Of a stretch of 64,000 nucleotides of DNA, positions 1 to 64,000 are shown one piece after another. The translations under genes were made by a program, and so were the position numbers. Origin of the DNA: Viridothelium virens (lineage: Eukaryota > Ascomycota > Dothideomycetes > Trypetheliales > Trypetheliaceae); assembly GCA_010094025.1 (NCBI GenBank), contig ML991862.1:32327-96326 (forward strand). The letters are read 5' to 3'. The notes beneath the pieces were generated by a model. It saw only the letters and a list, made by a program, of their open reading frames with translations, did not search any database and was not told the DNA's origin. Position 1 is the stretch's first letter, and every line of letters begins with the position of its first letter.

Positions 1-3000
1 ATGATGAAGGGCCCAACAGTAACGCGTGAAGTTCCTCCGTGGCTTCTATCGCTTCCTCTCGAACTGTTTGTAGAGAATGAGGCAAAGGGACTTCCCATTC
101 AGAAGCAATATCAAAGGATGTCCATTTCAAAGAATTTTCTTGCACATGTTGATGAAGTCGCGAAACCTTAGAATGCAGTTCATTTGTAAGTTTCAGAAGT
201 TCAGCGGACGACGTCATCTCCCAAAACCAAATCGAATAAGCTTGTGCGGAACGATTTATTTGGTCTTTCGAAAGCCAGAAAGGATGAAAATGCTGGCTGC
301 CTGAGGAGTAGGTTTTCTCGTCTCAAGTAGCTAAACATATGAACTACTTAAAAAGAATACCCAATGAATGGCGTGTGCAATCGGGCACGCTGGATTATCT
401 CCGGTCTAGCAGTCCCAATGAGCGACAGAATGAAGACTACCGTACTTCAAGGAACCTCTGGTTGCCTGCTGTTTGACCTAGTATTAGGATGATGGTGGTT
501 TTGCAGGACGAAAAGGAAGCGCATGATGATATCATGGGATAGCAATTTAAAGTTTCACATGCATGCACGGTACATAATACTTGAGTGGACCTCAGCCTTG
601 CGGTACGGAACGCCCCTCACGCTAAATTACGGCATTTTATGTGTGTACCTCAGGTACCTGCACCTTATCACATAGATGAGTGATCTGCAGGAGCGCCACC
701 AACAATTCCTAAGTTCGCGAGTGTAATAAGTGGACCACAACCTTGCAGAACGGCTTTCAGAAGTTCTCAGCCACGCTGGACATTAATTGGGTGGTGTGTG
801 GTCCCCTACTAAATTCTGCATGGATCCTTGACCACTACCTTCTGCGCATGAAATTGTTTGTCCCGAGCGAAGACCTCCTTCCCATTTATCTGAGGTCTCG
901 GCCATACCGAACAGTCTAAGGAAGTGTCCATTGACTCACATTTAACATGTTGGTGGCAAGCACTTGCAAAGCTGACGGTCCAGTCTATCGAGATAGCGTC
1001 ATCCTCTAATACCCAGTGCTGAACCTCTAAGGACATGATGACGAGAAGAAGCATTGGCTTCACAAGCAAGTGATGCTCGCGTTTGTATCGCGAGCTCGGT
1101 CACTTTTCCTCTGCGAACCTCGAGGCTTTCGGGGCTCGAAGCTTTTTTTTCTTTGTTCTCATTAGTGCAGCCCCATTTTACTAGAGCATCAGTGGCCGTG
1201 GATAAGCTGACTCGTGCTAAGAGATGTTAGTCCTGATGGCGCATCGTCGCGATGCTTGAGCCGATGACCACATGAGAAGAAGCCTCCAACTTCTGGACGC
1301 TGGACGATTGAGTATCCCGAAGTTTAAAACTCTTCCAAAACATGCTGTTATATCCCCTTCATTGACGCGACAGGCTCAGAAATGCGTTTAAGATTTCCAA
1401 TGTCATGTCTACTTTAAAGCGTCGAAGTCGCCGTACGGAGTGAAAGAAGACGAGTCCAAAGAAGTCTTAGAGTTCACGACGCCTCCGAGCATCCTAAAAT
1501 AGTTGCTGGCTCAATTAAAGCCAGGGCTGCCAGATTTGAGGCTGTACAGCAGCAGATAGAGATCACCAACCTTAAAAGTAAAGTACAAGAATTTGAGAAC
1601 TAGCAATGTAAACCAAGCATTAAACTTGACGGAGCCAATTCGAGCTAGTGCGGGCTGCTAGTAACCATTTGCAACAATCTTGACGTGATCGAGCTGGGAC
1701 CTATTTCATTGTCGGTGGCGACGCCGCGACGATTTTGTCTGGCATGAGGATGTTGAATAGAGTACCGCACTGGCAATTGGGGGGCTACACCGCAAATCAG
1801 CAAGAGTTTGCCTTTGACGTTAACAATACCTCTGGCTCAAATTGTTAGCTTAGAATAACAAAGAGCTGGGCTATCATTTACCATTATGATAGCAGGGGCC
1901 GAGACGCGGTGTTTACTTGGGCGAGAGGGTGGAAGGGTTCGATTTGATAGTCTTTAGTCCAGTTCGTTATGGATTCTCTCTAGGAGCTTTCGCTAGTGCT
2001 CATGGCGTCTGAGCAAGATTTAAGTCAAGAGAAAGACTTTACGTACATTTCGAAATCGAAAGCTGGGGTTTGAACGTGGAAATGGACTCTGTTTTTGTGG
2101 TTCAAGCAGTAAAGGAAGTCGCCCAATCGATCTGGGGCTAGTGCATCGGCATCAGACGTTATCATGATACGATCGGTATGCAAAATCCAGAGAAGGTGCC
2201 ACTGCGATTACACCCCCTTTTTTAATACATCTTCTGTTGTTGAACCGGCACGACTAAGGCGAGATATTTATTTGAGATAATCGGCAAAAATCCAATGATA
2301 AGGTCATTCATGCGCTCCTCGGCAACATCACCTTGCCCATGAAGCAGATAGTTCGTCTCTACCCTTTGCAATCGTTGAATACCGATGGTGGAAATGATTC
2401 GAATCAGGGACTCGCGTACGACAGTCATTATACAGCGCCGGTTCATACGTCAAACCTCCGCCGACATCTTCTGCATTTATACCCCGGCCCCACTCAAATC
2501 TGTAGACCTACCAACTGCATACGGGCAAGCGTGAATTAATAGAAGTAAAGAGGATAAACACACAGCATTAGGCTAAAGTTTTGGCCAATAGTGGCTGCTT
2601 TACGCTTTAGAAAGGCGGCTACGGCCAGTCTTCAGGAGATGGACGGTTCAGCAGGCACCCAAAGCCATTAATAGTTTTTGTCGGGTCTCCTTGCTCTCGC
2701 CAGTAGCAGCTGGTGAAAAGAAGTGTATTTGAGGCTGAATGTTACACGAGCAAGGACAATGAGGCATGCAGCTCCACAACTCGGCAATGTGAGGCGTAGT
2801 GAAAGCGGGTGAGTAATATTAAAAATAAAACTCTACTCTTCCACTGATTTTTGGAGACGGAGCCCGATATCTAGTGCTAATCCCGAAAAGCAATTCCTTG
2901 TCAACGTGGTTGGATATAGCAAGATCCACAGGGCAAGTATTGAGCATGTTCACCCATTCTCTTTTCCACTTTTAGACATAAGTGGTTAAGAAGTAAAACT

Positions 3001-3899
3001 AAGCCGGACCTCAGCTAAGCCGAGGTAGCCTGAGCTGACCTGAGCTTGTCTAAGTTTTGCCTGAGTAATACTGGCTCCTATCTAAGTATTAACTAAGCAT
3101 TGTCTAAAAAGTAGACGGTGCTGATAAGGGCGGGGTACTATGTTTGTAGTACCCTGTCGTAACCTAGCGTACCTATCTAATGTCTGTCCAGGAGGGGTCA
3201 ATTTCGAGATTTTCGAAGTTTTGGCAGAGGTGGGGACCTTAAGATACTCTACTCAAGAACACTAGAGTACTGCCCCAACGTTAAAGCCTTGCAAGTAAAA
3301 ATGTATATCAAATTAACATCTTCACCGGGTTTTGCCCAATCGCCGATAAAGAGCATACGAGCTCCTTAACGCTACGTGCCTGCCTTGTCATGCTACGTCG
3401 TGCCTTGGGCTCGGTTTCTAAAACCTTCAGCTGAAAGTGCCGTCTCCTTGCGTAACCGTGTTGGCTTACTCAACATCATCCAATTACCTTTGCCGCCCGA
3501 AGCTCCCGACCGCCATCCTTGTCCTGAAACTCGAAATGAGCCTGGGCTGAATTATTTCTGTTGATCCACATGTGAATGGTTGATGCACGAAGCCCATCTA
3601 AGGCTATTACTCTACAATATGGTCCACTTTATGCCAAAGCGACGACCTATTCTTGGCAGCGACTAACCTTTACCTTATTTTGGGACCTTGTCATTGGCTG
3701 TGATGCATGAGGCCGAAGAAAGTTGCAACTGGGCACAAGCCCAAGGCAAAAGGCTGTAACCAAATGAAATGAAAGGGTAGAGGTAATCAGGCAGCAGCTT
3801 GCAGAGATTGTTCGATAAGCTGCAATAAAGGTATCTAGGTCTCTTGACTCCTTCCTCCCATTGACTCTGTATTTTTAGTGCCTTCGTGTTCCTAGCAAA
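1..3899. other. gene-poor region with degenerate repeats
   Basis: No convincing gene is visible in the first 3.9 kb. All open frames are short and lack recognisable motifs. Short degenerate duplications occur, for example around 572-600 and 724-752, and one block at about 2384-2478 recurs at about 8108-8204. A short basic, coiled-coil-like frame at 1442-1603 ends in a stop and may be the tail of a decayed mobile-element protein, but I cannot name a family. A stretch near 3000-3070 repeats short CCTGAGCT-like words. Confidence 0.6.
2384..2478 (+). repeat. dispersed repeat, copy A
   Basis: About 95 bases here match about 8108-8204 in the same orientation at roughly 75-85% identity by eye. The shared core reads GGGACTCGCGTA followed by GACAGTCATT, and then GTTCATACGTCAAA. 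The second copy sits directly behind the stop codon of the intact RBR ligase gene. This copy may therefore be what is left of an older duplication that included the 3' flank of such a gene, or a small mobile element. Confidence 0.6.
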
Positions 3900-6800
3900 A
3901 TGTTCAATGTGCTTCCGGCAATTGTTTTTTTGTCATTTTATCGAGCAGTATCTGATGCGATCTATGGAATACTAACACGGAAGACAAGTATCGATCTTTG
4001 CGATGCATCGTATTATTTGCTTGCTCTGACGACTTTTTCTATTGCAGGTAAGGATATATCCTGCCACTTGGTCTGAAAGCCACCTATTGATTGCTCTTGC
4101 TTCTCTTAAGCTCAGGGTACTCTTGCTTCGACGAATTTAACCACGAAAACGTACGAGATAGCATCTCCTAGGGACACCACCATCGAGCCGTGGGACTCTG
4201 CGATAGATCTCGCTACTTTGATATCTGGGAGCAACTTCCTGTCTCCATCTGGTCATTCAAGTCTTATCTCGAGTGACAGGGGCTTGCTCAACACTACTAC
4301 GGCATCTTCCACCCAAGTACTGCCCTCCCCATCAACACGGAAACTCAGAAGCTGGTCTAGCAGTCCCGTCATTTCAAACCGTTGTCCAGCCCAGCCTTGT
4401 TCAAAGGCCGGATCGACATTTGTATCGTTCAGTAATTCGACATTACAAGCTCAAAACTCAACGGGGAACATCAGCATTGGTATCGATGTCTGCTTTGCAC
4501 AATGGACGTCGTTCTGGTTAGAAAGCGCGTCCGTATATAGCACCAGTACTGTTGAGCCATTGATCAGCTTCGTCAAGTCGTCTTCAGCGGTGAGCACCAT
4601 CGTTTCGACGGAGGCTGCTATACATGCGACCACATCAACATATCATGGAGGAACCGATACACTGACAGCGACCGAGTATGATGGAGCATTTGTTTATACC
4701 ACGCAAACTGAACTAGAAACGCGCTCTCCACTTACGTTCACATATAATTATGCACCTGCTAGTACAGTTACGACCACAGAAGAAAGCTATTCTCAGGGCA
4801 TCAGAACCATCGCCCCGGGTACAACCATAACTAGCGGGTCCATATCCACAAGCCCGGAATGTGCTCTTCCATCTCTCGTACCCCAATGCCAATCACAATG
4901 GCTATCGTACGAATTGTCTAACACACCATATGGTGCCCTAGCGAAATCCTCACCTCCTCTCTGTTCACAAGCGTCTATCAACTCTGGCCTCTGCGAAACG
5001 CTTAGGGACAGATACATTAACGCTTGGATATCAGAAGCTGCAGGAAATCCCTACGAAGAGGTAGCTATCAGTGCTGCTGGATCTGTACCTGTAACTACAA
5101 CGAATGCAAACGGATCGACGATCTTGACCAGTACCTTCCCAAGCACTTCAAGTCTTGCACCAGGCTGCTCTTTGGGTTGTGCGCGATGTGCGGTCACTGG
5201 AGGTCAGGTGAGACTTCTTTACTGGCCAATGGGCACAATATCACGCTCCAATACGTCCATCGTCAACGCAACAGCTGGAACGCCTAATATAGCTCTCTTT
5301 TCCGGAACGACCCTTACATCTCCAACTGTTTATCTTTCGTACGCCAGTATGTACGCGAAAGACTCCTGCTCTGGGGTTGGCACAACGCATGGCGAAACTA
5401 TTGTCCCTATTCCTGATCCAGCTGCTCTTTCCAGCCTTTATGTAATAGACTCTGGACATTGGAATAACCAGATTCCTAGTACGGCATTCTTCAATTATAC
5501 AGACCTAAACACACCTATTCCGAGATCCATATTCGAAAGACAATTACAGTGTACCTCATTCTGGGGTCTTCTCAATTGGGAGGGAGCCGCCTACGAACGC
5601 AGTTCATGTCCCAGTAGTCGGGGATACAAACCAATCCGTAGGTTATTATTCTTCTGACGCTCGACCGAGAGGTTCTCTAATGAAGTGGTTCTACCATCCT
5701 TCAGTCGTTGTCCCATCAACCGTACTACAATCTGTTGATCCTGCTTGGGCCGCGTGCTCAGCTGACGTGCGAGGTACAGAGTCCCCTCATTTGCGTTTAA
5801 AAGCTAGATGAATTGACGACTAAATTTCTACATAGGTGTATATGATCCTCCTTATCCGCTAACTCGTGCTTCAGAAGCGGCAGAGCCTACTCCAGCCGAT
5901 GTATGGCCCTCAATAACTAAAGCATCTCCTGCGTCTTCGCCACAAATAACTCAGCCCAGGCCTACTTCTGAGGGGGGAGATCCTGCTGATCCTAGCCACT
6001 CCGTTCATGATGGACACAATGGCGTTTCAACCCAACACCCAGTTTCAGTGAGCCTGGATCCAGGCAACGAGTTATCTTCGGATGTGAATCCTTCTCAAAA
6101 TCACAAGCCTTACACTGCTAGTCACCTTGTAAGTGGAGGTTCTTCGAACGCCGATTTAGGTGGAGGATTCCGTGGAGGTGGTGGATCACATAGCAATATA
6201 GCGTTAGGCTCCGCTACGCAAAGCTCTTCGCCAGTATTCCTTCCATCAACCGCTCAACCCCAAGGCGAGCTGGAGTCCAAGAAGCCGCTAGTGACTGGCG
6301 TTGGCGCTGCAATCTTTTCAGTTTTTGGGGGCAGAAACGACCCCTCTAGCAATCTAGTACTAAGCCCCGGCTCAAGGCTATCTACGGTATTGAGTGCCGA
6401 TCCCAAACTTCAACCTACAACTACCATTGCAGAGGAGACTTCGAAACTTGGCATTGGCGCAGCTCTTGTCTCTGCTCTAGATGGTAAAGGCGCTTTCCAA
6501 CGTACCTCTGGAAATGGAGCTGCTGGGAATGAGGCAACAAAAGAAATTAGCTCAGCTACAGATAATGGAGGTCAGGCTATTGGAAATGTCCAGTCTGTGT
6601 CGACAACTGGCGACAGCGGTGACAACAGAGTTAATAACGCAGTCGGAGACGAGGCGCACGATACTGATAATGGTAAGAGCGTATCATTTATGGCCTATAA
6701 CGGTCCTGGGATTGCGCCTTTCACGATCAGAGGAAAGGCCTATACAGCAACATCAGGCTTACTGGTCATCGTGAACAGTCAGACATTCTCTGCAAATGGT

Positions 6801-7997
6801 CCCGCTATCACAATCTCCGACCAGGTGATCAGCTCAGGGGACTCTGGTGTCGCACTTGGTTCCATGACGGTCGAATATCAGCCTCCAGCCACATTGGCAC
6901 CATTCTTGCAGGGCGCTGTCATGACCCTCGGCTCTTCTGTGATCACTGCTATCAATGCTGCTGGGACGGTCAAGATAGGCTCTCACATACTCGTAGTAGG
7001 CGATTCAGCAGCAGTTGTTTCTGGTTCCACCGTCTCCATAGCACCTTCTGGGGTAGCTGTTAATGGAAGGATGGTCACATTCTCTGATATCGCCATCCAG
7101 AAATCGGGACCAGCTCCATACTCGACTGATAATGGAGAAGACGACCTCCTTATGGCCTTTACCATTTCCGGAACCCCCTATTCTCTCTATGAACGTCCGG
7201 GTAATCCAGGCATCGCCATCGTCTCCAACTCTCAAGACACCGTACCAATCACACTATCAGCAGACGGTCCCGCTGAAACTATTCAGGGTCACGACATCAG
7301 CCTTCTACCTTCCGGCATCGTACTCGACGGAACGACTCGAGCAGTTTCAGCCTTCCACGGGGCAATCGCAACAATCTCATCCAAACTAGAAGCTACCTTC
7401 GTAGACGCTACAGGCCGCACGCATACAGCCTACGAGGGATCCGACGAAGCGAATGCTGTCATTGATGGAAGTATAAGGATATCGATGGGGGGTCTTACGA
7501 CTTTGGCCGACGGCGAGGTTGTTGGTCTAGCAACTTCCGCTATCCTTGTGGATGGAACCAAGTATCGCTTCTCGAGTGGAAGTGGAAGTACTACCGCCAT
7601 ACTGATCGAGGAAGCCGCTTTCACCGACTCTGCTGGAAACTCTCACACCGCACTTGAGAGCATCGGGAAGGACGGGTTTGGCAAGGGAACCGCAGTTCTA
7701 GACGGTAGTATTACGTTGAGAGAAGGCGGGCCTACGACGGCTGTTGGTGGACACGTTGTGGGTATGGGGAGTTCCGGGATAGTGGTCGATGGTAGTAGAA
7801 CGGCGGATTTTATCTCTATAACAACGGGGAGCGTTAGTATGAGTGGAACTGGGGAGCCGCATTCGACGACTTCACAAGAACACGATGGTTCTAACTCTTC
7901 AGATGCAGCTCGGAACGTGATGCCAAACGTAAGAAATTGGAGGTCTATTGTGATATCAGTGTTGGTAGTGTGGATATGGAATTATCCTCCATCATAA
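3900..7997 (+). CDS. large secreted Ser/Thr-rich fungal repeat protein
   Basis: My model has four exons: 3900-4047, 4111-5613, 5672-5773 and 5836-7997 (1304 residues). The introns are short (58-63 nt). The join 5773/5836 is strong (GTACAG...CATAG) and links a block ending VDPAWAACSADVRG to VYDPPYPL, a pairing seen in many fungal secreted proteins. The 5' part is least certain: a hydrophobic stretch ending LALTTFSIA lies about 50 residues after the first ATG and could be the true signal peptide. The middle is Ser/Thr-rich with N-glycosylation sites. The C-terminal half carries degenerate repeats of the type GPAETIQGHDISLLPSGIV. The end has a hydrophobic tail (IVISVLVVWIW) that suggests a membrane or GPI anchor. 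Likely a cell-surface protein; its activity is unknown. Confidence 0.75.
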
Positions 7998-8107
7998 GGT
8001 CACACTAGCGGAAAAACTATTAAGTAAAAAAGGAACAAGTATGGCGTCGATCAAAAAATTGTTCTCATAATGGTACTCTCTTGCCAGAGTAGTGTTCTCT
8101 TTTACAG

Positions 8108-8204
8108 TGGTGAAAATGGAATCGGATTGGGGACTCGCGTATGACAGTCATTCCAGAGCGCCCGTTCATACGTCAAATGTTCGCCGATATCTTCTGTGTT
8201 TCTT
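8108..8204 (+). repeat. dispersed repeat, copy B
   Basis: This is the partner of the block at about 2384-2478, in the same orientation. It occupies the short gap between the stop of the surface-protein gene and the stop of the minus-strand RBR gene. The two copies share the words GGGACTCGCGTA, GACAGTCATT and GTTCATACGTCAAA. It contains no ORF that looks real. Confidence 0.6.
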
Positions 8205-8227
8205 TCGTCCTTGAACATCTTTGTCAC

Positions 8228-9676
8228 TTAGACAATCCTGTTCAATCGACACCTAACACAAAGCCGCATGCCACAGTCGGGACACTCCAACAACCATCTG
8301 TAGTTCGTCCCGCAGAATACACACGGTCCCGCGAAGCCATGCCTCGTGCGAGTCCAGTCATTCCCGACGGCATGGCCACACACATGAGGATCATTCTGGA
8401 AGCCGCGGTTTCGTGCAGCTGTAGCTCGTTCCTCTTGCGCCACTTGTCGGTTACGTTCATCTAGCAGACGGTCCTCTTCGAATTGTGGGCAATTACAGGT
8501 CTTCCACCGTGCGCCGCAGAGATAGCAGAATTGGTTTTTACAGAGACAGCTAGCATTGGTTAGCAGAGCATTCAAGAAGGGAATGAGTAACGCGTAGATC
8601 AAGCATGGGGCTTGGAATAGATATCCTTTGCATCTCTCGACGACTTCTTTCCCAAGGCTTGGTAACGATAAGAATTGAAGGGTTCCTTACGTCATATGGA
8701 AACATCCTATGCTCAATTCGATCATACGTCTGCAGCTTGTGCATCGTTTCCAGCCTTTGTCGCCTGCTAGACGTACAACCGATCGAATCTCAGGATCTTG
8801 TGGGCAGTCCTCCCCTTGGTGACTTTCTTGTTTGCAAAAGGCACATGTTTCTGTATTGCACTCCAAACAGACAGCAACGTTGTTCTGAATATCCGGCTGA
8901 GGAATGAACGTGGAACAGGACGGATTGCAACAGTATGTCCTATTTTCAGTGTTGAACTCGACCGATTTATTGAGGAAATTGAGAGTTGCTTCCGGTGTGA
9001 GGAATTTTTGCACTGTCTCGAGAGGTATTGGGTTCCTGCAGCACCGGGGTGGATAGAGTGATTCGTCTTTTGTCGCCATCTCGAACAGTTGAGCGGCACA
9101 ATTGTTGCAATAGACATGATGCTCGGGCTCACACGAGAGCTCGATTGTCTCGTGTGTGGGAAACGTCTCGTCGCAGATAATGCAAGTACTCCTAGGGAGT
9201 CCCACTTCTGTCTTCGACAATTCGGCATGGCTCCAGGAGAGAGATGCTAAAGTGGCGAGAGAGTCATCTAGGACTGGCCCCTCAGAAAACTGGTCCGTAT
9301 CGGGAATGTCAACAGCGGAGCCTCCGCGACGGTACGAGCCGTTGTGGCGTGCGAGCTGTCTTTCAATAGGCCTCTTTCGTTTACGCAGTCCAGCAAATCG
9401 AAGAGCAAGTTCATGGTCCCGAACAGCTTGCTCCTCTGCAATAAGAGCTTCCTCGATCGCCGGCACGTCTTCTCGGCACGCGCGAGATAGGCCGCAGGCA
9501 ACACGGCGGTCCTGCAAAAGCTGCAGTTGGTGTCGCAGCACCTTCAATGTCTCACTAAAGGCAATTTCGCTGTCACGAAAGTCTTCGCTCAAACGATTAG
9601 CTTCGCTGAGCGCGATTTCGTTTTGGGCGTCCTCAATGAAAAGCTTGAAGACAAGCTCTACCTCCTCAGCATCCAT
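8228..9676 (-). CDS. RBR (RING-IBR-RING) E3 ubiquitin ligase, copy 1, intact
   Basis: There are two exons, 9676-8691 and 8549-8228, giving 435 residues. The intron starts GTAAGG and ends GCTAG, and splits the RING2 codons so that GCFHMT joins CLCKNQFCYLCG. A helical N-terminal region of about 160 residues precedes RING1 (CIICDETF...CNNCAAQLF...PPRCC), then the IBR (YCCNPSCSTFI...CLECNTETCAFC) and RING2 (CTSCRRMIELSIGC). In RBR ligases the RING2 cysteine in the GC(F/Y)H motif accepts ubiquitin from E2 and passes it on; here it is the C of GCFHMTC. A further Cys-rich C-terminal segment follows (CVFCGTNYRWLLECPDCG). It is the intact member of a three-copy cluster. The substrate is unknown. Confidence 0.9.
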
Positions 9677-10507
9677 ACTCTACCAAGCCAGCAGCGGGAT
9701 CAGGAAAACAGGAATTGAGAGCAAAACCCCTCACTACAAGTAAAGCTGTGGGCCAAAGGTTAGGAAAACGAAATGCTACTGCTGGTAGACGTTGTCAATC
9801 AAGTGGTCTCGCAAACCTTAGCGTAAGGCTGAAACGATGGGGCTAATGATGCCGGGCAATGTTTGAGGGGTACATGGTCAAATTTCGTTGCTGGTCACAG
9901 CCTCAGAATATGCTGTGAACAAAGGGGATCCAATCGCAGAGGCTACGAAGCTTGCAGGTCACACACGTGGAAGATCTCGAGGTGGAGCAAGGAAGGCAAG
10001 GCTTCTTGGAACAAAGCGTTGCCGGAAATTTGCCGGAAACCCCCGGAAGTCTGCTGAAGACAGGACTGCGATTCTACTAATGTTTATGTTCACAAAATCT
10101 CTTGAGCGCTCTTCAAGCTCGACTACGTCAACATACACAAGATCCACAGTCATTTGCACTCTGGCATCATTACATAGGTCTCTAAAATGATGTGTTTGGA
10201 TGCTCCGCCCCGAGTAGTGTCGTCCTTGTCTCCATTACCTTTGCCTCTAGCTCTTCTGCCTCCCACTTCGAATGAGAATCGCGGATTGCGAGACATGTGC
10301 CTCTTCACCAGAGCAATCGCAAGAGTATAGCGCTAATAGTGTGCAAACAGGTGTGGTGGTGGGGTGAAACCAGACTGATGGCGCAAGAAGTGCGCAGAGC
10401 ACGGTGTGTGGAGTTCCGGGAATTCTCCTCTCGACGCTCGTTCCGCGCTTCATCAGAAGATTCTTCTTGACAGTACGATAATTTTTATACTGCAATTGAG
10501 ACCGCTA
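9677..10507. other. intergenic, no gene seen
   Basis: This gap separates the 5' end of RBR copy 1 from the 3' end of the membrane protein gene. Only short frames without motifs are visible. It should hold the RBR1 promoter, but I see no specific site. Confidence 0.6.
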
Positions 10508-12921
10508 CTACGTCTCTTCATACTTTCGGAACCTCCTCCCTTTCGCCAACGGCGTCCCCGACCCAAGGCCCAGCTCTCCAACCTCACCATCTCCATGCGT
10601 GGCATCTCCGACCCACCCAGGCGCCTCATCCAGCACACGCAGCTTATCGGGATCCTTCACATACGTGAATGAGATCCGCTCCGACATCGCCGCGCCGATT
10701 TGCATCATCGCAAAGGCATCCAACTCCCTCGTCCACACTCGCCTCCGATTGCTGTACACTGCGAGCGCTGCCAATGCCGCCAAGTAAGCCCCTAGCAACA
10801 CCGAGATCAGCACGATGCCCGACCGTGCGATGACCGCAATGGGCGTGTCAGCGCCGAGATCGAAGCTCACGTACAGACTGGGAGAATCCGGACTCTGGAT
10901 CAGCCAGGCTTGATTGGCGAGGAAGGCGGCCGCCTCGAACGCATTCACAATTTTATTCTGTTCGAAGCCAGTCGCGAATTCCATGAGCCACTGCTCGATC
11001 TGCCGGTGTAGGGTGTCCAGCTGCTTGGTCTTGCCCAGCACGCAACCGGGATAGAGGCCCCCATCGGTGGTGTACTCTGTACTCCGGCCCAAGAGCAAAC
11101 CCATCATCGGCTCCTGCTCCGTGCAATATTGCTGAAACAAAGCCTCACTAGCACCCGCGTCGATTTCGTCCCATATGTTGGGGTTGGTGTAGTTGTAGAT
11201 GTACGCCTCAGGGTTCTGGAAGCGGTTGGCGATGAATGAGCCCTCGCCAAAAAGGGCCATGGCTATGGTAAGCAACGGGCCTTTCTTGCTGGTCGCCTCT
11301 AAGATGACGGAGGAATTGGACATGCCGGCCGTGCCATTGTTGATCGAGCGGCGATATCTTCCGGAGCTGACTGGGAGCTGGGGATCGGAATAGGAACCAC
11401 AAGTGGCGCCTTTGATGGCCTCCACAGAGCAGTTACCCTCCCAGGGACTTTTGTCGAGTAACGGACCGGGTTGCTGATCGTTATAGTAGTTGGGCAGCTC
11501 AAAGTATCCCATTGAGGTGTTCAACGTGATTCTGAACAGACCGGTATACGCAGTCAGGTTCGACGACGTACTGTTTGTCGAGATGTTTAGATACAACTGC
11601 TCGGATATGTCCTGACGGTCTCTTGTAGCCTGCCACGGAGAATGGGTTTGATTAGATGGCATGCACGCAATGGCAGACCAACTCCCCGCAAAATTCGTGC
11701 TGTTAAAGACGCCGTCGTGGTTGTAATGGACGTAGAAAGCTCCCGGAAGTGACTCGCATTCGACCGGGAAGTCGGATTCAGCTATAGCATCGCGAGTCGC
11801 CGAGGAGTTCATTCGAGGTAGGAACTGCCTTATAAGACCGGTATTGATTGACGGAGGAAGCTGTGCAAGAAATGGATCGTTGAGGAGCGAAAGATTGGAC
11901 AACGTGATTCCTCCGAATGAGCACCTTGGCGAAACAAGGCTGTCATCATTACTTGTTACATTACAGCCATCGGAATCCCTCGACCACAACCGGTTTTGCA
12001 GGTCTGTTGAGAAAGCAGACGTGATGGCCGAACGCGTCAAAATGGAGACAAGGTTATCAAAATCGTCGCCTTCGGGTCCCGTTGACTTTGATAGAAGATT
12101 CATCGTGTCGGTGATACCATCAATGAACCGCGATTCAGTCGGCGTTTTCGTAGTGGATTGTTTCACGAACAAGGACTCAAGCGGCGAAATGATTCCGCCT
12201 GTCTGTGCGTCAGGAGCTGCATCGAAAGTCCGCACAAGTTTGGGGCATACCCAAAATATTAAGCAATATTGCAAGACTCAGAAACGAAGATCCGTATCTC
12301 CGAAGATCTCCAGAGAACAGCCTCCCATAGATCGCTGGATCATTCCATCCACGATTGGAGAGAACGACCATCTGTCGCAGAGACAAATTCGTTCTCTTCG
12401 ATGGCTGCTGAGTAAATACCACAGCGGCCTTGGAGCATACCGCAGACGTCAACGGGATAGTCAAGACGCCAACGATAGATTGGATGACACGAGCACTCTC
12501 CAGCCATTTCTGGTTTTTCTCGTACAGGGACTGGATATCAAATCCGCTGTACAGATGGCCATAGTAACGATCTGATCGGGGAAGGTCAGCAAACGTAAAG
12601 ATGAACTTTGCAGACAACAGGCGTACTGTAGTATGGCGTCGTAATGGGTCGATAAGTCGTAACGCAGAGGACCGTCCATGCGAAGATAGCAAGCACTGAG
12701 TAGGCGCCGACAAGGACGAGGATCCACGATGAGCGGCCAAGGAGCGCAGACGGCGGTGGATCGACTTTCTCTTCGTTTGTTTCTTCGTCAATCCGTCGCT
12801 CGGATGCTGTGTCGTGCACCGATTCAATGGGAGAGACTGACCGAACAGAAGCTTCTGATCTGTCATCTCGCGTTGCGCGTTCGTCCTCGCCGGACATCGG
12901 CATTAGTGGCGTAGAGTCCAT
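10508..12921 (-). CDS. fungal multi-pass membrane protein, unknown function
   Basis: There are three exons: 12921-12627, 12571-12251 and 12198-10508 (768 residues). Intron 1 is 55 nt (GTACGC...TTGCTGAC...CAG) and intron 2 is 52 nt (GTATGC...CTGAC...ACAG). A hydrophilic acidic N-terminus of about 65 residues is followed by a membrane segment (ILVLVGAYSVLAIFAW), further hydrophobic segments around SIVGVLTIPLTSAV and SFLSLAILLNIL, a long N-glycosylation-rich luminal or extracellular region, and a final membrane segment (GIVLISVLLGAYLAALAA) before a short cytosolic tail. This architecture is common among uncharacterised fungal plasma-membrane proteins. It lies between RBR copies 1 and 2 on the same strand. 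I cannot assign a function. Confidence 0.8.
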
Positions 12922-13443
12922 GAGGCATTAAAGAGCGACAAGAATCAGGTATGGCAAGAGCTTTTGTCAAGCCTCGCTTTGTACATCTGGCAAATGTGTG
13001 CAGCCCCCCTCATTCAGCTGATTGTTTGACAATGCAATCCTTCAGCGTTAAGGGTGTGGCGGAGGGACGCCTGTGGCAGTGCACGCCTGATGAAGATGCA
13101 GCATTGCAGTTGTGCGCTGCTCCCGATAATCCGGCCAGTGTTTCAACGAAGGAGCATTTGTGCATTGTGGTGCCGTGTTGGCATTCATGCAGCGAGTAGA
13201 GTGACATCATGACGGCACGGCTTGCTAGTGGACTCTGCGGTTTCTGTCTTTCATTCTTGAGCACCTTGAAGCTATTAAAAGTTCTGCTTCTGTTTCTTCT
13301 TGATGTAGCTGTAAGAGGTTGGTTGTGGTAGTGTGAGAATAACAATGGTATTATGGAGACTAACTTCTGGCGAACCTCTGTGGGCCTCTCCCGAGAAGAT
13401 AGAGTATGGGCCGCCTAGCGGCCGCACGTGCACAGATATGTGC
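12922..13443. other. intergenic, no gene seen
   Basis: This is upstream of the membrane protein gene and includes the point where homology of the RBR pseudogene breaks off. Short frames only. Confidence 0.5.
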
Positions 13444-14268
13444 CACAAAGGTTGAGCAGTGTGGCTGAAAACAATAAACCCGGTCAGCCGTCGAGAATTC
13501 AATCGCCTTATCCAAGAATACTGCAACGAGCTCACGGGAGAGAAAATCTTGAACGTCTTCCAGGTCGATCGGTTTCTTACAGCAGCGCGGGGGTTAAAGC
13601 TGCTCATCCACTATGCTCTTCTCAAACAGCTTCACAACACAGTTGCGACACCACGTATGCGGTTCCGGATCGCAGGGCAATTGAACCGAGTCAAAAACGA
13701 GGACTAGATCTCCGCAAGGTACACAGCGAGCCCGATTGACAGCTCCCTCAGCCTTCTTGGCCATGGAGGCCGAGTGACTGCAGGCAGCTGCGTGGCTGGA
13801 TTCTGCTGTTTCGACGGGATGATCGGGGAAGGAGAACGCAGATGAAGCAACTGAAATACTAGAACTGTCATGCTGTTGTGATTCTTTGGCGCTGTTCGGT
13901 ACTGGAACCAAGATCGGTTCCAAACGTCCATCGGAGGTGCTGGTATCATTTGGCTCAGCTGATTGAGGAGGCACGCGCATGCGCGCGCGGCAAAGTGCCA
14001 TGTCATGGTCCTGGTTTGCTTGTTCTTCTTGGGAAATGAGTTCCACTACCATGCCAGCATCCTCCACATAAGCTCGATTCATGCTTGTGGCGAGTCTCTT
14101 GTCTTGGTAGAACTGCAAATCCATACGGAACTCTTCTAGCTGGGTTTCGAGGGTAAACTCCGAATCGGAAATGACACCTTCTCGTTATTTACCCTTGTCG
14201 TGGGCTAGCAGATCCTCAATATCTTGCGTGTGGATCTCGAGCCTTAAATTTGCAGATTCTGGACCCAT
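13444..14268 (-). pseudogene. RBR E3 ligase copy 2, truncated with in-frame stops
   Basis: This stretch aligns with RBR copies 1 and 3 from the start Met (MGPESANLRLE against MDLATAELVTK) through the helical region, RING1 (RCVPCGDL...WCRNCVVKLFEKS) and into the IBR (YCFQPHCSTFV). It carries two in-frame TAA codons, at 14185-14187 and 13594-13596. The second replaces the Tyr of the motif LYPPRCC found in copy 1, and the same frame continues with PPRCCKKPID. Similarity stops after CSTFV near 13444, so the rest of the IBR and the whole of RING2 with its catalytic cysteine are missing. It cannot make an active RBR ligase. Confidence 0.85.
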
Positions 14269-15253
14269 CGTCTTCGCGAATGTCAGTTGGGTATATCGCG
14301 AGACGGCTTCGAATGGCTGCTCGTACTTACCAGTCTGGTCGTGACGCGACAAGGTCAATCGAATTTTTTGAAAGAGAGCAAAAGGCAATATGCGCAGTGA
14401 CAAATATGAACACTCATCAGATACAACCGGAGAAGAACCGAGAGAGGATGTGTTGAGCCTTGAATATTCCTCTTGCTCCACACACTGAGAACCCTCTCAT
14501 TAAGCCAGGTGTAGCGAACTGCACAGCAACTTGCAGTCAACACATCTTTTAGTAGATTGATCTCAGAACTTATGTCGACCATCATCTCTAGTGTGACAAT
14601 AGGGCAAAGACATACCCCAAACCTCGTCTTGTTATTGAGGCACATTGATCCTGACTATCTTGGGGTTCGAAAAGGACGTGAAGATATGTCAGCTAAAGTA
14701 CAAATAGCAAAATTGATACGTAGCCCGGGTTCTATTGTCGAAGGGTTCTACTGTCGAATCTTGATACTTTAGAGTCCGAGGAGACTCTCAATACGGCAGA
14801 ATTCAGCTTAAGTATATCTTCAAGTGGACGCCATCTCTTCGCTTAGATCCACGAACACCAGGGGCCCAGGGCGCCAGTCCTCACTGAGAACTTCAGGGCT
14901 CGCGTTACATCTTTCACGGCGAGCGGACAATGAATAGTAGCACGGTGTAGTCTAGCAATGCGAAGAACCTCATTTTAACACTCAAAAACACGTTAGCCAC
15001 CGAGATCCAATTGCGTTCTGCTTTCGTCATACCTTCTACCGTCCCTGATTGTATAATAGACGATGAAAACTGTTACCTGACGATCTTTGGAGCTAGAGAG
15101 GTGGTCGCGATATGTGACATGTAATTGACTTCAGAGCTTCTCAAGGGGTGAATTTATAACACCTCATCGCGAATGCGCTGCTGTAAGATTCCCGCGCCCC
15201 TTCTATCATTCGCGCACAAATGATAACCGAATACGCCACTCGAAAGTGAAAAG
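14269..15253. other. intergenic, no gene seen
   Basis: This gap lies between RBR copies 2 and 3. It is relatively AT-rich, with only short frames and no motif. It presumably contains the former promoter of copy 2 and the 3' flank of copy 3. Confidence 0.55.
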
Positions 15254-16686
15254 CTAATTGACCTTGGTCAAACGGCAGCTGCGGCAGATCCGAATACTAC
15301 ATCGAGGACATTGCATGAGCCAAGGATTGTCCCTTCTGCACATCCTACAAGCACCCCCTTCAGCCCGGGCCCAAGTACCAGCACCACGAGCATGATCGCA
15401 GGCACTTTGCTGTTGTTCCACCTCCTGCGCCCTCGCCGCCGCCGCTGCCGCTCTCTGATTCCTCGCCGCCGTCTCGCCGTCTCGTTGGGCACGGAAGACG
15501 ACTCGTCCCTTATCCGCCTGCGGACAGGAGCATGATTTCCACCTTGCCCCGCAGATGTAACAGAAACCGTTTCCACAGTAGCATCTGCAAAATGTTAGCC
15601 TTGTGCTTTTGCTTCTCTTCTGAGAAAGTCCAAGGCGCCTTACGATACATGGTAGCAACCAACAATCAGCTCAACCATGCGGCCGCACTCTGTGCACCTG
15701 CGCCAGCCCTCCTCCTCTGCGATTCTCATCACAGATTGAACTGCAGGATCCTCGGAACAGTCATCCTTCTCGTGCATCTCTCGCTTGCATGATGGACAAG
15801 TCGTCGATTTGCAATCCGGGCACGTTGCGACCCCACCCTTGATGTTGGTTTTTGGGATGAAAGCTGAACAGGTTGGCTGGTAGCAGTAGGTTCGATCCAC
15901 TGTACTGTATTCGGTTGCTTTCTTTAGGAATTGGCTCTTTAGCTCAGGGGCGAGGAATTGATCAGCCATCTCCATGGGAATTGGATTGTGGCAACAGGTA
16001 GGAGGAGAAGACTGTTCATCTCATGTCGCAAGGTCGAACACTCGTACCATGCAGTCACCACACCAGACATGAGGCTTCGGCTTGCAATCTAGGGTAGTCG
16101 ACTCAGTAGGATTCGTCGAATTGGCGCAAATGTCACATTCCGTACGATCGTTTGCGGGCTCTTCTGCGCGACGCGTAGGTCCAGCATAAGACCGTCGGCC
16201 TTGTCCACTGGCTTCGTTGTTTTCGTCACGCCCTCGCTTCTTCGGGACTACAGAAAACAGGGAGGCTGCCTGGTGTTCATTGATTTCAATCTTGCCGATT
16301 GTAGAACTCTGCGGCTCTAGAGACAGCCCACCGGAACCAACAACTCGCTGAACGGTGTTCGCTGTATTGTGGAGGACATTGTCAGGTCTGTTGCACATGC
16401 CGGCTGGTCGCAGTGCCATATCATGATCGTGTGCTGCCTCGTCTTCGCTGGCAAGAGCTTCTCGGATAGCCCCCATATCTTCGTGACATGCATTGTTAAT
16501 GCCAATGGCGATTCGCCGATCTTCGAAGAGTTTTAGCTGATCGTGAAGGGAAGTTAGGTGCTCCGAGTAAACAAAATCGGCGCCTGGTAGGTCATGCTCG
16601 TGCGGGTTTCCGTTTGCCTGGCTTCGCAGTCCTTCGACATCTTCTACCAGGAGTTTGGTGACAAGCTCGGCTGTTGCTAGGTCCAT
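15254..16686 (-). pseudogene. RBR E3 ligase copy 3, complete but with one in-frame TGA
   Basis: There are two exons, 16686-15644 and 15584-15254, with a 59-nt intron (GTAAGG...TTTGCAG) at the same place as in copy 1. The 457-codon frame has RING1 (CDICANST...WCGDCMVRVFD), IBR (YCYQPTCSAFI...CPDCKSTTCPSC) and RING2 (CTECGRMVELIVGCYH, then SCYCGNGFCYICG) with the catalytic cysteine in place. Codon 222 (16021-16023) is TGA, where copy 1 has Lys in ATKDES. A single C to T change in CGA would explain it. Both halves remain open around the stop, so decay is recent, or the stop is bypassed, or it is a strain-specific or assembly error. If read as two products, only a RING1-lacking fragment or a RING2-lacking fragment would result. 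Confidence 0.75.
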
Positions 16687-17997
16687 AGCCAATTTATGTC
16701 AAATAGCCTAGGGCTAAGAAAAAGAGGAGTGTCCGACGAAATATTCTGCTGCAAACTGTGTTCAAAACTCAGAGCTTCTGGTGCCATCGGCAGAGGAATC
16801 AAGAATGGAAAGTGGGGCTTAAGACATTTCGAGGGTTACACAGAAAGGGATGAAAAACGAAATGACATGTCACAGGTCCTGACCGGAGATCGAAGATAAC
16901 CATGGGTGACTTCATTGCAGTATCATCCCAGGCCTTCTGCATCTGCTAAGTAATTCCCACTCTTAATGGAATTGTATGAGATGATACTTGGTTACGAAGA
17001 AACAATGAGATTCGCATGATACGCGTGAATCGGACTCAGTCTCTCCATTTTGCGAATGCTCAGATTAGCCGCTGGTCAGTGTTCTGGTGCGATTACCTTC
17101 AATCAAGCTGTTGCTAGCGGGATAGATCGTGGTAGCGGTGTCATTTTTACGCAAGGTCTTGAATACGTCTGCTCTAAGATTAAGGTTCGGCACCTGGAGA
17201 AGCGAGCTGCTTCGCTAAGGCACGTGGCCGACAATCTGGAGGACAGAAACAGTTGGAAGGTCATAGCAAGCACGTTCCGTATGTAGATCTCGTTACACTC
17301 AAGATCATCTTCTCACCTCTTCACTTGCTCGGCGGCTGATCGGAGTCTCTAGCAACCCCAGCGGCGAGACATCTAATCTTCGAAATCAGATGAGACTGTT
17401 CGTCGTCTAGGAAACGAACTTTTATACGTCATTGTTTGTTTACTACGGCGGCGCAATAGTACCAATTGCCGCTGTAACAGTTTTATTCTACTAACAAACT
17501 TACCGCCGATGCGCGCATCTCAGGGATGGCCAATTGGAAATCTTGAGCATCGATCCCTCGAGGACTAACAATGGAGTAAGTCGCATCTGAGCCAACCTCA
17601 GTAACTCACTATGGTTGAAGTTTTATCCGCAGGCGAAATCTTGTCATCCTCTGCGACTTCGGCGCCATAGATAGCGCGGTCCGCTCGGCAGCATAACTTA
17701 GCTGCCTTACGGAGCAGTCGGAAACAACTCCACCAAGACACGCCAGCTACGCAAGATCCGATCCAAGTGCCGGCTTAGCCACACACCTTTTCCCGTCTTT
17801 GATTGTCAAGATGGGCAATCGACACCACCACATTCAGTTTCCCTTTCTGAGATGGTACGAGCGCGCTGGCAGATTCGTAGCCGTAGCCAGATCCGCAGCA
17901 ATCAAGTACAACTCGGCTCGAGATTACAATAGTGAGGGGTTTAGCATGACCAATAATTAGTCTCATTATGTCGTAATAGAGCTTCTATGTTGCTTTG
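16687..17997. other. intergenic, no gene seen
   Basis: This is a divergent promoter region between RBR copy 3 (-) and the aldehyde dehydrogenase (+). Short frames occur (for example near 17050-17286) but show no family motif. Confidence 0.55.
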
Positions 17998-18052
17998 GTA
18001 AGGCCTTCTACACTAGGAATTCTTTTATTCTTGATTTTCCCTACTTTCCTAG
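17998..18052 (+). other. probable 5'UTR intron of the aldehyde dehydrogenase
   Basis: GTAAGG at 17998 and TTTCCTAG ending at 18052 bound a 55-nt pyrimidine-rich segment of the usual intron size, 17 bases before the ATG at 18070. Translated in frame it looks like a signal peptide, but no ATG opens that frame, so an untranslated intron is the simpler reading. Confidence 0.5.
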
Positions 18053-18069
18053 CACCATCACTTTCCACA

Positions 18070-19638
18070 ATGGCTACCACAAACGGTTCCATAGCCAACG
18101 ACTCCGTAGCCAACGGCTCTACAGCCAACGGCTCCACAGTCAACGGCTCCACAGCCAACGACACCGACTACACCGTCCCCCTCTGGATCAACAGCGCCCC
18201 CCACCCCTCCCCCTCCACCACCCCTATCTCCGTCACATCCTCCATCACGGGCCAAACCCTCCACCACGCGCACGCCACCGACGTCCCCACCGCTCAGCTC
18301 GCCTGCTCCGCCGCCTCCACTGCCTTCAAAACCTGGAAGCGCAGCCCCATCAGCACACGGCGCAACCTCCTCCTCCGCACCGCCTCCCTCTACGAAGCGC
18401 GCAGCTCCGAACTCCTCTCGCTGCAAATGAGCGAGACCTCCTGCGACGAAGCGTGGGCACTGAACAACGTGCGCACCGCCGTCGGCTACCTCCGCGAGAT
18501 CGCCGCATGCATATCCACCGCACTGCAAGGCACCATCCCATCGCTCGAGAAGCCCGACACGATGGGCTTCGTGTTCCGCGAGGCGGTGGGCGTGGTGCTG
18601 GTGATTCCGCCGTGGAACGCGGCGCTCATCCTCGCGACGCGCGCGATTGCGAGCGCGTTGGGTGCGGGATGTACGGTGGTCTTGAAGGCGTCGGAGTTGT
18701 GTCCGAGGACGCATCATGCGATTGTGAGGGCGTTTGAGGATGCGGCGGTGGGGGAGGGGACGGGGGAGGCGGCGGAAGGGGAGGCGGGCCGCTTGCTGCC
18801 GAGGGGTGCGTTGAATCAGTTGCAGGCGGGAAGGGAGCAGGCGGCGGAGGTGACGGAGGCGTTGATTGCGCATCCGGCGGTGCGGAAGGTGGATTTTATT
18901 GGGAGTGCGGCGGTGGGGAGGGTGATTGGGGCGACGGCGGCGAGGTATCTGAAGCCCGTGCTGATGGAGCTGGGGGGTAAGTGTCCGGCAATCGTGCTGG
19001 AGGATGCGGATTTGGGAAAGGCGGCGACGTTGTGTGCGAAGGGGGCGACGCTGCATCATGGGCAGATTTGCTTTTCGACCGAGAGAATCATTGTGTTAAG
19101 GAAGGCGGCGGAGGAGTTTCAGAATCTGCTAGTAAAGGCTTTTGAGGCCAATCCATCTGCCGGAGCCGCAGTGACGGAAGCGGGTGTGAAACATGCTGAG
19201 GATGTGTTGAGGGATGCTCAGGAAAAGGGGGAGAAGTTCTTGCTCGGTGGAGGGATTGAGCGTGGTAAGACTGCAACGCTGAAGCCGGCGATCATCTTGG
19301 AGCCCAAGTCTTCGAGAATTGTCGATGAAGAGACCTTTGGGCCCTCAGCCTCGTTGTATGTGGTAGAGAGCGATGAAGAAGCGATCGAGTTGGCGAATAT
19401 GAGTGCGTATGGCCTCAACGCAACCATTCACACAAAGGACCTTGCGAGGGGAATTAAGATGGCACATGAGCTAGAGTATGGGCAAGTACACATCAACAGC
19501 ATAAGTGTCTTTACTGCTTCAACAGGTTCACAAGGAGGCGTGAAGGGAAGTGGATGGGGTCGGCAAAACGCTGGGTGGGGCTTGCATGAATTCTTGATAG
19601 AGAAATTTGTTTCTTATCATGGAGATGTGAGTGGCTAG
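18070..19638 (+). CDS. NAD(P)-dependent aldehyde dehydrogenase (salicylaldehyde/vanillin DH-like)
   Basis: This is a single exon of 522 residues. The ATG at 18070 has a good context (CACAATGGC). The fold and motifs are those of the ALDH superfamily: an N-terminal nucleotide-binding half with VLVIPPWNAA and VVLKASE, the FIGSAAVGR loop, the general base Glu300 in MELGGK, and the nucleophile Cys334 in GQICFSTER. The 34-residue Glu-Cys spacing matches the family. Overall similarity to fungal salicylaldehyde or vanillin dehydrogenases suggests oxidation of an aromatic aldehyde to the acid. The first 30 residues contain unusual five-residue repeats (ANGST-like, five or more copies) absent from typical relatives. 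The first half of the gene is C-rich and the second half strongly G-rich, switching near 18550. Confidence 0.88.
   Translation: MATTNGSIANDSVANGSTANGSTVNGSTANDTDYTVPLWINSAPHPSPSTTPISVTSSITGQTLHHAHATDVPTAQLACSAASTAFKTWKRSPISTRRNLLLRTASLYEARSSELLSLQMSETSCDEAWALNNVRTAVGYLREIAACISTALQGTIPSLEKPDTMGFVFREAVGVVLVIPPWNAALILATRAIASALGAGCTVVLKASELCPRTHHAIVRAFEDAAVGEGTGEAAEGEAGRLLPRGALNQLQAGREQAAEVTEALIAHPAVRKVDFIGSAAVGRVIGATAARYLKPVLMELGGKCPAIVLEDADLGKAATLCAKGATLHHGQICFSTERIIVLRKAAEEFQNLLVKAFEANPSAGAAVTEAGVKHAEDVLRDAQEKGEKFLLGGGIERGKTATLKPAIILEPKSSRIVDEETFGPSASLYVVESDEEAIELANMSAYGLNATIHTKDLARGIKMAHELEYGQVHINSISVFTASTGSQGGVKGSGWGRQNAGWGLHEFLIEKFVSYHGDVSG
18091..18165 (+). repeat. 15-nt coding tandem repeat (ANGST-like)
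   Basis: About five imperfect copies of a 15-base unit such as GCCAACGGCTCCACA encode repeated A/V-N-G/D-S-T/I/V peptides at the N-terminus of the aldehyde dehydrogenase. The copies differ by single bases, which suggests slippage followed by drift. Confidence 0.75.
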
Positions 19639-20034
19639 TCGCTCGAAAATCGTGAAACCTTTGAAAAGCGTATTTTGACGCTGAGATTTTATAGAGATTA
19701 TGATTTGAGATATAAAAAGAAAGTTGCTTACCTTAACCATGTTTGCATGTGAGTACGCGTCGTAGATGAGAATCTGTCAATAGTGGAAGAATTTTAGTGC
19801 ATCCAACAGCTCTCTAGAGTCTGTAGCTGCATCGCATTCGAGATCTAGCCTTCTCGATCCAATCTGACTACTCGTACAAGAATTTCAAAATAAAGTACAG
19901 AAAGTAAATCCAGAATGCTGGGTATCATCTCGCTTTCCTCCATGAGGATTAATCAACCCGCTCGAGCCACATTTCTGGACGCGAACCACAAAAACTCCAA
20001 TCCTCCTTTGGGGTATCAATTCCATTTTCATACT
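19639..20034. other. intergenic between convergent genes
   Basis: This is the 3' flank of the aldehyde dehydrogenase (+) and of the GPI-type protein (-). It is AT-rich with no further gene seen. Confidence 0.6.
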
Positions 20035-21080
20035 TTACATCGCCGCGACGACGCCAGCAATCGCGAATGCGACCATTCCGCCAAATGCCTGCTGTGTTGG
20101 GGCTGCGGCCGCAGAGCTCGCCACACTAGCTGCACTGGCGGTCGCGCCAGCACTTCCCGAGGGCGAGGAACCACTCCCAGTGGAAGAGGCGCTCGTGGTC
20201 ATCGAACCGGCGGACGAAGCCCTGGAAGACGAAAGCATGTCAGACGATGCGGATCCAATAGATGATACAGATGAAGGTAAGGAAGAGGAAGGAATAGGAG
20301 AAGATGGAGAAGATGGAGAAGATGGAGAAGATGGAGGAGAGACGGACGATGAGTCAGAGATAGCACTGCTGAGAGAAGATGCAGCCGAGGAAGGTACACC
20401 GGGAGCAGTCGAGACAACTGACTTGGAACTGGTAGGCGCGCTCGTGGTGCTCGCAGTCGACGAGGCGCCCGCAGGACCACTTTGAGTCAAGGGACCGGAA
20501 GCACTTGCAGTTGCGCCAGTGGTGCCTGCAGAGTTGGAAGGCGCAGAACTCGGGGAGACGGTGCTCAGTGATAGGCTAGTGGTCGGAGCGCCAGAGGTGA
20601 CGGTAGAGAGGATGGAGGAGGACGCGGATAGGGATGTGACGTCTGAGTCGACTTGAAAGAACGGGGTAAAGTTGGTATTGGTGTCTGGATGGTCGTCGTC
20701 GACAATTTCGACGGTATATTGGCCTTTGACTACGTCGGATGGGACGTTCCAGCCGTAGGAACCGGAATTTTGGATGTTTGCTGTAAATTACACGGATGAG
20801 AATTGGGAATGGCAAGGGATATGGCAGAGCACTGGAGGGTACAACCCAACTTACATGCGATGGAGACACCCTTTTCGAGATCATTGCCTTCACCTGTCCG
20901 TAATACAAGTGACACTGTTCCACTTGTCGTAGGCGACCAGTTGAGAGTGAGTTTTTGACCGGCTGTAGCATTGAAGCCGTCACTTGGAATTGAGAAAGGG
21001 TTCTGATCGCTGGAGAAGCTTCCTTGCGCGCAAGCCAATGCCGCAAGCAATGGGAGAAGTGATACACTTAGGAAACGCAT
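20035..21080 (-). CDS. GPI-anchored Ser-rich protein with KRE9/KNH1-like N-terminus
   Basis: There are two exons, 21080-20855 and 20780-20035, with a 74-nt intron (GTAAGT...TTTACAG); 323 residues. The N-terminal signal peptide is MRFLSVSLLPLLAALACAQG. A beta-sandwich-like domain of about 95 residues follows (NPFSIPSDGFNATAGQKLTL...), of the kind called Ser-Thr-rich GPI-anchored KRE9/KNH1 family. Then comes a long Ser/Pro/Ala stalk and a C-terminal hydrophobic tail (GGMVAFAIAGVVAAM) fitting a GPI signal. Proteins of this family sit in the fungal wall or plasma membrane and are linked to beta-glucan organisation, but the role here is not established. Repeats encoding SSP are visible in the stalk. 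A second signal-peptide, GPI-type gene lies 1.5 kb upstream on the same strand. Confidence 0.85.
20299..20342. repeat. 9-bp tandem repeat in GPI protein stalk
   Basis: The plus strand shows about four copies of GATGGAGAA/GATGGAGAAGAT units. On the coding (minus) strand they give repeated Ser-Pro-Ser codons. This is a typical slippage-prone stalk repeat. Confidence 0.8.
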
Positions 21081-22593
21081 GTTGTGTAAACTGTGGGGGA
21101 TTGCAAACAATATGCCAAAGAGATGAAAAGGAGTCGTCCAAGAATCACGGCGCTTTACAGAGTTATAGCGAGTCGCGTGATGCAGTGTCGATTACAATGA
21201 ATGAATGCAAAGGGAACACAAACACGGAAGGGATGTGGAGGTGGAAGAATGGAAGGAGGCGCGCAAGCACAAAATATGTGAAAGGCGCGACAGACGATAA
21301 CTTACTCGAAGGGATCATTCCCCCTGGCTACGATCCCCCATGGACATGGACATGTGTATCTATCAAGATGAGCAGCGGGGCGTTAATTGGACACCTTGTC
21401 GTCGAGCACACTTTTGGGGACAAGTACTGATTGTGCGGAGATAGCAGCATAGGTCTTGCGACGCGGTGCAGCACTTACCCGACCCTAGCAAGCAACAGCT
21501 CGAGTAGGGGCAAGGCGAGCTAGGCCGCAACCGGCTCTCCTCACACCGCATCGGTAATTCGTCCTATAAGTCGCCTGACAGCCGTGGTCGGATGAATTGG
21601 AATCCTCTGGGAATTCTCGTGGAGCTCGCAATCTAACAAGGCTTCTGTGTCGGAGGTTGGTCGCAGAAACCTGGCTTGTTGCTGGGATGCTCCGATCTCC
21701 AATTACCCCAGGAGTTCCACCTCCATTCCTCAGATCTCCTACGCTTTGAACAGCGTCATCGAAGTTTGGTAGATGAGGTACAAGTAGCATTGTACTCCCT
21801 TGCTCGGTTCTCTGGTGCAACCGTAAATGTTGGCGTGGGTGGTTCCGTAGGTTCTGGCGGTTCTCTCCGAGAAAGTGCGCCGAAACCAATGCGCTAATTC
21901 AGGGGCACTTTAATTGCGAGTTCATTTACTTTCTTGATCAGTCTAGCCTATGATGCCAACCGGTGGGCAAGAGGGAAGCGACATTGGGCTTGTGACCGAT
22001 AAGTCGATCTTCTTATCTCCCCGGCGCGTGGAGCTGCCCCTAAGACCACTGAGTGTTCTGTGCTTCAATGTTGGGCACGCGACTCTCCACCGTGATTCGA
22101 GAACGCCGTTTTAGAACGTCGAGAAGACGCACTGATGAGTTGGCGATCCTCATTTCATTAACTTCAAGATGTTGTCATTGTACATAGAAGCCTCGGTGCA
22201 AATGCTTTTTCTCTAGATTGACGTTAGGGGCTATTCAGGTGCACGTGTTTGCATTTTCGGATAGATGTAGACCATGTCATCGATTGGCTTTTCGCCATAA
22301 ATTATACAGTACTATGTGCGTCTAAATAGGTACAGAGAATAATCGATACGAATGTGACAGTGAGGCGTTCCACCTTTGTCGCATTACACACCATTTGTGT
22401 CCATGTCAAAGTCCAAAATCAGAAAGCCGTCATGCGATGCGATGCGATGCAACGCCGTGGTTCAAACCGGTTGACGAGATCCAAAGATCTGGGTATCGAC
22501 GGAAAAATTAAAAAATGCTTGAAACGAGCAAATGTCGTGTACGTGTAAAAGATCACATCACTCCGTTCCGTCTCCTCAAACGAAATCAATCAT
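21081..22593. other. intergenic, no gene seen
   Basis: This 1.5-kb gap lies between two same-strand GPI-protein genes. Only short frames are visible. A small ATGCG/GATGC microsatellite of about four copies lies near 22433-22452. Confidence 0.6.
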
Positions 22594-23369
22594 CTATGCG
22601 AGGAAGGCAAGAGCAGCAACAACACCAAAGACGATGGTCAATGGGCTGGTGAGGCCAGCAGCACCGCTTGCAGGAGCGGGGATTGGCTTGCTGGTGGTGG
22701 CAGCCGTGGTAGACGGGACCGAGGTGGCGGCAGTAGTAGCTGCGGTCACAGTCGCGTTCTTGTACGGGACAAGTGTCGTGTTCGACGCTGGCTTGTATGA
22801 GTTGGGGCCGACGGGAACAGCAGTGGTGGTAATGTTGGAGGCAGCAAAGCTGGTCGTGGCGTTGTAGGCCAAGCTGGAGCTAGAGGTGATGTAGACGGAG
22901 CTAGCAGAGGTGGTGGCCGAGCCATATGAAGTAGCCAAGGAAGAAGCCGATGAAGTGGAAGACGCGCAATTGCCAGCAATGTTGAAGGGACCAAGGTAGT
23001 TGGTCTCGGTTCCTTGAATGATCTCCAAAGCATAGCTCGTAGCACAGGCAGTTGGCTTGTACTGGACAGTGCTTTGAGTAGGTAGGCCTGAATAGAGGGT
23101 GGCAACAGGGCTAGGATTGTAGACTGCGGTGTTGGCCGCGTCAGGTTCCTTGAGAACAATTTCAAGAGGCTGTTTCGCGCTGTTAGTATGTACATGCACA
23201 AAGGCAGGGCTGCGAGATCTCTTACATCGTTAGAGTCTGTGGTAGCGAACCCGACGGTACCCTCCTGGCCAACTTCGAAACCCCCCTGCGGCAGGCTGGT
23301 GAGCTGGACAACGTTTGACTGCGCGGCAGCAAGGCCGGCGAGAAGAACGACTGAAGTAGCGTAATGCAT
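22594..23369 (-). CDS. secreted GPI-anchored Ser/Thr-rich protein
   Basis: There are two exons, 23369-23226 and 23169-22594, joined across a 56-nt intron (GTAAGA...TACTAACAG...AAACAG), giving 239 residues. A signal peptide (MHYATSVVLLAGLAAAQS) precedes a domain of about 110 residues (NVVQLTSLPQGGFEVGQEGT...) with conserved-looking cysteines in TACATSYALEI and AGNCASS. Then follow a Ser/Thr/Ala stalk with several N-glycosylation sites and a hydrophobic GPI-type tail (GLTSPLTIVFGVVAALAFLA). The plan matches the gene at 20035-21080, and the two may be old tandem paralogues, although the N-terminal domains are not clearly alike. Likely a wall-associated surface protein of unknown activity. Confidence 0.82.
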
Positions 23370-24123
23370 GGTATCGATTGTAGATTGTAGAAGAAGAAAT
23401 TATAATATGGTAGCGAGCGTCGATTGTAGTAGGTGATAAAGAGTGTGGATGTATTTGCTTGGGGCTTCTGCGTATTTCAATGAATGACAACGGTGGGAGA
23501 ATGCGAGCAGCGTGAGAGGTTGGGGGGGACTTCCGTTCACCTTAAAAGCATGTGTAATTAAATCAATACGGGAGGGCGAACCTAAGGATCAGGCATCGAC
23601 CATGTTGATTGGTATGGCTTATAGGTACTAGCCAGAACCAGGCAAACGGAAGATGTCCGGGCTTACAGCTAATCAATCACAGCACCAATTATACTCTGGG
23701 GAAATGAGAGGCAGGGATACTAGGGCGTGGATGGCAAGGTACAGGATGCGGTGGCAGGGATAAGGCTGGGGTACAGGCCCCTGAGATGAACGTTATTATG
23801 CCGTCCGCAGTCGCTTCTGGTTGGCTCCACAATCGGCGTTGCCCGTGCGATGGCGCTGCTTGCACGCCCAGACCCGGCCAGGTACAGACGCCTAATGTGA
23901 CGGTGTTATTTGCAAATATTGTAACCTTTCGTACAGCTGAAGTCGAAAATTTTCACTGGCGCACTCAAAGCTTGGCAATTCTTTATTTGGCTGCTTATGA
24001 GCGCTGATGAGTGCAAGACCAAGCGGGTATATCCATCTACGCTACAGAAAACAACTCGGTAAACTCCACGGTGAGCTGGAGGATCATATTTCCGATCAGA
24101 CCTTCTGTGCCCCCGACACTCTC
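23370..24123. other. intergenic, no gene seen
   Basis: This is the promoter region of the GPI-protein gene and the 3' flank of the dynein gene. No convincing frame. Confidence 0.6.
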
Positions 24124-26394
24124 TCATCTCCCGTGCTCGCCGCCACCATTGCCCATGACCTGATCTAGCCTCGTGACCATCTTCTTGACTTCGGCCCACT
24201 CTTCCTGTTTTGTGCCCTCGACGCCTCCCAATTCAGCCCCGACCTCAAAGACGCTCACCACACCTTCCAGGCCCCCCACCGCAATCCTCTTCCCCTCATG
24301 CGGCTCCCAGCTGCATTTGTTCAGACTTTGCGCCATGTAGCTACTATTACTACTCGACGCGCCCCCTCCTAGCGTCCCCCTCGCACTTGGCTTCGTCTTC
24401 GCCACCGGCACCTCCACCTCGACCGTGAGATCCCAGATCTCGAGCGCGCCGGCTCCGTCCACCAGCGCAAACACCCCGGGCTTCACGGGGCTCCACCGCG
24501 CATCGTACACCAGGTCCTCGCGCCCGATCTCCATGAGCGGCTGCGCTGCGACGTGCGCACCCACCCCTCCTCCTCCGTCTCCACCTCCTGCACCTCCTGG
24601 CCCTCCTCCCGCCCCCGCAGACCCCGCCGCGGCCGACCCCGCTGCGGCTGCCGGCGGACGCGCCTTCCAGAGCTTGACGCTCCAGTCGAGGCTGCTGCTG
24701 AGCACGAGGTCGCCGAGATCGATCTTGCCGCGGGCGGGGTGGAAGTCGAGCGACATGACGGGCGCCGCGTGGCCGCGGTAGGAGATGCGCGTGTCGACGC
24801 CGGCTTTGGCGCCCGCGCGGTCGTAGCGGTGGCATGGGTGGATGGAGCCCTCTTCGGTGCCGGCGAGGAAATATGTCGGGTCTGACTGAGGGAAGGCGAT
24901 GCAGGTGGGTGCCATCTCTTCGGATTTGGCGGGTTGCGGGGTTTGGAGTTCGAGGTATTCTTGCGGTTGGGAGAGCATGTCGACGGACCAGCCGCAGACG
25001 ACGCCGTCGGTGGAGCAGGAGATGATGTTGTTGGCGTTTTGCGTGCCGACGATGTCGATGGAGTAGATGGGGTGTGTGTGCCCTGAGCCGGTAAGAGGTG
25101 TTTTTTGCACGGGTGCTGATTTTGCGCGCGTATCCCATAAGAGGACTTGTCCACTGTAGCATCCGCCAATGATGAAGTTGGGGTGGAAAGGTGAGAATCG
25201 AGCCGTAAGTATGTCCGACTGGGCATGGAAAACGTATTCTGGCCGTTCATGCATGTGGAGATTCCATACCTGGATTAGGCCATCCGGATCGTGTGGTGCG
25301 GAAGGGTTCTTCGTGTAGGATGCCAGGACAAGTTCTGGAAACTGTGCAATATTAGAAGATTGAAATTGATGAACAGAAGATTCCACACCTTTGGAGAAAA
25401 GTTCAAGTCACTTATCATTCGTTTCTTGCTCCATCTCTCGTCCCAGAATTGTGCGACTTCCTTCACCCGTCTCCCTCTTCTACCTGTCGATGCCCCTAGC
25501 TCATCATCATCCACAGCCCCCAGTCCATCGACCGCGTAGTCTGCCAGTATATCGTATTCTTGTTCCAACGCCCGTTCTATGACCTTGGTCGACCGATCAA
25601 CAAATCCTTGGAAGTCAATTGACGATGTAACAGCATTGAGTTCTTCGTTTGTCAATAACCTGGAAGGGAAATTGGCCCTGCCGTTCGTTTCGGCAGCGGA
25701 GACGTCATGATTTTGTATCGCTTTGAGCTCCTCTTCAATTTCTCTCCGTAGATTTTGTCTCAGCTCCTCTTCCCTCTCCTTCTCTCGCCTACTCAGCCGC
25801 TTCTTCCTCGGAGACTTTGAAGGCGACACTGCCCCATCATCTTCAGAATCCGAAAAGCCTTTTGCACGTGCCCTTTGCGGTTCATAGACGTCAGATGTCT
25901 GAACGCCTTTACTATATGTTATTATCTCTGCTTTTGGTGAAGCAGGAAAGTCGTAGACCGTTGTTAAAGGTGCGATGGACAGGGTTTGTAATGAAGGCGC
26001 CGGTGCGGATTTTTCATGCCCAGGGCTGGGTATCTCTGACTGATCGCCACTCAGTTGGCCAGCGCTGACAACTGATGTAGGCCTACTGCCCCTTTGCGCA
26101 GGTGATGATGGTTCTCGGGGTCCCGCCGAACTCGGTCTCGAGTCTCCAACCAGGCTTGATATCAAGTTGTCCAAGTCTGCCCGGTTGTTAGCACGGCTCG
26201 GTATTGGCGCCACTAGCTGAAGATATATCAGCTGTGCTGGTTCATGTGAGTTTGGATATTAGAGAACCTACCTCCGAGCCATCGCCAATACTCTGCCTCG
26301 AAGCAGTGAACTCCTTTGCTCTTTGCTCTCTCTGCCGTTTCAGCTCGGCGAGCTTGGCCTTCTTCGCCAGGATCTCATCTTTCCGCTGTTGCAT
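24124..26394 (-). CDS. cytoplasmic dynein intermediate chain (WD40)
   Basis: There are three exons: 26394-26272, 26216-25389 and 25341-24124 (722 residues). The N-terminus MQQRKDEILAKKAKLAELKR is the charged coiled coil that binds dynactin p150 and NudE in dynein intermediate chains. An Ser/Pro-rich linker, a second coiled stretch (REKEREEELRQNLRREIEEE) and the light-chain/heavy-chain binding region (FWDERWSKKRMISDLNFSPK) follow. A WD40 propeller then begins at FPELVLASYTKN and includes DPDGLIQVWNLHMHERPEY. The acceptor giving FPELVL restores the family sequence. The protein scaffolds cytoplasmic dynein for retrograde transport and nuclear positioning. The last blades carry a Gly/Ala-rich insertion. 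The 5' end faces the ATP synthase subunit gene across 481 bases. Confidence 0.93.
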
Positions 26395-26875
26395 CTTCAA
26401 GATCTTTCAAGCGCTTGAGGCCATGTGCCGTTAATTCGATTATCTTCTCGGATAAGGGGGGCGTTCTGAGCTCGAGGTTGATTCTCGAGGGAGTTAAATA
26501 AGGCGCTTTGGGTCGCAAGCGGAAAGTGGACCATTCGACGAGAACAAAGAGATTGTCTGCGGCCCTGGCAGAATGTAGGAAATATTGGAAAAACTGTCTG
26601 TATTTCGAGTGACGCGACCTGCGGACGCGCCTTGATCAGTTATATTTCCCAAGGTTTAGATGTTCAACCTCCTGGCCTGTGCACCCAGATCGCCGAAATC
26701 TCCCGTCTTAACTTTCTTCACCAGCCCCAAGAATCTCCAAAGCCCACGTAAAGCTGCTCACCCTTCCTCTTCTACCCATTGCTTGTCGGCAGTCAAGCAT
26801 TTACAGCTCGAGTCCTTACTTGAGCTTCTCCCTAGCCCTGAGTACCCTCAATTCATCCCAGAGAGCTGGCCCGGA
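26395..26875. promoter_or_regulatory. divergent intergenic region, dynein chain / ATP synthase e
   Basis: This region of 481 bases separates two divergent housekeeping genes, so it must hold both promoters. An open frame from 26660 reaches towards the subunit-e start but lacks family similarity and is best taken as leader sequence. Confidence 0.5.
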
Positions 26876-27332
26876 ATGTCCACCTCATCGGGGGTTAATG
26901 TAAGTTCCCAACGAATCCGCGAGCTCCCAGGAAGCCATTGAACTATTGTCGATATGCTAGAATTCATAGAGCATAATTTAGAAGCTAATCAGATACTTTG
27001 CAGGTCCTCCGATACTCCGCTCTCGTCTTCGGCGTATTCTACGGTTTTACTCATCAGAGGTCGATAACGTCGCGGGAGAAGCAGGATGCAGTCAATCGGG
27101 AGTGGCAGAGAAAGACAGATCTAATAGCGCAGGCAAGAGCAGAATACACGAAGCAACACACACCGCCAGAGAGCAAAACCGCAAGCGGTGGACGTATGTC
27201 CCTCTAAGAGTACTATCAATCTGTCCGTCGGAGTTTAACTGAGAGAAAATAGTCATCACAAACCCAGAGGACCCCAAATTCGATCTCGAGGCGTATCTCA
27301 ACATGGTGGATGCAGAGTCTAAGGGCAAATAA
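26876..27332 (+). CDS. TIM11: F1Fo-ATP synthase subunit e
   Basis: There are three exons: 26876-26899, 27004-27193 and 27253-27332 (97 residues), with introns starting GTAAGT and GTATGT. The protein MSTSSGVNVLRYSALVFGVF carries the single N-terminal membrane helix with a glycine-containing face typical of subunit e, then a charged coiled region (TSREKQDAVNREWQRKTDLI). Subunit e sits in the inner mitochondrial membrane, supports ATP synthase dimers and helps shape cristae. The start was chosen because the short first exon gives the family's N-terminus. Very short first exons are common in such genes. Confidence 0.9.
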
Positions 27333-27824
27333 TCGTTTCGTCTTGAAGAAGAGTGCTTGGAGATTTAAAGCTAGTGATAGATTAAGCTGGCTTTGGAAGG
27401 GTAATCAGCCCGTGCATGCGGTTGTGCGAAAAGCTTTGCATTTCCCTTTGATTGTCATCATGCTATAGACCTCCTGTCACATTACCGATACTCCTTGTAC
27501 AATATGTAATGGAGACCTTGCCGATACCTCCTGCAGACCCTCTATAAGCTACTCTCTTTCTGCGGGTGCAAAAATGTTCGTTTTGACACCCCGGTAATGT
27601 ACGTGGGAGGTATTAAGATGATTCTAATCATCTCATGAACAGCTATTTAGTTTCAGACTCGCTGGGAGCTTATCCATCTCAGGGACGTAAAAATATCACG
27701 GGAACACTAAGTTATTACTAAATCGCAGCATACATCCAAAAGATTTGAAGCAAAGATTAAGCAAATATTTGCAAAAAGACGATTACCACCACTTCATCAC
27801 CATGTCTTATTCACCGCAGAGCCC
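27333..27824. other. intergenic between convergent genes
   Basis: AT-rich 3' flanks of the subunit-e and monooxygenase genes. Nothing else seen. Confidence 0.6.
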
Positions 27825-29393
27825 TCAAATTTTGGAAACAAACTTTTCCTTCTCGGGTAAAAACCAATTCATAACCTTCTCCGCCACCGGCGCCTCTATC
27901 CCCGTCCCCTCGTCCTTCCTCCAATCTTGCCCATTATACCACTCCTGCAGCGCTCTCTCCGCATGCGCCTCCGCATCGTACCCATACACCTCCAACACCG
28001 TGGCCGGATCGCCATACAGATTCGGGCTCCTCAGCAACGGCTCCCCCCTCAACTCAGGCTCCATCGCACGATCCCTCGCCCGCTGCGCCTCGCCCTCCGG
28101 CAGCTGCCAGATAGCACCATTCAGAAACGAGACCTGCTGCTTCCGGAACGCCTTGGGCATGCGCTCGCGCTCATAGAGGCGGATGGCGTCCGGGAGGGCG
28201 ATGCGCGCGGCGAGCACCTCGCGCAGCACGACGCTGAGGAAGGCGCCGTCTTCCATCGAGGTGGCGGCGCCCTGCGCCATGTGGTTCGTCATGCTGTGCG
28301 CGGCGTCGCCCATGAGCACGACGTTGCCGCGGGGGCTGGACCACGAGGGCAGCGGCCCGGTGACCAGGAGCGGCCAGCGTTGGGCGTTGGGGATCATGTC
28401 GACGATGCGCTGGATGCGCGGGTCGAAGGTGGCGTATTCGGCGCGGAGGTCCGCCATGGAGATGTCTTCGACGGTGGAGACGGGGTGGGGTCGGTGGTGC
28501 GAGAGGACCATGTTGAAGTCGGTGCCGGCGGAGATGGGGTAGGAGATGATGTAGGCTTTTTCTGACATCCAGACTTCCATGGTGAGTTTTTGGATGAGGG
28601 TGGACGCGATGGGGTCATGACGGATTTGTTCGTAGGGGACGATTGCGCGGTAAGCGCAGTTGGTGGTGGGAGGGCGCGGTTTCACTGCTGGGAATAGAGT
28701 ACGACGGACAACAGAGTTGATTCCGTCGGATCCTATTAGGAGGTCAAAAACATGCGTTTCCCCTGCCTCAGTTCGTACTGTAACCTCGTTACTCTCCAAA
28801 TAGTCTATTTCGACAACTCGAGATCCAATCATGAGATTGCAGCCGTGCTGACGAGCGACAGTTACCAGCCCTTGATGTAGGTGGTGACTATCAAGGCGAT
28901 TAGAGATCTCTCAACTTTAAAAGTATACCGAAGATACCCACCGATGAACAAGCCACCAAGGCTGATCCAAGGCGCCCTCTATTCGACTGGTTTGTGTGTA
29001 CCCCACTGGTGTACCGTCTTTTCGCCGTAAATTCAGCTCTTCAAAACGTACCAAATTATCGCCAATGACTTTATCGACACCGTATTTTCTGAGGAGCCTG
29101 GCAACGTTCGGTGTCATCTGGATGCCAGCACCGATCTAGAAGCAATTAGAAGGGCACGCTTTCCACTAATATGACCTTTTCTCAGTGTACCTCTCCCAGA
29201 TGGTCAGCCGCTTCCAAAACCGTGACTTTAGCTCCAGCTCGAGCTATAGCAATGGCTGCGAAAACGCCCCCAATACCAGCTCCACAAAGACCGACATGGA
29301 TCTCCTTCTTTTTGCCTGATGCATTCCCTACAATTTTTCAGGGTTTGATGATAAGATAGATTTTAACGACCAACCTGTCATAGTGCTTTCCAT
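27825..29393 (-). CDS. FAD-dependent monooxygenase, salicylate hydroxylase-like
   Basis: There are four exons: 29393-29375, 29327-29191, 29135-28942 and 28887-27825 (470 residues). All introns are 47-55 nt with good ends. The N-terminal FAD dinucleotide motif is VGLCGAGIGGVFAAIAIARA. The family motif PWWLVHR and the second FAD motif GNVVLMGDAAHSMTNHMAQG are present. This is the class A flavin monooxygenase group that includes salicylate hydroxylase and 6-hydroxynicotinate 3-monooxygenase, which hydroxylate an aromatic ring using NAD(P)H and O2. The exact substrate cannot be read from sequence. The salicylaldehyde-dehydrogenase-like gene 8 kb away makes an aromatic catabolic role attractive but unproven. 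Composition switches within exon 4 near 28150-28200. Confidence 0.88.
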
Positions 29394-30461
29394 AGAACGC
29401 TATTGTCTTTGACTGCAAAGAACGCGCTGTATCTCATTGGAGACCCGGAATCCATTGAGATAAGCACATCACTGACGTATACATTGGTACACGCCTGACA
29501 CTTGCCGCAGATCGAGTAGCTGCCACTTAGGCAGACGCGGGAATGTGCATGACGGATCTGAATCCAGGTAATGGTAGTTGCTAAAAAAAAAATATTCTAA
29601 CAGGATCAGCCTTACTAAATTGCCCATTTCCCTGATCTTCATGCAGCAGTTCATTACGATATCGGAGACGAGGCCAAGTACCGTAATTATTTGCAGAATT
29701 ATCTCCGTGTATTCCCGTGAATCCTTTGGCCCTCTCGAGCTATAAGATCTTCAGTATCAATGGTGTGCTGCAATGTGCGCCGTTATCCTATTTTAGTTTC
29801 GATGATCATGTGCACTTGTGTAACCTCGGAATTCCTTTTCGGGAGGACCTTCTTTTTGGGAATGCTATTGAGAGTCGAGTGAAAAGACCACAAGCAGTTA
29901 TCAGATGATATTCCTGGTTGTTTTTTTCAATCTGATCAAGCACAACGACGGACGAAAACTGAAACATTTTTACTTGCAAAGGCCCTCTGCCATTCATGAT
30001 CGACTGTAACCTTGCCAAAGTCATTGACGAACAAAAATTGGAAATTACGAGAGAGCTCAAACAATACTGTGAAAATAACACTACCCAGACCGTAGAATCT
30101 AGAATGATAGCCTGTAAGACCTAAGGTACAGCCCTGCTGCTATGCTTTGCGGGTCTGGACGTTTCCGCGATAGCCACCAGGAAGGTGGGTACTCGACAAA
30201 CGTCCCACGGGATAGATCCAGGAAGCTACCTAAGCTAGCAGCTGACGGTCTTCATGCGCGGAGATCGACGAAAACGGTTCACCAGGGACTTGGAATGATG
30301 TTACGCGGCGGACGAAGTGTTGATTCTTCCGGTGCTCCATGATCCAAATTTCTATGGAGCACCCGGGGAAACTGGTGCCTGCGTCCGTGCTCAATCAACG
30401 TCACTTGCACGACTGATTCCTTCACCTCCATAGTTTCAACGTCAACAACCGTCGCAAGATG
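29394..30461. other. divergent intergenic, no gene seen
   Basis: About 1.07 kb between the monooxygenase (-) and Prp4 (+) starts. Only short frames are visible. It holds both promoters, but no individual site can be supported. Confidence 0.6.
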
Positions 30462-32282
30462 ATGCACCCATCTAGACAAGCGTATGTGGAGGAAGCGGAA
30501 CCCGAGGTAAGCTGAAAATCTTCCTGAGGTTGCTGTTGCAAATCTGGTTTCTCAACTCTACCTAGAGGGACCCATTCCCTTCGCAGGTCCGCCAGAGGCG
30601 CAGTTCGAGGTGGGCGCAAAGCTTGAAAAATGACTGATGGATTTGGCTGGTACTTTAGGAATCGGAGGGTGTCAATCTGTCAAACATTCGTATGTCAATC
30701 AGATCTTCTGGTGCTTGTGTATTCTTTGGGTACTAACAATATATCTTTAGCTATCGACCGCGACTATGAGATATCTGGTGGTATTTCGGGTGTAGCCCCT
30801 GAAAAGGCTTCTGCCATTTTACAGCAGATCGAACGGAAGCGCTTCGCGAAGACGATCGCAGTACCCACCGACGATGGTCGAGTTAGAGCGCGGTTACGAG
30901 AGCTCGGAGAACCGATTACCCTCTTCGGCGAAGGACCAGGAGATAGGCGCGACAGGCTACGTGAGCTTCTTGCAGATCGAGCAGCCGGTGATGAAGATGG
31001 AGACGCAATCATGCAGGATGCTGCGGCGCAAGAAGAAGATAATGAGGCAAACGAAGAGTTTTATACCGAGGGGTCTCCAGAGCTACTTAGCATTCGTAAA
31101 GACATCTCACGATATTCATTACCTCGAGCACGCGACCGGATAGTACAACAGAAAAAAGAGTCCACAATACCCCTCCGCGTACATGTCAATCATCGGAAAG
31201 CTATCAAAGAAAAGCTGACAGGGTTCGAATTATATGGTTCGCAAGTGGCTGCCGAACGTCCCATTAGTATCGCGCGCTTCTCACCTTCCGGACAAATAGT
31301 TGCAGCGGGACACTTCGGAGGTGGCATTCAATTTCTTTCTGTTCCCAACCTTGATAAGACACAAACACTGCGTGGTCATACTGGTCGAGTTGGTGGAATT
31401 GCTTGGTTCCCACGTGCCACCCTTCCATCCAGTACCGTTTCCTCTTCTGCCGTCAACCTCGCATCCGGCGGCGGTGAAGGCGATAATGAAGTCCATCTCT
31501 GGTCTCTTGATGGAGAGACACCTTTGTCTACTCTATCAGGTCACAGTGGTCGGGTCGCGCGAGTAGAGTTCCATCCATCTGGTCGCTATCTTGCAAGTGC
31601 TAGTCATGATACTACATGGCGACTGTGGGACGTTGCCACTACCACTGAGCTCTTGCTTCAAGAAGGCCACAGCTTGGGGGTCCATACAGTATCTTTCAAC
31701 CCAGATGGATCTTTACTGGCATCCGCTGGCCTTGACAGCATTGGTCGTATATGGGACCTCAGAACCGGTCGTAACGTCATGATATTGGAAGGCCATATTA
31801 AAGAGATAGCTGGTCTGGACTGGGGTCCGGACTGTTACCGTGTGCTCACAGGATCCACGGATGGATTCGTAAAGTGCTGGGATGTCAGAGCTGTGAGAGA
31901 GACCGCGAGCATTGGTGCAAACAAAGGCGGTGTGACAGATTTAAGGTGGTTCAAGGGGAGCACGTCGTCACCAACGTCCAAAATGACTATACATGATGAC
32001 GGTGAGACCAATGGAGCCGATAACGAGCAATGCACAGACAAGGCTCCCGATTCCCAATCTGAGATCGTTCCCAAGAAGTCAGGCACCTTCTTCATTTCAA
32101 GTGGGTTGGACAAGAAAATCAATATATTCTCGGCGGATGATTGGGCGCTATGCAAGTCTCTTGGTGGCCATTCAGGCAACGTCTTCTCCACCGATGTCAC
32201 GGATGATGCTCGATGGGTTCTGAGCAGTGGCTATGATCGTACGGTCAAGCTGTGGGCGCGAGATGATTGCGAAGGCATTTGA
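30462..32282 (+). CDS. PRP4: U4/U6 snRNP protein Prp4 (WD40)
   Basis: There are four exons: 30462-30506, 30568-30609, 30659-30689 and 30751-32282 (549 residues). Three small N-terminal exons give MHPSRQAYVEEAEPE, GPIPFAGPPEAQFE and ESEGVNLSNIPIDRDYEISG, matching the family. A second in-frame ATG lies three bases earlier (30459). The Prp4 splicing-factor motif (VPTDDGRVRARLRELGEPIT) is followed by a seven-bladed WD40 propeller, with blades such as LSGHSGRVARVEFHPSGRYL and LEGHIKEIAGLDWGPDCYRV. Prp4 with Prp3 stabilises U4/U6 in the tri-snRNP and is needed for spliceosome activation. The last blades are separated by an acidic loop (TIHDDGETNGADNEQ). Confidence 0.93.
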
Positions 32283-32750
32283 GAGGGCGGGTACTCTAAG
32301 AAATCAGCCCGATAGTTCCTACAAGTCAAAGCCTGACTGATGACTTGGGGAAACCGTCACGAAATTGTTACAGCGAATGCTGAAGGACTGAGGTCCTCCT
32401 CCATTACACCGCTAGCCTCTCGCGGAGGCCTGCAGACGCAAGTGGGACTTTTGCGGCTTGAAATTGAACTGACTTTATAAGTACTACGGATCGGAAAAAT
32501 GATACCCTTTTATATCTTTGAGTGGGACTTTACTGAATTTCCTGCCGTTTCTTGTCTTTAAACCGGTACCGACGCTTGAGACCGATTCTGCAGTACTAGG
32601 ACCATAGTGTCCGGGCAACCCCCAGCAATGTTCCCTCGCCAGCGAGCGGACACTTTATTCGCATGTCTCATCATTATGGTGACGGTGCCGGACCTGTACG
32701 TGAATATTGCAGTCAGCACTAGCACTCATAGACAACATCATTCCAATGGA
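32283..32750. other. intergenic between convergent genes
   Basis: 3' flanks of PRP4 and of the small Arg/Ala-rich gene. Nothing else seen. Confidence 0.6.
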
Positions 32751-33227
32751 TCAACCTACTTCTTCTCGCCCTCCCCTCCCCTTCAAAAATGCTCTGGTCA
32801 CCGCCGGATGTACCTGAAGAGAGTTAATCACCTGAAAAGTCACTTGGTCACTTGATGAAAGATAGCCACACTCACCAGTCCCGCTCTTTTTCTGGCGAGT
32901 TCCTTTCCTTCCTCCCGTTCTTGCGCTTTTCGTCTCCTGAACTTTGGCTGGCCTCGACCCCGCCGTCTTCGTTGCTCTCTTGGCTGGCGCCCTGGCTTGC
33001 GTTCTGGCTGGCGCCCTAGCTTGCGTCCTGGCTGGTGTCCTCGCCGATCTTGTCGCCGTTGAGCGCGCAGATCTACTCGTCCTCTCAGCCGGACGGGTAG
33101 CGCGGTTCTGTCTTGTTGCAGTATTCCTCCTAGAAGTCGTCCGCGGCGCAGCTGCGGAGGCTGACAGCTCGTCAATGAGCCGCGCCGGCGGCCTCACCAC
33201 CCGATTGCTCCTCGTTGTGTACGGCAT
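32751..33227 (-). CDS. small Arg/Ala/Thr-rich basic protein
   Basis: An open frame of 158 residues begins MPYTTRSNRVVRPPARLIDE and continues with a very basic low-complexity region built of ARTQARAP-type repeats (24-base units on the DNA). The start context follows a long pyrimidine-rich leader. The C-terminal 40 residues are doubtful: a GTGAGT donor sits near 32871 and CAG acceptors follow, so an alternative spliced end is possible. Composition suggests a nucleic-acid-binding or intrinsically disordered nuclear protein. I recognise no family. Confidence 0.55.
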   Translation of the reverse strand: MPYTTRSNRVVRPPARLIDELSASAAAPRTTSRRNTATRQNRATRPAERTSRSARSTATRSARTPARTQARAPARTQARAPAKRATKTAGSRPAKVQETKSARTGGRKGTRQKKSGTGECGYLSSSDQVTFQVINSLQVHPAVTRAFLKGRGGREEVG

Positions 33228-33723
33228 GATGTCTCAGCCTTTCTTCTCTCCTTAACGGCGCTGTCGAGGTGTCGTTGTCGTGTTGGTGGGCGAAGATGAT
33301 GGCGCAGGAGCTGGACTCTGAAATCCGTCGACGCGTGCGTCCGATTTCAGAGGTGTCGCTTTTGAGGAATTGATTGAATTTCAGGGTAATGACGGGAAGG
33401 CCGATGGAGCCTTTATCCAGGATGGGAATGGAGAGGCTGTAGGATTTTCTTGAAGGTAAACAGAGAGATCCAAGCTGGAAGAGATTGTTGAGAAAGTAGC
33501 AAACGAAATCTATTGGGTAGTTTATGATAGAAGGAAAGTCAAGGGAGTGTAAACAAAGCGGATCATCCAGCACAAGAGTTTGTGGCCGCTTGCAGTATAT
33601 TTAGGAGTACAAATACAGACAAAGAGATATTGTTCTGGACGCTGTAGTTGCAGTATAGAAGATTGCCTCTGACTTTTCCGCGTTCGCCTGGTCTTAACTC
33701 TGTACCAGCAGTATCATTGGACT
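33228..33723. other. intergenic, no gene seen
   Basis: Upstream flank of the basic protein gene. Nothing supported. Confidence 0.5.
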
Positions 33724-33857
33724 GAATAACAATGAATAGAACAATACAACACCTAAACACGCATTCTAGTTCATGAATATTAGAGTTAGAAAATCTGATA
33801 TTGTTGATACCTCAAAATGCGTATTCAGGTGCTGTATTGTTCTATTCATTGTTATCC
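33724..33857. mobile_element. MITE-like element with 42-bp terminal inverted repeats
   Basis: The left arm 33724-33765 and right arm 33816-33857 are reverse complements with about four mismatches in 42 bases. They flank a 50-base AT-rich centre with no coding capacity. Total length is 134 bases. The arms begin GAATAACAATG / GGATAACAATG and contain AATAGAACAATACA. Size, long inverted ends and lack of ORF fit a miniature inverted-repeat element. No clear target-site duplication is visible. Confidence 0.7.
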
Positions 33858-35088
33858 ATTAAGGTTGTTATTCATCAGTTCTTCCGACCCCTGCCTCACA
33901 GGACAATAGATAGATCTGTGATGTGCACGTCATGGGCCATTCACCTACAGCTGTTGAAACACAGTTGACCAAGTAGTCGTAACTCTGTTGACGGGCTTGA
34001 AATGTTGACGGGCACGAAGCGAGACAAAAGTATGGTCACGAAGTGTTCATATCATCTGAGGTTTAGAGGAAGTTATGTACCTAGATACAGAGTGGTGAAA
34101 GTGAAGCAATTGCCCTAGGATAGTCACGTGCCCATGTCCCTCGTTTCCCCCAGGACAAACACAACGCGAAAATTCAAGCCTGCATTTAGGAGAAATAATT
34201 TACCAATGCTTGGGGGTTACTATACGCCAATTAGCGGTCTCTTCGACCCAACTCACGAATTTTCTGCTGGAGATTCAGGCAAATCCGACTCGCTAGAAAT
34301 TTCAAACCCAGGCACCTGAGCGTTCGGTCTTGATGATGAGCTGATCCTCTGATTTTGTTGCGGGCGTTGCACAAGTAAACTTGGGTAAACGATTGTCTAC
34401 GGTTCACGATAATAAAAACACACTGACCTGCTCGTGGGAGTGTAAATGTGATGCTCACCTTCAGATCACTAGTATCGAATTGCAGCGGCAGCTACATCAG
34501 GGCGAAAAACTCTGTTGTTCTAGATAGCTACAGCTAACTATTCAATGACCTCGAAATAAAGGAGATGAAGCCTCTGAGGTGGTCTATACCAATTCGGGCA
34601 AGAATTTACTCTACCACGGACGAGCCAATAGAACCTAGAAATTTTACCCAATGAAGAAGAGGACGAAAGGTAGGCTTCAGGGTCGACAACTAGCACTGCC
34701 CGTTAGTTATAAATCTCTCTCCGTCTCAAGTCTGCGGTACTATAATGAAAACTTCTGATTTCGGCATTATGGTGTCGGTGGACAGTGGGTGTGCGTTGGA
34801 TTGAGCATCCAGACTATTCAGGTTCATTGTCGCAAGCTTTCTCAGGTACAGTTGGGCAAGGTGGGAAAGATGGATCTCTAAGGTTGCGGTTGGTCAACTT
34901 CAACCCTTTACTCTAACCTCGCCAAAGCGCAGAAGTACAAGCGCAAAAGAGAGAACTTGTCGAGTGATATCCATCCACATACATGCTCCCGTAGACTCTA
35001 CGCGACTCCAAGCAATTGCAGAAGACGAATATACAAAAAATGTTGGATGGTAAAATACGATTCCAAAATGATATATTGTTAAGATTTA
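33858..35088. other. intergenic, AT-rich, no gene seen
   Basis: About 1.2 kb of AT-rich sequence between the MITE-like element and the tRNA gene. Only short frames. Confidence 0.6.
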
Positions 35089-35132
35089 ATTTTACCACTA
35101 AACCATGAGCATCAGTGGTTTAGTGGTAAAAT
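35089..35132. repeat. perfect 17-bp inverted repeat copying the tRNA D-arm
   Basis: 35089-35105 is the exact reverse complement of 35116-35132 (TGGTTTAGTGGTAAAAT), separated by ten bases. The right arm is the D-arm of the tRNA-Gly gene and includes its A box. The left arm lies upstream of the tRNA 5' end, so a piece of the tRNA gene exists head-to-head with itself. Similarity stops at the point where the tRNA is interrupted. Confidence 0.9.
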
Positions 35133-35230
35133 GTAAGCTAGCCCAAATGAGTGAAGGAAGTACGTGGACTAATCAGCGCATAGCCGTCGTTGCCATCGAC
35201 GGGCCCCGTGTTCGATTCACGGCTGATGCA
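35109..35230 (+). tRNA. tRNA-Gly(GCC), interrupted by a 51-nt GT-AG insertion
   Basis: Parts 35109-35132 and 35184-35230 together form a 71-nt tRNA-Gly. The acceptor GCATCAG pairs with CTGATGC, the D-arm is GTTT/AAAT, the anticodon stem CGTCG/CGACG encloses loop TTGCCAT (anticodon GCC), and the T-arm CCGTG/CACGG encloses TTCGATT. The two pieces match the known yeast tRNA-Gly layout. The insertion 35133-35183 lies before the anticodon stem, not at the usual 37/38 intron site. It starts GTAAGC, contains GACTAAT 12 bases from its end, and ends CATAG. A box and B box are intact and a T9 run follows at 35234-35242. All stems pair, so the gene does not look decayed, but whether the insertion is removed is unknown. 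Confidence 0.85.
35133..35183 (+). other. spliceosomal-intron-like insertion in tRNA-Gly
   Basis: These 51 bases have a canonical donor (GTAAGC), a branch-point-like GACTAAT and a TAG acceptor. Length is in the range of mRNA introns in this window (47-62 nt for most). Its borders coincide exactly with the point where comparison to yeast tRNA-Gly (AAAAT then CC) is interrupted. Confidence 0.75.
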
Positions 35231-35233
35231 ATA

Positions 35234-35242
35234 TTTTTTTTT
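35234..35242 (+). terminator. Pol III terminator of tRNA-Gly
   Basis: A run of nine T residues starts four bases after the mature 3' end, as expected for RNA polymerase III termination. Confidence 0.8.
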
Positions 35243-36519
35243 GTCTTTTTCCATCATATCCTCCCAATTCTGTGATGATGCGCACGACTGAGGAGCAAAC
35301 TGATTAGGAGCACTATGCTTGACCGAAAGCCTAGAGTGGAATGCACGATTGAGTTTTCTAAGATTGGTTTCGCGATGGGCCGAGGAACCAAATTTTTCAC
35401 AGGGACGTAATTGCCACGCACAAGAATAGAAATGGTGCTTAACCACTATTGCAGAAATTTTGGCTCTTTATTTGTTGCCGCTCCGAAAATTAGCTATGAA
35501 CGCTTATAGTACAACAAATGATCCAATTGAAAGTGGGAAAATTATTGCTACGAAAGCTGGGAAACAAGCAATTTACTGTGCTTCCTTTTTGGATTCCTAC
35601 TACCTTTACTGAGGAACGTATAGATGTTATCACAATATATTGATCCTCATTGTCACCGTTCACCGTTTCATAGGTGTCTTCCGTTTGCCTCTTAGTAAAG
35701 CGGTATAGTAAATTCGAATTGGCATACTAAGGGCAAGATTACAACTCTCAGATTGTGGACTAAGTTTTTTATACAATCTGGCATTGCCTTGCCTATCTTA
35801 TCGCAATACTAGTATTCCTGCTTTTGCTGCAGGCGAAGATCAGTAAATGATAGTTTTGATACTATGTAAAGGGATTCGCATCTGGAGTTTATCGAGAATC
35901 AGTACACCGTCCCCGGCCAGGATTGAGTCGCCGCTATCGATTCTGCTCTATAAACTGTTAAAAACTGTGGTCCGATCATACTTTTGCTTTATCTACATAT
36001 GATGAAAAGAAGGGAAAAGGAGTAACTCTTAGACGCTCTACCTCCCCTCTGGTTTGAAATGCGATCATGCAAGGAACCGCAGCATCGGAAAGTCGAATCG
36101 ACTTTGCGCGATCGCATCAAGCCGGAAGCAGTCTAGGTTCCGACAGCTTTCCCCAGATCCAGGGCGCCACGGCAACCAGGGGGCAAGCTTACCATCCCGA
36201 TCTGCGGAATCCTTGTCCTTTGGCTTGACTGATGTCACGTCCGGCCTGTTATCTGTGCTAACCACGATGGTGAAGTCAATGATGGAATGGCTCATAGGCG
36301 AGCCTCCTTTAAGATTGCCGCTAGGCTGCGTGCAAGGCTGGGAGAGAGGGTTTAAGTAGGGGCATGAGGCTCAAGTTCTTCAATCCCAATTCTCATTTTC
36401 ACTTCCATTGCATTGATCCATCTGCTGAACTCCTTACTGCAACAATCGATCCTGTGATTGAATAGACCCTCTCTACAGCCTTCGTGAAGCATTTCAACTT
36501 TAATCATCTCGTCACCAAA
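35243..36519. other. intergenic, no gene seen
   Basis: About 1.3 kb, AT-rich in its first part. The last 150 bases probably hold the leader of the TUDOR-domain gene. No other gene is supported. Confidence 0.6.
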
Positions 36520-37688
36520 ATGCCACCCAAAGACAAATACACTGACCCCAAATTGCGCGATGAAGTGAAAGAAGAGATCCATGAGTCCGACAAAGGCGGA
36601 GCGCCAGGCCAATGGTCGGCAAGAAAGGTATGCTCTACGCGAGATCGCATGCAGCACGCGTTTGACTCTAATCACCCAATTAGGCGCAAATGATGGCTTC
36701 AGAATACAAGAAGCGCGGCGGTGGATACACCACCGACAAAGATCAAGGTCAGGACGAGTCACAGAAAAACTTGTCTAAATGGGGAGAGGAGGAATGGCAG
36801 ACGAAAGAGGGCAGCGGCAACGCGAAGAAGGAGGATGGGACCGAGAAGCGATATCTTCCCAAGAAGGCCTGGGAGCAAATGTTCGTTGTGTAACTCCTCC
36901 AAGCTTGATCCTATAGATGCTAATAGCACTTTCCCAGGTCCGAGGAGGAGAAGCAGGCTACAGACGACAAGAAACAGGAAGAAAGCAAAGAGGGCAAGCA
37001 GTTTGTGAGTAATACGCAAAAAGCAAAGAATGCCCGTGAGAATGCGAACAAGGAGGAGTCGGAGAACTTTGAGGGCCGCAAGCAGAAGCAATCTGGCGGA
37101 GCCAAAAGTAAGAAAGGCCAAGCTGCCGACAACGATGAGCAAGAAGATGAAGCCGATGACGACGCTGAAGCCGCTGAAGAGGAGGGCTACGATTATGACG
37201 AAGCGCAAGACGGGGAGTTCAATGAAGATGAGGTTGATGACGATGATGACGAAGATGTTGACGAGGAAGAAGTCCAAGGGGAGGATGATGAGGATGAGGA
37301 TGACGCCGAGGTGGCTGACGAAGGCGAAAAGGAACCTCGGGGTCAGAAGCGTGGAAGAGGAAAGCAGAGTGGGGGTTCTAATAAAAAGCAAAAAGACAAC
37401 TCGGGCAAGGGTAAACAGAATGGGACCGTGGGGTCGAAGCATGATCCGGCAGACGCACCTGCACCGGCTGGATCCAAAGACAGGCTCCCTGGAAAGGGCC
37501 AGAAGGTTGTCTGGAAGTCATTGCCGGGATACGTGGATGGTGAGGTAGTTGAAGTCTTATATGATCAGAAAGAGGTGGATGGTAAGCAGGTCAAGGCCAA
37601 GAAAGACGATCCAAGGATTGTTCTGAAGAGCAGCTCCTCGGGCAAGATTTGTGTGCACAAGCCCGACGCTATCTATTTCGATGATTGA
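36520..37688 (+). CDS. acidic protein with DUF5872-like N-terminus and Hva1/TUDOR-like C-terminus
   Basis: There are three exons: 36520-36627, 36684-36880 and 36938-37688 (351 residues). The N-terminal module (KYTDPKLRDEVKEEIHESDK...GGAPGQWSARKAQMMASEY...NLSKWGEEEWQT) is a domain widespread in fungi and bacteria without a settled role. A long middle region is extremely acidic (runs of Asp/Glu) with basic patches (GQKRGRGKQ). The C-terminus (KGQKVVWKSLPGYVDGEVVE...) resembles the Hva1 TUDOR domain described in hypervirulence-associated proteins. Acidic tracts plus a TUDOR-like fold suggest a nuclear, chromatin or histone-linked role, which is inference. A GTGAGT near 37009 is read through in frame. 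Confidence 0.87.
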
Positions 37689-38175
37689 GTTGTTCTATGG
37701 ACATTCTTGTTTTCCTGCGTGATGTCTTCAAATGTTTTCAAACAACCAATTAAATGCTCAAATTGATTCGGACAGGGTTTCGCGAGCTATTTTGACAAGG
37801 ACAGTGCGTAAGAGGTGTCGGGTTCTTAAGGCATCCACTGTCTTGCCGGGGCTGACTCCAAACCACACCTGTTGGAACAAATGAATGCCAAACCTAATCT
37901 CCATGGGCGCTACTCCGTATAAGTTCTTGTATTAATTTAGATATTTAAGTACTTCATGAATCCCATAAGTAACTATTCACCGAGGTACCGGTAGGTGGAG
38001 ATCCCTGGCTAGTGAATGACAAGATGCGCAAAGTGCGTCATGGGAACCCAGTCATTTAGAAGAAGGATTTTCTCGTCTTGAATATGTTTCTTTCCAGACT
38101 TATTATGGGTTCTATCAATATGATTACGCATTGACCAAGCCGTTGCTAAATCTCTCGTTTGTTCATTCCTGAGCT
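37689..38175. other. intergenic, no gene seen
   Basis: 3' flank of the TUDOR-domain gene and promoter of the acyltransferase-like gene. Confidence 0.6.
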
Positions 38176-39990
38176 ATGCATACTGAAAACGGAAGCCATT
38201 GGCTTGAGAGATATCATTCTGGCTATCATGAATGGAAAACCTATGGCCGAAATGGCGATAGCCTGTCCGGCAGGCCTCTCGGTCTCGTGGAAACGATGTT
38301 CGATTGTGATGGCAGAAGATTCGAGGGACGAGCTGATGTCCATGGCGTACTCAAGCTCAAGATAAAAGGCCGAGAGACTCGAGAGCAATTGCGAAAAAGA
38401 ATACGATTGGCTTGGGCAAACTTCCGCGCTCATCATCCATTGACAAGAGCAATTGCCGACAAACTTCCATCTGGACCCATCATTGATGAAACGGGAAAAG
38501 AAGGCCACCAAAGATATTTTGTCATCAGACCTCTGGGTAAAAGTTCTAAAGAGAACCTCGAGGACTCCTCTGCCACACTTACCTTCGTAGAGGACTTCCA
38601 CGCGCAAGTGGATCCAGCGGACTTCCTAAAGCATGTCGAGAACACAGGCCGAGCCATCGATCCGTCAAAATCGCTCTCAAAACTTTTCGTACTCCCCCTC
38701 ATCAAACTTTCCGATGGCACATTCCAGCTCCCGCTCGTATTCATCTTCGCCCACCAGATCACTGACGGCCTCACCATGTACAACTGGCTCCCACATTTCA
38801 ACCACCTCCTTAACCAATCTCAATCCACCCTCCTCACCCTCCTCACCACTCTCTCCAGCCTCTCCTCCCCGAACCCACCAAAAACCTCTCTCCCACCCCT
38901 CCCCCCAGCACAAGAAGATCTCTACCCCCCCATCCCCGGCACGCCCGCCCACCAACGCTGGTCCTGGCTCCTCCTGCGCATCCTCCGACACATCCGCCGA
39001 CCCCTCCCCCCCGCCTTCCCCAACCCGCTCACACGAACCCACCCCCTACCCCCCGGCCACGCCCGTCCCATGCCCCCCAGCTACCCCTCGATCCTGAACT
39101 ACCACCCCACCCCACCACTGAACACGCACCGCGCGCACGCCGTGCTCTCCCCAGCAGCATCGCGCCGCTTCCACGCCATCGCGCTCTCCGCCGGCGTCTC
39201 CCTCGGCGCCACCGCCTTCGCCCTCGTCGGGCTCGTCATGCAGACGCTGCACGCGTCGCTGCATCCGCGCTGCGACGACGAAGAAGCACGCCCCAGCTTC
39301 ATCGCGTCGTTCCCGCTGAACCCGCGCGCGTTTCTGTCGTCGGCGTCAGCAGCGCCCGCCGACAGTCTGATGCTGGGCTTTTCGTCGGGGTTGGTGTTGC
39401 CGTTTTTGCCGCTGGAGGCGCCGGTGGGGCTGAGGATGCGCGTGCTGGCGAGGAGGGCGCAGGCGCAGTTGAGGCGTTATCAGAGGAGGGAGGTGAGGAG
39501 GAGTAAGGACGGGGCGAGGGCGGCGGCGGGAGCGAGGGAACTGCTGCAGGATTTGTATTTGATGACGGCGGAGCGGAGTGAGATGTTGTTGGGGGAGGAG
39601 GAGCGTATGGGATGGGTGGTGCAGGGGGGGTATCCGGCGAGGGGGAATCCGACTGGGGCGACGTGTGGGGTTAGTTGGGTTGGGGCTGTGGAGGCGTTGA
39701 TGAGGGGGCCGATGGATGCGAAAGTAGAGGAGGAAGGGAAAAGGAAGGATGGGGTAGTTGGTGGTAATGGTGAGGAGCAAAGTGAATTCGAAGCGGCGTG
39801 GATGGATGTCGATATGGGAATAAGAGTTCGTGAACGGGAATTTTTGGTGGGAGGCTCGACGCTGGGGCATGATCGGGTCTCGTTTGCCGTGAGCTATGAC
39901 GGAAATGCATATGACGAGGCGTTGGTAAGGAAGTGGGAAGAAAAGATGGAAACAATCTTGCTTGAGGATGCTCCGAACTCACGACTTTGA
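38176..39990 (+). CDS. condensation/alcohol acetyltransferase-like protein
   Basis: This is a single exon of 604 residues from ATG 38176. The N-terminal part (SGYHEWKTYGRNGDSL...FEGRADVHGVLKLK) and the motif FAHQITDGLTMYNWL carry an HxxxDG-type active site of the chloramphenicol-acetyltransferase-like superfamily, which includes condensation domains and fungal acyltransferases. A long proline-rich insertion follows at about residues 230-310, then a second half with LGATAFALVGLVMQTL and GVSWVGAVEAL. No carrier protein or adenylation domain is attached, so this is a free-standing acyltransferase-like protein rather than part of an NRPS. The substrate is unknown. The sequence is C-rich up to about 39300 and G-rich afterwards. 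Confidence 0.72.
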   Translation: MHTENGSHWLERYHSGYHEWKTYGRNGDSLSGRPLGLVETMFDCDGRRFEGRADVHGVLKLKIKGRETREQLRKRIRLAWANFRAHHPLTRAIADKLPSGPIIDETGKEGHQRYFVIRPLGKSSKENLEDSSATLTFVEDFHAQVDPADFLKHVENTGRAIDPSKSLSKLFVLPLIKLSDGTFQLPLVFIFAHQITDGLTMYNWLPHFNHLLNQSQSTLLTLLTTLSSLSSPNPPKTSLPPLPPAQEDLYPPIPGTPAHQRWSWLLLRILRHIRRPLPPAFPNPLTRTHPLPPGHARPMPPSYPSILNYHPTPPLNTHRAHAVLSPAASRRFHAIALSAGVSLGATAFALVGLVMQTLHASLHPRCDDEEARPSFIASFPLNPRAFLSSASAAPADSLMLGFSSGLVLPFLPLEAPVGLRMRVLARRAQAQLRRYQRREVRRSKDGARAAAGARELLQDLYLMTAERSEMLLGEEERMGWVVQGGYPARGNPTGATCGVSWVGAVEALMRGPMDAKVEEEGKRKDGVVGGNGEEQSEFEAAWMDVDMGIRVREREFLVGGSTLGHDRVSFAVSYDGNAYDEALVRKWEEKMETILLEDAPNSRL

Positions 39991-40097
39991 GAAAGCTTTC
40001 GTAACTCATGGCGTAAAATCATCACGTCCTCCAAACTTCTCCAAGGGTGGTAATGCTGCTCACAGTTGTCCAATCTTTGAAATATCCAACCTCATCC
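39991..40097. other. short convergent intergenic region
   Basis: Only 107 bases separate the stop codons of the acyltransferase-like (+) and SDR-like (-) genes. Confidence 0.6.
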
Positions 40098-41210
40098 TCA
40101 CGATCTAACTCTTGGCCCCTGGTCAGCCTCTCGTATTACATCCTTCAAATCCTGTCCACAATCTAGGCATCGATCATTCAACTCCCTCCCTCTGTCTTCT
40201 GTACATAGTTTCACGATCTCATCGGCCATCAATTCAGGTCTCTCCAATTTCCTCGTCCTCACGCCCCTCTTCGCCATCTCGAACCTGTCAGTGTCATCGC
40301 TATCCACTACACCTGTCTCCATGTGGCTGGAGTTCATCGCAAAACACCTCACTCCGCTCCCTTCCAACTCGGATCCCAGCTCATGACAGAACCTGAAAAT
40401 CGCAGCCTCAGCCACTGCATCCGCACTCACAAACCGAGCATTTCTGGCCTCCGACGCGCCGACAAGTGAGACCACCACTCCGTCCGCCTGTGCACGCATT
40501 CCAGGGAGCACGGCATGAACAAAGGCGACAAAGCTACGGAGCTTCAACTCAAGTACGCGCCACCAGTTGGTCTGCAGCGCCTCCCCGGACTCACTCCCGT
40601 CAGAAGGGAGCGGAGTAGAAGATCGCAACGTCTTGAAGTCGGTATTCAACACGAGGACGTCGATGTGTACATCATCGACACGAAGTTTGTCATGAATCGT
40701 GGAAAAGATGGAGGTGGCACACTCAGGCTGGGAGACGTCGGTAGTGATAGCGACCGGAGAGGGAGCGGAGGGATGCGTAGCTGTGATTTCTGAGATGAGC
40801 GCATCGAGGGAGGCCGAGTGGTGAGAGACGCAGATAACGCGGGCCCCAGCGTGGGCGAAGGAAAGTGCGGTTGCGTGACTGAGAGCGCTTTCGATGCCTG
40901 TAACGAGGACGGTCTTATTGAGGAGGCTGTTTATCTGGCCTGGTCGATCGATAGGAGAGTATGCAAGGGTGTGAGAGGAGAGAGATGAGGGCACAGTGGA
41001 TGTATTCGTACGAGGTATTGGAGGCTTCGGAAGATCCATCAAATCGTAGTTTGGTGGGCAGGTTTCGTGAGAGTGGTCATCTGCATAGGGACTGCTTGTT
41101 TGCTTGGGAGATGAGCATGATAGTGAGAGATCCCTCCTGAATGAAGTCTTGTTTTGTTTACGAGATCCGATGCTGCAAGAAAGGAGAAGTCGTACTTGAA
41201 AACAAGACAT
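40098..41210 (-). CDS. atypical short-chain dehydrogenase/reductase-like protein
   Basis: The open frame is 370 residues. A better start may be the internal Met at 41039 (MDLPKPPIPRT), because the first 57 residues look like leader sequence. The Rossmann fold start is KTVLVTGIESALSHATALSF, where the usual TGxxxGxG is changed to TGIESALS. VCVS-type second strand, DVLVLNTD (a NAG-like loop), and VVSLVGASEARN are recognisable. At the active site the expected YxxxK is replaced: SADAVAEAA aligns with SAYSASKAA, losing both Tyr and Lys. The fold is therefore SDR-like but normal oxidoreductase chemistry is doubtful. It might be a binding or regulatory protein, or a divergent enzyme. Confidence 0.65.
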   Translation of the reverse strand: MSCFQVRLLLSCSIGSRKQNKTSFRRDLSLSCSSPKQTSSPYADDHSHETCPPNYDLMDLPKPPIPRTNTSTVPSSLSSHTLAYSPIDRPGQINSLLNKTVLVTGIESALSHATALSFAHAGARVICVSHHSASLDALISEITATHPSAPSPVAITTDVSQPECATSIFSTIHDKLRVDDVHIDVLVLNTDFKTLRSSTPLPSDGSESGEALQTNWWRVLELKLRSFVAFVHAVLPGMRAQADGVVVSLVGASEARNARFVSADAVAEAAIFRFCHELGSELEGSGVRCFAMNSSHMETGVVDSDDTDRFEMAKRGVRTRKLERPELMADEIVKLCTEDRGRELNDRCLDCGQDLKDVIREADQGPRVRS

Positions 41211-44200
41211 TTCTCAACAAGAAGCAGTAGAGCAGAGCCAAACCTGTCGTCTCGACGAGTTCGAGACAAATGCATTTCATAGCCTTGAGCATGGCTGAGA
41301 TGAACACAGCTGAATTGAAGGCAACCCTATGCACCAAATTGGGCTATAATGGCGAATCAGCCCTGCCAACTTTGTTTCGGATGATATGCATATATTGCCG
41401 TTGCCACGTGTAACTCATGTGGGGAAGGCAAATCATTGAAGCCTAGGTGCCTAAACAAAAGCAATAAGCCACCTTGGTGAGAGCCGAACCGCGAAGGTTT
41501 GACCTTTAACAGAAGGTCTAGGGGATGTTAAAGAGTTGTTTCCTCGAGTCTCGTGTCAGGAAATGCGCCACCAACAAGGAACTCCATGCACTGTCAGGCC
41601 ATTGGTCACCATCATGTGCGGCACGAAATTTTGTGGCCAGAGGTTTTCCGAATCCCCCTGCGCATACTGCAGTGAATACAGCTCGCATCTTGTGTTTACT
41701 GTGTTGGTAATTGATTATAGGGCTTTGCTGAGTGGGTGTAATGGCCGTAAATCGTCGCGTCATATTTGAAGCAGACCTGATTGTAGTGTAACAGAAATCC
41801 TGGTCCAAAGTCTCGGAGTTGGGCCGGTGCAGTCGAAACGGAAATGATCCGGAACATTCCATTGGCCGCTCAGCTATCCAGTCCAACCTCTCCCACATAC
41901 AACATTTTTTCTGATAGTATTTGCATGAGCTGAGAATCTGCATTCAAAGTGCGTCCGGATGGCGCGGATCTTGCGGCAATTGACTCAAAGCATGCCAGAC
42001 ACCGCCAGTAATCCCTGTTCTCTAATCTATAGCTGACGCAGCTGATGCTTGAAGAGGTTGACTCAGGCACCTTCTGTCTCCGCGTGGTAATGAGTAGCAG
42101 GAAACTTTGACAGCTCCTATTCTGTATCTTCTCCACTCTGTTTCCTCGCACAAGCTTGCTATTCAACTCTTTATTCACCTGCATCAGTAGAGTTGTCCTT
42201 GGTCCAGAATAGAACCTTGACGGTCGAGGACGGCAGTGTACAGAAGGACGCGGGACCACTCACCACTTTCTGCCTTCCCCATTTTCCACAAGCACATCCA
42301 CCATAACCGGCATTTCCACTTCAGATCCCTCTCTTGTCGCTCCCTTCAAGCCCTTCCCCTGTCCCTACGAGACAACACTTGTACCACGCTTGTCTGCAGC
42401 TTCCTCATAGTACGATTTCACCACCTGCTCGCGCTCCTTAGCCACGTCCCTCTTCACCACTGCACCCGGAACACCTGGCTTGCTTCCAAAACCACTCTTT
42501 CCGTTGAACCGCCATCTCTAGTGTACACACACCTACTGTTCGAGGGAAGATCAGTACGCGCATCCCGTTGTAGTACCAACGTCTTCAGGTCCATGTGGCT
42601 CTTGAGAGTGGTACATGATGGCTCTGTCAAGGGTGGGAGGGGATTGTCGGCTGTCCTTCATGGTTGAGAGAACACGTCCGGAAGAGAGAATCTAAAGCTC
42701 ATGATGACCTGACTGCCATTGCTGCTTAGGCTGGGCAAATATTGCAGTGCGCAGCGGTCGCACAAAGTCTGAGGAGTTGGCCTCATTATGTTGGTGAATA
42801 AAAAGCTACTGGTCGAGGAACAGTCAGTACGACATAGCCAACAGCTCCAAGCGATAGATCGTCGAGTTTGTATCGGGTGTTCCTGGGATGGACACCGAAC
42901 TGTAACGTTCAGGTCGTTGTTTGAGGGGGCAGTTCTAGCCCAAATACCACGCTGTGCTAATGCGTCTGCATGCCGGAAAATTGGGAAGAATTCCTCTACC
43001 TACAGGGCTTGAGAGAAATAGAAGAATAGTCTCCACCGTGAAATTCCGTATTACGCTGGCCGTTGTTAGGATTGGCGTATTTTTCCTCGCATTGACGATA
43101 GGTAGCTTAGTGCTTTTGACTAGGTGAGCAAGCGGGTTCTCTGAAAATGAGCTGATCTGAAGAGATTGGAGTCGATGTTGGGAAGGTTACACTCAATGTA
43201 CTCCACAGTGCTTCGAGACCTTCGTGAATATCGCTTAACATCAAATCCACTTACGGATCAGCAATCCTGTACCGGGTCTGGCTTACTGTGCATCACGGTA
43301 GCTGCTGCACTGTTTGCAGCATGGATTTGAACTCTGAATGACTGCAATTTTCATATTTGACTTGAACAATGAGATAGCGCCTGACTCCTGATCGCGTCTT
43401 TAGTAGCAAGACGCATTTTGCTTGCGCCGAACACCAAGAGCAGAGGGAGTGTATTGTCAGATGAATCACCAACCTGTTATTCTCCAAACAGGTTACCTTA
43501 CTCCGTACTTACGAGACATTACCAACAAAGACTTTAACCCTACTTTGCATGCAAGAGCACAGGTGCACCAGAGTGGACAGAATATCGGACCTGCCAGTAA
43601 AATTCCCAGTGGCGTTGGCTGCACATCTGATTGCTTGCTCTTATCGAAATCCAACGAAGCGAATGTCCGATTGAAAGCTTGTTTCGACGGTCTTCACCGC
43701 CATTATGCTGACAAGTCCAAAGTTGGATATCGCGCCTTGGCTATAGAGACCGTAAACGAATGATATACACACTCATCAGCGAAAGAGAGCACTTGCATCA
43801 GTATTCGCGCAGAACAAGGACAGTGTGACCTGTAGTTTTCATGCTAAGGAGAAAAGTTGGCACTGTGCCGGCGTGGTAGGCCAGCCAAATCCGTTTCGGA
43901 TAGCGTAGCCGAACGGCAGATCAAACAGGCTTATCCGGCCCTTATGCATGTGTCGTAGATCTCCATTATTTCGCGTATTGACGCGTCAGTCCCTCATCAT
44001 CGCACTTTCGGAGAGATGTCAGTGATGACATCAATGAGTCGCCGAAGCGGTCATTTTGGAATTAGTTGAGCATACAGAGAGCCTGATAATGATTGTTACT
44101 GCAAGCGGGGAAAAGGTAGGGAGCTCATGAAGAGGCACAGGGGCAATTCCGTTGTTCACGAACTTGCGCAGGTGGCTGGGATGTTCTGCGTTAGGACTAG

Positions 44201-45163
44201 CGCGACAAGGAAATTTTACCTGATGGGAATTCGCACAAAGACCATGTTCCAATTTGATGCAATCCCGTTCGCCCCGACCAGGAATGGCAGGAATGGCAGG
44301 AACGGATCACTAGGATGGTCAAGTGACGTCTGCAGTCCCGCCTGTCGTCATTTCCGGCACGGCAAATCCGGAGCGCATTCGAAACTGAACCTGTGTCAAA
44401 ACGCTGGTCCGAGAATAGCTCAACTCCTATCGCTTGAGCTGTGGGCACAGCAGAAGCTCATTGGGGCGCTCTCCAGTAATCGCAATCAATCCCCCTTGTC
44501 TACCAAGATGAAGTTCTCCACATGTTTGGAAGTAGAAAAAGTAACCTTGTCTGTTTGGTCACAGGTGTTTGTTCCTTTGTCGCCGAGGAAGATGAGAATC
44601 AGGGAGGCGATCCACATTGATTGCTATAGTGCTGTGATAGGTAGATGATCTCAATAGTGTAGCCCTTGGTATATCTCGATCCGGCGAGAATCTAAACAGG
44701 CGCGATGTGGGTTCGAATGCGCCACGAGTAGTGATAGTGATGGTACTGTCGAAGGATCTTGGAAGTGGCTGAGCAAGCGGCACATCTTGAACTACTACGA
44801 CAGCGCCTGGTCACCAAACCGTAGTAACTCCCTGTCAATCCCGCCAGACCCAGCCAGCGAACAAATCAAGCACAGGTGTGCGGCGGAGAAAGGCCATGTG
44901 TCTCCACCTCCCCGTAAGCTCCATTCCTGGCGGAGCGAGCTTCCAAGGTCGAGTGCTTATTTTCCTTGGTTGACGTCCGGCTGGCGCTCCTTCCTGCTCC
45001 CATCTCACCTCCGTTCGCTCCTGTCAACTTTCGTTTTTTTTTAATCACCTTGCGCCTGTCGCCACTTCAGAACAAACTGGGAGGTGTCTCGATTGTTTGC
45101 TCTGCAGGCTTTTAATCATTCTTTACCCCGCCGAGGTTTTCCTCTTGCTATTCTAACGTTTCC
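41211..45163. other. long gene-poor region
   Basis: Nearly 4 kb without a gene I can support. Frames up to about 170 codons exist (for example 44127-44648) but show no motif, no introns and no codon bias. Two short stretches near 42535 and 42805 share the pattern CTACTG-TCGAGG-...-TCAGTACG and may be an old duplication. The last 150 bases are pyrimidine-rich and serve as leader of the GH79 gene. Confidence 0.55.
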
Positions 45164-47109
45164 ATGGCTTCCCTCCTGCTAATATCCACTTTTGCCGCAT
45201 ATGCCTCTTCCCAGTCAACTACTCAGCAAGCCGCTTCTGTCACTGCCGCTGCCAGTGGATCTCAAGCTTCAGGTCTTTCCCAGAAGGTCGACCCAGGTTT
45301 CGCCGGTTTTGGTATCGAACCCAGCAACCTCTTCTCCTTCACCGGTGGCGACTTTGCCAACGATGTCTCAATGCAATTCCTGCAAAACCTTGCCGACTAC
45401 AGCGGGTCTCCGCCGCATATAAGAGTTGGGGGCAATACAGGCGACTATATGATGTTTGATGGCTCATATAACGAGTTCTGGATACAGGCGGACAAGAACG
45501 CAAATGGTCAGGGAGCCATTGCCTCAAATTCCTTGACATTTGGACCAAAGTAAGTCAAGACAAAGAAACAGACTCCAAGACTCAATAGTGGAGCCCTGTA
45601 GTGGAACAATACTGATGCTGCGACGCCAGGTACTTCGAAGCAATTGACAGAATGCCCACTGGTACACCCATCACCTATGGCCTGAATCTGGCATACGAAG
45701 GCTCCGACTACATTTCAAATATCGTAACGGAAGCTTCTGCTGCACTAGACAATCTAAAGAACGTCAAAGTTTTCTCCTTCGAAATTGGAAATGAGCCAGA
45801 TCTCTATCTTCAAAACGGCTTTCGTACGGGCCAATGGGGCGGTCAGGAGTATGTTCAAGAGTGGCAAGACCGTACTTCAGCCATCTATGAGCAGGTCCTT
45901 AAATCGCGCAATATTTCTAGCAATTTTTTCGAACCCCCAGCAACAGCATCGACCATTGGAACCACATTCACCATTGCCGACCTTGTACAGGACGGCATCT
46001 TGAACAAAGCGAATGGGTCCGACGATTCTTACGTTTCGGGCTGGAATCAACACGACTATTTCTATTTTGTTGACGTCTCTACGCTCCCAATCGATGTAAA
46101 CTACCTCATGGATCTCGACCACACCGTGTCTCAATTTGCGTATTGGCAACAAGAGATCGCCTCCTCGGCCAAGTACAACCTGCCATACAACCTGCGAGAG
46201 ATGGCAAGCATTGGCCCTACAGGAATCACCGGCATCAGCGATGTCTTCGGCGCTGCCCTCTGGCAGCTCAACTTCTTCCTCTACGCCGCCAGCCTCAACA
46301 TCACCTCCGTTGGCATGCACATGGTCGACGGCTCCTACGCCAACGCCTGGCAACCCACCTCCGAACAATCGAACCCGCCGTCCGCCGTCGTGCGCCCCTC
46401 CTACTACTCCTACGTCGCCATGGACCAGCTCATCGGCGCCGCGAACAGCACCCTCCAAATCGCTGCGCTGAACGCCTCCTCGCTCCCCCCGGCGTACTCC
46501 ACCGGCTCCCTCCGCAGCTACGCCGCGTACGCCGAAAACGGGCTGATGTCGCTCATCCTAATCAACGCGCTGCAGTCCAACGCGTCGCAGACCCCGAAAA
46601 ACACCCTCACCGTCTCCGTCCACCTGCCCTCCTCCCTCGCCGGCCAAACCCTGCACCTCTCGTACCTCACCGCCCCGGGCGCCGACAGCATGCACAACAC
46701 CACCTTCAACGGGCTCTCCTTCGAAGACAGCTCCTCCGGCGGGAAACCCGTCTCTGTCGGCGACGGCAAGCTGCAGTCGCTCACTGTCGGGCCGGATGGG
46801 GTTGCGGCCATCCCGGTGCGCGACTCCGAGGCGGTTATCGCGACGTTCGGCGCCCTGCTGGGCAGTAATGCTGTGCAGCATGCGAATGGTAGCGATGGCG
46901 AGACGTCCAGCGCGAGTGCTGCGAGTAGTTCGGCGAGTTTGACCATTGCGACGACGGCGGCGGCGGCGGCGACGGCGAGCGTGACGGGCTCAGGGGCGCC
47001 GTCGAAGAGTGGGGCGGTGGGGTTGAGGAGAGGGAGGGATGAGGATTTGTTGAGGTGGGTGGCGGTGGGGACGTTGCTTTTGGGGTTGTGGATGATGATG
47101 TATGGGTGA
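45164..47109 (+). CDS. glycoside hydrolase family 79 (beta-glucuronidase-like), membrane/GPI-anchored
   Basis: There are two exons, 45164-45549 and 45630-47109 (621 residues; 80-nt intron). A signal peptide (MASLLLISTFAAYASSQ) precedes a catalytic domain with the GH79 features PPHIRVGGNTGDY, the acid/base Glu184 in FEIGNEPD, and the probable nucleophile Glu319 in NLREMASIG. A C-terminal beta domain follows. The tail is Ser/Ala-rich with a hydrophobic end (WVAVGTLLLGLWMMM), so the enzyme is probably retained at the cell surface. Family members release glucuronic acid from glycans such as arabinogalactan. The substrate here is inferred from family only. Bases 46260-46800 are C-rich and later bases G-rich. 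Confidence 0.9.
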
Positions 47110-47617
47110 GAGAGTGAGAGGGGGAGGAGTTGTATTTTTCCTTGCATTTTTTTCCCCTTCCTTTGAGATTGCTATGTGATACCATTTATCTCACAGTACT
47201 GGCTTTAGCATTGGGTTTCTGGGGGTTTGCGATTCTTAGTAGACGCCCTTTCCTTTGTGGTATAGCTACGAGCATGCACAGATCTTGGCATTTGCAGGCG
47301 GGCATTGGGGGTAAGAGTAGCATTTCTACGGCGCATTGTACTTTTCTTATTAACTTTAAGGCGCTTATTGTTCGGACTGGCATGAGAGAAGTAGGTGGGT
47401 TATTTGTTGCATTCAAGGCTGTGAGAAATTAATACGTTATTGTTGGAGGGCAAGGAGTCGTGCAAAACACCTGGATACATGCATTCATAGATAGCATAGA
47501 TTTGTGCACGCGAGAACTGAGCGCTGAGCAGATAGAAGTATAAGAAGTTATTACTGTACAGATATCGATAAGCTTGAACTATACATTCACTGTCCCCGCA
47601 TGGTATCAAATAAATCC
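47110..47617. other. intergenic between convergent genes
   Basis: 3' flanks of the GH79 gene and of the hydrolase pseudogene. Nothing else seen. Confidence 0.6.
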
Positions 47618-49009
47618 TTACCCTCCTAAGTTCTGCGAACTAATCCCAAAAACTCCATCCAACCACTCAAATATAATCCGATTCGCCGTCTCCGTTGCCC
47701 CAACCTGCGTATGATACCCTGCCGCCCCCTCGAACCTTCGCAACGTCGCCTTCTCCTCCAACGCCGCCTTCACCAGCTCCGGCTGCCCGGTATAAAACTG
47801 ATCGTTCGCCGGCGCCGCAATCCATGTCGGTATCTGAATCCGCTCCGTCAGCTTCGCGATGCTGTACGCACGCACTGCCTCCAAGAAATCGTACGTCGAC
47901 TCGATCTTGAACGCCCACTGCCCTTGCTCCGCGCCCCACCGCAGCCCGCTCGGCACCTGTGGATTCCGGAGTTGCGCCGCGAGCACGGAGTCGAGCTGCT
48001 CCTTCCGGCCTGATCGATAGAGCGATTGGAGGCTGGGAGACAGCTGGCCGACAAAAGCGGCGTGTGCGTCGTAGATGCCGCCGTCGAGAAGCAAAGCGCG
48101 AATACGGGGCTCGAATGCAGCAGCCCTCGCGGCGAGGTATCCACCAAACGAATTCCTCAGCAGCGCGAGGCGATTGCGGTCGACGTCGAGACGTGCGGCG
48201 GAGTAGAGGTAGTCGACGACGGGGTGTAGAGTGCGCTCTCAATCTGGGATGAAGCCGAGGTTCTGGTTGCGTCAGACGGTAGATTGGCCAGGCCCTTCGT
48301 AGGTGATGACGTTCCAGCCGCGGGCGAGGGCGGGGAAGACGAAGAAGTGCATGAGTTCTTCTTTTGCGGCGTCGTAGCCGTTGCCCATGATGAGAGTGGG
48401 TCGCTTGACGGTAGGGTTGGGGGGTGCTGGGGCGTAGAAGATGGCTTCGACGTTGAAGCCCTGGGCGGGGAGGGTGAGACGTTGGCCTGGGACTGGAAGG
48501 GCGGCGATGGCCTTATCGAAACATTCTGTCTGCAGCGCCCAGTACTCGTTGATTCGAGGATCGGACCAGTTGGCGTGGAGGTAGAAGTCTGCGGTGCGAT
48601 AGTAGCTTGCGCAGGCGAAATACTTGTCACGGCTATTGATTGCGTTGGAGTTGATGAGCGAAGCATCCGCATCAGCTTTAGTCTTGTCGGCAAGAGCTTT
48701 GAAGGCGTTACTGAAGCTCTCGAGATTTCCAGGTTCAATATACATGGCCGTTTTGAGTATTTCGTTCGTATCAGCTCCATGGTAGGTACCCAATCCGTTC
48801 ATGAGAAGAAGTTGGAACTGGAAAGTATCATCCGAACTCAAGGGGCTTGTTTGAACGATGTTGTTCACAGGACCAGTGCTTGAATTAGCCGGCACAGATG
48901 TCAGATCAGAGGAGATAACTGTTTCATCAGAACGGATGTAAAGCCTCCTAGGAGTGGCGAAAGCCAAGGGAACGAGACCCAGGGCGATAATGATATCAAT
49001 CCAATACAT
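47618..49009 (-). pseudogene. secreted alpha/beta hydrolase with two in-frame TGA codons
   Basis: A single continuous frame of 464 codons runs from ATG 49009 to the stop at 47618, interrupted only by TGA at 48272-48274 (codon 246) and 48239-48241 (codon 257). Around them the frame reads YEGPGQSTV-stop-RNQNLGFIPD-stop-ER; relatives have Arg and Trp there, so CGA to TGA and TGG to TGA changes explain both. The N-terminal signal peptide (MYWIDIIIALGLVPLAFA), the nucleophile Ser287 in RNSFGG, an Asp in PANDQFYTG and a His in GAAGYHTQVGA are retained. The family is the fungal alpha/beta hydrolase group related to FrsA and 2,6-dihydropseudooxynicotine hydrolase. It is either recently inactivated or its transcript is recoded. 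Confidence 0.8.
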
Positions 49010-49930
49010 CTGAAGCCTAGAAACGAAGGAAATTGCATTAAATGTCTTCAGAGGAGATGAGAGGAAGACGCCAAGCAATTGTTGTACAAGAGTATAAAGC
49101 AAGGAGAAGCCAATAGTGACGAGTCCATTTTATACATCGTGCGAGACTCTAATTGTGATGGTCTTTCGGCACTAACCAGTTACCGAATTTAGATATTGCA
49201 GAGTAAAACCCACTCTTCATTTCGTCTTTCAGGTAAAAGAAGTATTTTCTGGCCGCGTAGAGAGCGGAAAAAACTGCTTACCCGCTATGTGTGGAATGCT
49301 GTGCTTAGCGACTCTTTTCTCCTGACGACGGGGCAATCAGTGGTCTACAACATTAACTTGGGAAGATGATACTAAACCATGAATGTTCTCCAACATGCGA
49401 GGACGATAACCTCATTACAGCATAGCTGGCGGCAGACCGTATGGTGATACTCGGGACTCCAAGACCTTCAGAGGACTCAGCCTCAGACCTGCGACCTGGG
49501 AAAGATGAGATCGATTTGCATATGAATCCATCTCTGCGATTTTGAGACGCTATGGATGAAGTGCGAGTTGCAGAGAAGTAGCTGAAGTCTTGCAGTGCCG
49601 CCAACCCTGATTCGTACAGGCGTCATCCACGTTGTCATGGCTCAGAGGTAAGACGGCGAATCAGTTGGGAGAAGGTACAGACGTTGGTACCTTACCAAAG
49701 ATCACTACACGCCTACAGGAAATGGAGACTATGAAGTGTGTGAATTTCTTCCTAGGCTATCTTCTGAAGCTGACGTCAAACCAAAGTATGCCAGAAGCAG
49801 TGAGGCTGGATGCAGCTGTGCAAAAACCGGCTTCGACAACTGAGCAAATCTCGCCGTTAGACTTACCTGAGATGATTTAATTGAGATGACCGCAGGCATA
49901 CGATGATTTTGCATCGCGTTCCCGCAATAT
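49010..49930. other. intergenic, no gene seen
   Basis: Promoter side of the hydrolase pseudogene and 3' flank of threonine aldolase. Only short frames. Confidence 0.6.
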
Positions 49931-51136
49931 CTACTCAACTGTGACTTGTGTTTGCATTGGATCACCATCTACCGTCCCATTGATTCCATCGACTCCCTTT
50001 CCACCAAGGAGTTCTCTCATTAGAACATCAAGCTTCTCAATCGCTTCACCACCGATCTGGTAGTGGACTACCAATCTCCCGCCCAGCACTCTTAAACCTA
50101 ACTTTTCAGCGGCCGTGACAAAATCCTTGACTTTGATGCCTGCCTCTCCCAAATTGAACCACACCATATTTGTTTCAACGGGCAAGGCCAGCTTGCCCCC
50201 AAGAAACTCCCAGAGTTTGCCAATACGTCTAGCATTCTCATGACTAGCCGCTAGCTTTCCTCCGAGGAACGTCTCTTCAAGTGCGACCCTCGCGGGCGCT
50301 GCTACGACACCTGCTTGACGGGTGCCACCACCAATACTCTTGCGAATCCAGCGGGCGCGTTTTATAAAACTCGATTTGCCGATGATCATGCTTCCAATCG
50401 GCGCCCCTAGTCCTTTGCTAAAACACAGAGAGACGCTATCGAAGCAAGCGCAGTATTCTTCTAGGCCGCCTGCACCAGCAGCACATGCCTCCCATAACCT
50501 AGCACCATCCAGGTGCATGAGTATACCATGTTCTTTCGCCCATTGGCTGATCTTTCGACACTCTTCCAAGGGCGCCACAGTCCCACCCAGTGTATTTTCT
50601 AAACTGATCACCTTGGTCGGACAGGCATGAACATCGTCGCTGAGGACTGCATTCGCTTCCACATCCTCGAGTGTAATGTGGTGTTCATTTTTCGGCACCA
50701 CGCCCTTAACCAGGGCGCCGCATAAGCTCGCAACCCCTCCAGCTTCCCAGCTCAATATGTGTGCGCGGTGGTCGCAGAGCACGCTGTGTGGTGGGGCGAG
50801 CAGATGAGTCCGCAGGCTGACCTGGTTGCCCATTGTGCCTGACATTACTAGTAATGCAGCTTCATGTCCTGTCAGTTCCGCAATGCGCTTTTCGAGAGAA
50901 AGTGTAGTCGGATCTTCAACGAAGACATCATCGAGCAGCGTCGTTTGAGCAATTGAGGTCAGCATCGAAGCCGTGGGCGAAGTGACGACATCTGAACGGA
51001 AGTCGAAAGCGGCGGGACCAGGACTGCGCCAGTTGTTTTGACTGAGATCCACATCATCGAGCGGATCATCTTGAGCAAGTTTCTGCCTCTTGACGGTATG
51101 CTCGATAGACGAGGAAGAATGACCGTTCACCGACAT
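49931..51136 (-). CDS. GLY1: low-specificity L-threonine aldolase
   Basis: This is a single exon of 401 residues starting at ATG 51136 (MSVNGHSS). The fold-type I PLP enzyme motifs are clear: FDFRSDVVTSPTASM at the start of the domain, DDVFVEDPT, GHEAALLVMSGTMGNQ, HILSWEAGG, the LHLDGARLWE motif with the Asp that contacts PLP, and the Schiff-base lysine K241 in CFSKGLGAP. It cleaves L-threonine or allo-threonine to glycine and acetaldehyde. The N-terminal 40 residues are a poorly conserved extension. It looks fully functional. Confidence 0.94.
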   Translation of the reverse strand: MSVNGHSSSSIEHTVKRQKLAQDDPLDDVDLSQNNWRSPGPAAFDFRSDVVTSPTASMLTSIAQTTLLDDVFVEDPTTLSLEKRIAELTGHEAALLVMSGTMGNQVSLRTHLLAPPHSVLCDHRAHILSWEAGGVASLCGALVKGVVPKNEHHITLEDVEANAVLSDDVHACPTKVISLENTLGGTVAPLEECRKISQWAKEHGILMHLDGARLWEACAAGAGGLEEYCACFDSVSLCFSKGLGAPIGSMIIGKSSFIKRARWIRKSIGGGTRQAGVVAAPARVALEETFLGGKLAASHENARRIGKLWEFLGGKLALPVETNMVWFNLGEAGIKVKDFVTAAEKLGLRVLGGRLVVHYQIGGEAIEKLDVLMRELLGGKGVDGINGTVDGDPMQTQVTVE

Positions 51137-52311
51137 CACTAAACTCTTGGCTGATGAGCCGTGGTAGTAATGCCGAGACTTGATTGGGTATAATTTTCGG
51201 ATTTGGTCTTGGATATCCTAGATAAGATATTATTTGGGAGGATGATGCTGTGTCTGAAGTATCCTACCAACGCGAAGCGGTCTTCCAATCTTCGATACGC
51301 TGCAGAGCATTGGTCTTGCAAAGATAGACTCCCGCTACTTTCAACATTTTTGGGAGGGGAAGATCAACTTCGGTCTCGCGGTTGAATGCATTCCGGTACG
51401 TATTCCTGCACGTCATTTTCGGGTTCCCCATCAGCACGTGATTTGGATGATCACATTAGTCGGATTCGGCGTCCATTCGCTGTCCATCGGCGTCTCACTT
51501 CCCATTTGAGTATTCCCTAGATTTGATCAATCTTAACATCATTCAAGCTGCCTTCGCATAGACACTTTGCCAGTACGGTAGTTGAGCCTGACTCCAGAGG
51601 TCAATGCATTCTAAATCAAAGCCTTCGCGGTTGCCAAGTACGCGCGTGTCGATGAATGGGCCACGTTACAATCTAAGTTCGTCCAACATTTTTGGGAAGC
51701 ATCGCCAACATCTGCGTCTTTACGCCCTTTGCCCCTTTGTCCGTAGAATACGAGATAGAAAGCAAATGGTAAGTGTCTTGGAAAAGTTGCAATAACCGTC
51801 TCACTTGTCTCCATCGAGACATTCCGACCCCTCAAACCCCCAACGTGTCTTTCAGGCTAACAAGTTGCAATCGCTCGACGATGTGTTATGATCGACGTCA
51901 TTGGCCTGCTTGGCAGTGAATTGTGTTTGCATATGTTCATCAAGAGTGAGTTGGCTAAAGAAACGGTGCGAAGAAACTTCTAGGTAACGTGAGAGTACTT
52001 CCATCAAAAGAGGGCTAATATATCCCCCTTGTTCTCGTGTTCCCAACTCTTTTCCTTGATTCAAACTTTTTCTTTTGATTTTGCTGTTTTGAGCTCGAGA
52101 TTTGTGCGTATTTCCTATCAAAACAGAGCATTCAGATGCATGCCGTTTTGAAGTTGCTGGTCAACACTTCTAATAATTAACCTCCTTTCTGAAAGAGGAC
52201 TTCACGAATCCCTCTTGATTTATCTATTTTATCTTCTTTTCTTATACCTTCGATCAATTCTCTTGCAGGTCATTCAAACCACATTCCATATCAATTACCA
52301 ATAATTGGATA
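51137..52311. other. divergent intergenic, no gene seen
   Basis: About 1.2 kb between threonine aldolase (-) and a secreted protein gene (+). The last 150 bases are strongly pyrimidine-rich, like a fungal promoter/leader. No other gene. Confidence 0.6.
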
Positions 52312-53507
52312 ATGGCTAGTAAGTCGGGTGGCGCCCATTTCTTAATGAAGGATGAGTGAAGCTAACGAAGTAAGAACATGTCCTTTCCTCGGCCCTATTT
52401 GCAGCGGCGCTACTAATATCCCCAGTGGCTTGGGCAATACCCAGTCATCATGGCCACAACATTCACCTCCTCCACCCTCGGACTCAACCTAAAGCCGGTC
52501 CTGCAAGACCTGCCTCTTCTGTGACGAATCCAGAAGGCGATCAGATGGCCGACTGGTGGGCCACCCAAAATTTGGATAATACGACATCGGGCCAGTTGCC
52601 GGGGATATTCAAGACTCTTTTCTCATCTGGTATCATAAATACGGCGTACATCGACAGTACCTTCAATAAGCTGCAGGAACTCGGCGACGTGGACTGGAGA
52701 TCCCCAAATAAGTCCCAGCTTGCCATGGGGTTCCATAATAAGATGCAACAAATGGACAATAACTTGGATCAATTCAACAACCGCACGAATGATGATGTGG
52801 GGTATGACCAGGATAAGGAGATGCAAATGACATTCGAAAAATTCATGAAGATCCAGGAGATGGTTGCAAACTCCGGTTTGGTGAGCAGAGACCTCATTGA
52901 GCGCTTCAACCTTTTCTCAGGCAGTGATTGGAAGTCAGCATTTAAGAAGGGTTGGGATTGGTATGTCTCTCGGGAATGCAAAGATGCTGAGGAGTTTGGA
53001 AAGCAAGTGAAGCAGAATAACCACCTGGAGAAAAGATTGAATATCATCCCTCCGCAGTGCATCGATGATATCTGTAACACGATGATAGCAACCGGGGTGC
53101 CCGAGGCGGGGGCCATCACCTTGGCCATTACCAACTGTTTTAACACTCAAATCTCGAAAGCGGGACTCTCAGTAGCAACAAAAGAGGGAGATGAGACCAA
53201 AGCCAAGTTGAATGGGGCTACATCGCCCGAAGCGAAACTGTTCGATTGGGAGTTTGCAGCGGCCAAAATGGTGAAGGGTGACAATCCCTCCGTACAAGGC
53301 AAGTTGGGACCGCTCGATCTGGACTTCCAGCTCACCCCGCACATGTGCAGCAATGCACTCCATTTCATCCAACAGTCGCGTTGCAACTTTCTGAAGGGGG
53401 CGACCATGATGGTTGGGAACGCGAAGCATGCGTGGCAATTCTCGCTCAAGCAGCGGAAGCATGACGACAACTCCAATGATCCGCCAGAAAAGGAGAAGAC
53501 AGACTAG
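52312..53507 (+). CDS. secreted protein of unknown family
   Basis: There are two exons. The first has only seven coding bases (52312-52318, ATGGCTA). An 86-nt intron (GTAAGT...TTTGCAG) leads to exon 2, 52405-53507, giving 369 residues. Splicing creates MATALLISPVAWAIPSHHG, a clean short signal peptide; without the intron there is no ATG in frame. The mature protein is helical and hydrophilic with few cysteines (in PPQCIDDICNTM, NCFNTQ, PHMCSNAL, QSRCNFL) and Trp-rich early segments (DQMADWWATQNLDN). I recognise no domain. It could be an extracellular enzyme, a toxin-like or effector-like protein, or simply lineage-specific. Confidence 0.75.
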
Positions 53508-56500
53508 GTGGGTAGCAACTTGTGAATGCAGAGACGCGGCTGATGGATTTGGCTGGGCGATGTGGCTGGTAGGTGCGGCTGGTGGAGAAGGGCAGCGAGT
53601 GGATCTCATAAGAAGTTCAAGTTGATGATTTCATCTTCGTCTGTTAGAAGACGTGCCATCGTGTATGCACCACTTTAGAAATTTGAGCCATTACCAGACT
53701 GATCGAACGATAGATACAAGAATTGTGCAGCGCAATGTGAAATGACGGTCTTGTTGATGCATCACAATGTGTCCCATCGAAGACATGGGAAAAGGTTACA
53801 AGCCCTCTTTACTCTCTCTTCCTCAGACTCGCGCTCAAGGCACAAGCACTGTTGAAAAAGAAAAAGAGTGTTGTCAAAAAATAAAAGTCCCATGCCACTC
53901 CTGTTAGGGTGTGGTACGGGCGAGACGCAGAGCCTTCTTAAACAGGCTCATGCATCTCGAAATGGTAGCGCTATTGCCGGGGGAAGTGCAAGCCTGACAA
54001 TGTTGCTGCCTTGTTGCGTCCATCAGCGACAGTGCAAGGCTGATGGCCACGTCCTGTGTAAAATTAGCAAAGCTGGCCTGCAAGAAGAGAGTAAACTCAC
54101 AAAGCTCGGCAAACCACTTTTCAACACCATTGGACGAGTACATTGAAGCAATGCAGTCATCTTGTCACCGGCAAGAGTGCAAGACCGATGACGGTGGACG
54201 CAGACGATGCTCGTGGCGTCTTCTCCCCCAAAGTACCCACTCTATCCCGCGAAGCGAGCGGGAGGAACGCATTCCTCCCGGAGTCATAGAGCGATAGTGG
54301 TTCGCAAGCCTCGTAATGTTCGACAGAGGTTGAGAGCCTCCTCGATCGAGACGGCGAAAACGGGAGAAGATGAGCCCATCGCCTGTAAATTGACAAGTGC
54401 AAGGAACCTCCGCCACCACCTGCCCCGACGGCCTTCCTGTGTATCAAACTCAGAGAGAGAGAGGTCTTCTCAATGGCCACCCGGTCAGCTTCCAACAGGT
54501 AGCTTCCAGCGAAATTGCACTTGTTGGCACGTGTTCCTTCCGCGACGAGCCATCCCCGACAGCTGCACGTACCATGCGAGTCCAAAGACAAGCAGTTTAC
54601 CTGCATCTCGATCGAAGCCATAGAGACCGGCAGCAATGGAACGCATCTTCTTACGTACCCAGCTGAGGGAAGCCGAAGCCTTTACCTCAGTATGGGGAGA
54701 TGGGGCGAACTCATAGACTGCATCTCGATTTGGCCCGAGAGACAGGCAGGTGGTAGATAGAGCGGACCGACATACAAATTCCGACGAAGGAAGATTCTTC
54801 GTCAGCTAAGTATGCGGCAATGGATGGAGGCCTTGTGGTCGACCAGTGCCGAACCACAGCGAGTGCCGAAAAGTCTTCGTGATGAAGACAAGAGAAGGAC
54901 ATATGTTCCTCCGCGACCACCTGCTCCAGCAGCTACACACCAATACTACATCTCAACTCTGAAGAGGAGACAAGGTAGTAATTACTGCATCTCACCTGGA
55001 GGCAGAGACAAAGGCAACAGGCGATAGAGAGGACATCCGGCCCTTCAAACCAAGAGCGAGGGAGGAACCCTTCTTCTCTTGTCAGGCACAGATGAGAGCA
55101 GCAGGCAGCCATGCGGGAATCTGACCAGTGCCAAAGAATCCACTGCGGCATGTCCGTTGGGAAGAAAGAAGCACGTGATCTCTCTGCAACGAATCTCCCC
55201 CAACCGCGCACATACACATACTGCATCTCGACCCGCCCTCGCAGCAGGGAGACAAAATGGCAGCAGCGTAGACACGGCGGGCACGACAAGCCAGTAGTAT
55301 CTCAGAGAAGAGGGAGAGATCCTCTCCTCCGCCAAGCAAGCGTGCATCGGAAGAGAGCATTGTGGTCGAGCCCACAAGCAATATGCTTCTCTCAATTTCC
55401 CCAGATCGACGACCCTCCCTTTCACGGCTGCTTGGTGTGCGAGACTGAGCGAGCCAGTAAGGTTGAGAGGGTTTTGTCGAACACTGGCCCACACACTTCT
55501 CTCAGCAGCATGGAGGAGTTTCCAGGCACGACCACTACTTCCCCGACACCTGCACACACCCGCCCATCAGTCTACTCCGGGACGGGGGACGAGGATGGGG
55601 AAAGGCGGACAGGGCGGACTTGCTGGACCTGTTTGGGATGCAGAGCAAGGGAGAGAAGACCTTGATGCCAGGTATGCAAGAGATGGAAGAGGGCTATGGT
55701 GCTGGGTGCTGGGTGTGTGGGAGTGGAAAATAGGAGGGAGTGGAGGGTAAGAGGGAGAGTTGGGTTGCCTCTGTCGGGGCGGGCGACTGCTCTTTTATAC
55801 TTGAGCTGGCAATAAGCTCGGGGAAACTGCAAGAATTGAAAGGTTAAACTTGGGGTGACTCGGACGTGTGAGTTGGTATTGAGCCATGGTATAGATCAGA
55901 GTCATTGTAGTGACGGACTGTTTCTGAATTGGAAGGGCGTTTCGTTGGTCGAGGAGGGTGGAGATGCAGAGGCATATGAAGGTTCTGAACAGGCTAGGAC
56001 ACGTTTCTTCCCTTTTTGGCAGTGACTCTTCGAAACTTTGAAGGTAGGACGTGTAGATGTAGACGCATGTGGTGGTACTAAACAGAATAGGATAGATCTC
56101 CTCGTGTATTAGCATAGACTTTCCAAACTTAGAGTATAAGAAAAACAAGATTGTCGAGCTCTAATAGGCAGAGGAAGAGATACTCTAACGATTGAGGGAC
56201 GTATTTTGAGATAAACTTTGTCAGGCTTGGAGAACAAGAAAGCTAATTGGGAAAAGGTTGCAGTACGAAGGCCTACTCTAGCTAGAGCTGCGGCGCATCG
56301 CCTATAGATAAACAAGCATCAACGAGCTCCTCACGTGCACGCGCGTATGCACGTGGGCGAAACGAAGCGGCCCACGCGAGATGGCTCTAGGTACTAACGT
56401 ATGACACTTCGTCGTACGGGACATGCTCATGGCACAGAAAATGCGTCCAAATTGATAAGCACATTCAGACTGGACAACTTTCGAGGGATCGAGGCTCACC

Positions 56501-57330
56501 AAAGCGCAAATCCCCGAATCTTGATGATGGAATTGTCAGCTTGACCAACATCCTCAAGGTCCGCCAGGTGTATATGTACGACGTTGTTGTGGGAAGCAGC
56601 CCCCCAGGCCTATGCGGCGGGGCGTTCCACGGGTAGGTACTGTACTCTATTGATTACCTCATTTGTACTAGTGCAGCCCTACATGCCTAGTCCTAGTAGT
56701 CTCCCGTCTGGGGTTCCTCCTCAACCTAGATTCTGCACACTACAATACACTGCATTCAGTTTCTTCCATCACAACAGCAGTTACGTGCTTGCCACTTGGC
56801 CGTACGCTCATTGTGTAGTAGACGACGAACTCCCAAAGAACGGAGCATCTGTTCCAGTCATGAAACAAAGCAGCCGCGTTTCTACAAGGGCCTGCTGTGC
56901 CGTTTCGTTAAGGATGTATATTTGGGTTAAAGTTGCGAGGTATGTTATGAGTTACCTTGCTGCGGCGCGGTGCATGGCCTGTTGAGTTTTTGTAAGATGG
57001 CACGGATGACACCGGCGTGACCAAGCTGTGTACACCGTTCAGGTCGGCGTTTTAAACGTTTTACTCGGGAAAAGAATGACAAGCATTCCCGTCGAATCCC
57101 TGCGACGCGTACTTTACTATCGGGCGGACCGACGTAATGGAGCAGAATCATCCGGTAATGGATGCTGAGCCCCAACACTTTGGTCGGAGCCAGATGTTCA
57201 TTTTGATAGCAAATTTATCACTGGAGTAGAAGAAGTACAGTCGCCCATCTTTGATCTGTTCGAGTACCTAGAACTACTGGTGTGACACTATTGCCCATTT
57301 TTACCATTTGTTCCTCTATCGTTTGGGAAA
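53508..57330. other. long non-coding region containing diverged tandem units
   Basis: No protein gene is supported over 3.8 kb. The segment 54390-55290 holds related units described separately. Nearby (54240-54285) are two adjacent hairpins, CCCGC/GCGGG and GGAGGAA/TTCCTCC. The right part (55800-57300) is AT-richer and shows nothing specific. Confidence 0.6.
54390..55290 (-). repeat. array of diverged tandem units with a GAGATGCAG core
   Basis: Read on the minus strand, a core TGTCTC...GAGATGCAG recurs near 55222, 54986, 54947 (as GAGATGTAG), 54719 and 54602. It is followed by a second shared block of the form GTGCAGCTG...GGTGGTCGCGGAGGAACA near 55190, 54905, 54535 and 54400. A third shared word, GGCACTGGTC, occurs near 55125 and 54853. 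The clearest full units are about 236-267 bases; others are truncated. The TCTC and GAGA words can pair as small stems. Open frames on this strand overlap the units but change frame between them, so I do not call a protein. Confidence 0.5.
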
Positions 57331-58418
57331 ATGCTTTCTTTCCTCCCGATGGCTCGCAAAATTCTACTCCTTGTGCTTAGTCTCTTATTGGTCTTCTACC
57401 TTGCAACCTTCTGTTCGCCATCGAGCCTATCGAGTTGCTTGGAATTCTTGCTTCGAATCGAGTACCAAGTACCAAAATTCGGCTTCTACGATCCAGATGT
57501 ACATTTACCTCATAAAATCTGGCAGACTTCGACTATACCATTGCACTCGTTTGCTGAAGAGCCCCAAAACTCCGTTTCTGACTGTATCGATAATAATCCG
57601 ACCCACCAATACCAGCTCCTCACGCACGGTGCCTTTTCGACCTTTGTCGAAGAACACTTTGCCCACGTACCAGACATTGTGACGACCTTTAACAGTATCG
57701 ATGATCTAGTTCTGCGGACTAATTATATTCGATATCTCCTCCTACTGACTGAGGGTGGAGCCTACGTAGATGTCGGTACTGACTGTGGACGGCCTATCGA
57801 CGTCCGGATACCAGCTGAGTATCGTCGTCAGGCAGGCATGGTTCTCGAGGTTGAATACGACGGGAGAGACGATACGCGCTATGGAATGCAAGTAATGTTG
57901 CCAGCACAGTTCAGTACCAAGACAATCATCGCGAAGCCCTGGCATCCAGTCATGCGCGAAGTCGTGTTACGAATGCTGCACAAACTGAAGACTCTGAGAC
58001 AGCAAGATCGAGACAGAATTCATGCGTCAGATATGGGAGGTGTCTTGGCCACAACAGGCCCCGGGGTACGTTCGGTTTGTGCACAGGGGTTGAGAATGAG
58101 TGCTGACCTAATGTTGCCGAATAGATTTTTACAGCCATCGTCTTGGACGCTCTGAGCACGCTTAGTCGCACTCAGATGACCTTTGAAAATATCACCGACC
58201 TGCAGGAACCAATATTGATTGAAGATGTTCTCATCTTGCCCATCAACGCTTCTCGCTGGGATCAAGATCACTCTACGAGAACGCCACGGGTTCAAGGGGA
58301 AAATCCAGGAAAACGCCGCGGAAGGAAGATGTGTCGAGAAATGCTGGACCTGCATGATACGAGTAAAATGTCGGAATCCACGTTACGATCGTATCAGGAA
58401 AGCTGGCCATTTAATTGA
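57331..58418 (+). CDS. GT32-type (Och1/capsule-like) glycosyltransferase
   Basis: There are two exons, 57331-58065 and 58125-58418 (342 residues; 59-nt intron GTACGT...AATAG). An N-terminal membrane anchor (ILLLVLSLLLVFYLATF) marks a type II Golgi protein. The sugar-transferase signature is PHKIWQTS, then SIDDLVLRTNYIRYLLLLTE, GGAYVDVGTDC and RPIDVRIPAEYR, as in GT32 proteins of the Och1 or capsular-polysaccharide type. Here the usual DxD (for example DLD) reads DVG, so the second metal-binding Asp is missing, although a further Asp follows two residues later. The family uses GDP-sugars in the Golgi. Activity of this copy is uncertain. It is tail-to-tail with PSO2, 156 bases away. Confidence 0.8.
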
Positions 58419-58574
58419 CGGCCGATTCCCTCTTGACTTGCTTACATCTCAGTCACCCATCCACAAAAGCAAACTCTTTCTTGAGGATCAAGTCATCCAG
58501 CAGAGGCTCAGTCTACTTCGAGCAATCCTAGCACCAAAGCAGCCGTCTCCTCGTCCAACCTCCTAAACCCCACC

Positions 58575-61403
58575 TCACCACTTCCCCTCCTCCACCTTCC
58601 ACAGCCCATTCTTCCTCTTCTCCACCGCCCACCGCTCACACCACTCCTTCATCCGCGCGCGACTCTTCTCACTCCCGACATTCACCGTCGGAATGACCTT
58701 CTCAATCCTCAACGCACAGCAAAACATCGTCAGCTCGCGAAAGCTGCTATGCTCACTATACGGCACCCCAAAACAGCTCGCCCGACTCGTACTGCCCCTT
58801 TGCGGCACCAACTCGCGCATGCCATACCCACTCCTCCAATTCCCACTCCCCAGCACCGTCGCCACGCTCGGGCTCTCCGTGAACCGGCCCGCCGGCGGTC
58901 TATAGTTCCAACCCGACGGGCGGAACCCGACGGCGCGCGTGAAGGCGTCGCGGTAGTCCTTGAGGTAGTCGTCGAGGGTGTCGGCGCGGATCTCGAACAG
59001 CGGCGTCATGTGCACCTGGGCGGCGCGCGGGTCGGAGGTGAGCAGCGAGGAGAGCTCGGGGTCTTCGAGGCACGCGCAGACGCGTTGTTTGGAGGCGGGC
59101 GCGTAGATCTTGGAGGAGAGCGCGCGTGCGATGCCCAGGCAGATGCGCTCTTTGCCGATGCTGTACGTGCCGACGACGACGAGGAGGCGGCCCCGGGGCT
59201 TGCTGTTGGGGCTGGTTTGTGAGACTTTCATGGCGTCGACGATGGGTTCGTCATCGGCGGCGGCATCGTCGTTGTTGGGGTCGTCTTCGTGTTTGATGGC
59301 TGGGTCGGATTCTTTGCGGACGAATTTCACCATGCCGCTGCCGGCTCGGATGCGTTTCATTTGCTCCCATCCGTCTTTGTCGTCGACTTGGGACTTGTTC
59401 AGGCTGACGCACATGTCGGCACAGGCTTGTATAACATCTTGCTGGCTCGGAAACGCGTATTTGGGGTTTAGATAGGTAGTGTCCAAATAGCAGACATCAA
59501 TCTTCTGCTGCCTTGATTTTCCACTCACAGTATCAATAACGTCTGGTCGTAGTAGAGGGTGCTCCACATGCGCTCGGCACGCCCGGAAATCCCCGCAATG
59601 TAAGACACGTTGGACCTTTGGGTTCTTTCCTTTGCCAATGACCTTTTCGAAGAGAAAAAGCGAACTGCCAGGACAATGATTTGCTGGTATCATGGTGACT
59701 TCCACCCCCATCGTTCCAGGAACTTCTCTCTTTTCCTCGAACTCTAAATCTACCACCCATTTCGGATCGACACGTAATTGCTGTCGGACTAGATTACCGG
59801 TGACTCGACTGCAGTAGATAGGCCCGTGACACCAATGTGACGTTAAGCCAATATAATGATCGCTGTGGAAGTGACTTAGAAAGTAAGCTTGACAGCCTTC
59901 GACGGCACCGTACCGAAATGCGTCTACACAGATTGAAAAGCCTGGTAAGATTTTATAGAAGGGACATGTTCGCTGATATGCGGGCTTCCCTCTTGCAGCA
60001 TGTTCAGCGGCTGCAGCAGTTGCCCAAGCAGCATCTTCGGCGTGTCCTGACATGAGCTTGGAGAAGGCGGATGAACGCTTGCTATTACTATCATCGAGAG
60101 TGAATGGATTTTCTTGTCCAGGCTTTGCAGGTCGAGCGGGTCGCTTGAAGCGTGCTACGAGACCATCCTTTTCGACTTTGGTCTCCTTCAAATCCGTTTG
60201 TTGCGATTCGGGCTTGGGCAACGGCGTTGGATTACCATCCAAGCAGTGATTAACGTGTACGGAGGCTTCCTCATCCGAGACTCCCTCGAAGCTAGCTCCA
60301 CAAATCGGGCATGTAGCGATAGATGGCTGTTTTCCAGATTTCCAGTCACCTCCAGCCTTAGATTCGGCGTCGCCCTCAAAACCTCCTGGATCACGTTCAG
60401 TGATGCCTTCTTCGGCCATCTCGATCCGATACTGCTCTTCCATCAGCCTTCTCTCCAGATACTCCTCGCCTTCGGCTGGAAACTCGTCATCCTCAAAGTC
60501 TTCCATACCCTCGAAATCGTCGAAGCCATCAACATCACCATAACTTGTTTCTTCTTTCTTCAACGCGGGCGGTTCTTCTTCGGATATCCACGCTCCTGAC
60601 TCTTCCTCCTTCACTGAATGCTGAGCTAGATCTGAGAGATTGGCATCAACTGTCTTTGGCGGATCTGAGTTGACTACAAGAGGTCGGCGTGCAAACGTGG
60701 GCGAATCATCCTCACTATCCGAGTCATCAATGAATGGGCCCGATTTTGGTGCTGTCTTCTCATCCGCTTCCGTCGAAATTTCATTTATCTCTCCATTCTT
60801 TCCCATTTGGTTGTTCTCTTGTCCTTTCGGCTCCGGTGGTGGCGGAGTGCATGCGCCGTCACCTCCAGCTGTAGAATTTCCAATTTCCTCAGTCTTCCTC
60901 TTCTTGAAGGGCACAGTACTTTCATTGTACCGAGATGTCTCGTCTCCAGTGATTTGTCCTACCTCGGTAGACTCATCGGTATATAGCTCTGCATCGGATT
61001 CTGCCGTCAATAGTAAATTCGAGCGACCCCCAAGCTTGCCACCTAAGAATAACGCATTATCCGCTTCCGACTTCTTGAAAAAATTCAAGATGCTGCCATT
61101 GCCCTTGGCTGTCACCTTGCCGTTCGAGGCTTTCTTCATAGAACTTGGTTTAGAGTTCGAAAAAGCTGAACTGGTCGATTTCGCGGACAAAGGCGTTTTT
61201 GCTTGTTTGGAGGAAGGGGTTTTGGAGGGCATATTCGCAGATTCAGAGACTAGTGTAGTCTGCTGAGGTGTCGAAGCCTTGCCAGTAGTCCCTTTTGCGC
61301 TAGATGAGGCAGACGAGGGAGGTGAGGGAGGACGGCCTACTGAAGGCTTCAAGGGCAACGAGCTCGGAGAGAGATGTGCGTTCTCGCGAGGATTGCGAAA
61401 CAT
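58575..61403 (-). CDS. PSO2: DNA interstrand cross-link repair nuclease Pso2/Snm1
   Basis: This is a single exon of 942 residues from ATG 61403 (MFRNPREN). A long disordered N-terminus with Ser/Lys-rich and acidic tracts is followed by a UBZ4-type zinc finger (CPICGASFEG...HVNHC, about residues 363-385). The metallo-beta-lactamase nuclease domain begins near residue 490 with the HxHxDH metal site in SHFHSDHYIG, then MIPANHCPGSSLFLF and LHCGDFRACRAHVEHP. The DRMBL (beta-CASP) part includes VCYLDTTYLNPKYAFPSQQ and the C-terminal GVPYSEHSSFRELTMF. The protein is a 5'-exonuclease that processes interstrand cross-links in the nucleus. The last 300 codons show a switch in strand composition near 58900. 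Confidence 0.95.
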   Translation of the reverse strand: MFRNPRENAHLSPSSLPLKPSVGRPPSPPSSASSSAKGTTGKASTPQQTTLVSESANMPSKTPSSKQAKTPLSAKSTSSAFSNSKPSSMKKASNGKVTAKGNGSILNFFKKSEADNALFLGGKLGGRSNLLLTAESDAELYTDESTEVGQITGDETSRYNESTVPFKKRKTEEIGNSTAGGDGACTPPPPEPKGQENNQMGKNGEINEISTEADEKTAPKSGPFIDDSDSEDDSPTFARRPLVVNSDPPKTVDANLSDLAQHSVKEEESGAWISEEEPPALKKEETSYGDVDGFDDFEGMEDFEDDEFPAEGEEYLERRLMEEQYRIEMAEEGITERDPGGFEGDAESKAGGDWKSGKQPSIATCPICGASFEGVSDEEASVHVNHCLDGNPTPLPKPESQQTDLKETKVEKDGLVARFKRPARPAKPGQENPFTLDDSNSKRSSAFSKLMSGHAEDAAWATAAAAEHAARGKPAYQRTCPFYKILPGFSICVDAFRYGAVEGCQAYFLSHFHSDHYIGLTSHWCHGPIYCSRVTGNLVRQQLRVDPKWVVDLEFEEKREVPGTMGVEVTMIPANHCPGSSLFLFEKVIGKGKNPKVQRVLHCGDFRACRAHVEHPLLRPDVIDTVSGKSRQQKIDVCYLDTTYLNPKYAFPSQQDVIQACADMCVSLNKSQVDDKDGWEQMKRIRAGSGMVKFVRKESDPAIKHEDDPNNDDAAADDEPIVDAMKVSQTSPNSKPRGRLLVVVGTYSIGKERICLGIARALSSKIYAPASKQRVCACLEDPELSSLLTSDPRAAQVHMTPLFEIRADTLDDYLKDYRDAFTRAVGFRPSGWNYRPPAGRFTESPSVATVLGSGNWRSGYGMRELVPQRGSTSRASCFGVPYSEHSSFRELTMFCCALRIEKVIPTVNVGSEKSRARMKEWCERWAVEKRKNGLWKVEEGKW

Positions 61404-62350
61404 GTCGTTCGTGTCATGATTGTCTGAACTGAGTGTGCGTTCAATCAATAGTAGGGGAAAGGCTTTAGGAGATGACGGAAACTTTCATTGCATACGGATT
61501 AAAGTGGCATGAATCCCGAATTCATATTGGCACTAGTGTGGAGATTCAATGACGCCCACCGCGTCGCGTCAGTCCGTGCGCTCTATCGTAACACCATGAG
61601 TATAGATTTGAAGAACACCACGGTCCATCAACACGCTCGACCATCAAATGAAGCAGTTCGAGTCCCCCTCCATCCAAGTATCATTCGAAAGTAAGAGAGA
61701 AAAACAATTAAAAAAAAAAAGGGCCCAGAGGGCCAGGTAGAAGGTTCAGTTTATGTAGATACGATATTGGCCACAATTCTGAACCTGGAAGGTTTCCAAC
61801 TGACCCGGGGCGGCCAGAGATAGGCGTCCCCCCTTCCGTAGAGAGTCTGCCATTCATCGGTCGAGAGAAGGCACCCGCTAACAACTTTGGCTTCACATGG
61901 GGCCTTTCGACCAACTACCCCATAACGCCCGCTGTTAATGGTACAGAATTACAATCAAAGTCATATACTTTGATTGGAGCCTGTGTGACTGAAGGAGTGC
62001 ATATGGCCCGAGAAGGGCGGGCGATATCACCGAGAAGCGTGTTTGTGATTTCAAGAGATCTGCATCACACGGACGTTGCAAAAAGGAACCAGAACTGTGT
62101 TAATGCTATGAGAGTTGATGAGATGTCCGCTAGACATCCCTCACTAGATTAGCACACAATATGATACTGCATGCACTGCCATGAGACATTCTTGTCTTCA
62201 AGTCCGTGCTTGACGGAATTGCCAGTGTCGTGATCTATTGCTGCCCATGACCACTGGCTCGTTCGCCTCAATGCTTCGTGATTTCTCATCTACCGCGGTC
62301 CTATCCCTGTTTCGCTCGAGCCGACGCCTGAGTAGCTTCTTTGTGAACTG
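61404..62350. other. intergenic, no gene seen
   Basis: About 950 bases between PSO2 and LSM2. An A11 run followed by GGGCCCAGAGGGCC lies near 61709-61734. No gene. Confidence 0.6.
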
Positions 62351-62852
62351 TTAGCTGTGTACACTTGACATAGGAACAGTCAGCGGGTGCAGACCTCTCC
62401 GTGTGGCGTCCTCAAGCAACGCCGTGTCAACTGCACCACTCGGTAAATGCACGTATCTGACGACGCTGCCACGGATAAAGACATTTTTCACCGAGCTCTA
62501 GTCAATGTTAGAAACGTTTTACTGAAAACGCCGTTGATATTTTTAGGTGGTCCAAATATCTTAGCCAAAGCAAACCATACAAGAGTAAAACGACAATAAC
62601 AAGGAAATAGTCTACTCACCAGGTGCGGATACTTCATTTCCTCCACAACATTGATGTTGTCTAGCTTTATGTTCAAGAATTGATCGACGCTCTTTAGTGT
62701 TCCTCGGATCGAAATATCATTCTTGAGTTCGACGGTGACTTCGTGGTCTACCAACGTCTTAAAGAAGCTGCCTAGAGTCAGCAATTCGTTTCGAAAGTAA
62801 CAGCGAATCTCTCCGGATAGCTCTCGATTTTCACATACCTGAAGAATAGCAT
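62351..62852 (-). CDS. LSM2: U6 snRNA-associated Sm-like protein LSm2
   Basis: There are three exons: 62852-62839, 62767-62620 and 62497-62351 (102 residues). A 14-base first exon gives MLFFS; joined to FFKTLVDHEVTVELKNDISI it is the near-invariant LSm2 N-terminus. Sm1 and Sm2 motifs are present (SVDQFLNIKLDNINVVEE and KNVFIRGSVVRYVHLPSG). The C-terminus DTALLEDATRR is conserved. The last 14 residues read here (GLHPLTVPMSSVHS) may instead be replaced by a further short exon, because CTAACAG follows just downstream. LSm2 is a subunit of the Lsm1-7 mRNA decay ring and the Lsm2-8 ring on U6. Confidence 0.92.
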
Positions 62853-63267
62853 CTTCGTAGCTCTAGCGTTGCAAGCTGGCAATTTCACGGAAGGTCAAGC
62901 ATGATCAAGAGTTGCCTCTATGACAAAATTGAACACAGCCACGTGATAGCGCGTCTCTCCCGTTTAAACGCCTAACTCAGAACGTCACCTAGGCATAACT
63001 GTGTTGACTTCGCGTTTGAAATTCCACGTAAAATTGACTTTAGTCCAATGACTTATTCATTTGGAAGAAGTATGAAATGCTTGAAGGAGTGGCATGTGAC
63101 AAATATGGTAATTCACAAAAGCCTTGGTCTCAATTGGCTGTCGAGATGCAACCAGACACATTGCCCGACCAAGGGAAGCACAAGAAAATAAAACCCAACA
63201 ACGAAACCTCCATGCCGATGTCTTCACCTCACAACTGTGCAGCCAGAATATATGGCTCAGATCTATA
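62853..63267. other. intergenic, no gene seen
   Basis: Promoter of LSM2 and 3' flank of the edge gene. Nothing else is supported. Confidence 0.6.
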
Positions 63268-63697
63268 TTACAACCTCTCTCTTCCCCTCGCGTTCCCCGG
63301 CTTCCTCGCCCAACCAGTCAAGCACCTCCACCCAGCTCCACACTTCCCACCTTCTTCCAAGACCTTACTCACCCCCTCCAACAGCCTCCCTTCCTCCCGT
63401 CCCATCTCCACCTGCAGCTTCAACATCCACCGCTCCCACGCCCACGCGCCAACAATCCCCGTCACGCCCGCCGCCGCGCTCGTCGAACCCCACCCTTCCT
63501 CATCCTCATCCTCCTCGTCCTCATCATCCTCTACCACCGACGCAATCTCCAAGATCGTCGACAACGACCGCGACGTCCCCGCCGTGGAATCGCTGCCCTT
63601 GCGCTGCGCAACGAGGCTCGGTCGCTCAGACGGGACGCCGTACGCGCTGAGCACGCTCGCCAGCCCGCCATCGCTACCACTGCGCATCGCGCGGGGA

Positions 63698-63742
<45 letters not shown>

Positions 63743-64000
63743 GTCGGCGTCGGGGGCAACGGCACCTGGGGCGTCGACGTGCCTCTAACAAGGCGAGACT
63801 GCGCCGCCCCAACACCAATCGTGCCATCGCTCCGACTTCGCCACGCCCTCGGTCGCTGATCCACCACCTGCTGCTGCCCCTGCTGCAGCTGAGTCTTCTT
63901 CCCGCGATCGGTCCACCTGGGCGCGACATCCGCCATCGGCAGCACCATCCACGCACGCTTGACGTCCGCAAACCCCGCGCGGGCCAAGCGTCGAATGAAG
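63268..64000 (-). CDS. partial polyQ protein, possible methyltransferase C-terminus
   Basis: The frame is open to the window edge, so the 5' part is missing; the stop is at 63268. The first visible residues FIRRLARAGFADVKRAWMVL followed by PMADVAPRW resemble the C-terminal end of fungal SAM-dependent methyltransferase-like proteins, but the match is short. A disordered region with 13 consecutive Gln, Ser/Arg segments (RAMRSGSDGG) and an acidic Asp/Glu run (EDDEDEEDEDEE) follows. Then comes a final segment rich in Trp and Gly (GIVGAWAWERWMLKL). The function cannot be settled without the missing part. Confidence 0.6.
63701..63740. repeat. CAG/CTG trinucleotide repeat (13 units) coding polyQ
   Basis: About 13 uninterrupted CTG units on the plus strand read as CAG, hence polyglutamine, in the minus-strand gene. 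Perfect triplet purity indicates recent slippage and probable length variation between strains. Confidence 0.92.

Follow-up and report, generated by a model that had tools for sequence, protein, structure and literature searches.

An interrupted tRNA-Gly gene

The window, that is, the whole stretch of 64,000 nucleotides of Viridothelium virens DNA that we analyzed, carries on its forward strand a tRNA-Gly(GCC) gene (35109-35230) whose exons are split by a 51-nt insert. Exon 1 (35109-35132, +) holds the 5' half of the acceptor stem, the D-arm and the A box, and over its last 19 nt it does not differ from the paralogue described below; exon 2 (35184-35230, +), which is 96% identical to that paralogue over its last 46 nt, comprises the anticodon arm, the T-arm with the B box, the 3' half of the acceptor stem and A73. 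An earlier note on this DNA had claimed that removal of 35133-35183 leaves an intact tRNA-Gly(GCC), and this holds: the joined exons form a 71-nt cloverleaf with 7/7 acceptor pairs, 5/5 T-stem pairs and a fully paired anticodon arm (loop TTGCCAT), and both the A box TGGTTTAGTGG and the B box TGTTCGATTCA are intact. The T9 terminator that the note reported is also present, as a run of nine T residues at 35234-35242 (+), a putative Pol III terminator.

The insert (35133-35183, +; GTAAGC...GTGGACTAATCAGCGCATAG) lies between the D-arm and the anticodon arm, as had been described, and more precisely between nucleotides 25 and 26. It starts with the donor GTAAGC, bears the branch-like sequence GGACTAAT and ends in ATAG. 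The GACTAAT noticed earlier near its end occupies 35167-35173 (+), which would place the presumed branch A at 35172, with the last intron base 11 nt further; this motif is enriched over the 28 introns measured below. The canonical 37/38 site is occupied neither by this insert nor by any of those 28 introns. Compared with shuffled sequences, the joined exons fold better (z = -2.4), the insert alone folds worse (z = +1.9) and the unspliced 122-nt RNA folds about equally well (z = -0.8). Cloverleaf exons apparently under selection, A and B boxes and a T-run, the marks of a functional Pol III gene, can all be recognized in the sequence. The gene is nevertheless missed by ARAGORN without introns, which predicts no tRNA in the window, and by Rfam at the gathering threshold, which returns no match there; with introns allowed, ARAGORN miscalls it as Ile(AAT).

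Just upstream of the gene, a 24-nt stretch of the reverse strand (35082-35105, -) repeats part of exon 1 and the first bases of the intron in inverted orientation; it is 88% complementary to 35116-35139, from which a 10-nt spacer separates it. The idea that this repeat is a copy of spliced RNA was dropped: it continues past the exon border into the intron, with mismatches. Judged by eye, the inverted repeat is absent at the paralogue. Elsewhere in the window, an ORF with PRP4 and WD40 domains (30627-32282, +) likely encodes a U4/U6 snRNP protein; it lies about 3 kb from the interrupted tRNA gene, a nearness that is, as far as can be told, a coincidence. Three ORFs on the reverse strand (8687-9679, 13594-14184 and 16021-16698, -) have similar N-termini, with a Pfam IBR match in the first only, and perhaps form a small local family.

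Comparison of paralogues

A whole-gene search of the assembly (30.7 Mb, 175 contigs, the window lying on C92) returned one further Gly(GCC) place (G000:C12:4393-4517), and a query made of the joined exons recovered the same two genes only; both searches give lower bounds on copy number. The earlier note had proposed a comparison with other Gly(GCC) genes: the sole paralogue found, on C12, is interrupted as well, by a 50-nt insert (GTAAGTTGAG...TTGACCAACATAG; donor GTAAGT) at a position identical to that in the window gene. Since the insert recurs at the same position, the interruption is more than chance. No intron-free Gly(GCC) copy was found in the assembly by searches with the gene, the joined exons or the 5' half. 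The 5'-half search, allowing up to 3 mismatches, gave 59 matches versus 69 for a reversed control: the two exact matches are the two Gly(GCC) genes themselves, one match with a single mismatch is the inverted upstream copy, and the remaining 56 have 2 or 3 mismatches; ten of the 59, those with loci, were examined by the cloverleaf solver described below.

Between the two Gly(GCC) genes the exons agree at 66/71 positions and the introns at 34/52 aligned columns. All five exon differences fall in stems and keep pairing: both halves are changed at 4-69 (T-A to A-T) and 26-44 (C-G to T-A), and one half at 5-68 (C-G to T-G). In the Asp(GTC) pair, exons agree at 65/72 positions, the seven differences amounting to three pairs changed on both sides plus one loop change, and introns agree at 38/51. 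Because exon differences keep pairing while introns diverge, selection seems to hold the Gly(GCC) tRNA, leaving the intron body free to drift. The same pairing-preserving changes led us to reject a pseudogene reading, and the decay of this copy, which the earlier note had named as one way in which its reading could fail, is not borne out by the sequence.

Interrupted tRNA genes in the nuclear genome

We assembled a set of nuclear tRNA genes from B-box patterns combined with a cloverleaf solver that permits the removal of GT..AG segments and of a 37/38 intron. Candidate places included those of three B-box searches: the first 100 of 160 places in one, two of which (C35, C36) were left out of the fetched loci; 100 of 115 matches in the second, many of them the same place repeated, from which 13 places were taken by eye; and 96 matches in the third, from which six places were taken. 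Among 61 T-arm candidates scored, 39 reached at least 24, the next scoring 20.5, and the addition of L170, L175 and L176 brought the set to 42 genes, with isotypes assigned from the anticodon (that of L024, which is included, is uncertain). Excluded as not resolvable as intact tRNAs were L157, L163, L164, L166-L168, L171-L174 and L177; L169 was also excluded. Being B-box based, the set is incomplete, and genes for Phe, Tyr, other Leu, Thr(TGT) and Arg(TCG) were not found in this search. With 63 of its 927 candidates scored, the Rfam tRNA model gives at least 30 places at E <= 0.001; C129, which we read from its dense tRNA clusters as the mitochondrial contig, accounts for 16 of these.

Twenty-five of the 42 resolved genes carry a total of 29 GT-AG introns at non-canonical sites. 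A 37/38 intron is present in 30 of the 42, often alongside a GT-AG intron in the same gene, and only Lys(TTT), Cys and Gly(CCC) (3/42) have no intron. The GT-AG introns are 46-64 nt long, with one of 99 nt, and the 37/38 introns 7-39 nt. The former are inserted in the D-loop, the D/anticodon junction, the anticodon arm and the variable region: of the 28 measured, site 12/13 and the D-loop together account for 11, positions 23-27 for 9, positions 30-35 for 6 and the variable region for 2, the last placed by eye. The A box is split by 11 of the 28. Among the genes found, initiator Met, Lys(CTT), Asn and Arg(ACG) are some of those represented by interrupted copies alone.

Individual genes illustrate this diversity of sites. 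Lys(CTT) is interrupted at 12/13 (GTGAGT..ATACTAACTGTAACTAG), where the A box itself is split; initiator Met at 26/27 (GTAAGT..GATACTAATTTGTGCTGCAG); Ser(CGA) at 33/34 (GTGTGT..GAACTAATCGTTATAG), with a 13-nt 37/38 intron in addition; Ser(AGA) in the variable arm (GTGAGT..GGAATTAACAATCTGTAG); Arg(ACG) at 32/33 (GTATGC..ATAACTAACCGTCCATAG); and Thr(CGT) at 26/27. Two GT-AG introns each are predicted in Asn(GTT) (D-loop, GTGAGT..TTACTAATGAGTTGTAG, and 31/32, GTAAGT..TTGACTAATTAACGACAG, plus an 8-nt 37/38 intron), in Arg(TCT) (one of them between anticodon bases 34 and 35), in Gly(TCC) and in Ile(AAT), whose second intron is weak (GTGATT..GAAG). Weak cases are also Trp(CCA) (L031), without a good branch motif, and Ala(CGC) and Val(TAC), both with the donor GTAATT; Val(TAC), which has no +5G and a branch-like CCTAACC, stands outside the 28-intron counts. 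Further GT-AG-interrupted genes are those for Leu(CAA), Leu(TAA), Ser(GCT), Ala(AGC), Pro(CGG), Gln(TTG), Arg(CCT) and elongator Met. In Ala(AGC), Ser(GCT), Arg(TCT), Gly(TCC) and Leu(TAA), the D-loop intron falls within GG (exon ..G|GT..AG|G..), and the donor G completes the A-box GG in the DNA.

At the excluded locus L169 (G000:C63:130560-130860), Lys(CTT) occurs a second time, again interrupted at 12/13 (GTAAGT..AAAACTAACTCTAAATAG) but with a T-loop that is truncated, as judged by eye; this copy is probably a pseudogene with a retained intron. The nuclear tRNA genes (at least 42) are mostly one per anticodon and, together with at least five 5S genes, point to a small translation-RNA gene set, which might suit slow growth.

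Among the best candidates scored for other Pol III genes, at least five full-length 5S matches, at least three U6 matches and at least one SRP RNA match span the whole model uninterrupted; the intron invasion is therefore not general to Pol III genes. One U6 snRNA gene (L178, G000:C38:47440-47760) is preceded by TATATATAT and followed, about 13 nt beyond its end and flanked by two T-runs, by GGTTCGAGTC; the latter resembles a B box and could be an external promoter element like that of tRNA genes.

Intron signals and tests against chance

A GT donor fitting the fungal consensus (GTRNGY-like), an AG acceptor and a YTRAY branch motif are found in this set. Twenty-five of the 28 introns have +5G (3 do not), 25 have C or T at acceptor position -3, and a YTRAY motif is present in 25 and absent from 3, versus a mean of 7.2 and a maximum of 16 in 2000 shuffles. 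Motif scores had helped to pick borders in these first counts, and the choice was repeated by cloverleaf alone, with ties broken at random: borders so chosen among GT..AG segments still give +5G in 22/28 and YTRAY in 24/28, and the first solution is among the cloverleaf-only optima in 23 of 24 genes.

We then asked how special the GT..AG ends are. In the 25 genes that score below 25 without removal (L029 included, which needs only a 37/38 intron), GT..AG removal resolves 22, whereas the other 255 of the 256 possible pairs of end dinucleotides resolve 5.35 on average (sd 2.84, maximum 15), and the runner-up pairs GT/TA, AG/AG and TA/AG resemble one-base slides of GT..AG. When a single segment with any ends is removed, GT..AG comes first, alone or in a tie, for only 8 of 24 genes, and no other pair does so for more than 2; for the remaining 16 genes it ranks 2nd to 183rd in 15 and gives nothing in L074. 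The test permits just one removal and caps the 37/38 intron at 25 nt, which accounts in part for these poor ranks; L074 has a longer one, and several poorly ranked genes are those with two proposed introns or a long 37/38 intron. Real tRNA 3' ends set on random window DNA (840 decoys) peaked at a score of 21.6, short of the 24.2 that the weakest true gene attains, and ordinary 37/38 introns, used as an internal control with the same solver, show GT..AG in 0/28.

The earlier note had also held that the insert matches the mRNA introns of this DNA. This is compatible with what we find, but the comparison rests on the only three mRNA introns mapped on the window, from two annotated proteins: they measure 55, 47 and 141 nt, next to 46-64 nt (one of 99 nt) for the tRNA-gene introns; their donors are GTAGGT, GTGTGG and GTAAGG, and their branch-like motifs CTGAT, CTAAT and CTAAC. 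One of the two proteins, a V. virens dynein intermediate chain of 722 aa that is 100% identical to a window ORF over 95% of this ORF, maps in full with two introns; the second likewise points to V. virens. Among the tRNA-gene introns themselves, similarity reaches 0.75 for Asp/Asp, 0.71 for Ser(GCT)/Gly(TCC) and 0.65 for Gly/Gly, with a median of 0.54. A mobile repeated intron ('introner') was rejected, as the 141-nt gene query found only the Gly(GCC) paralogue and the most similar intron pairs are no closer than this; group I or II introns were rejected as well, 46-99 nt presumably being far too short for either.

Proposed processing of the introns and alternative explanations

The best reading of the window insert is the one that the earlier note had suggested, a spliceosomal intron inserted into a tRNA gene; 25 of the 42 resolved genes share this feature, with 29 such introns in all. 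We consider it very likely that the tRNA-Gly(GCC) gene is a functional Pol III gene and that its insert is a spliceosomal intron (U2-type, GT-AG) belonging to a set found across the genome; the splicing of the predicted introns is deduced from their sequence. Pol III would transcribe the whole gene up to the T-run, and the spliceosome, recognizing the intron in this pre-tRNA by its donor, branch site and acceptor, would join the exons; tRNA endonuclease and ligase would take out the 37/38 intron where present, and normal maturation would follow.

A relaxed tRNA splicing endonuclease, cutting bulge-helix-bulge junctions at non-canonical sites, could produce ectopic introns too. Such introns, sometimes several per gene, are known in a red alga, nucleomorphs and archaea (PMC4090602, PMC3978253), many of those in nucleomorphs are without a defined bulge-helix-bulge (PMC3978253), and V. 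virens has plentiful ordinary 37/38 introns (30/42 genes). However, the central helix (4 bp), the part of the motif that was tested, is complete in 0/28 inserts, as against 2.4% of mismatched controls, with 1.71 pairs on average versus 1.84; for this reason the tRNA endonuclease is unlikely as the cutter. The conserved features are instead the intron ends and the branch motif, and the Gly(GCC) intron is less structured than its shuffles. We judge this explanation improbable. We give less credence still to the idea that the interrupted genes are decaying or dead copies with insertions and that functional tRNAs come from missed intron-free genes. Some fragments do look dead by eye (L169, with part of its Lys(CTT) T-loop gone, and the degraded L164 and L168), the assembly is possibly incomplete, and the genome search scores best candidates only; yet stem changes in the paralogue pairs preserve pairing, 42 genes form good cloverleaves, no intron-free Gly(GCC) was found, and initiator Met and many others were found only as interrupted copies.

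The least probable of the alternatives is, in our view, that the introns are spliceosomal but that the substrate is Pol II read-through yielding little or no tRNA, with Pol III transcripts left unspliced. Pol II transcripts are the normal substrate of the spliceosome, and the split A box of 11/28 introns would fit this idea. Against it speak the essential nature of the tRNAs interrupted here, the U6 introns that show spliceosome action on Pol III RNA, and the position of the T-runs: a T4 run starts 0-46 nt after the 3' end in 42/42 genes and at most 12 nt from it in 34/42, TTTT within about 50 nt having been a search condition for 39. Lichen introns, moreover, were removed from Pol I transcripts by yeast (PMC8527467).

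If the inserts are spliceosomal introns of Pol III genes, they probably spread by insertion at protosplice-like sites. Foremost among these would be the G|G of the D-loop, which is conserved and at which the G of the donor can restore the A box; the placement of several inserts there makes reverse splicing a plausible origin. The introns may be tolerated owing to nearly single-copy tRNA genes, among those found, and slow growth. The data suggest that many V. virens tRNAs must pass through the mRNA-splicing machine. With good but lesser confidence, we propose that the majority of tRNA genes in this nucleus, among them that of the initiator, yield tRNA only via the spliceosome, many of them needing two unrelated splicing machines per precursor for about 72 nt of exon; the genes would have undergone wholesale colonization by spliceosomal introns, with reverse splicing into sites of the D-loop and the anticodon arm as the probable route, the 5S, U6 and SRP RNA genes remaining uninterrupted.

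Were this true, the spliceosome would be able to define exons down to 12-15 nt in an uncapped, fast-folding Pol III precursor, and translation capacity would be directly tied to splicing capacity. The species would also offer a natural system for the study of intron gain by reverse splicing, with sites, paralogues and intron-free isoacceptors in one genome, and the lichen-fungus habit of introns in ribosomal RNA genes would extend to a second core translation RNA. Such genes escape tRNA finders, as the invisibility of the window gene to ARAGORN without introns and to Rfam illustrates.

Comparison with known systems

Among the papers listed from the full-text literature, surveyed through titles and abstract openings and lying mostly outside subscription journals and preprints, we recognized no precedent for spliceosomal introns in tRNA genes. 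Reviews of tRNA splicing describe a job done by protein enzymes separate from the spliceosome (PMC4090602, PMC3978253). In the main text of one of them, the string 'spliceosom' is absent, eukaryotic ectopic tRNA introns are named for nucleomorphs and one red alga, and cases from other eukaryotes with a short insertion in the D- or T-arm are regarded as presumed pseudogenes (PMC4090602). The phenomenon seen here is real, extends across the genome and, to judge from this survey, is undescribed.

The U6 snRNA genes of some yeasts contain mRNA-type introns, which are ascribed to reverse splicing events in the spliceosome itself. The likeness is that of a spliceosomal intron in a Pol III transcript, splicing in V. 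virens being predicted; however, the yeast introns concern one gene family, and three U6 matches in V. virens are uninterrupted. A second parallel is offered by the nuclear rDNA of lichen-forming and other ascomycetes, which has spliceosomal introns (Bhattacharya et al. 2000, cited in PMC8527467); V. virens (Trypetheliales, Dothideomycetes) is itself treated as a lichenized species (PMC8809443). Both cases involve GT-AG introns of the mRNA type in a structural RNA gene not transcribed by Pol II, removed by the spliceosome in rDNA and presumably so in the tRNA genes of V. virens. Whereas the rDNA introns are few and belong to Pol I genes, those of V. virens number 29, lie in 25 resolved Pol III tRNA genes and can leave a first exon of only 12 nt.

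Cyanidioschyzon merolae, nucleomorphs and Crenarchaeota share with V. virens non-canonical tRNA positions and several introns per gene, sometimes with a 37/38 intron (PMC4090602, PMC3978253), but their introns are of the bulge-helix-bulge type or short and unexplained, whereas those of V. virens have spliceosomal ends and a branch motif, with no full bulge-helix-bulge helix. Canonical eukaryotic 37/38 introns occur side by side with the GT-AG set in this species and differ from it in position, length and ends. The kind of intron is already known; what appears to be new is the class of host gene, the number of introns and their apparent necessity.
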